From assembly GCA_002733645.1 (NCBI GenBank), contig NVWL01000024.1, positions 1 through 39,861 of the forward strand: a stretch of DNA of 39,861 bases, written 5' to 3'. Positions within the stretch are counted from its first letter, which is position 1, and each line of letters starts with the position of its first letter. Below, piece by piece: positions 1-39,861 of the stretch. The notes below the pieces were generated by a model, which was not told the origin of the DNA, searched no databases, and saw nothing but the letters and a program-made list of their open reading frames with translations. The translations under genes were made by a program, and so were the position numbers. This DNA comes from Oceanobacter sp. GTDB lineage: Bacteria; Pseudomonadota; Gammaproteobacteria; Pseudomonadales; Oceanobacteraceae.

Positions 1-311
1 GCCTGTAGACACTTTATATCTTTGTTGTTGACCTTATTAAGGACCCGCCATTAACTTCGATCAACGCCTCGATCTAAAGCGTTACAGGACTCACGCGCAC
101 GACTGCATGGATGCAGGAGGTAGGGCGACGCAGGAAGCCAAAGCCGAGCACTACTGCATTAATCAGAGGTACCCTAGGGCAATGGCAGCCCCCCTAAAGC
201 CTAATTATTCGTTTTTTCACAAGCCGATGTGCTTTATAGTGTGTAGCTTTGGTGTACAGGCGCTAGGTTTCTGCCTGTTTGACATGTTTCAGAGGTTATA
301 GAGTAGACACA
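1..311. other. Leader region upstream of fabB, no convincing gene
   Basis: No credible gene is seen here. An open frame at 107-301 has no recognisable product and no good ribosome site. A perfect inverted repeat CTGCAT-GG-ATGCAG lies at about 103-116 and is followed by a purine-rich stretch that looks like an intergenic hairpin element. A TATAGT hexamer near 235-240 could be a -10 box for fabB, but its -35 is poor. A fabA gene, which often precedes fabB, is not present in the visible part. Confidence 0.4.
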
Positions 312-1523
312 ATGCGTCGTGTAGTAGTCACAGGGTTAGGAATTGTCAGTTGTTTAGGTAACGACAAAGAAGCCGTTCTGAAGTCTCTTCAGGAGCAAAA
401 GTCCGGTATTGGCTATGTTCCAGAGTATGAAGAACTCGGTTTCCGAAGCCATATTGCAGGCCGTCCTGATATTGACCTTGATGAGCATATTGATCGCAAG
501 ATCAAACGTTTCATGGGTCCCTCTGCGGCATACTCCTACCTCTCTCTACAACAAGCAATTAAAGATGCTGGTTTAACTGATGACCTCGTCAGCAACCCAC
601 GCACTGGTTTGATTGCCGGCTCTGGCGGCGCAAGCAGCAGTGACATTGTTGAAGCCGTCGATATTTTACGTGAGAAAGGCATTCGCCGTGTCGGCCCTTA
701 CCGGGTAACTCGCAGCATGGGCAGCACAGTTTCGGCGAACCTCGCCACCCCATTTGCAATCAAGGGTGTGAACTACTCGTTAACATCCGCCTGCGCCACA
801 AGCTCACATTGTATTGGTAATGCCATGGAGCTAATCCAATGGGGCAAACAAGATATTATGTTTGCCGGCGGCGGCGAAGAAGAACACTGGTCGTTAACCA
901 TGCAATTCGACGCCATGGGCGCGTTATCGACTAAATACAACGACACCCCGGCCAATGCCTCTCGTGCCTATGATGCAAACCGCGATGGTTTTGTCATCGC
1001 CGGTGGCGGTGGTGTTATTGTGCTTGAAGAATACGAACACGCCGTCGCCCGAGGCGCGCACATCTATGCTGAAATCATTGGCTACAGTGCGACTTCAGAC
1101 GGTGTAGACATGGTTGCTCCATCAGGAGAAGGGGCTGAGCGCTGTATGCGCGATGCCCTCACTATGGCAGGTTCACCAACCATCGATTATTTGAATACCC
1201 ACGGTACCAGCACCCCTGCTGGCGATATATGCGAGCTTAAGGCAGTGTCACGCGCCTTTGATGGCAAGATGCCACCACTCAGCTCGACCAAGTCGCTAAC
1301 AGGGCACTCGCTCGGAGCCGCGGGCGTTCAGGAAGCCATTTACTGCTTGTTAATGCAGCAACATGGTTTTATCACCGGCAGCGCCAATATTACTGAGCGC
1401 GACCCGGACGCCGCAGATATGCCGATTGTGACGGAAAACCGCGACGCCAACCTTGAGACTGTTATGTCGAATAGCTTTGGCTTCGGTGGCACCAATGCCA
1501 CTCTGATATTCAGACGCGTATAG
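312..1523 (+). CDS. fabB: 3-oxoacyl-[acyl-carrier-protein] synthase I
   Basis: This cytoplasmic enzyme elongates fatty acids by decarboxylative condensation of malonyl-ACP with acyl-ACP, and in the FabB class it also carries unsaturated chains forward. The 403-residue product matches the usual FabB length of about 406. It carries the thiolase-fold triad: Cys161 in SACATS, His297 in [11 protein letters not shown] and His332 in [14 protein letters not shown]. The C-terminal [11 protein letters not shown] loop is intact. The ATG at 312 is chosen because it begins the typical [10 protein letters not shown] start; an in-frame ATG at 279 would add 11 residues with no family counterpart. The next gene downstream is a large carboxylase able to supply the malonyl unit, which suggests functional linkage. 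The assignment is very secure. Confidence 0.97.
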
Positions 1524-1698
1524 CCGTAACATAAACGGATCACTGACGAGCGCACTTAATAAACGCTTGGGGTTTAACCCCCAAAAGATAAGAAAAATTC
1601 CGGTGGCATACCGGACAACTGCACAAACAAAGGCCAATTCATCCAGTGACATCGGATAATGTTTAACGGCCCGAGTGAGTACCAATGGAATCATACGC
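1524..1698. other. fabB-carboxylase intergenic region with two hairpins
   Basis: Two inverted repeats occur here: TTGGGG-TTTAAC-CCCCAA at 1567-1584 and TCCGGT-GGCAT-ACCGGA at 1599-1615. Neither is followed by a T run on the plus strand, so they do not look like ordinary intrinsic terminators. They could be mRNA processing or operator structures between two genes that may be cotranscribed. No gene is seen. Confidence 0.4.
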
Positions 1699-4600
1699 AT
1701 GACAAAACAAGAATTACCAAATCATACGGATCCGTTGTTTCAGATTGCTGAAAAGCTTTCTGCCGACTTCTCATTTTTTCCGGAATACGAAGACAACGCA
1801 GTCGACCACAAAGTAAAAGGCCTGATCAGCCCAGAGCAATGCGGTATTGAGCTAGACCGCCTGCGTAAATTAAATATCGATGACTACATCGACCACGTTG
1901 TATCCCCCAGTGAAAGTACTCAACGTGCCTCTGCGAAAACCGTGGTTCAACACCTCGTTGTACGCATCATTACTGAAGTCGATGACGGCCCACTGTATTG
2001 CGCAGAAGCTGACCTCGATTTTGGCGGCCATATTCGCCGTGTTGGTTTTATCTGTCAAAACCGTGAACACTCGAATGGTGCTTGGGGGCCTGCTCACCAC
2101 AACCGTGCGGCGCAGCAAGCGCGTCATTACTCTAGCCGCGCGATGCCAATTATTACCTTTATCGACACCCCAGGAGCAGACGCTGGCGAGCAAGCTAACT
2201 CGCAAAATCAAGCGCACTCCATCAGCCATTTAATCACTGAAATGGCCAATAACGATGTACCGACTCTAGGTATTATTTGGGGGGCGGGTTATTCCGGTGG
2301 TGCTATTCCCCTAGCCTCCACCAATATTCTGCTTTCCGTGCGCGATGGTATTTTTAATACCATTCAGCCTCAAGGCTTAGCCAGCATTGCTCGTAAGTAC
2401 AATTTATCTTGGCAGGAATGTGCTAAGTACGTGGGAGTATCCGGGTATCAACTGCGTGAGTCGGGTGTGATTGATGGCATCGTTGATTACGCGCCGACGG
2501 ATGCGGATGAAAAACGTGTCAACCTGCATCGTGCGATTACTTCGGGTATCGAATCAATCGAAGAAGGCGCAAAAGACTTCACACGTAAAAACAAATATTT
2601 AATGGATCACTACCAGCGCAGTATTGAGCGCTTTTTAAATCCATCGGATAAACTGTTAACACTACAAAAAGACGCCAACTTCTTTCTGGCGAACAACCCG
2701 ACTGAACACATCAACATTTTCGGTCTGTGTTACCGCTACACCCGCTACTTAACGCTGCGTCGCCGTATTCATTCCACCACGGTGGAAAACTATGGCCGCC
2801 TAGCTGAAAAAGAAGTCCCGACAGGACAGCTTGATCAGCGCGTACAACGCGAACAAAACAAGAAGTTCCAGAACTGGCTCCAAGCCCCTGAAAAGATTGT
2901 CTACGACGACAATCTACAAAAATTCTGGAAAAACTTCTGGAGTAAATACGAAGAGCGTGGTGAAAGCCGCAACACCTTCGCACGTTTATTTTTTGGCGAG
3001 CCAAAAAACAACTACCTTAAAGCCAAGCAAGAGCTTTGCTTTAACTTAGGTTTGTATTTATTCAATCGTTGGAAGTCAGACGCGACGGTTAACTTCCAAG
3101 GTTTGCTTAACTACCTAGACGATTATCGCCAGAGCCGTTTTTTGTTACGCTCGACGGATATCTTAGATTCATCAGCGGTTGTCGACTTTATTGAAGACAA
3201 CCCGCACCCATTGGCAATTTATATTCGTGAGCAACTGCCCCACGAAACTCGTCAAGAGTTAAATAAACAACGCCACGGTGAAAACACCAAAGGGGCATTG
3301 CGTCAGTCGCTTGCGACCGCGCTGAATACCATTCTCTCGGACAACTTGTTACCTGCAGATATTCGCGCTGAATTAAAACTGTCTACCCGTACCGATGCAC
3401 TGTGCAATGACGAAATGACACAAGCGACGGAAGCCAATCGCCGCATTATTGAAGAAGCATTAGCACCCTACATTCAGTTTCGCCAAGAGAATATTCAAAA
3501 CCCATCGCATCCTGACATCACTATCCTTGATGCCATTTTGCACGATGAGTTACGTGAAGAATTTACTCACGTCTGTCAAAACATGTTGGTATTTGGTGGT
3601 CTTTACGACAACTTCATTCACAACCTAGCCAGTGTGGCGAAGGAAGCGAATGAAACTCGTGCACTGTCTCGCGAATCCGTTAAAACGTTATTAGATAAAT
3701 CATTATCAGAAGCAACCGACGGTGAAAGCTACACCATGAAAGATCTTGAATCTTTCAACTATTGGCTGAGCTACTTCGTTAAGAGCTCTCAACGTGGCGA
3801 TTTTTTGAAGTCGGTTGAAGAGTGGAAAAAACTTGCCTTCCCACGACTGTCTGAATCGTTATTCGTCGTTATAACCTTTATCTTCGAAAAACTGTTATCA
3901 GAGTATTACAACGCAGAGCAAGCGGGAAAAAATTACAACGGTCGTATTAATCCGGTATCCATTGGTCGTCGTAAAGACTTTTGGAACCGCCTAACGATGG
4001 GGTATCACGACCTTCAAATTCAAGAAGTACTTGATGATGCCAAGCGTGCCAAACGTGCGTCGCCATCTACCATCATTGATGCCTTCTTTACGGATTTTGA
4101 AGAGCTGTATCCTAACCTGATGTCCGCCGACCCTGTGTCTTTTCCTGGGTTCCGCTCTTCGATTGAAAGTGCGCTAAAACGCAATATTCAACCGTGTGGC
4201 GTAGTAACAGGTTTGGCAACCATTACCGTCGGAGGGCGTACACAGCGTGTTGGGGCGTTAATTTCTAATCTTGATTTCCAAGCCGGCGCTTTTGATATGG
4301 CCAGCGCTGAGAAATTTTGTAAATTATTAGTAGAATGTGCGCGCAATCAATTACCCGTCGTATGTTTCGTATCATCCGGGGGTATGCAAACGAAAGAAGG
4401 GGCAGCGGCACTTTTCTCTATGTCAGTCGTTAACGACCGCATTACCCGCTTTGTTCGTGATAACGATTTACCCCTTGTGGTATTTGGATTTGGGGATTGT
4501 ACCGGTGGCGCGCAAGCGAGTTTCGTGACTCACCCTCTTGCACAAACCTATTATTTCTCAGGTACCAACATGCCATTTGCTGGCCAAATTGTTGTACCAA

Positions 4601-6606
4601 GCTACTTACCAAGCACGTGTACGTTATCGAATTACCTATCGGTCTCATCAGAATCAATGGATGGCCTAGTGGCTCATCCTTTTTACACTGAAATGGATGA
4701 TCGCTTACGTGCGATTGATCCAGACGTACCGGTTGCACGCCACACAATTAACGACGTACTTGAGCGTGTACTTGAAGGGTATGTTACCGCAGAGCGCATG
4801 GCTCCCGCGACCGCCGAAGAAGCAGAGCAACAAAAGAAATACGGTAAAATCGATAAAATCATGATTCATGCTCGTGGCTGTACTGCCGTGAAGCTGATTC
4901 GTAAAGCACAAGAAAACGACATTAAAGTGGTATTAATCCAGTCAGACCCTGACATGGAATCTGTGCCCGTAGATATGCTTGGGCCAAAAGACCGCGTGGT
5001 GTGTATCGGTGGTAATACCCCGGATGAAAGCTACCTGAATGCTAAATCTGTATTACGTATTGCCCATCATGAAGGCGTTGATGCACTGCACCCGGGCATT
5101 GGCTTCTTATCAGAGAGCAGTCAGTTTGCAGCGCTGTGTGGTAATCACGATATTAATTTTGTTGGCCCCCCGGTGTCATCCATGGAAACCATGGGCAACA
5201 AATCCAACGCGATTAATACCGCGATGCAAGTGAATGTACCTGTTGTTCCGGGTTCACACGGTATTTTGACCAGCTCCGCGAATGCTGCCAGCGTTGCGGA
5301 CGAAATTGGCTACCCGGTTCTGCTTAAAGCCGTTCACGGTGGTGGCGGAAAAGGCATCCAAGTGGTTGAGTCTGCGGACCGTATTCACGCCCTCTTCCAT
5401 CAGATTTCTACCGAAGCAAAAGCGGCCTTTGGTAATGGTGATGTGTACCTCGAAAAATACGTTACCTCATTACGCCATATTGAAGTTCAAGTGCTACGTG
5501 ATTCTCACGGCAACACCAAAATTCTAGGGCTACGTGACTGTTCGGTGCAGCGTAACAACCAGAAAATTTTTGAAGAATCTGGTTCTACTATGCTTCCAAA
5601 AGAACTGGAAGACAGTGCTTACGATTTTGCCGAAAAATTATCAGATGCTGTGGAATACGTGGGCGCTGGTACGGTTGAATTTATTTTCGATCTAGATCAT
5701 ATGTCGATCTACTTCATGGAAATGAATACCCGACTTCAGGTTGAACACCCAGTGACTGAGTTAGTGTCTGGTATTGATATTGTTTCTACGCAGTTCAAAA
5801 TTGCGGAAGGCGGCAATATTCAAGACCTAACCCCGGAACACAAAGGCTACGCAATTGAAGTCCGAATCAATGCGGAAAAAGCCGTATTAAAAGGTGACAA
5901 CGTAGAGTTTGTACCAACCCCAGGAACCATTCGCGAATGCACATTACCTAAATACGATCACATTGAATTAATTTCAATGGCCGCCAGTGGCAAACAAGTC
6001 TCACCTTTCTACGACAGCATGGTCGCACAGGTTATTTGTTACGGTGAAAACCGTGAAGACACCATCGCCAAACTGCGTAAATACTTAGACGAAGTAAAAA
6101 TCACCGGCGTATGCACAAACATTCCGCTGCTAAAACGTGTATTGGATGACTCGGTATTTAATGATGGCGTGTACGATACGACTTACCTACCGAAATTCCT
6201 TGATCGTATTAATGTCAGCGACTTGATTAAAGACATCGAAGACGCTGCAGATATGCTAGCCGATGCCGTTGATGCCTCTCAGCTTAAAATCGAAGGATCA
6301 GATGAACTGAAAGTATTGTCGCCATCGACCTGTATTTTCTACGGTTCATCGTCTCCAAGCGAACCTGCCTTTGCTAAAGAAGGTGACATCATCAGCGTTG
6401 ATCAAACTCTGTGTTTGATGGAAGCCATGAAGATGTTTACGCCTTTAAGCTTGAAGCAGTTTAATCGCGCAGGCACAGAGCTGTACCCAGCGAAGCAGAA
6501 GTTCAAAGTCACTCGTATTTTGAACTCAGATGGCCAACAGGTAAATCAAGGCGATTTATTGTTTGTGGTAAAACCAGTTGCGGTTAAATCAGCCTCTGGT
6601 GCTTAG
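1699..6606 (+). CDS. Single-chain acetyl/acyl-CoA carboxylase (CT-BC-BCCP fusion)
   Basis: This is a biotin-dependent carboxylase with all catalytic parts in one 1635-residue chain. Residues about 100-300 resemble the AccA-type (alpha) carboxyltransferase, with IDTPGADAGE near 155 and the glycine-rich oxyanion segment GAGYSGGAIPL near 195. Residues about 830-1000 resemble the AccD-type (beta) half, with SSGGMQTKEG near 892 and GDCTGGAQASF near 933. Biotin carboxylase starts near 1048, with HPGIGFLSES near 1131, the ATP-grasp loop GGGGKGIQ near 1214 and MNTRLQVEHPVTE near 1342. The biotinyl domain has EAMKM with the acceptor lysine at 1578. About 500 residues between the two CT halves match no domain I know. 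The beta part shows no AccD-type four-cysteine zinc finger. The ATG at 1699 is preferred because TGGAA lies 8 bases upstream; an in-frame GTG at 1675 has no ribosome site. The acyl-CoA substrate is not known. Acetyl-CoA is suggested by the upstream fabB. Confidence 0.88.
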   Translation: MTKQELPNHTDPLFQIAEKLSADFSFFPEYEDNAVDHKVKGLISPEQCGIELDRLRKLNIDDYIDHVVSPSESTQRASAKTVVQHLVVRIITEVDDGPLYCAEADLDFGGHIRRVGFICQNREHSNGAWGPAHHNRAAQQARHYSSRAMPIITFIDTPGADAGEQANSQNQAHSISHLITEMANNDVPTLGIIWGAGYSGGAIPLASTNILLSVRDGIFNTIQPQGLASIARKYNLSWQECAKYVGVSGYQLRESGVIDGIVDYAPTDADEKRVNLHRAITSGIESIEEGAKDFTRKNKYLMDHYQRSIERFLNPSDKLLTLQKDANFFLANNPTEHINIFGLCYRYTRYLTLRRRIHSTTVENYGRLAEKEVPTGQLDQRVQREQNKKFQNWLQAPEKIVYDDNLQKFWKNFWSKYEERGESRNTFARLFFGEPKNNYLKAKQELCFNLGLYLFNRWKSDATVNFQGLLNYLDDYRQSRFLLRSTDILDSSAVVDFIEDNPHPLAIYIREQLPHETRQELNKQRHGENTKGALRQSLATALNTILSDNLLPADIRAELKLSTRTDALCNDEMTQATEANRRIIEEALAPYIQFRQENIQNPSHPDITILDAILHDELREEFTHVCQNMLVFGGLYDNFIHNLASVAKEANETRALSRESVKTLLDKSLSEATDGESYTMKDLESFNYWLSYFVKSSQRGDFLKSVEEWKKLAFPRLSESLFVVITFIFEKLLSEYYNAEQAGKNYNGRINPVSIGRRKDFWNRLTMGYHDLQIQEVLDDAKRAKRASPSTIIDAFFTDFEELYPNLMSADPVSFPGFRSSIESALKRNIQPCGVVTGLATITVGGRTQRVGALISNLDFQAGAFDMASAEKFCKLLVECARNQLPVVCFVSSGGMQTKEGAAALFSMSVVNDRITRFVRDNDLPLVVFGFGDCTGGAQASFVTHPLAQTYYFSGTNMPFAGQIVVPSYLPSTCTLSNYLSVSSESMDGLVAHPFYTEMDDRLRAIDPDVPVARHTINDVLERVLEGYVTAERMAPATAEEAEQQKKYGKIDKIMIHARGCTAVKLIRKAQENDIKVVLIQSDPDMESVPVDMLGPKDRVVCIGGNTPDESYLNAKSVLRIAHHEGVDALHPGIGFLSESSQFAALCGNHDINFVGPPVSSMETMGNKSNAINTAMQVNVPVVPGSHGILTSSANAASVADEIGYPVLLKAVHGGGGKGIQVVESADRIHALFHQISTEAKAAFGNGDVYLEKYVTSLRHIEVQVLRDSHGNTKILGLRDCSVQRNNQKIFEESGSTMLPKELEDSAYDFAEKLSDAVEYVGAGTVEFIFDLDHMSIYFMEMNTRLQVEHPVTELVSGIDIVSTQFKIAEGGNIQDLTPEHKGYAIEVRINAEKAVLKGDNVEFVPTPGTIRECTLPKYDHIELISMAASGKQVSPFYDSMVAQVICYGENREDTIAKLRKYLDEVKITGVCTNIPLLKRVLDDSVFNDGVYDTTYLPKFLDRINVSDLIKDIEDAADMLADAVDASQLKIEGSDELKVLSPSTCIFYGSSSPSEPAFAKEGDIISVDQTLCLMEAMKMFTPLSLKQFNRAGTELYPAKQKFKVTRILNSDGQQVNQGDLLFVVKPVAVKSASGA

Positions 6607-6652
6607 GTTTGATTAAAGCGTTGGTTGATACACTGTGAATTAAGTGCAGCAC

Positions 6653-6685
6653 AAAAAAACCCGGTAGAGATACCGGGTTTTTATT
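6653..6685. terminator. Bidirectional terminator between carboxylase and uvrB
   Basis: A 7-bp stem CCCGGTA-gaga-TACCGGG is flanked by seven A residues on the left and a T-rich tract on the right. It can therefore end transcription of the carboxylase on the plus strand and of uvrB on the minus strand. It lies between the two convergent stop codons. Confidence 0.9.
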
Positions 6686-6703
6686 TGCTAAGTAAGAATA
6701 TGG

Positions 6704-8737
6704 TTAACTGTTCTGAATCATTTTTTCTTTCATCGAGTGCAATAGATCGCGTAAGCTGGCCGCTTTCTCGAAGTCCAAATCTTTAGCCGCTTTAAACATA
6801 TCATCTTCCACTTTGATAATACGCTTACCCAACTCGCTTGAGCTTAAGTGCTTCCAGTCATCCGTTGCGTAATCAGCGCCTTTTTCTGCAACTTTCTGCT
6901 TACCACGACCACTATTTTTACCTCGATGGCCCGGAGCAGGCGCTGCGCCAAGAATATCTTCCACCGACTTCATAATACCCGTAGGGGTAATACCATTTTC
7001 TTCGTTAAATAAAACCTGCTTTTCTCGACGACGATCTGTTTCATCCATCGCACGTTGCATAGAATCGGTAATTCTATCTGCATACAGAATCGCCTTGCCG
7101 TTAAGGTTTCGAGCAGCACGACCAATGGTCTGAATTAACGCTCGCTCGGAGCGTAAGAAACCTTCTTTATCAGCATCAAAAATAGCAACTAGAGACGCTT
7201 CAGGAATATCCAAACCTTCTCGTAATAAGTTGATACCCACCAACACATCAAATTCGCCCAAACGTAAATCACGAATTATCTCCACACGTTCAACCGTATC
7301 GATATCACTGTGTAAATAACGCACACGAACTTTTTGATCATGTAAAAAATCAGTAAGATCCTCAGCCATACGTTTAGTTAACACGGTAATTAAAATTCGC
7401 TCGCCTTTTGCAGTACGCTCAATTAACTCATGTAATACATCATCGACCTGTCCAGTAGCTGGTCGAACTTCAATAAGTGGATCAATCAACCCCGTTGGAC
7501 GAACGACCTGCTCAACCACATTATCTTGATGTTCTTTTTCATAGTTTCCCGGTGTCGCCGACACAAAAATACATTGCGGAACAATCGACTCCCACTCTTC
7601 AAATTGCATCGGACGGTTATCCAATGCGGAAGGCAAACGGAAACCAAATTGCACGAGCGTTTCTTTACGTGAACGGTCACCGCGATACATGCCGCCAATT
7701 TGAGGAATCGTCACGTGCGACTCATCAACAAACACCAGTGCATCTTTGGGGATGTAGTCAAACAATGTAGGAGGTGCTGCACCCGGCTCACGCCCTGATA
7801 AATAACGAGAGTAGTTTTCAATACCGGAGCAATAACCCAGCTCTTGCATCATTTCGATATCGTATCGTGTACGTTGCTCAAGCCGTTGAGCTTCCACTAA
7901 TAAGTTTTCTTCCCGGTAATATTCGAGACGCTCATCAAGTTCAGTTTTAATGCCTTCGATGGCTTCCAGAATTTTTTCTCGGGGCGTGACATAGTGTGTT
8001 TTAGGGTAAATAGTCACACGATCAAAGCGATTATAGATACGCCCCGTTAGCGGATCAAAACTGCTTATTTGTTCAATTTCATCATCGAACAATTCCACCC
8101 GCATTGCTTCGTCATCGCTTTCCGCGGGAAAAATATCAATCACTTCGCCCCGAACTCGATAAGTACCACGATGAAAATCCGCATCATTGCGCGTGTATTG
8201 CAGCTCAGCTAAACGACGTAAAATGTCACGTTGGTTAATGTGTTCACCACGCACCATGTGCAGCATCATTTTCAGGTACGAATCAGGATCACCTAAACCA
8301 TAAATCGCAGAAACGGTACACACAATAACGGCATCACGCCGTTCCATCAGTGCTTTGGTCGCCGATAAACGCATTTGTTCGATGTGTTCGTTAACGGATG
8401 CATCTTTATCAATAAAAGTGTCCGACGACGGTACATAAGCTTCTGGCTGGTAGTAGTCGTAATAAGAAACGAAGTATTCAACTGCGTTATTCGGGAAAAA
8501 TTCTTTAAACTCACCGTACAACTGCGCCGCTAATGTTTTATTGTGCGCCATAATAATAGCTGGGCGGCCAGACTGAGCAATCACATTGGCCATCGTGTAC
8601 GTCTTACCCGACCCCGTCACACCAAGCAGTGTTTGTTTCAGAAGGCCAGCATTGATGCCTTTTAGTAGACCCGCGATAGCCGTTGGCTGATCACCTGCCG
8701 GTGAATATTTCGAGGTTAGCTCGAATGGCTTGTTCAT
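6704..8737 (-). CDS. uvrB: Excinuclease ABC subunit B
   Basis: UvrB is the damage-verifying helicase-like subunit of nucleotide excision repair, working with UvrA and UvrC in the cytoplasm. The 677-residue product is the expected length (E. coli 673). Walker A GVTGSGKT is at 39-46 and is followed by the tyrosine-rich beta-hairpin segment [12 protein letters not shown]. The DEAH-like box reads VDESH, helicase motif VI reads QTIGRAARN, and the C-terminal UVR motif reads [12 protein letters not shown]. The gene is monocistronic, is divergent from the aminotransferase gene and shares a terminator with the carboxylase. No LexA box (CTG-N10-CAG) is evident in its short leader, so SOS control is not supported by what I see. 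Confidence 0.98.
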
Positions 8738-8769
8738 GAGGATTCCAGTTATCTCCTAAATCTAGTAAG

Positions 8770-8800
8770 ATTATACGTTGTTTATTGCCCATTTTGAGGC
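8770..8800 (-). promoter_or_regulatory. Probable uvrB promoter
   Basis: Read on the minus strand, a perfect TATAAT -10 hexamer occupies 8775-8770, 33 bases before the uvrB start codon. The -35 region 17 bases upstream is a poor match. The call rests on the -10 box and the position. Confidence 0.5.
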
Positions 8801-8835
8801 CCGTTTTTAGGCCCCCTTTAACGAGGAAAGATACT

Positions 8836-10017
8836 TTGGATCTGAAATTGTCTGATCGCGTTCAACTGATCAAGCCATCCCCTACTCTGGCAGTTACTAA
8901 CCGTGCTGCAGAACTCAGAGCCGAAGGCAAAGACATCATTGGCCTTGGCGCCGGTGAGCCTGACTTCGATACCCCAGAGCACATCAAAAAAGCTGCCACT
9001 GAAGCCATTGCAAACGGCTTTACTAAGTATACGGCAGTTGATGGCACACCTGGCCTGAAATCAGCCATTATTGATAAGCTGAAAAAAGACAACGACCTTG
9101 AGTATCAAGCAAACCAAGTTCTTGTGTCTTGCGGTGGCAAGCAAAGCTTCTTTAATTTGTCTCTTGCCCTGATCAATCCAGGTGATGAAGTCGTTATCCC
9201 TGCGCCATATTGGGTATCTTACCCAGATATGGTCAAAATTGCCGAAGGCGAACCAGTGATCATCGAGACAGATGAAAGCACTCGTTTTAAAATCACACCA
9301 GCACAACTAGATGATGCGATTACCAGCAAAACTCGCCTAGTGGTATTGAACAGCCCATCGAACCCATCTGGCGTTGCCTACACACTTGATGAGCTAAAAG
9401 CTCTGGGCGAAGTATTACGCAAATACCCAGACGTACTGATCGCCACCGACGACATGTACGAATACATCTGGTGGGCAGATTTTAGCTTCGAAAACATTGT
9501 GACTGCGTGCCCTGACCTATACGACCGCACTGTCGTTTTGAACGGTGTATCCAAAGCCTACAGCATGACAGGCTGGCGTATTGGTTACGCAGCTGGCCCT
9601 GCCAAGCTAATTGGCGCCATGAAAAAAATTCAGTCACAAAGTACTTCAAATCCAACATCGATCTCACAGGTCGCTGCAGAAGCGGCACTGCGTGGTGGTC
9701 GTGATTGTGTAACACCAATGGTTGAAGCGTTCAAAAAGCGTCACGATTACTTGATCGATGCACTTAACGGTATTCCGGGGTTCAGTGCCATTGCTGGCGA
9801 TGGTGCCTTTTATGCATACCCATGCGTTAAAGACGCGATGGCTAATGTTGGCATTAGTGACGATGTAGAGTTTGCAGAAAAAATGCTAAACGAAGCGGGC
9901 GTTGCTATGGTGCCGGGTTCTGCTTTTGGTACGCCAGGTTATATGCGTTTATCCTTTGCAACCAGCATGGAAACGTTGGAAGACGCGGTGGCGCGTTTAA
10001 CCAAAGCTCTCAGCTAA
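8836..10017 (+). CDS. aspC: Pyridoxal-phosphate aspartate aminotransferase (class I, subgroup I-gamma)
   Basis: This enzyme transfers the amino group between aspartate and 2-oxoglutarate, linking amino-acid synthesis to the TCA cycle. The 393-residue chain has the fold-type I hallmarks: GAGEPDFDTPEHIK near the N terminus, SNPSNPSG, the pyridoxal-phosphate lysine at position 240 within NGVSKAYSMTGWRIGY, and a late arginine in GYMRLSFA. The start is the TTG at 8836: it sits 7 bases after a strong GAGGAA site and gives the usual LKLSDRVQLIKPSPTLAV beginning. An upstream TTG at 8785 would add 17 residues without a ribosome site. The protein belongs to the thermophile-like AspC/AatA group rather than the E. 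coli AspC/TyrB group. Prephenate or other side activities cannot be excluded. Confidence 0.93.
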   Translation: MDLKLSDRVQLIKPSPTLAVTNRAAELRAEGKDIIGLGAGEPDFDTPEHIKKAATEAIANGFTKYTAVDGTPGLKSAIIDKLKKDNDLEYQANQVLVSCGGKQSFFNLSLALINPGDEVVIPAPYWVSYPDMVKIAEGEPVIIETDESTRFKITPAQLDDAITSKTRLVVLNSPSNPSGVAYTLDELKALGEVLRKYPDVLIATDDMYEYIWWADFSFENIVTACPDLYDRTVVLNGVSKAYSMTGWRIGYAAGPAKLIGAMKKIQSQSTSNPTSISQVAAEAALRGGRDCVTPMVEAFKKRHDYLIDALNGIPGFSAIAGDGAFYAYPCVKDAMANVGISDDVEFAEKMLNEAGVAMVPGSAFGTPGYMRLSFATSMETLEDAVARLTKALS

Positions 10018-10062
10018 ACTTGAGTTAGCGAGTCAGGTTAAAATAAACTGATTACTCACCAT

Positions 10063-10106
10063 AGTCTGGAGTGACATGCGTCACTCCAGACTGTTCAAAT
10101 TTTTTA
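10063..10106 (+). terminator. Hairpin after aspC, probable terminator
   Basis: A perfect 13-bp stem AGTCTGGAGTGAC / GTCACTCCAGACT closes on a four-base loop ATGC. A T run (TTTTTT) follows after eight further bases, so it is a slightly imperfect intrinsic terminator. It lies 45 bases after the aspC stop and just before the first repeat copy. Confidence 0.65.
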
Positions 10107-10112
10107 ATCGCT

Positions 10113-10405
10113 TTGATTTAAAGACTGTTCTTAAACTCAACTTCCTTACGGGGCTCCGCCCCCGGCCCCATGCAAGGAGAGGTTTCTCCTTACGATCCTC
10201 TCTTCTCGGCGCATTCGGCTTAATCCAGCCAACGGCAGTCATTATGCGGCACGCAAAACAACCCGCCCCGGAGCAACCTCTTGGAGTATCCATTTTTAGC
10301 GTCGCTCCGGGGCAAGGTTTTGCTCTAAAGGCCACAGAATAACTTTGTTGTCTGGCGCCGCACGCATGCCGATTAAAAGAAAGTCCGCGAAGCCCTATTT
10401 CAAAT
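10113..10405 (-). repeat. Structured intergenic repeat, full copy 1 (inverted)
   Basis: On the minus strand this segment is closely similar over its whole length to 11111-11395. Shared landmarks in order are GCGGACTTTCTTTTAATCGG, a hairpin with arms GCCCCGGAGC and GCTCCGGGGC, GCCGCATAATGACTGCCGTT, GGCTGGATTAAGCC, AAGGAG-loop-CTCCTT, and a G-rich GGGGC...GCCCC end. It has no credible ORF. It forms the left arm of a large inverted repeat around the lipoprotein remnant. The edges are estimates from where similarity fades. Confidence 0.85.
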
Positions 10406-10648
10406 CAAGCGGCGCTAATTTCAAAGCAGAAGGCTCTAGGAATATAGGATAGAAAATTAGATATTTGATCAAAAATCCGGACAAGCAGCGACTATGGTTT
10501 AGCGTCCCTGCGCCGCCGAAGAAACTGACGAGATGGCTGCACCTGCAAAAAAGACATTTCCGCCATCCATGGCAGTCAGATACAGTACTACTTAAAAATT
10601 ATAGAAAAATAATGCGTTGTGATCAGGCTATTTTTGTTTGCGTAAACA
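10406..10648. other. Non-coding stretch between repeat and lipoprotein remnant
   Basis: An AT-rich segment with no recognisable gene. An open frame at 10465-10686 on the plus strand has no family signature or good ribosome site. It may be decayed sequence left after the rearrangement that scattered the repeats. Confidence 0.35.
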
Positions 10649-10908
10649 TCACACGCCTAAATAACCACGTAATTCTGGATCACTGAAGATGTATTCCCAC
10701 AAACGATCCAATACACCGTTCATCCACTTTTCGTTGTATTCCTTCACCGGGGCAGCAGCTACACGACGAGATTCTGTCAACCCGTACGGTTTAGTGAAAG
10801 TTGTATCACCATTCATCAAGGTGACACCCAACCGTATTTTCACACTACAAGAGGTCACTAAAAAACCATCGTTACAACTGTAATCAAATTTGTTAATCAA
10901 CATCTCAA
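10649..10908 (-). pseudogene. C-terminal remnant of a YajG-like lipoprotein gene
   Basis: About 86 codons read as ordinary protein: VEMLINKFDYSC, then a beta-rich stretch, then TESRRVAAAPVKEYNEKW and DPELRGYLGV before the stop. The arrangement resembles the C-terminal half of YajG-family outer-membrane lipoproteins (tentative, from memory of the family). There is no signal peptide or lipobox. The reading frame runs directly into repeat copy 2 at about 10909, which supplies the in-frame ATG at 10918. The missing N-terminal half is not on the far side of the repeat, where only about 65 non-coding bases separate copies 2 and 3. It is therefore best read as a gene truncated by the repeat, with deletion. 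Confidence 0.55.
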
Positions 10909-11045
10909 CGTGCCGCATAATGACTGTCGTTGGCTGGATTAAGCCGGATGCGCCGAGAAGAGAGGATCGTAAGGAGAAACCTCTCCTTGCATGGGGCCGG
11001 GGGCGGAGCCCCGTAAGGGAGTTGAGTTCGAGAACTGACTTTCAA
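10909..11045 (+). repeat. Structured intergenic repeat, partial copy 2
   Basis: This copy begins abruptly at CGTGCCGCATAATGACTG and continues through GGCTGGATTAAGCCGGATGC, the AAGGAG/CTCCTT hairpin and the GGGGCCGGGGGCGGAGCCCC segment to a GAGTTCGAGAACTGAC tail. It lacks the 5' half, including the GCCCCGGAGC hairpin, that copies 1 and 3 carry. It is in the same orientation as copy 3 and sits at the broken end of the lipoprotein remnant. Confidence 0.85.
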
Positions 11046-11110
11046 TAAAAACATATCTGATTTGCTATTCCATCTCCCAAAAAACCTTTTATTTGGAATT
11101 AACACTGTTA

Positions 11111-11395
11111 GTTTTAAAATACGGTTGAGCGGACTTTCTTTTAATCGGCGTGCGTGCGGCGCCAGACGACAATGCCATTCTGCGGCCTTTAGAGCAAAAC
11201 CTTGCCCCGGAGCAATACAAATATATGGATACTCTAACAGGTCGCTCCGGGGCGGATTGTTTTGCGTGCCGCATAATGACTGCCGTTGGCTGGATTAAGC
11301 CGGATGCGCCGAGAAGAGAGGATCGTAAGGAGAAACCTCTCCTTGCATGGGGCTGGGGGCGTAGCCCCGAAAGGGAGTGGAGTTTGAATATTTAG
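11111..11395 (+). repeat. Structured intergenic repeat, full copy 3
   Basis: This is a full-length copy in the plus orientation and the mirror of copy 1. The central hairpin arms GCCCCGGAGC (11204-11213) and GCTCCGGGGC (11244-11253) are perfectly conserved although the loop between them differs from copy 1. Differences elsewhere are scattered substitutions, for example GGGGCTGGGGGCGTAGCCCC in place of GGGGCCGGGGGCGGAGCCCC. No protein is encoded convincingly. Confidence 0.85.
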
Positions 11396-11446
11396 TTTTA
11401 AAGTTGAAATGGAGAGTTGAGCTTTAAATAAACTAGATAGTTTGCG

Positions 11447-12277
11447 TTAACGCGCCCCTTTCCGGTGTTTTTTAATAACGCTGTACGCCATTTGGACTTC
11501 TTGAGCTTTTTCTTTGGCGCGATTAACTTGCGCGTCACTGGCACCACTCGCTGATAATTTATCAGGATGATACTCGCTCATTAAACGACGAAAAGTACGC
11601 TTTAGTTCAACATCAGAAACGTCGGGAGTTAATCCTAATGTCACGTAAGCTCGGCGCACTTCTGTGCTCATTTTTGACGTTGTCGCACCCATTTCAGGCC
11701 CCGACGACTTGCGCTCTCGCCCCTGCCACCCACGCTCTGACTTCACTCGATTGCACAGCCAAATAAAGCGCAATGGCGCGATCCCAAACGCCGAGGTTAG
11801 CGTTTTAATAACCGCTTTTTTGTCTTTGTTTAAGCCCCCATCTGCATAGGCTACTTGCAGAAGCAACTCGACAAACCCTTCCTGTTGAGCCTCAGGTAAA
11901 CTGCGTTCCAGCCTTTGAACTTCAGGTACTAACCGATAACTATTCAGCTTGCCTTCACTGAATAAGCGCACCGCCATTTGACGACGATCACCTGTTAGAT
12001 TTAAGCCATTCATGACCTTGCCGGCCGCGCTGATTTCGTCTTCACTGACGCGACCATCGGCTTTGGCAAGATGCCCCATAATGCGAAACAACGCGCTGAT
12101 ATGCTCTTGTTGTAAATCGCCTCTCGGAGCGGCTTTCGCCTTCGCCGCAACCCGATCAAACAAGTGCCCGGTAATTGCTCCGACCACCAAACCAAACGGG
12201 CCGCCAAACATAAACCCTAACGCAGCCCCCACGGCTTTTCCCGCCCACGTCTGATTCCGATCAATCAACTGCTTCAC
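11447..12277 (-). CDS. djlA: DnaJ-like membrane co-chaperone DjlA
   Basis: DjlA is a membrane-anchored J-domain protein that stimulates DnaK. The 276-residue product has an N-terminal glycine-rich hydrophobic segment (GAALGFMFGGPFGLVVGAITG), then a TerB-like helical domain with paired acidic motifs (KADGRVSEDE and YADGGLNKDKK), and a C-terminal J domain whose HPD tripeptide is near residues 237-239. This order is typical of DjlA. The start is taken as the GTG at 12277, because it overlaps the murU stop in GTGA and has GGAGG upstream; an ATG at 12295 lies over that ribosome site. It is the last gene of amgK-murU-djlA. The assignment is secure, the precise clients are unknown. Confidence 0.92.
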   Translation of the reverse strand: MKQLIDRNQTWAGKAVGAALGFMFGGPFGLVVGAITGHLFDRVAAKAKAAPRGDLQQEHISALFRIMGHLAKADGRVSEDEISAAGKVMNGLNLTGDRRQMAVRLFSEGKLNSYRLVPEVQRLERSLPEAQQEGFVELLLQVAYADGGLNKDKKAVIKTLTSAFGIAPLRFIWLCNRVKSERGWQGRERKSSGPEMGATTSKMSTEVRRAYVTLGLTPDVSDVELKRTFRRLMSEYHPDKLSASGASDAQVNRAKEKAQEVQMAYSVIKKHRKGAR

Positions 12278-12963
12278 GCTGATGAACCTCCGCACAACCG
12301 CTGCTCAAGATCATATAAACGCTGCGGTGTTCCCACATCGACCCAATCTGCATTAAGTTTTGAACCAATAATTTGTTGTTGCAGCATGGCCGAACGCAAC
12401 ATAGGCGCGAGAGGGTAAGCACCGCTCGTCCATTCGGCCCACAACGTTGGAGATAACAGGCTTATGCCACTAAAAGTGAGCGCCTTTTCATTCTGAAGCG
12501 TTGCATCCAATACCTTGCCTTCATCCAAGCAGAAATCCCCTTGAGGATTATGCGTCGGGTTATCAATCAACCATAAATGCCCAAGCTCCCCTTCTTGCAA
12601 AGAGGTATTCATGACTTCGCTGTAATCCCAGTTTGTCCACACATCGCCATTGATCAATAAAAAAGCATCTTCACCTAAAAGCGGTAGCGCTTGATATACA
12701 CCACCGCCGGTTTCTAACGCTTCATTTTCTGGTGAATATTGAATCTTTATTCCCCAACTTGAGCCATTACCTAACGCCTGTTCAAGTTGTTCACCTAGCC
12801 ACGCATGATTGATCACAATATCCGTGATGCCTGCCGCCGCAAGTTTCTCTAAATGATGAACAATCAGCGGCTTACCACACAAAGGAATCAACGGTTTGGG
12901 GCAGGTGTCTGTTAATGGAGCCATTCGCGTGCCCCGACCTGCCGCCAAGATCATGGCTTTCAT
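12274..12963 (-). CDS. murU: N-acetylmuramate-1-phosphate uridylyltransferase
   Basis: MurU makes UDP-N-acetylmuramate from MurNAc-1-phosphate and UTP, the last step of the peptidoglycan-recycling shortcut that bypasses MurA. The 229-residue nucleotidyltransferase has the signature LAAGRGTRMAPLT at residues 6-18, CPKPLIPLCGKPLI, the metal-binding INGDVW segment and a late DWVDVGTP motif. The start ATG at 12963 overlaps the amgK stop in ATGA and gives the usual MKAMILAAG beginning. The identification relies on pairing with amgK next to lptD, an arrangement known in Pseudomonas. By sequence alone it could be another sugar-phosphate nucleotidyltransferase. Confidence 0.9.
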   Translation of the reverse strand: MKAMILAAGRGTRMAPLTDTCPKPLIPLCGKPLIVHHLEKLAAAGITDIVINHAWLGEQLEQALGNGSSWGIKIQYSPENEALETGGGVYQALPLLGEDAFLLINGDVWTNWDYSEVMNTSLQEGELGHLWLIDNPTHNPQGDFCLDEGKVLDATLQNEKALTFSGISLLSPTLWAEWTSGAYPLAPMLRSAMLQQQIIGSKLNADWVDVGTPQRLYDLEQRLCGGSSA

Positions 12964-13991
12964 GTCTGTGACCCCGTTAACTTGTTGGCCAACACAGGTA
13001 AAAATTCGGTGTCTAACCAAGTACAAAGCTCAGCAAACTCAGGATAACGACCGGCAACATCGCGCAAATAACGACAAGTATTCGGAATGTCTTTCATATA
13101 CCCAGCTTTCCCATCGCGCAAATTCAAACGCGCAAATATTCCAGCGGCTTTTAAATGGCGCTGCATCCCCATTAAATCAAAGGCTCTCTGCAACGCTTCC
13201 AGGGAGTCATTCCAAATGCCAGCACCAGTGGCCGCCTGCCAATAGGATGTGACCAAGTCAGACACGAGTTCGTCCGGCCAGCGGACGTAACAGTCTCTTA
13301 GTATCGAAACAAGATCGTAAGTCACAGGCCCAGCGACAGCGTCTTGAAAATCAATCACACCAATCTTGTTATCGGCGCACAACATCAAGTTGCGAGAGTG
13401 AAAGTCACGATGCACCACCACCGTTGGTTGAGACAAGGCGGCATCCACCAGCACTTGCTCTACTCGCTTGAGCATCTCTCTTGTGGTTTCACTCAACAAC
13501 AATCCCAATTGGCGCTCACACAACCAATCAGAAAATAACGCCATTTCTTGTCGCAACAATGCATCGTCATAAGCCGGTAAGTCATCATGACGTAATTTTT
13601 GTAACGCAATCAATTCATCGATTGAGCGTTGGTACAACGAACGAACATCGTCTGCGGTTGTGCTATCGGCATGCAGAGCTGGCCATAATATTTCATCGCC
13701 AAAGTCTTCAAGCAACATAAACCCTTGTTCATACTCAGTGGCAATCACTTCAGGCACATGCACCCCGTGAGCGCGCCAAGACTGGGCGATGCGCACAAAT
13801 TTAGGGTTATCTTCTTTATCCGCTGGAGCATCAACACACACCCAACTTTTGCCCTGAAGGCGTAGGCGAAAGTATCGGCGAAAGCTCGCATCGCCAGATA
13901 CCATCTCGATTTCTGCAGGTACATCAACGCCGGTTAAACGTGAAATCTGCGAAGCTGCCCATACTGCGAGGGAATCCCGTCGCTGATCCAT
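12960..13991 (-). CDS. amgK: Anomeric MurNAc/GlcNAc sugar kinase
   Basis: AmgK phosphorylates the anomeric carbon of N-acetylmuramate (and GlcNAc) to feed MurU. The 343-residue protein has the aminoglycoside-phosphotransferase fold: the catalytic loop HRDFHSRN at 194-201 with Asp196 as likely base, and the metal-binding IDFQDA at 213-218. The start ATG has AGAGG six bases upstream. It heads the amgK-murU-djlA transcript and diverges from lptD. This pathway is known to reduce dependence on MurA and thus to raise fosfomycin tolerance in Pseudomonas. That effect here is inference. Confidence 0.9.
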   Translation of the reverse strand: MDQRRDSLAVWAASQISRLTGVDVPAEIEMVSGDASFRRYFRLRLQGKSWVCVDAPADKEDNPKFVRIAQSWRAHGVHVPEVIATEYEQGFMLLEDFGDEILWPALHADSTTADDVRSLYQRSIDELIALQKLRHDDLPAYDDALLRQEMALFSDWLCERQLGLLLSETTREMLKRVEQVLVDAALSQPTVVVHRDFHSRNLMLCADNKIGVIDFQDAVAGPVTYDLVSILRDCYVRWPDELVSDLVTSYWQAATGAGIWNDSLEALQRAFDLMGMQRHLKAAGIFARLNLRDGKAGYMKDIPNTCRYLRDVAGRYPEFAELCTWLDTEFLPVLANKLTGSQT

Positions 13992-14183
13992 GCTGGCCTC
14001 TCGGTGTCAGTCGTTCTACAATTTGGCCCCTAAAATACTACTGAGGCGTCCGTTATCAAAAGGTCGCTAAAGATAACACACTTCAAATTGGAATCGCGCT
14101 TGTCGCTGACCATGACTGCAGACGCAAATCACAACTTAAATCAGAGCCGTAACGACGCTTTAAATAATGGTGTTCGTCGCCGC
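13992..14183. other. amgK-lptD divergent intergenic region and ambiguous lptD start
   Basis: The region should hold the back-to-back promoters of amgK and lptD, but no strong -35/-10 pair and no convincing sigma-E site (GAACTT...TCTGA) is visible. In-frame lptD starts exist at TTG 14088 and ATG 14112. None has a good ribosome site. Confidence 0.35.
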
Positions 14184-16634
14184 ATGAGAAAACCCTCAAG
14201 CCGCTACCGCTTGGGGCTGCTTGGCTGTATCTCATGGGTTAGCGGCTCCATAATAAGCCTGTTTCTAGCGCTAGTCGTACATGCCGATGATACCACTGCC
14301 TCTGACGATTATGTCGTTGATTACTCAACCCTTGGCTGGGTCCCGCGTTCACAACTGAGCATAGAAGAGCAAAAAACCTTGCCGGCGTTCTGCCGAGGAA
14401 TGTATCGCGATAGCGATATCATTCCCTTAAAAGATAAACGAATTGAAGCCGAAGCCGACGAAGCGACACTGCAAAAAAGTGGTGAAATGGCACTACAGGG
14501 CGATGTGATTTTTCGCCAAGAAGGGCAAATACTCAACAGCGACTACGCAAACTGGGCGCCTGAATCTCGGGTCGCGAACTTTCGCGGCAACGTTTCTATT
14601 CAAAGCGCGGGCATGATGTTGGGGGGCGATTCGGCCAGTTTTAACGACTCCACCGGCGACATCACCTTAAATCGCAGCGCTTATGTGATTACAAACAAGC
14701 ATCTACGCGGCTTGGCGGGCAACATTCATTCGCCACAAGATAACGAATTAATAATGACTGACGCCACTCTCACCTTTTGTGAGCCGGGCCGTAACGACTG
14801 GGACTTTGCAACTAGCGAATTATCCTTAAATCAAGACGCCGGATTTGGCACCGCATGGCACGCGCGTTTGCGGGTAAAAGAAGTCCCTGTTTTTTACATA
14901 CCTTACTACCGTTTCCCGATCGATGATCGACGATTAACCGGTTTCCTTGACCCAGGAATTGCTTTAAATGGCATGGGCCAAGCCGAAGACATTCAGATTC
15001 CATTTTATCTAAATCTAGCGCCCAATCTTGATGCCACGATCATTGCTCACCACGTGTTGGATCACGGTGTTCTTTGGGAAAACCAGCTGCGTCACAAAAC
15101 AGCACTCCTTGGCGATGGCGAGCTCAATTACGGTATTTTAGGGACGGACAAGGAAACCAAAGAAGAACGGTCTCTGCTGAATTATCAACAATCAGGCACA
15201 TGGGGTAGCCGCTGGAGCCACAACTGGGTTTACAGCAAGGTCAGCGATAACGATTACTTTAGCGATATGAACTCAAGCGCGGCGGTTGATCGAACCACAC
15301 ACTTACCACGACGCGGCACAATTCAATACCAAGCGCCTCAGGTCAACGGTAATGTACTGATCGAAAGCTTTCAGACCACAGACGAAACCATCGCCCTGTC
15401 TAATCGTCCTTACCGTCGCTTACCGCAATTAAACTTAATACTAACACCGGCCACTGAAAGCACATGGACTTTAAAGCAAACACTACAAGCCACCCGCTTT
15501 AACCGCGAAAGCTCAGCCATTATCAACGAGAGTGAGCAAACCCTCAGTGGCTTTGCGGCATTTAATGGCGACCGCTTGGTGTCTGATAGCAGCATCTCGT
15601 ATCCGCTTCGCCGTCCGTATGGATTTCTAACGCCCACCCTTGAATATCGCCACCGTGCCTATCGTTTATATGACTCAAGTGCCGAAGATGATATAGCGAC
15701 TGAGCCAAGTTTTGGCGCATCTCGTATGAGCCTTGACGGGAGCTTAGTATTTGAACGCGAAACCAGCGCATTTTCGCAAAGCTACACACAAACGCTCGAA
15801 CCACGTTTATTTTACGTACACAGCCCCTACAAAGAAAACCAAGAAGACATTCCCGCTTTCGATACCAAAGCGACCAGTGTTACTTTTAATAGCCTATTTA
15901 CCGGCGATCGTTTTACCGGCGGCGACCGCTTAGCCGATTTGAATCAACTCAGCACAGGCTTAACCACGCGTTATATACGTGACGACGGTCTAGAGCAGTT
16001 TCGTGTGAGTGCAGGCAGTATCTGGTACTTCAAAGATCGCGAGGTCACTCTCAGTGGGGCCGAAAGCAGTTATCAAGAGCGTCACACCTCCAGCATATTG
16101 GCAGAATCGGAATGGAACCCAACCAGCGACTGGTCTGTCTTCTCTTTTGTAGAATGGGACCCATATCAAGATTATTCACGCCAAGAGCGTCATGGCGTAC
16201 GCTTTAGTGATGACATGAACCATATGTTAAGTGTTAGCAGTACTAAGTTGGATAATCGCGACCCTGATACCGGGACAGAGAGTAACTCTCACCAGTTAGA
16301 TGTGGGTTTATACTGGGCCTTAAGTGATCACTGGGCCATATTTGGACGTCAGTTACGAGATTTACGTGCGTACGAAACCAATGAATTACGCCCAGAAGAT
16401 AAAGTGCTCGAATCACTTGCTGGACTGGAATATCAAAGCTGTTGCTGGCGGGCACAACTGATGTACCGTGAGACATCACCGCGCAGCACCGACACAGAAT
16501 TTACCACCGAAAAACGCTTCGGCTGGATGCTTAGCATTCAGCTGAAAGGTCTTACAACGCTGGGCAGTGGCACTGATGAGCTGCTTTCTGACAGCATTTA
16601 TGGATACTCAAGACGTCTTTATCATGATTATTAA
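14184..16634 (+). CDS. lptD: LPS-assembly outer-membrane protein LptD
   Basis: LptD is the beta-barrel that, with LptE, inserts lipopolysaccharide into the outer leaflet. From ATG 14184 the product is 816 residues: a basic n-region, a hydrophobic segment ending LALVVHA (cleavage before DDTT), a periplasmic OstA-type beta-taco domain from about residue 85 to 230, then a long barrel rich in alternating aromatic residues. Four non-signal cysteines follow the LptD pattern: one near the mature N terminus (residue 70), one near 199 (TFCEPG) and an adjacent pair near 753-754 (SCCW), matching the two interdomain disulfides required for activity. Upstream in-frame starts (14112, 14088) would give a longer n-region; the choice of start is uncertain. 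The 3' end overlaps surA by 11 bases. Confidence 0.93.
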   Translation: MRKPSSRYRLGLLGCISWVSGSIISLFLALVVHADDTTASDDYVVDYSTLGWVPRSQLSIEEQKTLPAFCRGMYRDSDIIPLKDKRIEAEADEATLQKSGEMALQGDVIFRQEGQILNSDYANWAPESRVANFRGNVSIQSAGMMLGGDSASFNDSTGDITLNRSAYVITNKHLRGLAGNIHSPQDNELIMTDATLTFCEPGRNDWDFATSELSLNQDAGFGTAWHARLRVKEVPVFYIPYYRFPIDDRRLTGFLDPGIALNGMGQAEDIQIPFYLNLAPNLDATIIAHHVLDHGVLWENQLRHKTALLGDGELNYGILGTDKETKEERSLLNYQQSGTWGSRWSHNWVYSKVSDNDYFSDMNSSAAVDRTTHLPRRGTIQYQAPQVNGNVLIESFQTTDETIALSNRPYRRLPQLNLILTPATESTWTLKQTLQATRFNRESSAIINESEQTLSGFAAFNGDRLVSDSSISYPLRRPYGFLTPTLEYRHRAYRLYDSSAEDDIATEPSFGASRMSLDGSLVFERETSAFSQSYTQTLEPRLFYVHSPYKENQEDIPAFDTKATSVTFNSLFTGDRFTGGDRLADLNQLSTGLTTRYIRDDGLEQFRVSAGSIWYFKDREVTLSGAESSYQERHTSSILAESEWNPTSDWSVFSFVEWDPYQDYSRQERHGVRFSDDMNHMLSVSSTKLDNRDPDTGTESNSHQLDVGLYWALSDHWAIFGRQLRDLRAYETNELRPEDKVLESLAGLEYQSCCWRAQLMYRETSPRSTDTEFTTEKRFGWMLSIQLKGLTTLGSGTDELLSDSIYGYSRRLYHDY

Positions 16635-17916
16635 AAAGCTAGTAACTCTATCCACCACCCTGCTTCTGAGCATCACGCTCAGTGCCAACACCTACGCCGC
16701 GCCTGAATTATTGGATCAAGTCATGGCGGTGGTTGATGACGACGTCATTATGGCCAGCGAGCTGACCAAACGCATGGATACCGTGCGGGTGCAAAACAGC
16801 GACAAAGATCTCCCAGATTCTTCGGCATTACGCGAGCAAGTACTTGAGCGCATGATCACCGAAAGCGTGCAGCTGCAAATGGCTGACCGTGCCGGCATTC
16901 GGATTAGCGAGTCACAACTTGATGACGCCATGACCCGTATTGCGGCACAAAATAATATGAGCCTGCCTGAATTCCAGCAAGCGATGGCCAGCGAAGGCGT
17001 GTCCTTCAGCTACGCCCGCCAGCAAATTCGCAATGAAATGCGCGTCAGTCGAGTACAGCAATATCAGGTTGGCGAGCGCATTCAAATCACCGATCAAGAT
17101 ATCGATTACTTTCTCGCGTCCGACATAGGCCGTATGGCCTCTGCGGCTGAATATCGCCTGCGCCACATCCTCATTGCCGTTAGCTCAGGTTCAAACGCAG
17201 AGCAATACCAAGCCGCCGAAGCAAAAGCCAACAACCTAGTAGAAGAGCTACGCAACGGCTCAGAATTTGGTCGCGTCGCCATGGCCGAATCCAGTGGTGG
17301 TACTGCCCTCAATGGTGGAGACATGGGCTGGCGCAAAGAAGGCCAACTGCCATCTATTTTTGCTGAAGTCGCCCCAGCGATGGAAATTGGCGAAATATCA
17401 TCGCCAATCCGAACGGCGAGCGGTTTTCACATCATTAAATTAGAAGAAAAACGTGGTGGCAGCTCAAAACTCATTGAGCAGGCAAAAGTGCGTCACATCT
17501 TAATTCAAACCAACGAAGTTCGTGACGAGGACCAAGCCAAAGAGCTCATTGATAAACTCTATGAGCGCATCGTTGCCGGTGCTGATTTTGCCGAGCTGGC
17601 GAAAGAATTCAGTGACGATCCGGGCAGTGGCGCAGGTGGTGGTGATCTCGGCTGGGTATCTCCCGGCGATATGGTGCCAGAGTTTGAAAGCACCATGGCT
17701 AGCACTGAAACCGGTAAATACAGTCAGCCTATTCGCAGTCAATTTGGCTGGCATATTTTAGAAGTGACCGATCGTCGTAAAACCGATATCGGTGAAGAAG
17801 TGCAGCGTAATCAAGTTCGCCAAATGCTGTACTCCCGTCGTTTCGACGAAGAGCTGCCAATCTGGTTGCGTAAAATTCGCTCCGAAGCCTATGTCGATAT
17901 CAAGGACGCTTCGTGA
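16624..17916 (+). CDS. surA: Periplasmic chaperone and peptidyl-prolyl isomerase SurA
   Basis: SurA escorts unfolded outer-membrane proteins, LptD included, through the periplasm to the BAM complex. The 430-residue product (E. coli 428) has a signal peptide ending ANTYA before APELLDQV, the SurA N-domain with VAVVDD-like residues, and two parvulin domains starting near residues 178 ([10 protein letters not shown]) and 289 ([10 protein letters not shown]), each with a GG-DLGW or GGDMGW loop. It begins inside the lptD 3' end and its stop overlaps pdxA. Translational coupling with lptD, its client, makes functional sense. Confidence 0.97.
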
Positions 17917-18932
17917 GCTTGAATGCCAAGACATTACGCCTAGCCATCACCGCCGGAGAACCTGCCGGCATTGGCCCCGATCTATGCATTCAAATAGCAC
18001 AGCATACGCACGATGCAGAACTGGTCATCATTGCTGATCCAATGCTCATAGAACAAAGGGCACAAGCGCTAAATTTACCCATTACGCTCAGCCACTTTGA
18101 TGCAGAAAGATCAGCAACCCCCTCTCAAGCAGGCCAGCTAACGATATATCCAGTTCCTCTCAATGCCGACGTTCGCAGCGGTGAATTGAACAGTGCAAAC
18201 GGCGCTTACGTCATTGAGACCCTACGCATTGCCGCCGAGGGGACTATGGATGGCCGCTGGGATGCCATTGTTACTGCCCCTGTGCACAAAGGCGTAATCA
18301 ACGATGCAGGCGTCCCGTTTACCGGACACACCGAGTATTTCCGTGATTATTGTGGTGTTGAAGAGGTTGTTATGATGCTCGCCACAGAAGACTTACGCGT
18401 GGCCCTAGTGACGACTCACTTGCCATTAAAAGAGGTCGCTGAGGCCTGTACAAGTGATCGTATCAAGCGCGTAAGCCGTATTCTTAACCACGATTTAAAG
18501 CACTACTTTGGGGTAGCCCAACCATACATATTGGTTGCAGGATTAAACCCACACGCAGGGGAAGACGGTCACTTAGGCCGAGAGGAAATTGACACCATTA
18601 TTCCTGCGCTGAACGAACTCAGAAACGAAGGTTTACACCTGACCGGACCATTACCCGCCGACACCTTATTTACGCCAAAGCACTTAGCACATGCCGACGC
18701 CGCGTTAGCCATGTATCACGACCAAGGCCTACCCGTGCTTAAATTCCACGGCTTTGGCCGCGCCGCAAACATTACCTTAGGCATGCCGATTATTCGCACC
18801 TCGGTTGATCACGGCACCGCGCTTGATTTAGCCGGGACGGGTACAGCAGACAGTGGCAGCCTACTTACCGCCATCCGAGTTGCCACACAGATGGCTCATC
18901 ACAAATTGCAGGACACGTCCCACCATGAGTAA
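17913..18932 (+). CDS. pdxA: 4-hydroxythreonine-4-phosphate dehydrogenase
   Basis: PdxA performs the NAD-dependent oxidation of 4-phosphohydroxy-L-threonine in de novo pyridoxal-phosphate synthesis. The 339-residue chain has the family blocks [12 protein letters not shown] at the N terminus, [24 protein letters not shown] with a metal-binding histidine, [16 protein letters not shown] and [12 protein letters not shown]. It starts at GTG 17913 and overlaps the surA stop by four bases (GTGA). Its stop overlaps the rsmA start by eight. No ribosome site stronger than that provided by coupling is evident. Confidence 0.97.
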
Positions 18933-19791
18933 AAAAGCCCCACTGGCACACGGCCACAAAGCCCGTAAGCGTTTTGGTCAGAACTTCCTGCACGATCAAC
19001 ACGTGATCGGAAAAATTGTTAAAGCCATCCACCCAAAGCCAACCGATTGCTTGGTTGAAATTGGACCGGGCATGGGCGCGCTTACCGAACCTTTATTAGA
19101 AGCCTCTGGTAAGTTAGATGTTGTTGAGCTGGACCGCGATTTAATTCCAATTCTGCGCACCAAGTTTTTTAATTACCCGAATTTTAATATTCATCAGGGT
19201 GATGCCCTTAAATTCGACTTCAGCACCTTACTTCAAGAAGGCCAACAACTACGCATTGTCGGCAACCTGCCCTACAATATTTCAACGCCATTAATCTTCC
19301 ACTTCTTAAAGCATTACGCCATGGTGCAAGACATGCACTTTATGCTGCAAAAAGAAGTGGTCGAGCGTTTAGCAGCCGCTCCAGGTTCTGGGGATTATGG
19401 TCGTTTGAGCATCATGGCGCAGTATTTCTGCCGCGTAGAGCCTTTATTTGTGGTTGGCCCCGGAGCATTTAATCCGCCACCTAAAGTCGAGTCTGCCATT
19501 GTACGCATGCGACCTTACGACGAATTACCTTTCCCGGCCAAAGATCACAAAGTGCTGGAGCACGTTGTTCGTGAAGCATTTAGCATGCGCCGTAAAACAT
19601 TGCGAAATACATTAAAACGATTAATTGATTCCGACACCCTTGAGAGCATTGGAATTAATACGGGGTTACGCCCTGAAAACTTAACCCTTGAAGAATATGT
19701 TCGTATCGCTGATAAAGTAGCAGAGTTGCAGCAAGCACAAACCGAGCAAGAACAAATCAATCAAGACGACAGCCCAACAGGTGAAAAATAA
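18925..19791 (+). CDS. rsmA: 16S rRNA dimethyladenosine transferase RsmA (KsgA)
   Basis: RsmA dimethylates the two adjacent adenosines of helix 45 in 16S rRNA during late 30S maturation. The 288-residue protein shows [11 protein letters not shown], the S-adenosylmethionine loop [10 protein letters not shown] at 45-54 and the catalytic motif NLPYNIST beginning at 114. The C-terminal helical domain is typical and is followed by an acidic/Gln-rich tail about 15 residues longer than in E. coli. The ATG at 18925 is chosen because the upstream in-frame stretch is coding only for pdxA. The stop overlaps the apaG start in TAATG. Confidence 0.97.
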
Positions 19792-20168
19792 TGAAGCTTG
19801 AAGACAGTGTCATAGTCACAGTGAAAACTGAATATCTGGATGAGCAATCATTGCCAGAAGATGACCGCTACGTCTTTGCTTACCACATCAATATTCGCAA
19901 TGACGGCGACCAAGCTGCCACATTACGCACCCGCCATTGGTTTATCGCCAATGGCAACGCTGACGTACAAGAAGTAAAAGGGGAAGGCGTGATTGGTGAA
20001 CAGCCGACCATAGAGCCAGGAGAAACCTATCGCTACTCATCAGGTTCCGTATTAAGCACTCGAGTTGGCAGTATGCGTGGCTACTACGTTATGGAAGCGG
20101 ACGACGGCACCTTATTCCATGCCACCATTCCGGTGTTCACGCTGTCGCTACCTAACGCTCTGAATTAA
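19791..20168 (+). CDS. apaG: ApaG domain protein (CorD)
   Basis: This 125-residue protein of the ApaG/DUF525 family has an immunoglobulin-like beta sandwich. It contains the family blocks YAYHINIRNDGD-like, LRTRHWFIANGNADVQEVKGEGVIGEQPTIEPGE split across strands, and SMRGYY near the C terminus. It is encoded between rsmA and apaH with one-base TAATG overlaps on both sides, the classical arrangement. Its biochemical role is not settled; mutants in enterics affect Mg/Co tolerance and nucleotide metabolism. Confidence 0.95.
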   Translation: MKLEDSVIVTVKTEYLDEQSLPEDDRYVFAYHINIRNDGDQAATLRTRHWFIANGNADVQEVKGEGVIGEQPTIEPGETYRYSSGSVLSTRVGSMRGYYVMEADDGTLFHATIPVFTLSLPNALN

Positions 20169-20977
20169 TGGCTACGTACGTCATTGGCGACTTGCAGGGA
20201 TGTTACGAACCCCTGCAACGGTTACTCAAAAAGATCGCCTTCGACCCAAAACAAGATCACCTCTGGTTTGCTGGTGACTTGGTCAATCGTGGGCCGGAGT
20301 CGCTTGAGTGCCTGCGCTTTATTCGCCATTTAGCGCACCGTGCTACCGTCGTATTAGGGAATCATGATTTGCACTTATTGGCGACGTACTACGGCGCTGC
20401 TAAAAACAGAAAAAACGATACGTTAGAAGAGGTACTCAACGCACCTGATTGTGTCGGTTTGATGGATTGGCTGCGTCATCAGCCCCTAGTACATTACGAT
20501 GCCGCTAACAACTGGTGTATGACTCATGCGGGCCTGCCACCCATGTGGAGTGCGCGTAAAGCGCATTCACTGGCACAAGAAGTTGAAAGCGTATTACGCG
20601 GCGATTGTGCGCCGTTTTTCGCACAGATGTACGGCAACCAACCCGACCTATGGGACAACAGTTTAACCGGCCAGGATAGACTCCGAGTGATCGTTAATTA
20701 CCTCACTCGTATGCGTTTTGTCGATGTCGACGGTCGACTAGACTTAGTCACAAAAGAAGGCGAAGGCTCACGACCCAATGGGTTTGTGCCGTGGTTTGAA
20801 CACCCACAGCGGAAATCCGTAAACACACGTATCGTCTTTGGTCATTGGGCAGCCCTAGAGGGTAAAGCCGATGTTGCCAATGTCTGGGCATTAGACACCG
20901 GGTGCGTTTGGGGTGGAAAACTCACCGCTTTGCGTCTTGAAGATAAGAGAAGATTCAGCGTACCCGCTAAAAAATAA
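20168..20977 (+). CDS. apaH: Symmetrical diadenosine tetraphosphatase
   Basis: ApaH hydrolyses Ap4A to two ADP and in enterics also removes Np4 caps from RNA. The 269-residue metallophosphatase has the three signature blocks GDLQGC at 7-12, GDLVNRGPES at 36-45 and GNHD at 64-67, and later a GHWAALEGK block and an LDTGCVWGG block for metal and substrate binding. It starts in the TAATG overlap with apaG. It is slightly shorter than the E. coli enzyme (280), with no key motif missing. Confidence 0.96.
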   Translation: MATYVIGDLQGCYEPLQRLLKKIAFDPKQDHLWFAGDLVNRGPESLECLRFIRHLAHRATVVLGNHDLHLLATYYGAAKNRKNDTLEEVLNAPDCVGLMDWLRHQPLVHYDAANNWCMTHAGLPPMWSARKAHSLAQEVESVLRGDCAPFFAQMYGNQPDLWDNSLTGQDRLRVIVNYLTRMRFVDVDGRLDLVTKEGEGSRPNGFVPWFEHPQRKSVNTRIVFGHWAALEGKADVANVWALDTGCVWGGKLTALRLEDKRRFSVPAKK

Positions 20978-20991
20978 CACGGAGACCACAC

Positions 20992-21309
20992 ATGGCTTAC
21001 GAACGTATCACTATCGCCGATGCAAAACCCCTTTTTGATAACGAAAGTCTACGAGTTGCCGATATTCGCGATGCAATGAGCTACGAATCCAGTCACATCA
21101 AAGGCGCCATCAACCTTAATAACGACAACCTGCCTGCATTCATGCAGCAGACACCGAAAGACGCACCAATTTTGGTCTGCTGCTACCACGGCAACTCTAG
21201 CCAAGGAGCAGCGCAATTTCTTGCCGCTCAAGGTTACGACACCGTATATAGCTTAGATGGCGGCTTTGAAATGTGGAAAATGGCCGTTCCTGAGCTGTGT
21301 GAGCAATAA
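20992..21309 (+). CDS. glpE: Thiosulfate sulfurtransferase GlpE (single-domain rhodanese)
   Basis: GlpE transfers sulfane sulfur from thiosulfate to thiol or cyanide acceptors. The 105-residue protein is one rhodanese domain: VADIRDAMSYESSHIKGA, then the active-site loop CYHGNSS with the catalytic cysteine at 64, then SLDGGFEMWK. These match GlpE closely. A GGAGA ribosome site lies just before the ATG. It is the last gene of the lptD-to-glpE run; no clear intrinsic terminator follows. Confidence 0.93.
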   Translation: MAYERITIADAKPLFDNESLRVADIRDAMSYESSHIKGAINLNNDNLPAFMQQTPKDAPILVCCYHGNSSQGAAQFLAAQGYDTVYSLDGGFEMWKMAVPELCEQ

Positions 21310-21687
21310 TCACGACCTTCATACATCGCCCATAAATTCCGGCTGGCAGGAATGCATAGTGCATTTTTGCCGCCTCCTCTGATTTACTCTGTCATTTTCA
21401 TCGAAAACGCGCATTTGATCACATTGGTCAGCAGATAATGCTGCATCTCGGCACAAGCCGTGCATACTAATATTTACAGGTTCAAGAAGCGTCAGAATTT
21501 TGGAAAGACTCTGGCCAAGCGTGATCGAACCGGGCCATACTGGTCAAAAGCATATGGAATTTATCCGTGATGCTTGGTGCGTACCATTGTTTAACTCATG
21601 GTTTAACTCGTGCCTTAACTAACACATTTATGTCAGGTTTTTATGTAACTAATTAATAAACAAAGAATCAGCCAGAAGGGGTGAACC
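21310..21687. other. Long leader region upstream of prkA
   Basis: 378 bases without a convincing gene. It contains a perfect palindrome AATGCA-TAG-TGCATT at 21351-21365 and, nearer to prkA, three TTAACT hexamers spaced exactly 12 bases apart. A 28-codon open frame starting near 21352 has no properly placed ribosome site. The prkA start has AAGGGG eight bases upstream. A regulatory role is likely, as the prkA operon is stress-regulated in other bacteria. No canonical promoter can be fixed. Confidence 0.5.
21591..21620 (+). repeat. Three TTAACT direct repeats with 12-bp period
   Basis: TTAACT occurs at 21591, 21603 and 21615, with spacers CATGGT and CGTGCC, so the copies lie about one helical turn apart. 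They end 67 bases before the prkA start. This is the expected geometry for a cooperatively bound transcription factor, but no known factor is assigned. Confidence 0.6.
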
Positions 21688-23610
21688 ATGAGCGTATTCA
21701 GCCGTTTTCAAGAACGCTATCGCGAAACGCAGGAAGAGGTAATCAGTCTCCAAGACTACCTTGATTTGTGTAAACAAGATCCCACCGTTTATGCCTCGGC
21801 CGCAGAACGAATGCTCATGGCCATCGGCGAACCGGAAGTTATTGATACCTCCAAAGACCTACGTCTCAGTCGCATATTTTCCAATAAAGTCATCAAATCT
21901 TACCCCGCCTTTTCCGAGTTTTATGGCATGGAAGAAGCCGTCGAAAATATCGTCTCGTACTTTCGTCATGCCGCTCAAGGCTTGGAAGAGCGTAAACAAA
22001 TTCTTTATTTATTAGGCCCTGTAGGCGGCGGTAAATCTTCTCTGGCTGAACGGCTCAAAGCGCTCATACAAGACATCCCCTTCTATGCGATTAAAGGTTC
22101 CCCCGTTTTCGAGTCACCGCTGGGCTTATTCGACGCCATCGAAGACGGCGCGATTCTCGAAGAAGATTACGGCATCCCGAAACGCTACTTAGGCCGGGTC
22201 ATGTCACCCTGGGCAGTCAAACGTCTGCATGAACTGGGCGGCGATATCAGCAAGTTCGAAGTGGTGAAATTATACCCCTCCACACTCGATCAAATTGGCG
22301 TTGCTAAAACCGAACCCGGTGACGAAAACAACCAAGATATTTCAGCACTCGTAGGTAAGGTCGATATTCGTAAACTCGAAGACTTCGCCCAAGACGACCC
22401 CGATGCGTATTCTTATTCCGGATCATTGTGCCGTGCTAACCAAGGCTTGATGGAATTTGTGGAGATGTTTAAAGCACCAATTAAAGTGCTGCATCCTCTA
22501 TTAACGGCCACCCAAGAAGGCAATTACAACGGTACAGAAGGCATGGGAGCGATGCCTTTTGAAGGCGTCATCCTCGCGCACTCAAACGAATCCGAGTGGC
22601 AAGCCTTCCGCAATAACAAAAACAACGAAGCATTTCTCGACCGCGTATATATCGTCAAAGTGCCATATTGCTTACGCGTGGATGAAGAAATTAATATTTA
22701 TCACAAGCTACTTGAGCACAGCTCGCTATCACAAGCGCCATGCGCCCCTGATACGCTCTCTATGTTGGCTAAGTTCACCGTACTGTCTCGTTTAAAAGTG
22801 CCTGAAAATTCGAGTGTCTACTCGAAGATGCGTATCTATAACGGCGAGAATATGAAAGACACCGACCCCAAAGCGAAATCCATTCAGGAGTATCGCGATG
22901 GTGCTGGTGTGGATGAAGGCATGAACGGTATTTCAACACGCTTTGCCTTTAAGATTTTGTCTAAAGTATTTAACTTCGACTCTACTGAAGTGGCGGCCAA
23001 TCCGGTACATCTGATGTATGTATTGGAACAAGCCATTGAACAAGAGCAATTCCCTGAGGAAACTCACAACCGTTACCTCAACTATTTGAAAGAATACATT
23101 TCTTCTGAATACGTTGATTTTATCGGTAAAGAAATCCAAACGGCTTATCTCGAATCGTATGCAGAATATGGCCAAAATATATTTGATCGCTACGTTACCT
23201 ACGCAGACTTTTGGATACAAGATCAAGAATACCGTGACCCGGAAACCGGAGAAATTCTTGATCGCGTTTCAATTAACGAGGAGTTAGAAAAAATAGAAAA
23301 ATCCGCGGGAATTAGTAATCCAAAAGATTTCCGTAACGAGATCGTGAACTTTGTATTACGTGCTCGCGCTAACAATAATGGCAACAACCCAAGCTGGCAG
23401 TCGTACGAGAAAATGCGCTCCGTCATTGAGAAAAAAATGTTCTCAAATACCGAAGACCTCCTGCCTGTTATTTCGTTCTCGGCTAAATCTTCTAATGAAG
23501 ACACCAAGAAACACGACGATTTCGTCGCCAGAATGACAGAGCGTGGTTATACCGAGAAACAGGTTCGCCTGCTCTCAGAATGGTATCTGCGAGTGCGTAA
23601 GTCTCAGTAA
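21688..23610 (+). CDS. prkA: PrkA/YeaG-family serine protein kinase
   Basis: The 640-residue protein (E. coli YeaG 644) has an N-terminal AAA+ domain with Walker A GPVGGGKS at 110-117, a central region with [20 protein letters not shown], and the C-terminal PrkA kinase-like domain. The family is an ATP-dependent protein kinase or AAA protease involved in stationary-phase and starvation adaptation. It is followed by yeaH and ycgB, the conserved partner genes. The start is supported by an AAGGGG site. Confidence 0.95.
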
Positions 23611-23675
23611 TCCTGATCAGTGTTGCGCCTTCTCACGTTCGTTTATGGGAAGCGCAACCACTTAAGCGAGGGTGT

Positions 23676-24950
23676 ATGTCCTACATTATTGATCGACGCC
23701 TGAATGGAAAGAATAAAAGCACAGTTAACCGACAGCGTTTTTTACGGCGTTATCGCGCCCATATTAAAGACGCCGTAAAAGATGCTGTTAACCGCCGCTC
23801 GATCACCGACATGGATCGCGGCGAGCAAATCAGCATTCCAACTCGAAATACCAATGAGCCAAGTATTTCCCATGGCCAAGGTGGTAAACAAAACCGTGTT
23901 TATCCCGGTAACAAAGAATTTCATACCGGTGATGAGCTGGAAAAACCACAACAAGGTGGTGGTGGGCAAGGCAGCGGCCAAGCCAGTGATCAAGGGGAAG
24001 GCGAAGAAGATTTTACCTTCGCGATCACGCGTGATGAGTTTTTAAATTATCTCTTCGATGATTTAGCACTGCCCAATATGATTAAAAAGTCACTAGCACA
24101 AACCAAAAATTTCCAAACACGCCGAGCAGGATTTGTCTCTGAAGGCACACCCAACAACCTCTCGGTTGTAAAATCTATGCGCAATGCCCATGCTCGACGC
24201 ATCGGTATGGGGGCAGGTAAACGACGTAAATTAAAAGAACTGCAATCCCAGTTGGAAACTGCCGAGCACGTAGGTAATACGGCCATTATCCCGACACTAA
24301 AGAGTGAGATTGAAGATCTTGAGCGTCGTCTAAAATTGATTCCTTTCCTTGATGACATCGACCTCAGATACCGTAACCAAGTCAAAGTCCCGATGCCCAC
24401 CAGCAAGGCCGTGATGTTTTGCTTAATGGATGTCTCTGGATCAATGACACAAGATGTGAAAGACCTTGCTAAGCGTTTTTATCTTTTGTTGTATCTGTTC
24501 TTAGAACGTAACTACGAACAAATAGACATTGTATTTATTCGCCATCACACCAGTGCTAAAGAAGTCGACGAGCAAGAGTTTTTTTATTCGCGTGAGACCG
24601 GCGGCACCATAGTGTCCAGCGCATTAAAGCTGATGGATGAGATTATTCAATCTCGCTACGACGGCGGCGATTGGAATATATACGCGGCTCAAGCCTCTGA
24701 CGGTGATAACTGGGATGACGACTCCCCGCTATGCGCCGAGCTACTGAGTAAAAAAATTCTGCCTGCGGTACAGTACTTCTCTTATATTGAAATTACTCCC
24801 AATGACCATCAAGCCTTATGGGATGCTTACAAGCATGTTGGTAAGTCATTTGATAAGCAGTTCGCGATGGCACAAATTCGTGGCCCAGAAGATATATTCC
24901 CTGTATTCCGTGAGCTGTTTGCACGTGATCAGTACGAGGAGGCAATATGA
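23676..24950 (+). CDS. yeaH: YeaH/YhbH family protein (DUF444)
   Basis: This 424-residue protein (E. coli 427) belongs to the DUF444 family that accompanies PrkA and SpoVR. It starts with a basic [20 protein letters not shown] segment, has a Gly/Gln-rich linker near residues 85-110 and a von Willebrand A-like domain with a MIDAS-type DVSGSM motif at 252-257. It is probably a cytoplasmic scaffold or metal-dependent adhesion-type module. The biochemical role is unknown. Its stop overlaps ycgB in ATGA. Confidence 0.93.
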
Positions 24951-26473
24951 GCGACGAGAACCCAAGCAGTAAAAACAACTACATTTCGACCGGCTCAGAT
25001 TGGACCTTTGATCTACTAGAAACGTATGACAGCGAAATCGCCAGAGTCGCAGCAATCTATGGCCTTGATACCTACCCGAATCAAATTGAGGTCATCAGTG
25101 CCGAACAGATGATGGATGCCTACTCCTCTGTAGGTATGCCTATTGGCTATAATCACTGGTCGTATGGAAAGCAATTTTTATCTACGCAAAAAGGCTATCA
25201 ACGCGGTCAAATGGGTCTAGCCTATGAAATTGTGATCAATTCTAATCCATGCATCGCGTACCTCATGGAAGAAAACACCCTTCCCATGCAGGCCTTAGTG
25301 ATTGCTCATGCGTGTTACGGACACAATTCCTTTTTTAAGAATAATTACCTCTTCCGTACATGGACAGATGCAGGATCAATCATTGATTACCTAGTATTTG
25401 CCAAAAATTATATTCGTAAATGCGAAGAGCGCTACGGCCAAGATGAGGTGGAGCAAATGCTCGACTCATGTCACGCATTACAAAACTACGGCGTTGATCG
25501 TTACCGCCGCCCAAAACCTATCTCTGCTGCCGAAGAGCGAATGCGCCAAGAAGAACGCGAAACTATATTGCAGCAACAGCTCAATGATCTCTGGCGAACC
25601 TTGCCAGTACAAAAAAAAGACGAAGCGCCTAAAGCTCGTCGGCAGTTTCCATCAGAGCCGCAAGAAAACCTGCTCTACTTTGTTGAAAAAAATGCGCCCC
25701 TGTTAGCCCCTTGGCAACGAGAGGTGATTCGCATAGTGCGGAAAATCTCGCAGTATTTTTATCCGCAGCGCCAAACCCAAGTTATGAATGAGGGCTGGGC
25801 TACGTTTTGGCATTACACTTTGCTAAATCATTTGTACGATGAGGGCAAAGTTACCGACGGCTTTATGATGGAGTTTTTAACCTCACATACTAATGTGGTC
25901 GCACAACCCGGATTTGACTCCCCTTACTTCAATGGCATCAACCCCTACGCTTTGGGTTTTAATATGTTCCGCGATATTCGTCGTATCTGTGAAAACCCGA
26001 CCGATGAGGATCGTGAATGGTTTCCTGATATTGCCGGTAAAGACTGGCTAGAAACCTTGCACTTTGCGATGCGAGATTTCAAAGACGAAAGCTTTATTCA
26101 GCAATATTTATCGCCGCATTTGATGCGAGAATTTCATTTATTCTCAATTTATGATGACGAATCAGCCGAGCACTATCGCGTAGATGCCATTCACAATGAG
26201 CAAGGGTATCGAAAACTACGAGAAACACTGGCTCGCCAGTATGATTTATCGGTACGTGAACCTAACATTCAAGTCACCAACGTCGATGTCGAGGGAGACC
26301 GCTCAATCACCCTAAAACACACCCAACAAGATGGAAAGCCTCTGTCTGGCGATACCTTTGAAGTACTCAAACACTTGCATACGTTATGGGGCTTTGATGT
26401 TCATTTAGAAAGCTGGGATGGCGATACGATGCTAAAGCGCATGAGCTGCCCTTCAATTTCTGTGGAGCTGTAA
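24947..26473 (+). CDS. ycgB: SpoVR family protein YcgB
   Basis: The 508-residue protein (E. coli YcgB 510) belongs to the SpoVR family. Conserved blocks include [19 protein letters not shown], a possible metal-binding [12 protein letters not shown] with His121 and His126, and [12 protein letters not shown]. It is translationally coupled to yeaH by a four-base overlap. SpoVR is needed for spore cortex formation in Bacillus; in Gram-negatives it is part of the PrkA stress operon with unknown chemistry. Confidence 0.94.
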
Positions 26474-26534
26474 ATTGCGCCTATAAATAACAAAAACAAA
26501 TAACAACAATGAATAACCAACAATAAATAAGCAT

Positions 26535-26567
26535 AAAAAACGGAGCAAATTAACGCTCCGTTTTTTT
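26535..26567. terminator. Bidirectional terminator between ycgB and flgT
   Basis: The stem CGGAGC / GCTCCG encloses the eight-base loop AAATTAAC and is flanked by AAAAAA on the left and TTTTTTT on the right. The stem can extend through A-T pairs. It serves both the ycgB operon (plus) and flgP-flgT (minus). Confidence 0.9.
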
Positions 26568-26601
26568 ATGCTTTGCTCAATTTAAAGCACTTTCTAAACA
26601 A

Positions 26602-27789
26602 TCACCAAGCAATCACCATATCATCACGCTGAATGGCCAAATGCTCTGCTGATTGTTTTAAATCAGCCACAATAAACTGTGGTTGCACGTGTTTTACCAC
26701 CGCTTCAGCGGCCATGTCCGTTAGCTCTGTACGAGGTTCCAGATCAAGGTTATACAGCGTACCTGTGCGGTACACCTTAAACGTATCACCTGGTCTGATT
26801 CCAGCGCCGGCACTGGCTTCAATATGCAAACGATTACCGCGAGCTTTAACAATACGCGCCATAAATGGCTGACAACGTAGGGTTTGATTTAAATCATCAG
26901 CCGCTTTCTCTAATAACGAGCTTACTTCGCCGCCATAGTTGGTGTCCCAAAAATCAGGTGTCGCAAAACCAACATAATCATTTTTACGCACATTCCACTC
27001 TCCTTGAGTACGATATGTACGCTGCGACAACATAGCGCCACTTAAGCCATCATGAATAAATACATCCATCACAAATTCACGTTGGCGTGCTTTACTCATC
27101 CCTGCCAATCGAGATAAAGCAAAGCCACTCTGTTTTTGTTCTTTCGCCAAAGAAAGATCCCTCACGACGCCCGATACGACATACTGCGCACCCAACTGCG
27201 TCGCCAAAGCAACTGAGGTGGTCAAACGCTGCTGTGCGGTTTCTGCCGATGGCGCACGACGAGGGTCTTGATACAAGCTAATGCGAGTAGCATCTAGGGC
27301 ATGCACTAGTCCTTGGCCGTTTAATTCAGAGGCTAACCAACGTGGCAGTGCTTGTTCAATATTCTCTAGACGACCATAGGTTGCATGTTGAGGGCGAGCT
27401 AAGCCAAATCCAGTGACCGCAATTGCTTTACGATATTCCTGAGTTTGCCCAGGACACAGAGATTGCTCATTCACATCCGCGCGTACCGACACTAGGTACA
27501 CACCGTCGACAACGTTTTCCCACAGCACTTCAACATTACGCACATCCGCGCCGGTCGATACTGCTACTTCATCTTTAGAAATTACGCCCTCTTTCATCAG
27601 CTGCATTCCCGAGACTTGCGCCCCTGCCTGCAAGCTTGCTTGATAAAGGGCGTCTTTCATTGCCTCCGCTCGGGCGTAAGATGGTGCGCCATCAATAGGC
27701 GCACGCCCAACCACTTCAACAACCTGGGCATTAACAAGCGATGTCTGAAAAGGTAATAACAAAGTTACTAGTAGCAATGACCAACGCAT
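26602..27789 (-). CDS. flgT: Flagellar H-ring assembly protein FlgT
   Basis: FlgT builds the H-ring around the basal body in Vibrio-type polar flagella and helps the sodium-driven T-ring assemble. The 395-residue protein has a signal peptide ending LVNA before QVVEV, a FlgT_N-like domain (VVGRAPIDGAPSYARAEAMK), a middle domain from CPGQTQEYRKAIAVTGF to about residue 300, and a C-terminal FlgT_C-like barrel (VKARGNRLHIEASAGAG, GDTFKVYRTG). The start is ATG 27789, nine bases downstream of GGAGG; a TTG at 27801 overlaps that site. It lies 12 bases after flgP, so they form an operon. No other flagellar gene is in the window. Confidence 0.85.
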   Translation of the reverse strand: MRWSLLLVTLLLPFQTSLVNAQVVEVVGRAPIDGAPSYARAEAMKDALYQASLQAGAQVSGMQLMKEGVISKDEVAVSTGADVRNVEVLWENVVDGVYLVSVRADVNEQSLCPGQTQEYRKAIAVTGFGLARPQHATYGRLENIEQALPRWLASELNGQGLVHALDATRISLYQDPRRAPSAETAQQRLTTSVALATQLGAQYVVSGVVRDLSLAKEQKQSGFALSRLAGMSKARQREFVMDVFIHDGLSGAMLSQRTYRTQGEWNVRKNDYVGFATPDFWDTNYGGEVSSLLEKAADDLNQTLRCQPFMARIVKARGNRLHIEASAGAGIRPGDTFKVYRTGTLYNLDLEPRTELTDMAAEAVVKHVQPQFIVADLKQSAEHLAIQRDDMVIAW

Positions 27790-27801
27790 AACGACCTCCA
27801 A

Positions 27802-28407
27802 TCATTCTATGAAATAAAAGCCGCTTTCAGGCATGGATGATTCACCCTTCACACGAGTACGTTGGCTCGCAGCAAAGTGTTGTGCATCTCGACCACCCAA
27901 AGGCACACGACAATCCACATTAAAGCGCTGGCTATCCATGGTTTGTAGACAGTTTCGGAAACCTTGATCAATGATCATTTCGAGCATGGTTTCTGCGCTG
28001 CCATCAGGCAATACATCGGTTGAAACCACGCGCGCGCCGTGCATAAAAGTTTCTACATAACTGGCAAAGCGATCATTCTGCACCACCATATCGCGCACGG
28101 TGGTACTGCCTTGTACTGAGGTACCGTACACACGTTCGGCCATGGCTCGATACGCGTCCATCTTTGATGCGCGAATAGCCATTAAACGTTTCTGCACATC
28201 CGATTTTTTACTCGCCGTATCCGTCGCACCGTAACCCACGACTCTAAGCACCATCGGAGCAACGGGGTCTATTTCCTGCTGAACCGGTGTGAAGAATTCT
28301 TCCGGGGGGGAACTCGCATTTGGCTGATCCAATACCGGGCCAGCACACGCAGATAAAATACCTGCCGCCAGCAAGACGCTGGCAGCAGTGGTTAACTTAA
28401 ATTTCAT
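27802..28407 (-). CDS. flgP: Flagellar outer-membrane lipoprotein FlgP (LPP20 family)
   Basis: The 201-residue product has a lipoprotein signal with lipobox LSAC, lipid-modified Cys21, and a low-complexity linker, then an LPP20-type domain (VVGYGATDT, RLMAIRASKMDAYRAMAERVYG) that also occurs in FlgP of Vibrio and Campylobacter. FlgP forms the basal disk or the outer part of the H-ring at the outer membrane. Pairing with flgT directly downstream supports this name over a generic LPP20 lipoprotein. The usual Vibrio neighbour flgO is missing. A GGAGTT ribosome site precedes the ATG. Confidence 0.82.
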   Translation of the reverse strand: MKFKLTTAASVLLAAGILSACAGPVLDQPNASSPPEEFFTPVQQEIDPVAPMVLRVVGYGATDTASKKSDVQKRLMAIRASKMDAYRAMAERVYGTSVQGSTTVRDMVVQNDRFASYVETFMHGARVVSTDVLPDGSAETMLEMIIDQGFRNCLQTMDSQRFNVDCRVPLGGRDAQHFAASQRTRVKGESSMPESGFYFIE

Positions 28408-28442
28408 ATCTGAACTCCAAACAGACAGGCTTATGTCAGTGT

Positions 28443-28468
28443 CTATCGGCCGACTGACAGAAAATTTA
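28443..28468 (-). promoter_or_regulatory. FliA (sigma-28)-like promoter for flgP-flgT
   Basis: On the minus strand TAAA (28468-28465) is followed after 14 bases by GCCGATAG (28450-28443). The sigma-28 consensus is TAAA-N15-GCCGATAA, so the -10 matches 7 of 8 and the spacer is one base short. The TAAA overlaps the stop codon of the upstream transporter gene. The start of flgP lies 36 bases beyond the -10 end. Confidence 0.65.
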
Positions 28469-29401
28469 AGATGTTTTATCCAATGTTTTTTGTATCGCCT
28501 TTGTAAGTGAGCCGTTAAACAAGGATTTAAGGGCTCTGTCTGGGCCTCGGTGCCATTGATACAAGCACAAAGCCGACAACAATAATGCCGCGCCTACCGC
28601 ACTCGACAACTGCAAACGTTCATCACGCAGCAAGTACCCCCACATCACCGCTAATACCGGGGCAATTAAGGTAATGAGTGTCACTCTTGAGGTCGGTAAA
28701 TGCTTGAGAATATAAAAATACAAAACAAACGCCAGTAGCGACCCAAATAAAATCAGATAACTCAACGAAAAAAGCGCAACAGGACTCCAAACTTCAGGTA
28801 AATGAATGCCAAATATGGGAACCGTGAGCAAATACATCAACGACGACATCCACAGTGTGCCGCTGGTTTGCACCATAGGATGCAATTGCGCATTCGCTTG
28901 CTTTGTCCATACCGCGCTCACCACAAAGAAAATCACCGAGAGCAAACTGCCCACAATGCCACGCCACGCTAAACCGTCCAACATTAAGCGCCCAGAGACC
29001 ACTAAGGTTAAGCCACTTAAGGCAATCAATAATGCCAACACCCTAATTGGCGTTAATTCCCGCTCGCGCAACCACACGTAAGCTAGTGCGCCGGTCAGCA
29101 TCGGTGCTAATCCATAAATGACAGAGATTAAGCCTGATGGAATGTAATGCGCACCCCAATACACCGACATCATGGCACCGTAAATGCCTACACTCCCGGC
29201 AAAATAACTTTGTAACGCTCGCGCACTCAAGGCCAGCTTCTGTCGCATGATCCACACCAATATCAGTGATAAACACGCGCTAATCCACATACGCAAACTC
29301 ACTGATGTAAAAAAATCCAAGCCCGTTTGGCTAAACTGGATTGCGATGGGGGTAGACGACCAAATAACGATCACCAACAGATATGCCAATAAGATTTTCA
29401 T
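28466..29401 (-). CDS. EamA/DMT-superfamily inner-membrane transporter
   Basis: A 311-residue hydrophobic protein with about ten transmembrane segments in two EamA repeats, beginning MKILLAYLLVIVIWSSTPIA and containing a second repeat with SLLSVIFFVVSAVWTKQAN and LITLIAPVLAVMWGYLL. The family exports or imports metabolites such as amino acids; this member's substrate cannot be told from sequence. A good AAGGTG site precedes the ATG. Its leader contains a terminator and an Ile/Val-rich short ORF suggesting attenuation. The stop codon overlaps the flgP promoter. Confidence 0.9.
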   Translation of the reverse strand: MKILLAYLLVIVIWSSTPIAIQFSQTGLDFFTSVSLRMWISACLSLILVWIMRQKLALSARALQSYFAGSVGIYGAMMSVYWGAHYIPSGLISVIYGLAPMLTGALAYVWLRERELTPIRVLALLIALSGLTLVVSGRLMLDGLAWRGIVGSLLSVIFFVVSAVWTKQANAQLHPMVQTSGTLWMSSLMYLLTVPIFGIHLPEVWSPVALFSLSYLILFGSLLAFVLYFYILKHLPTSRVTLITLIAPVLAVMWGYLLRDERLQLSSAVGAALLLSALCLYQWHRGPDRALKSLFNGSLTKAIQKTLDKTS

Positions 29402-29471
29402 GTTTCACCTTTCGTACGATTCATTGCCTCAAACCGATGATTTCCATCAAGAACCTCCAATCCGCAGCCAC

Positions 29472-29499
29472 AAAAAAGGCCGCATCATGTGCGGCCTTT
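29472..29499 (-). terminator. Leader terminator (putative attenuator) of the EamA gene
   Basis: On the minus strand AAAGGCCGCA-CATGA-TGCGGCCTTT is a perfect 10-bp stem followed by a run of T. It stands 71 bases upstream of the EamA start and directly downstream of the short leader ORF, so it would stop transcription before the transporter gene. The 3' arm shares TGATGCGGCC with the end of the leader ORF. On the plus strand there is no T run, so it is not a terminator for a plus-strand gene. Confidence 0.8.
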
Positions 29500-29525
29500 G
29501 AGAATTATTTTTGAGTTGTCTGCTC

Positions 29526-29645
29526 TTAATCCCGGGGCCGCATCAGTGGCATACGTGCACGCACAACACAGCGCACAACAGCTTGCACAGGGGCAGAAGC
29601 AATTGCGATGATAATGGCTGAGTGTTGCAGTTGTGAGTAGCTCAT
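29526..29645 (-). CDS. Putative Ile/Val-rich leader peptide (39 codons)
   Basis: A short ORF starting at ATG 29645 and ending in TAA 26 bases before the leader terminator. Residues 11-28 contain four Ile and five Val, including a run of three Ile and two Val-Val pairs. The last codons contain TGATGCGGCC, which is complementary to the 5' arm of the terminator. This is the architecture of branched-chain amino-acid attenuators such as ilvB or ilvG leaders. Against it: no clear ribosome site is seen, and the gene downstream is a transporter rather than an ilv gene. I do not recognise the peptide itself. Confidence 0.5.
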   Translation of the reverse strand: MSYSQLQHSAIIIAIASAPVQAVVRCVVRARMPLMRPRD

Positions 29646-29789
29646 ATTGATGGGGCTATTTCATATATTGGGAAAACAGGCCATTAGATTACGCCTAGCA
29701 CCTGACATTTACAACAGGCACTCACACTGTCTTAAAAAGCGTCTAATCTGAATACATAATCAACCTCTGTGATAAACAGGAACTGCACC
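29646..29789. other. Divergent promoter region between leader ORF and TraF-like gene
   Basis: Together with the leader this gives nearly 390 bases between the two annotated start codons. On the minus strand TTGTAA and TAATCT are 17 bases apart and could be a weak promoter for the leader. On the plus strand TTAAAA and CATAAT are 17 bases apart and could serve the TraF-like gene. Both are imperfect matches. No further gene is seen. Confidence 0.35.
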
Positions 29790-31361
29790 ATGATGAAACG
29801 AACGCTTCTTGCTTGCGCTGTTAGCGCCATTTGCTCTCACACTTACGCAACGCCGTTTATGCCAATGGATGCCCGAGGCCTCGCAATGGGGAGCACTGGG
29901 GTAGCAAGCGCAAAAATGGCACACATTCCTCATTACAACCCGTCACTGTTATCGCAAAAAACATCCGATGCTAAATTTGGCATTATCTTTCCGCAGTTTG
30001 GCGTAAACATCGCCGACGAAGATGAAATGATTGATGCCGCCGATGAGATTGGCGACGAGGTCATGCCGCGCTTCGCTGATGTCTTTGATAGCAGTGTGGC
30101 GGGCAACCTTCCTGATGCCGTTGATAACTTAACCGATGCCGCAGACGACCTCGTCACCGAAATTGATAAAGCCAGCGCAAACGATCCAACCTCCGATGTC
30201 GCCGGAGCCAGCGAAGCGTTTGGCAATGAAATCGATAACACACGCAGCTCGGTAGACACTCTAAGCAGCGCTTCAACCGATTTAAACAGCGCCTTAGATG
30301 CCATTACCGGTAGCCCATTAAGAGCCCGAGCTGGCCTCGCCTCTTCCATTGCATTTACGGGTGAAAAAATTCAGGCGGCGTTAATGGCCAAAGCGGACGT
30401 TAACGTGTCTGCCCGCACGCTCTTTTCAGGCAATGATCAACGCATGATCAGTTCCTACAGCGAAGCCGCCTCTGATTACTTAGGCGCAGCTTCCGAAGCC
30501 AATAGCTCGGTGGCCGGCATCAGCGATACCAGTACAAATGATGAGTTAGCCGCGGCCAAAACAGCGCTGCAAAATTTCTCTAGCTTTACCTCCGATGAAG
30601 TACAAACCGCCAACGGGAATATTCGTGTCTTCGAAGACGGTAAAATCACCAATGACGCAGAAGACCCTAAATTTGACTCAACGTACGAGATAGCCGCCAT
30701 CGGTATCGCCGAAATCGGAGCCAGCTTTGCACATGAATTTGTGGTCGATGGTCGTGCATTTTCCGTAGGGGTAACGCCAAAATTACAATCTATTAAAACC
30801 TACCACTATGTTGGTCAGATGGATGAAGACGATAACGGTGTTGAAGCTGAAATCGAAGATTCTGAACTCAGCTACAACCATTTCAACTTAGACATTGGTG
30901 CTTCTTTTTACGTTGACCCTAAGCGCAACTTCCTCGTTGGCGTGGTTATTAAAGACCTGATTGGAAAAGACTTTGAAACCGCCGAAGTACTGATTGATGG
31001 CAACGGCTTTGGTGCCACCGCTGCAGGCCAAACCATCAGTTTAAGCCCGAAAATTCGCGCCGGTGTCGCTTATCAAAGCGATTGGTTTAATGTGGCTGCT
31101 GATTTAGATATCACAAAAAATGAACCCACTGCCTACGAAAAAGCCACACAATACGCATCCGTCGGTGCTGAGTTTGATGCCGCCGGTTGGGTACAACTAC
31201 GAGCGGGTTTGCGCAGTAATCTCGTGAGTGAAAGCAATGTTGTTTCTCTAGGCGCTGGAGTTTCCCCCTTTGGCCTACACATGGATCTCGCATTAATGGC
31301 GGATATTGCTGATCCCGAAAAGGAAGTTGGCGTTGCATTTGAAACCGGCTTCTATTTTTAA
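29790..31361 (+). CDS. TraF-like (TraF_2 family) exported protein
   Basis: A 523-residue protein with a signal peptide ending SHTYA before TPFMPMDARGLAMGSTGVAS. That block and the C-terminal strand pattern ending in ETGFYF resemble the outer-membrane TraF_2 family, often labelled conjugal transfer protein TraF, and distantly OMPP1/FadL barrels. Residues about 70-190 are rich in Asp, Ala and Ser and form probable helices. The second half has alternating strands and a final aromatic residue typical of beta-barrels. ATG 29790 is preceded by CAGGAAC. A GTG at 29769 would add seven residues. There are no conjugation genes nearby, so the name should not be read as function. Confidence 0.75.
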   Translation: MMKRTLLACAVSAICSHTYATPFMPMDARGLAMGSTGVASAKMAHIPHYNPSLLSQKTSDAKFGIIFPQFGVNIADEDEMIDAADEIGDEVMPRFADVFDSSVAGNLPDAVDNLTDAADDLVTEIDKASANDPTSDVAGASEAFGNEIDNTRSSVDTLSSASTDLNSALDAITGSPLRARAGLASSIAFTGEKIQAALMAKADVNVSARTLFSGNDQRMISSYSEAASDYLGAASEANSSVAGISDTSTNDELAAAKTALQNFSSFTSDEVQTANGNIRVFEDGKITNDAEDPKFDSTYEIAAIGIAEIGASFAHEFVVDGRAFSVGVTPKLQSIKTYHYVGQMDEDDNGVEAEIEDSELSYNHFNLDIGASFYVDPKRNFLVGVVIKDLIGKDFETAEVLIDGNGFGATAAGQTISLSPKIRAGVAYQSDWFNVAADLDITKNEPTAYEKATQYASVGAEFDAAGWVQLRAGLRSNLVSESNVVSLGAGVSPFGLHMDLALMADIADPEKEVGVAFETGFYF

Positions 31362-31438
31362 CCAAGAATTTCAAACAGTATTTTAAAGCAAAAGTTCTAT
31401 GTCGTGATGCTAAGCGTTACACTTGAATGATCGCCCAC

Positions 31439-31467
31439 AAAACCATCGCCTCGGCGGTGGTTTTTTG
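31439..31467 (+). terminator. Terminator after TraF-like gene
   Basis: The stem ACCATCGCC-TC-GGCGGTGGT (one wobble pair), extended by A-T pairs, is followed by TTTTTT. It lies 78 bases after the TraF-like stop and 37 bases before the cca start. Confidence 0.85.
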
Positions 31468-31503
31468 TTTCTTGTTAAATTTTTAGAGCAGCGGAGAGTC
31501 ATC

Positions 31504-32742
31504 ATGCACACGTATTTAGTTGGCGGCGCTGTTCGCGACGCATTACTCAACCGCTCTTTTAAAGATCATGACTGGGTCGTTATTGGTGCTACCCCTGACG
31601 ACATGCTCGCTCAAGGTTTTCAGCAAGTAGGGGCCGACTTCCCAGTATTTTTGCATCCTAAAACTCAAGAGGAATATGCCCTTGCGCGCACCGAACGTAA
31701 AAGCGGCAAAGGCTACCAAGGTTTTATCTGTGATTTTTCTCCTGACGTCACCCTCGAAGACGATCTACTCCGCCGTGACCTCACCATTAATGCCATGGCT
31801 CAGGATGACGATGGCAATATCATTGATCCATTTAATGGTCAGCGAGACTTAAACGACCGTCTATTGCGTCATGTGTCCCCTGCGTTTAAAGAAGACCCGT
31901 TACGCGTTCTTCGTGTTGCCCGATTTGCCGCGCGTTTTGCCAGCTTAGGTTTTAACGTAGCCGAAGAAACCATGGCACTCATGAAAGCGATGGTAAATGA
32001 CGGCGAACTAGAGCACTTGGTTGCAGAACGGGTATGGGTAGAAACCCAACGTGCATTGGGAGAAAGCCATCCGGAGGTCTATTTCCAGATACTCAGAGAA
32101 TGCGGTGCGCTGGCCGCGTGGTTTCCTGAATTAGATACCCTGTTCGGCGTACCCCAACCGGAACAACACCATCCTGAAATAGACACCGGCATCCACGCGC
32201 TGATGTCATTACAGGCGGCTGTTTTGATGAGTGATAACATCGCCATCCGCTGGGCTGCTCTCGTGCATGACCTAGGTAAAGGGCTCACACCAGAAAGTGA
32301 GTGGCCGCGTCACATTGCCCACGAAAAACGTGGAATCAAACCGATCAAAGCGCTATGCAAACGTTTAAAAGCGCCGAACGATGCAACCACACTCGCTATA
32401 CTCACAAGTGAGTTCCATACTCACACACATCGTGCGCTTGAATTAAAAGCAGAAACAATATTAAAACTATTCGACCAACTTGATGTGTGGCGCAGAGCGG
32501 AGCGTTTTGAAGGGTTCCTAACCGTTTGCACCGCAGATGCAAGAGGCCGTACCGGGCTAGAAAACAGTCCTTATCCGCAAGCAGACTATCTTCGTGAGGC
32601 ACTCGTCGAAGCTCATAAAATAACGGCGAAAGAAATGATCGAACAAGGGTTTCAAGGCGCAGACATTCGAGAGGCTTTATTTAAAGCGCGAGCTAGCCAC
32701 CTGAAACATTGGAAGTCGGAAAAAGCGAATGCGCCAGTCTAG
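31504..32742 (+). CDS. cca: Multifunctional CCA-adding tRNA nucleotidyltransferase
   Basis: Cca builds or repairs the CCA end of tRNA. The 412-residue protein equals the E. coli length. The class II nucleotidyltransferase head has GGAVRDALLN and the catalytic carboxylates in DHDWVVIG, then RRDLTINAMA and RLLRHVSPAF. The C-terminal HD domain (ALVHDLGKG) gives the phosphatase and phosphodiesterase activity. The start is ATG 31504 with GGAGA upstream; reading further 5' would include the terminator. Its last 50 bases overlap the convergent folK gene. Confidence 0.96.
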   Translation: MHTYLVGGAVRDALLNRSFKDHDWVVIGATPDDMLAQGFQQVGADFPVFLHPKTQEEYALARTERKSGKGYQGFICDFSPDVTLEDDLLRRDLTINAMAQDDDGNIIDPFNGQRDLNDRLLRHVSPAFKEDPLRVLRVARFAARFASLGFNVAEETMALMKAMVNDGELEHLVAERVWVETQRALGESHPEVYFQILRECGALAAWFPELDTLFGVPQPEQHHPEIDTGIHALMSLQAAVLMSDNIAIRWAALVHDLGKGLTPESEWPRHIAHEKRGIKPIKALCKRLKAPNDATTLAILTSEFHTHTHRALELKAETILKLFDQLDVWRRAERFEGFLTVCTADARGRTGLENSPYPQADYLREALVEAHKITAKEMIEQGFQGADIREALFKARASHLKHWKSEKANAPV

Positions 32743-33229
32743 AGTGTAACCAATACGCATCGCGCTCTTGTAATTCTTGGTCAGCAACCTTCGGTAAATA
32801 TTCATGTAAAGGACGACCACTTTTGGGGCATATACCGTGCGGATACAAGTCTAATAAAGGCCGTAAAACAAAAGCAAACTTCCACACGTCTGATCGAGGC
32901 AGGCTGATTCCTGAGTAGATGCCACACAAATCATCCAGCAATAAAATATCGATATCTAACGCACGAGAAGAGTATTTCTCCGTATTCGGTAAACGTCCAA
33001 ATTCTGCTTCAATGGTTTTTAGTTTTTGATTTAACTCACTGATAGAGAAGTCAGTACGTATCTCTACAACCAAATTAATAAAATCAGGCCCATCGAATCC
33101 GACCGCCGGTGATCGATAACACGGCGATACTGACATTAGTTCAACATCATCGGCGAGACGTGTTAAACCGGCCAAGATATTATCTTCAGGATTAAGGTTT
33201 GCACCGACACCAAGATACACACGAGACAT
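32693..33229 (-). CDS. folK: 6-hydroxymethyl-7,8-dihydropterin pyrophosphokinase
   Basis: FolK transfers pyrophosphate from ATP to hydroxymethyl-dihydropterin in folate synthesis. The 178-residue protein has LGVGANL near the start, CYRSPAVG, DFINLVVEI, and the signature RALDIDILLLDD. The C-terminal part after the core is a longer tail of about 20 residues. It follows folB with a one-base TAATG overlap and ends inside the 3' end of cca on the opposite strand. Confidence 0.94.
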   Translation of the reverse strand: MSRVYLGVGANLNPEDNILAGLTRLADDVELMSVSPCYRSPAVGFDGPDFINLVVEIRTDFSISELNQKLKTIEAEFGRLPNTEKYSSRALDIDILLLDDLCGIYSGISLPRSDVWKFAFVLRPLLDLYPHGICPKSGRPLHEYLPKVADQELQERDAYWLHSRLAHSLFPTSNVSGG

Positions 33230-33582
33230 TAATTCCCGCCTCGTTCAATAGATAAGCCCACAGCACGCGCTTGCGGTACAACGGCGGGTTTTTCAACGTC
33301 TATTTTTAGCCAAGGCATTCCAAATTCTTTTAACAATCCCTCGGCTAAACGCTCAAGTAATGATTCGAGTAACTGGAAATTTTGCTCACGTACAAACGTT
33401 TCGATGTATTCCGTCACCGCTTGATAATCCAGCGCATGAATTAAATCATCCGTTTGCGCGGCCACACGAATATCCCATGCCATTTCGAGATCAAATACCA
33501 GAGGCTGCCTAACTTGCTTTTCCCAGTCGTAAACACCAATCACGGCATCGACGTTAAGCGCCCGGATAAATACTTTATCCAT
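33229..33582 (-). CDS. folB: Dihydroneopterin aldolase
   Basis: FolB cleaves dihydroneopterin to 6-hydroxymethyl-dihydropterin, the substrate of FolK. The 117-residue protein starts MDKVFIRALNVDAVIGVYDWEK, with the catalytic-region ALDYQAVTEYIETFV and LLESLLERLAEGLL, and ends with VEKPAVVPQARAVGLSIER, all typical of the family. It starts immediately after the tsaD stop with no spacer, and its own stop overlaps the folK start. The two consecutive enzymes of the pathway are thus coupled. Confidence 0.96.
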   Translation of the reverse strand: MDKVFIRALNVDAVIGVYDWEKQVRQPLVFDLEMAWDIRVAAQTDDLIHALDYQAVTEYIETFVREQNFQLLESLLERLAEGLLKEFGMPWLKIDVEKPAVVPQARAVGLSIERGGN

Positions 33583-34641
33583 CTATTGGCGCTCCTCGAC
33601 TACAACGTCATCCAAAGAGACAGCTTGCAGCTCAGTCATTGGCCAACGCGGCACACAAGATACTCCAAGCTCGGCTGATTCACCCGCCAACAACCGTTGA
33701 GCCCCCGCGTAGGCAATCATGGCGCCATTGTCCGTACACAGTTCAGGGCGTGGATAAAAGACCTTACCGCCCATCTCTTCCGTCATTTCTCGCAAGCGGC
33801 GGCGCAACAGACTATTAGCCCCCACTCCACCGGCAATAATTAAACGATGCACGCCGGTTTGTTTCATGGCGCGTTTGCATTTAATCGCTAAGGTATCCAC
33901 CACGGCGAGTTGAAAGCCCGCCGCAATGTCTTTTTGATCTTGTTCGCTCAACACACCATCCTCTGCGCACTGCAAAATGGTGGTACGGGTAAATGTTTTT
34001 AAGCCGCTAAAGCTAAAATCTAGCCCCGGACGATCCGTCATTGGGCGAGGAAAACGAAACCGCGTCGCATTACCTTCATCTGCCAAACGACTCAACTGCG
34101 GGCCACCGGGGTACGGCAACCCCATCATCTTTGCCGCTTTATCAAATGCTTCACCAGCGGCGTCATCAAGGGATTCGCCTAACAGCTCATATTCACCAAT
34201 ACCGGTAACCAAGACCAGCTGAGTATGTCCACCAGACACAAGTAAAGCGATAAAAGGAAACTCAGGGGCATCGTCTTCCAGCATAGGCGCAAGAAGATGG
34301 CCTTCCATATGATGAACGCCTACCGCCGGTATTTGTAGAGACCAGGCTAATGTGCGTCCTAAACACGCTCCCACCAACAAAGCGCCCACTAAACCCGGCC
34401 CTCGCGTGTAAGCAACGCCATCAAGATCACTGAGTGCGTACCCGCTCTCAGCCATTGCCTCGCGAATCAAAGGTAAACTTTTGCGCACATGATCACGTGA
34501 TGCCAGCTCTGGCACCACACCGCCATATTCAGCGTGAACCGCTATTTGCGAGTAAATGCGATGTGCCAGTAGGCCTTTCTCAGTATCGTAAAGTGCAATA
34601 CCTGTCTCATCGCAGGATGTTTCCAGCCCTAGTACCAGCAT
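33583..34641 (-). CDS. tsaD: tRNA N6-threonylcarbamoyladenosine transferase TsaD
   Basis: TsaD, with TsaB and TsaE, transfers the threonylcarbamoyl group to A37 of ANN-decoding tRNAs. The 352-residue ASKHA-fold protein begins [14 protein letters not shown] and has the metal-binding motif HHMEGH with His111 and His115, [11 protein letters not shown], and [11 protein letters not shown]. It is slightly longer than E. coli TsaD (337), with an extended C terminus. It heads tsaD-folB-folK and diverges from rpsU. This divergence is widespread in gammaproteobacteria. Confidence 0.97.
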
Positions 34642-34755
34642 ACTTACCTCTGTAATGTCCGGACGACCGCTCCCAATAATTCCAACAAGGAAGCCGTACT
34701 TAGGCGCATGATACTGCCCTAAAAGGGCGCTTGCCAGCTCTTACGAACGCTACCT

Positions 34756-34784
34756 TTGCAATTTAAATCCAAAGGCTATAGAAT
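34756..34784 (+). promoter_or_regulatory. Sigma-70 promoter of rpsU
   Basis: TTGCAA (34756-34761) and TAGAAT (34779-34784) are separated by exactly 17 bases. It is followed by a leader with a GGGG...CCCC hairpin at about 34800-34816 and an AGGTGAT ribosome site before the rpsU ATG. Confidence 0.7.
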
Positions 34785-34848
34785 GCCCGCCCTCTGTATG
34801 GGGCCGTGATTCCCCCAAACCTAATTGACGAAACACGTAGGTGATTGG

Positions 34849-35064
34849 ATGCCAGCTGTAAAAGTTAAAGAAAACGAACCATTTGATGTAGCACTTCGCC
34901 GCTTCAAACGCTCTTGCGAAAAAGCAGGCGTATTGTCTGAAGTACGTCGTCGTGAGCACTACGAAAAGCCAACTTGGGTACGCAAGCGTAAAGCTGCTGC
35001 TGCTGTAAAACGCCACCTTAAAAAGGTCCAGCGTGAACAGCGTAAGATGGTTCGCCTGTACTAA
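34849..35064 (+). CDS. rpsU: 30S ribosomal protein S21
   Basis: S21 is a small basic protein of the 30S platform that helps base pairing of mRNA with the anti-Shine-Dalgarno. The 71-residue product is exactly the family length and reads [40 protein letters not shown] and a basic tail. The ATG at 34849, with AGGTGAT seven bases upstream, is chosen. It opens the macromolecular-synthesis cluster. Confidence 0.98.
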
Positions 35065-35113
35065 TATAGTACTGACGTCTATCAAGTACCGACGTCTTAG
35101 CGAGGAGTATTAA

Positions 35114-35557
35114 ATGAGCTTAACTGCAACCATTAAAGACGCTGTTAAAGCGGCTATGCGAGCAAAAGATAAACAGCGTCTTGGTACGCTGCGTCTTGTT
35201 ACAGCTGAGTTTAAACGAGTAGAAGTGGACGAACGCATCGAAATTGATGACGACCGCGCACTGATCATCCTCGATAAGATGGGCAAGCAACGCCGTGACT
35301 CCATTGCACAGTATACCGATGCAGGACGTGAGGATTTGGCAGCCGTTGAACAGTTGGAAATCGACGTGATCAGCGAGTTTTTGCCAGAAGCCCTCGGCGA
35401 GGAAGAGTTAGCCCAACTGGTGGCTGATGCCGTTGCACAATCCGGTGCTGCAAGTATGCAGGACATGGGTAAAGTTATGGGCATCCTCAAACCACAGGTG
35501 CAGGGTCGTGCTGATATGGCACAAATCAGTCAACTGGTGAAATCACACCTAGGCTGA
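35114..35557 (+). CDS. yqeY: GatB/YqeY domain protein
   Basis: The 147-residue protein is the stand-alone form of the helical tRNA-binding domain found at the C terminus of GatB. It shows MRAKDKQRLGTLRLVTAEFK, LIILDKMGKQRRDSIAQYTDAGREDL, IDVISEFLPEAL and a terminal VKSHLG. Its cellular role is unclear. Its place between rpsU and dnaG is common in Pseudomonas-type genomes. A strong GAGGAG site precedes the ATG. Two 13-base near-identical repeats lie between rpsU and this gene. Confidence 0.94.
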   Translation: MSLTATIKDAVKAAMRAKDKQRLGTLRLVTAEFKRVEVDERIEIDDDRALIILDKMGKQRRDSIAQYTDAGREDLAAVEQLEIDVISEFLPEALGEEELAQLVADAVAQSGAASMQDMGKVMGILKPQVQGRADMAQISQLVKSHLG

Positions 35558-35580
35558 TTCTTCCCGACGGCGATTGCTAT

Positions 35581-35614
35581 AAAGCGCTAATAATGAAAAT
35601 TATTAGCGCTTTTG
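35581..35614 (+). terminator. 14-bp GAAA-loop hairpin between yqeY and dnaG
   Basis: AAAGCGCTAATAAT-GAAA-ATTATTAGCGCTTT is a perfect 14-bp stem closed by a GNRA-type tetraloop, with only a short T run (TTTT then G). It probably acts as a partial terminator that lowers dnaG and rpoD relative to rpsU, similar in position to the terminator between rpsU and dnaG in E. coli. Confidence 0.75.
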
Positions 35615-35657
35615 TCGTTTCTGGTAATAATAACGACAACCTCCTGAGCGGATACCC

Positions 35658-37553
35658 ATGGCTGGCCGGATACCTCAAAGCTTTATTGACGAGTTACTTT
35701 CCCGGGTCGATGTTATCGACGTGGTGGACAGTCGCGTCAAATTAAAAAAGACCGGCAAAAACTACTCAGCCTGCTGTCCGTTCCATAATGAGAATACCCC
35801 CTCTTTTACCGTTAGCCCTGACAAACAGTTTTATTACTGCTTTGGTTGTGGCGCTTCGGGCACCGCTCTGCGCTTTATTATGGAGTTTGATGGCCTCAAT
35901 TTTCCTGATGCTGTTGATAAGCTCGCCGAACAACTCAATATGGAAGTCCCGCGTGAAGCATCAAGCCAGCGCGATATAGAGCAAGAGCAACAACATCAAT
36001 CGTTATTCAAACGCATGGAAGCCGCCAGCCAGTTTTTTGAAAAACAGCTGCGCGAGCACGACCAAAAAGACAAAGCGGTTGGGTATTTAAAAAATCGCGG
36101 CTTGTCCGGCAAAGCCGCCAAGTTCTTTGGTATTGGCTATGCGCCTCCCGGTTGGGATGGTTTGCAAAGCGAACTGGGCACTGACAAAAATGCCATCAAA
36201 GAATTAATTGCCTGCGGCATGTTGATAGAAAAAGAAGATGGTCGCACTTATGACCGCTTCCGTGATCGCATCATGTTTCCTATTCGCGATGCTCGCGGTC
36301 GTTTTATTGCCTTTGGTGGGCGGGTACTTGGGGATGAAAAACCAAAATACCTGAACTCGCCCGAAACCCCAATATTCCAAAAAGGCCGTGAACTTTACGG
36401 ACTTTACGAAGCACGAAAAATACGCCAAAAACTCACACGTTTCGTCATAGTGGAAGGCTATATGGATGTTGTCGCGTTAGCAGAGTTTGGTATTCATTAC
36501 GCCGTCGCAACCTTAGGAACATCAACCAGCGAACACCATTTACGTCGTTTATTTAAAATCGTGCCGGAAGTGATTTTTTGTTTCGATGGTGACAACGCCG
36601 GACGCCAAGCCGCCTCGCGTGCAATGGAAACCGTACTGCCAGTACTTTCTGACGGCATACAAGCTCGCTTCTTATTTTTACCCGACGGTGAAGACCCGGA
36701 TACCTTAGTGCGTCAAGAAGGCAAAGACGGGTTTGAAAAACGACTAAATGAATCACTCCATTTGCCCGAATTTTTATTCGAACACGTCAAACAACAAGTG
36801 GATTTCGACACCTTAGATGGCAAAGCAAGATTCGATAAATTGGCTGCCCCACTAATTTCTAAAATGTCAGGTAGCACTCTTAAGAATCTTATGAAAGGTA
36901 AATTAGAGTCCATTATTGGAACTAGCAGCACCGCTCTGAATAGTGAACGTATTATTGGCGAAAAAGATCAAGATTTTGAGTTTCATGAAACTTTGGCAAT
37001 TCCAACACATGCTACCTCAACTCGCCTGCCTCGAAACGAACGAGACTTGAAGGGGTCAATTTCAGGTCTTAGTTTACTAGTTGATAAAGCAATTTTCAGC
37101 TTAATAAACAATCCAAGCTTTTGCACCCAAATCGACAATATCGAATTTGACCCAACAACTGAAAAAGAAGAATTGCTTCAAGCTTTACTTACAAAATTAA
37201 AAGAAAGCCCACAATCTACTTCTACAGGACTTCTAACTGTAATACTTCCATGGAACTCGTCAGCAGAGCTTAAACACCTATGGGAACAAGTACATAGCAT
37301 TGCAAACCTTTCATCAGATAGCCAAGCATCAGCAGCAGAAATAAAGGAGGCCTTAAAGCTTATCCATTTAAGACCTCTAATGAAGAAAAGGTACGCGCTA
37401 GAACAGTTAAATCAAAATAAGGTCACTCGGAGCAAAATGACGACAGAGCAAAGAGCTAGCCTAAAGGAGTTAGATAGAAAATTTTCGAAGCTAGGTCGCG
37501 GAAGAGTCACTTTGCTTATGGAAGACCTTAAGATTAATGAACAACTTACTTGA
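35658..37553 (+). CDS. dnaG: DNA primase
   Basis: DnaG synthesises RNA primers at the replication fork and binds DnaB through its C-terminal domain. The 631-residue product is longer than E. coli DnaG (581). The zinc ribbon has Cys40, His43, Cys61 and Cys64, exactly the E. coli spacing. The core has GGRVLGDEKPKYLNSPET and the TOPRIM motifs VEGYMDVVALAE and CFDGDNAGRQAA. The C-terminal third (after about nt 36,870) is weakly conserved, AT-richer, and uses AGA/AGG arginine codons that are rare earlier in the gene, but still shows a primase-C-like helical pattern. The ATG at 35658 gives the usual N terminus. Confidence 0.96.
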   Translation: MAGRIPQSFIDELLSRVDVIDVVDSRVKLKKTGKNYSACCPFHNENTPSFTVSPDKQFYYCFGCGASGTALRFIMEFDGLNFPDAVDKLAEQLNMEVPREASSQRDIEQEQQHQSLFKRMEAASQFFEKQLREHDQKDKAVGYLKNRGLSGKAAKFFGIGYAPPGWDGLQSELGTDKNAIKELIACGMLIEKEDGRTYDRFRDRIMFPIRDARGRFIAFGGRVLGDEKPKYLNSPETPIFQKGRELYGLYEARKIRQKLTRFVIVEGYMDVVALAEFGIHYAVATLGTSTSEHHLRRLFKIVPEVIFCFDGDNAGRQAASRAMETVLPVLSDGIQARFLFLPDGEDPDTLVRQEGKDGFEKRLNESLHLPEFLFEHVKQQVDFDTLDGKARFDKLAAPLISKMSGSTLKNLMKGKLESIIGTSSTALNSERIIGEKDQDFEFHETLAIPTHATSTRLPRNERDLKGSISGLSLLVDKAIFSLINNPSFCTQIDNIEFDPTTEKEELLQALLTKLKESPQSTSTGLLTVILPWNSSAELKHLWEQVHSIANLSSDSQASAAEIKEALKLIHLRPLMKKRYALEQLNQNKVTRSKMTTEQRASLKELDRKFSKLGRGRVTLLMEDLKINEQLT

Positions 37554-37724
37554 AAAAACACGTTTCAGCCCCAAACTTAGCAACTATGACCAGCCCAGTT
37601 ACCTCTGAATATCAACACCTTCCGTGCCATTACGGAACATTCGCTCAGAACACTGGCCTAACGACAGCTGAAAAGATATAATTCGCGGTTTTCTTCCGCC
37701 TTAAAATACGGAAACAGGGCTTCT
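37554..37724 (+). promoter_or_regulatory. rpoD leader with -10 box and paired inverted repeats
   Basis: A perfect TATAAT lies at 37677-37682, with a poor -35, about 43 bases before the rpoD start. Inverted repeats TTCCGT-GCCATT-ACGGAA (37620-37637) and TTCCG-N10-CGGAA (37694-37713) stand on either side of it. No gene is seen. Confidence 0.5.
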
Positions 37725-39557
37725 ATGTCGACCAGTACGAAACAATCCCGTCTTAAAGAACTTATTGCCAAGGGTAAAGAGCAGGGTTACCTGACTCACA
37801 CTCAGGTAAACGACCATCTGCCCGATGATATTGCTAACCCAGAGCAGGTAGAAGATATCATCCGCATGATCAACGATATTGGTATTCCAGTATCTGACGT
37901 CGCGCCTGAAGGTGAATCCCTATTTACGTCTGAGACAGCGGATGATGCAGCAGCTGAAGAAGCGGCGGCGGCACTAGCCTCTGTAGAGTCAGATGTCGGT
38001 CGTACTACTGACCCAGTGCGCATGTACATGCGTGAAATGGGCACCGTAGAGCTACTAACACGCGAAGGCGAAATCGTCATCGCGAAACGCATTGAAGAAG
38101 GCATTCGCGAAGTGATGTCTGCCCTTGCGTACTTCCCTGGCGCGGTCGATCGCATCATGACCGTGTTCCAAGATGCAGAAGAAGATCCAAACCGCGTTGG
38201 CGACATCTTCAGTGGTTTTATCGACCCAACCACCGCCGAAGAAGATCTCAAGCCAGCAGCAAATGTTGCCGCCGCCGCTGCAGCCGCAAGTGCCAACAAA
38301 GATAAAGACGGCGACGACGATGATGATGATGACGAAGAAGAAAGCGGCATCGACATGGGCGAAGTGGTACGCCGCTTTACCGAAATCAACGACGCCAAGA
38401 TTGCCGCCGACAAAGCCATCGAAAAACACGGCCGTGCGAGCAAGCAAGCTGAAAAAGCCCTGCTAGAAGTTGCCGGTCTGTTTGCACCTATCAAACTAAC
38501 GCCTAAGCATTTCGAAGCTTTGGTTTCCAATGCGCGCGCCGCACTGGATGCTATTCGCACGCAAGAACGTCAAATCATGGTACTCATGACACGTAAGTGC
38601 AGCATGAGCCGTAAAGACTTCATCTCTGGCTTCCCTGGCAATGAAGTCAACAACGACTGGATTGAAGGCCTGATCGCAGCGAACAAGCCATTCTCTGAAA
38701 AGCTCGATACCTACAAGCTTGAAATCTTCCGTTGTCAGAAAAAGATCAAAGCCGTTGCCGATAAAGTTGGTCTCAGCATCCCAGAGGTTAAAGAAGTAAA
38801 CCGTCGTGTTTCTATCGGTGAAGCTCGCGCCCGCCGTGCTAAGAAAGAAATGGTGGAAGCCAACCTACGCTTGGTTATCTCGATCGCGAAAAAATACACC
38901 AACCGTGGTTTGCAGTTCCTTGATTTGATTCAGGAAGGCAACATCGGCTTGATGAAAGCGGTAGATAAATTTGAATACCGTCGCGGTTACAAATTCTCGA
39001 CCTACGCGACATGGTGGATTCGTCAGGCAATCACCCGCTCTATTGCTGACCAAGCACGTACCATTCGTATTCCGGTACACATGATAGAGACCATCAACAA
39101 ACTGAACCGTATCTCACGTCAGATGCTTCAGGAGATGGGCCGTGAAGCAACGCCAGAAGAATTGGCCGAGCGCATGGAAATGCCAGAAGATAAAATTCGC
39201 AAAGTCCTCAAGATCGCCAAAGAGCCGATCTCAATGGAAACGCCAATTGGTGACGATGAAGATTCACACTTGGGCGACTTCATTGAAGACAGCATGTCTG
39301 ACTCACCATTGGATACTGCGACCACCGACGGACTAACAGAAGCGACTCGCTCTGTATTGTCTGGCCTAACGGCTCGTGAATCCAAAGTACTGCGTATGCG
39401 CTTCGGTATCGACATGAACACCGACCACACGTTAGAAGAAGTAGGCAAACAGTTTGACGTAACACGTGAACGTATTCGTCAGATTGAAGCGAAGGCACTG
39501 CGCAAACTGCGCCACCCTACCCGCTCAGAACACCTACGCAGCTTTATCGACGAGTAA
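37725..39557 (+). CDS. rpoD: RNA polymerase primary sigma factor sigma-70
   Basis: The housekeeping sigma factor of 610 residues (E. coli 613). It starts with the region 1.1 block [20 protein letters not shown], followed by region 1.2 ([20 protein letters not shown]), a non-conserved insert with an acidic run of Asp/Glu near residues 200-210, then regions 2.3-2.4 ([18 protein letters not shown]) and 3, and region 4.2 ([20 protein letters not shown]). All key promoter-contact helices are intact. AGGG precedes the ATG. It ends the cluster and is followed by a strong terminator. Confidence 0.99.
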
Positions 39558-39579
39558 AACATCACTCATCGCAGCGCTC

Positions 39580-39611
39580 AAAAATAACCCGGCCACGCCG
39601 GGTTATTTTTT
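39580..39611. terminator. Terminator after rpoD
   Basis: The 13-bp stem AAAATAACCCGGC-CAC-GCCGGGTTATTTT, with a T run on the plus side and A residues on the minus side, starts 24 bases after the rpoD stop. It can act in both directions. Confidence 0.93.
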
Positions 39612-39861
39612 GACCAAAATCTTTTAAAATCAAAGCAGTGGAACTCATCGCAATAGCTGCTTATAATGCAAACCTGCTAACGGAAGGCTGCTTCAACAAA
39701 GCCCACCCGAATGCAAAATTAACCTGTAACACCGCCAAAGCGTAGCGATTGAAATAAAGAAAGAGTGTAGTTTTTCTTACACGACTGAAGTATTTTGAGT
39801 TACAACGACGCCAAAGCGATGCAGGTGCAGTGTTTATTTACAAGCTCTGCAAGTGCTGGCA
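39612..39861. other. Non-coding stretch at the window edge
   Basis: No ORF, tRNA or terminator is recognisable in the last 250 bases. The motif CGCCAAAGCG occurs twice (about 39734-39743 and 39809-39818) in otherwise unlike context, perhaps marking a degenerate intergenic repeat. The region may be a leader of a gene beyond the window. Confidence 0.35.

Follow-up and report, generated by a model that had tools for sequence, protein, structure and literature searches.

The gene at positions 1699-6606 (forward strand) of the window (the whole stretch of Oceanobacter sp. DNA that was analysed, 39,861 nucleotides) encodes a one-chain acetyl-CoA carboxylase (ACC) of the AccADCB/AccS type, 1635 amino acids in length, as identified by Pfam, NCBIfam, a PDB sequence match and Foldseek. 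It is almost certainly the housekeeping ACC of this bacterium and a homologue of AccS from Shewanella oneidensis. Its activity and its substrate, acetyl-CoA, are predicted from homology. By the mechanism generally known for biotin carboxylases, the biotin on Lys1578 would be carboxylated by the biotin carboxylase (BC) domain with consumption of ATP and bicarbonate, the biotin carboxyl carrier (BCCP) domain would then move to the active site built of the AccA-like and the AccD-like carboxyltransferase (CT) halves, and the carboxyl group would be transferred there to acetyl-CoA, resulting in malonyl-CoA for fatty-acid synthesis. Judging by the title of PDB entry 9kkm (see below) the protein may be dimeric, and which chains contribute the halves of a given CT site can be assigned only presumptively.

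Domain organisation of the fused protein

Translation from the ATG at 1699 gives 1635 residues, while an alternative GTG start at 1675 would give a frame of 1643 residues (1675-6606). The frame is kept among the relatives (57 relatives aligned with the window protein, 58 rows in total), therefore a chance open frame was rejected. Certain sequences occur in the alignment under two identifiers (L033/L043, L028/L047 and L038/L048), thus the row counts given here are not counts of independent genomes.

All domains are encoded on the forward strand. The AccA-like CT half (residues 113-288; positions 2035-2562) carries GYSGGA at residues 197-202 and was recognised by Pfam ACCA (residues 127-288, 1.4e-26), by Carboxyl_trans and by alignment to standalone AccA (row L083, which is in a wrong frame, excepted). 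It is followed by a linker (residues 301-790; 2599-4068) that is mostly helix in the structural model and for which no Pfam family was found at E 0.1 or better over residues 300-791. The AccD-like CT half (residues about 799-1020; 4093-4758), with SSGGMQTKEG at residues 892-901 and without a zinc ribbon, was delimited by NCBIfam, HMMs and Carboxyl_trans. The BC domain (residues 1051-1500; 4849-6198; Pfam, NCBIfam and PDB matches) consists of Biotin_carb_N (1051-1162), CPSase_L_D2 (1168-1375) and Biotin_carb_C (1387-1498), and the BCCP domain (about residues 1541-1625; 6319-6573; Pfam and NCBIfam) matches Biotin_lipoyl at 1551-1623 and holds the putative biotinyl Lys1578 within MEAMKM (codon 6430-6432). 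The original prediction, which had read an AccA-like block, an AccD-like block, a biotin carboxylase and an EAMKM biotin site in one 1635-residue chain, is borne out by these Pfam and NCBIfam results. The two CT halves do not belong to the accA and accD equivalogs of the heteromeric enzyme by the curated cut-offs: NCBIfam accA matches residues 133-275 (2.8e-23) with 82.8 bits, well under the cut-off of 319.3, and NCBIfam accD matches residues 799-944 (3e-10) with 39.9-42.1 bits, well under 317.45.

The alpha motif GYSGGA is present in at least 45 and the beta motif SGGMQTKEG in at least 33 of the 58 aligned fused rows. In a 30-row alignment the G, S, G, G and A of the alpha motif and the S, second G, M, Q, T, E and G of the beta motif are invariant, and the first G of the beta-motif pair is A in L071. 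Of the 58 rows, 57 have the biotin lysine, the exception being L029, a relative with a shorter frame that ends before the site. No row holds the two CxxC motifs of the AccD zinc ribbon (0/58); a single CxxC occurs in three rows, at residue 122 or close to the N-terminus, in either case well away from the beta half. Five standalone AccD proteins that were compared show both CxxC pairs, an illustration and not a test, as their frames were picked by that very pattern. The loss of the zinc ribbon thus appears, from the aligned sequences, to be a feature of the family and not special to the window protein. The divergence of the AccD-like half and its missing zinc ribbon speak against an ACC, though the ribbon is missing from all 58 fused rows.

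Order of the carboxyltransferase halves

The eukaryotic-type multidomain ACC has the order BC-BCCP-CT, with the CT as beta then alpha. By Pfam, the window protein does not follow this order. Positions 294-391 of the Carboxyl_trans profile match residues 113-210, and positions 36-146 match residues 823-938 (the latter piece scoring 21.8 bits, slightly below the 22.3-bit cut-off), that is, the halves are swapped. Home-built HMMs, made from five standalone AccA and five standalone AccD proteins of the same order as the window genome, agree: among the matches listed (7 of the 58 fused rows), the AccA model finds the first half with 60-70 bits and the AccD model the second half with 15-22 bits, and matches to the wrong half occur only at E 0.3 or worse. 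These independent checks confirm the alpha-then-beta order, and together Pfam, NCBIfam, the HMMs and Carboxyl_trans give A-D-C-B on one chain. The CT-first arrangement with alpha before beta, which had been predicted, is therefore not the ordinary one by Pfam Carboxyl_trans, and it does differ from the carboxylase classes that the prediction had named.

Homology to AccS of Shewanella oneidensis

The window protein is homologous over its full length to a solved S. oneidensis enzyme. The best PDB match by phmmer is 9kkm_A (E = 0, 1917.9 bits, with residues 10-478 and 602-1627 aligned), the "Acetyl-CoA carboxylase multifunctional enzyme AccADCB" of 1517 amino acids, to which 9w4a is identical in sequence; the next PDB sequence match is a biotin carboxylase (2.9e-104). 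The title of 9kkm (released 2025-11-19) describes a cryo-EM structure of the acetyl-CoA carboxyltransferase holoenzyme dimer of S. oneidensis, mutant E1238A, and a literature search for the structure code 9KKM found no paper. An AlphaFold model of residues 4-1046, built from a 30-row alignment (mean pLDDT 81.3, pTM 0.73), has the same CT-linker-CT fold: Foldseek ranked 9kkm_A first (E 2.3e-81, TM 0.75 by query, rmsd 6.0, 48% identity over 1027 columns), followed by AccA and AccD chains with 1.3e-10 at best. Profile searches and structure prediction hence concur on the CT halves, the former by the swapped order and the latter by the match to 9kkm.

According to the available part of PMC4793157 (2016), AccS (SO_0840, 1517 amino acids, "acetyl-CoA carboxylase multifunctional enzyme") replaces the AccABCD homologues, which were not found in S. 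oneidensis, and an additional accB homologue exists. As far as the accessible text of PMC11602165 (2024) goes, accS is functional in vivo in S. oneidensis, where the growth defect of a mutant of the activator AccR was cured by accS as well as by accA, accD and accBC of Escherichia coli; accS and the LysR gene accR are arranged divergently, and the order of AccS differs from the eukaryotic one. In the portion of PMC9803151 available, "accADCB" is a mere list of genes.

The original prediction had proposed a distinct carboxylase family that possibly supplies malonyl-CoA. The supply of malonyl-CoA for fatty-acid synthesis is well supported, with no other carboxyltransferase gene found and fabB next door, whereas the claim of a distinct family fell, as a characterised enzyme with the same architecture exists (PDB 9kkm and, as far as their available parts show, PMC4793157 and PMC11602165). 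That the protein represents an undescribed family with a new domain order is thus scarcely credible: while the order does depart from the classes named in the prediction, it is shared by S. oneidensis AccS/AccADCB, which already appeared in print in 2016 and the structure of which has been solved, and the proposal was rejected. The window protein is a further member of the AccS/AccADCB family, the architecture of which is already described. The additions made here are modest: a longer linker form, a fabB neighbour, the missing zinc ribbon and a deep-branching second copy in two genomes.

Role in the genome and distribution

Searches with the accA, accD and Carboxyl_trans profiles found no other gene at E 0.001 or better in the genome of the window (a draft of 86 contigs, 99.44% complete), so that neither a standalone accA nor a standalone accD was found there, as expected where the fused enzyme is the sole ACC; with an 86-contig draft the absence of a gene is not proof. 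As these searches gave no second gene of the accA, accD or carboxyltransferase kind, the window gene is very probably the ACC of its genome. Further biotin carboxylase and biotin-carrier stretches occur elsewhere in this genome, and no separate accB was found over the cut-off.

These additional stretches, together with the existence of single-chain bacterial carboxylases of broad acyl-CoA range (LCC, in the part of PMC6491548 available), would fit a carboxylase that acts on another acyl-CoA (propionyl-, long-chain or other) while malonyl-CoA is made elsewhere. We consider this very improbable: the searches gave no further accA, accD or Carboxyl_trans gene that could provide malonyl-CoA, the CT part is nearest to AccA and AccD chains after 9kkm, and the great majority of the genomes with the fusion are devoid of standard accA and accD over the cut-off (44/47, see below). 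A substrate other than acetyl-CoA was rejected on the ground that no other CT gene was found, and an acetyl-CoA carboxylase remains the preferred assignment.

Among named rows, those of Thalassolituus maritimus and its relatives are nearest to the window protein (89% identity). The CT-linker-CT part of the fused gene is present in 47 of 390 genomes of the order to which the window belongs, the best matches of the holders being 1e-90 or better and those of all other genomes 4e-18 or weaker; 41 holders have it in a frame of more than 1500 residues and six in shorter frames. Neither standalone accA nor accD is found over the cut-off in 44 of the 47 holders, therefore the fused enzyme normally stands in for the four-subunit one. 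It is not always the sole ACC of its holders, because in three of them (G006, G049 and G265) standard accA and accD are found over the cut-off as well. Weaker accD-profile matches elsewhere were seen in some holders, e.g. in G366 (67.1 bits, a 370-residue frame) and G149 (19.7 bits, an 86-residue frame). Among 20 hand-picked genomes without the fusion, accA and accD were each over the cut-off in 19; the accA miss is a contig-edge fragment in G012 (318.6 of 319.3 bits) and the accD miss is in G107. The 68th genome of the accA/accD survey, G124, matched none of the three. With residues 599-1038 as the query, the fused gene was found in 6 of 369 genomes sampled from the class and in 6 of 398 sampled from the phylum; the window's genome is included in both counts, and all holders in both samples fall in the same class.

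Two holders, G265 (locus L092) and G255 (L066), belong to families in which the other tested genomes have standard accA and accD (4/4 in f6 and 1/1 in f47). G265 holds both sets, while G255, an assembly with 6% contamination, holds the fused gene only; a horizontal gain of the fused gene in these two is possible. A partial one-chain ACC match (55% of the query covered, 55.4% identity) was also seen on a conjugative plasmid of Enterobacter asburiae (NZ_KY863418.1, 143036-145777).

Genomic neighbourhood

Directly upstream of the carboxylase gene and in the same direction lies fabB (312-1523, forward strand), which encodes beta-ketoacyl-ACP synthase I (NF005935, 686.5 bits with a cut-off of 630); uvrB is located downstream on the opposite strand. 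Among the loci of the window's family, 28 of 32 have a strong match to the FabB of the window in the fetched flank; L032 and L035, two of the loci without one, are cut off by a contig end, and L037 and L050 are true misses. In the other 27 loci, a strong ketoacyl synthase (KAS) match lies one gene away in two (L071 and L072), a weak one is found in L061, and there is no KAS/FabB match in the fetched flank of the remaining 24. LysR-type genes were seen in two tested neighbours of other relatives, which is not a systematic survey: in L066 such a gene points away from the carboxylase gene, the divergent arrangement described for Shewanella accR, and in L092 it is convergent and situated at the far end.

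In G006 (L090:9495-17407) and G049 (L091:6020-13709) a FabA-like, a KAS and a FabV-like gene are followed by AccADCB in a row, just before which an acyltransferase gene is found in the opposite, divergent direction. These are the genomes of L071 (G006) and L072 (G049), both of which keep standard accA and accD, and the fused proteins L071 and L072 form the deepest branch, with long branches, of the midpoint-rooted tree. In G006 the trans-2-enoyl reductase is over the FabV cut-off (494 of 400 bits), FabA passes one cut-off (216.3 of 124) but not a second (203.3 of 238.15), and the KAS is nearest to FabB, under its cut-off (595.7 of 630). Among the papers listed by a literature search, none describes such a FabA-KAS-FabV-AccADCB row by its title. 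The row in G006 and G049 might suggest that a one-chain AccADCB does not only replace AccABCD but may also belong to a self-contained set for fatty-acid synthesis, a speculative reading to which we give little credit. If true, special lipids could be made by this set as a second pathway, or the set could escape inhibitors that act on the main pathway; the pairing of fabB with accADCB in the window's family would then be either a remnant of this association or a parallel instance of it.

Long and short forms of the linker

Within the linker, residues 479-601 (123 residues; 3133-3501, forward strand) fall between the two blocks aligned with 9kkm and are nearly absent in the short, Shewanella-like form. 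The insert measures 100-135 residues in 44 of the 58 rows and 6-19 residues in the other 14, and the longer form is absent among the solved chains searched in the PDB. A match of the insert alone to DUF7941 (E 0.026, 14.5 of 27 bits) was dismissed as chance. In the tree (57 rows, insert columns left out, midpoint-rooted, with L071, L072 and L077 on long branches) the long label needs three changes, and with backbone supports of 86-88 gain versus loss of the insert is not settled.

The insert may add a function (assembly, FabB/ACP docking or regulation) that the Shewanella enzyme lacks, which would be compatible with an ACC; we regard this as conceivable but doubtful. Its presence in the majority of the rows, its modelling as helices (block pLDDT mostly 74-87, two blocks 67 and 64) and the adjoining fabB in most loci of the window's family are in favour of such a function. 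However, the insert is poorly conserved relative to most of the protein: in 10 diverse long rows the mean share of the commonest residue is 0.43 in the insert, with only the joint 1021-1050 lower (0.41), compared with 0.57-0.62 in the other linker parts and 0.66-0.76 in the catalytic parts. Furthermore, 13 long-form loci outside the window's family (L051-L062 and L077) have no strong FabB match nearby, L061 having a weak one only, therefore the insert and the fabB linkage do not go together.

Comparison with known carboxylases

The heteromeric bacterial ACC (AccA, AccB, AccC and AccD) has the same four functional parts, with AccA-like and AccD-like CT halves, but in the window enzyme these are fused on one chain with a long helical linker and without the AccD zinc ribbon. 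Eukaryotic and actinobacterial multidomain ACCs have the order BC-BCCP-CT, and single-chain bacterial carboxylases also have BC first. The latter likewise carry BC, BCCP and CT on one chain, and the CT domain of one of them (PDB code: 5fif) matches the model partly (E 2.7e-07, TM 0.17 by query). Eukaryotic and actinobacterial ACCs (SACE_4237, in the available part of PMC6491548) similarly have all parts on one chain, whereas in the window protein the CT comes first, with alpha before beta.

The family shows that an ACC is possible with swapped CT halves, with a helical linker between them and ahead of the biotin carboxylase. That a one-chain ACC can be unlike the eukaryotic one is a point already made for Shewanella in the accessible text of PMC11602165; what the window contributes is that its own genome and those of many relatives very probably have no ACC other than an enzyme of this kind. 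The window protein shares with S. oneidensis AccS the A-D-C-B order on one chain, a near end-to-end alignment, the predicted CT fold and the absence of standard accA and accD. It differs from AccS in its length (1635 amino acids with the 123-residue insert, versus 1517), in sequence (48% identity to 9kkm_A over the modelled part), in the lack of a separate accB over the cut-off, a homologue of which S. oneidensis has, and in its neighbour, fabB lying upstream of the window gene whereas accS of S. oneidensis is divergent from accR.
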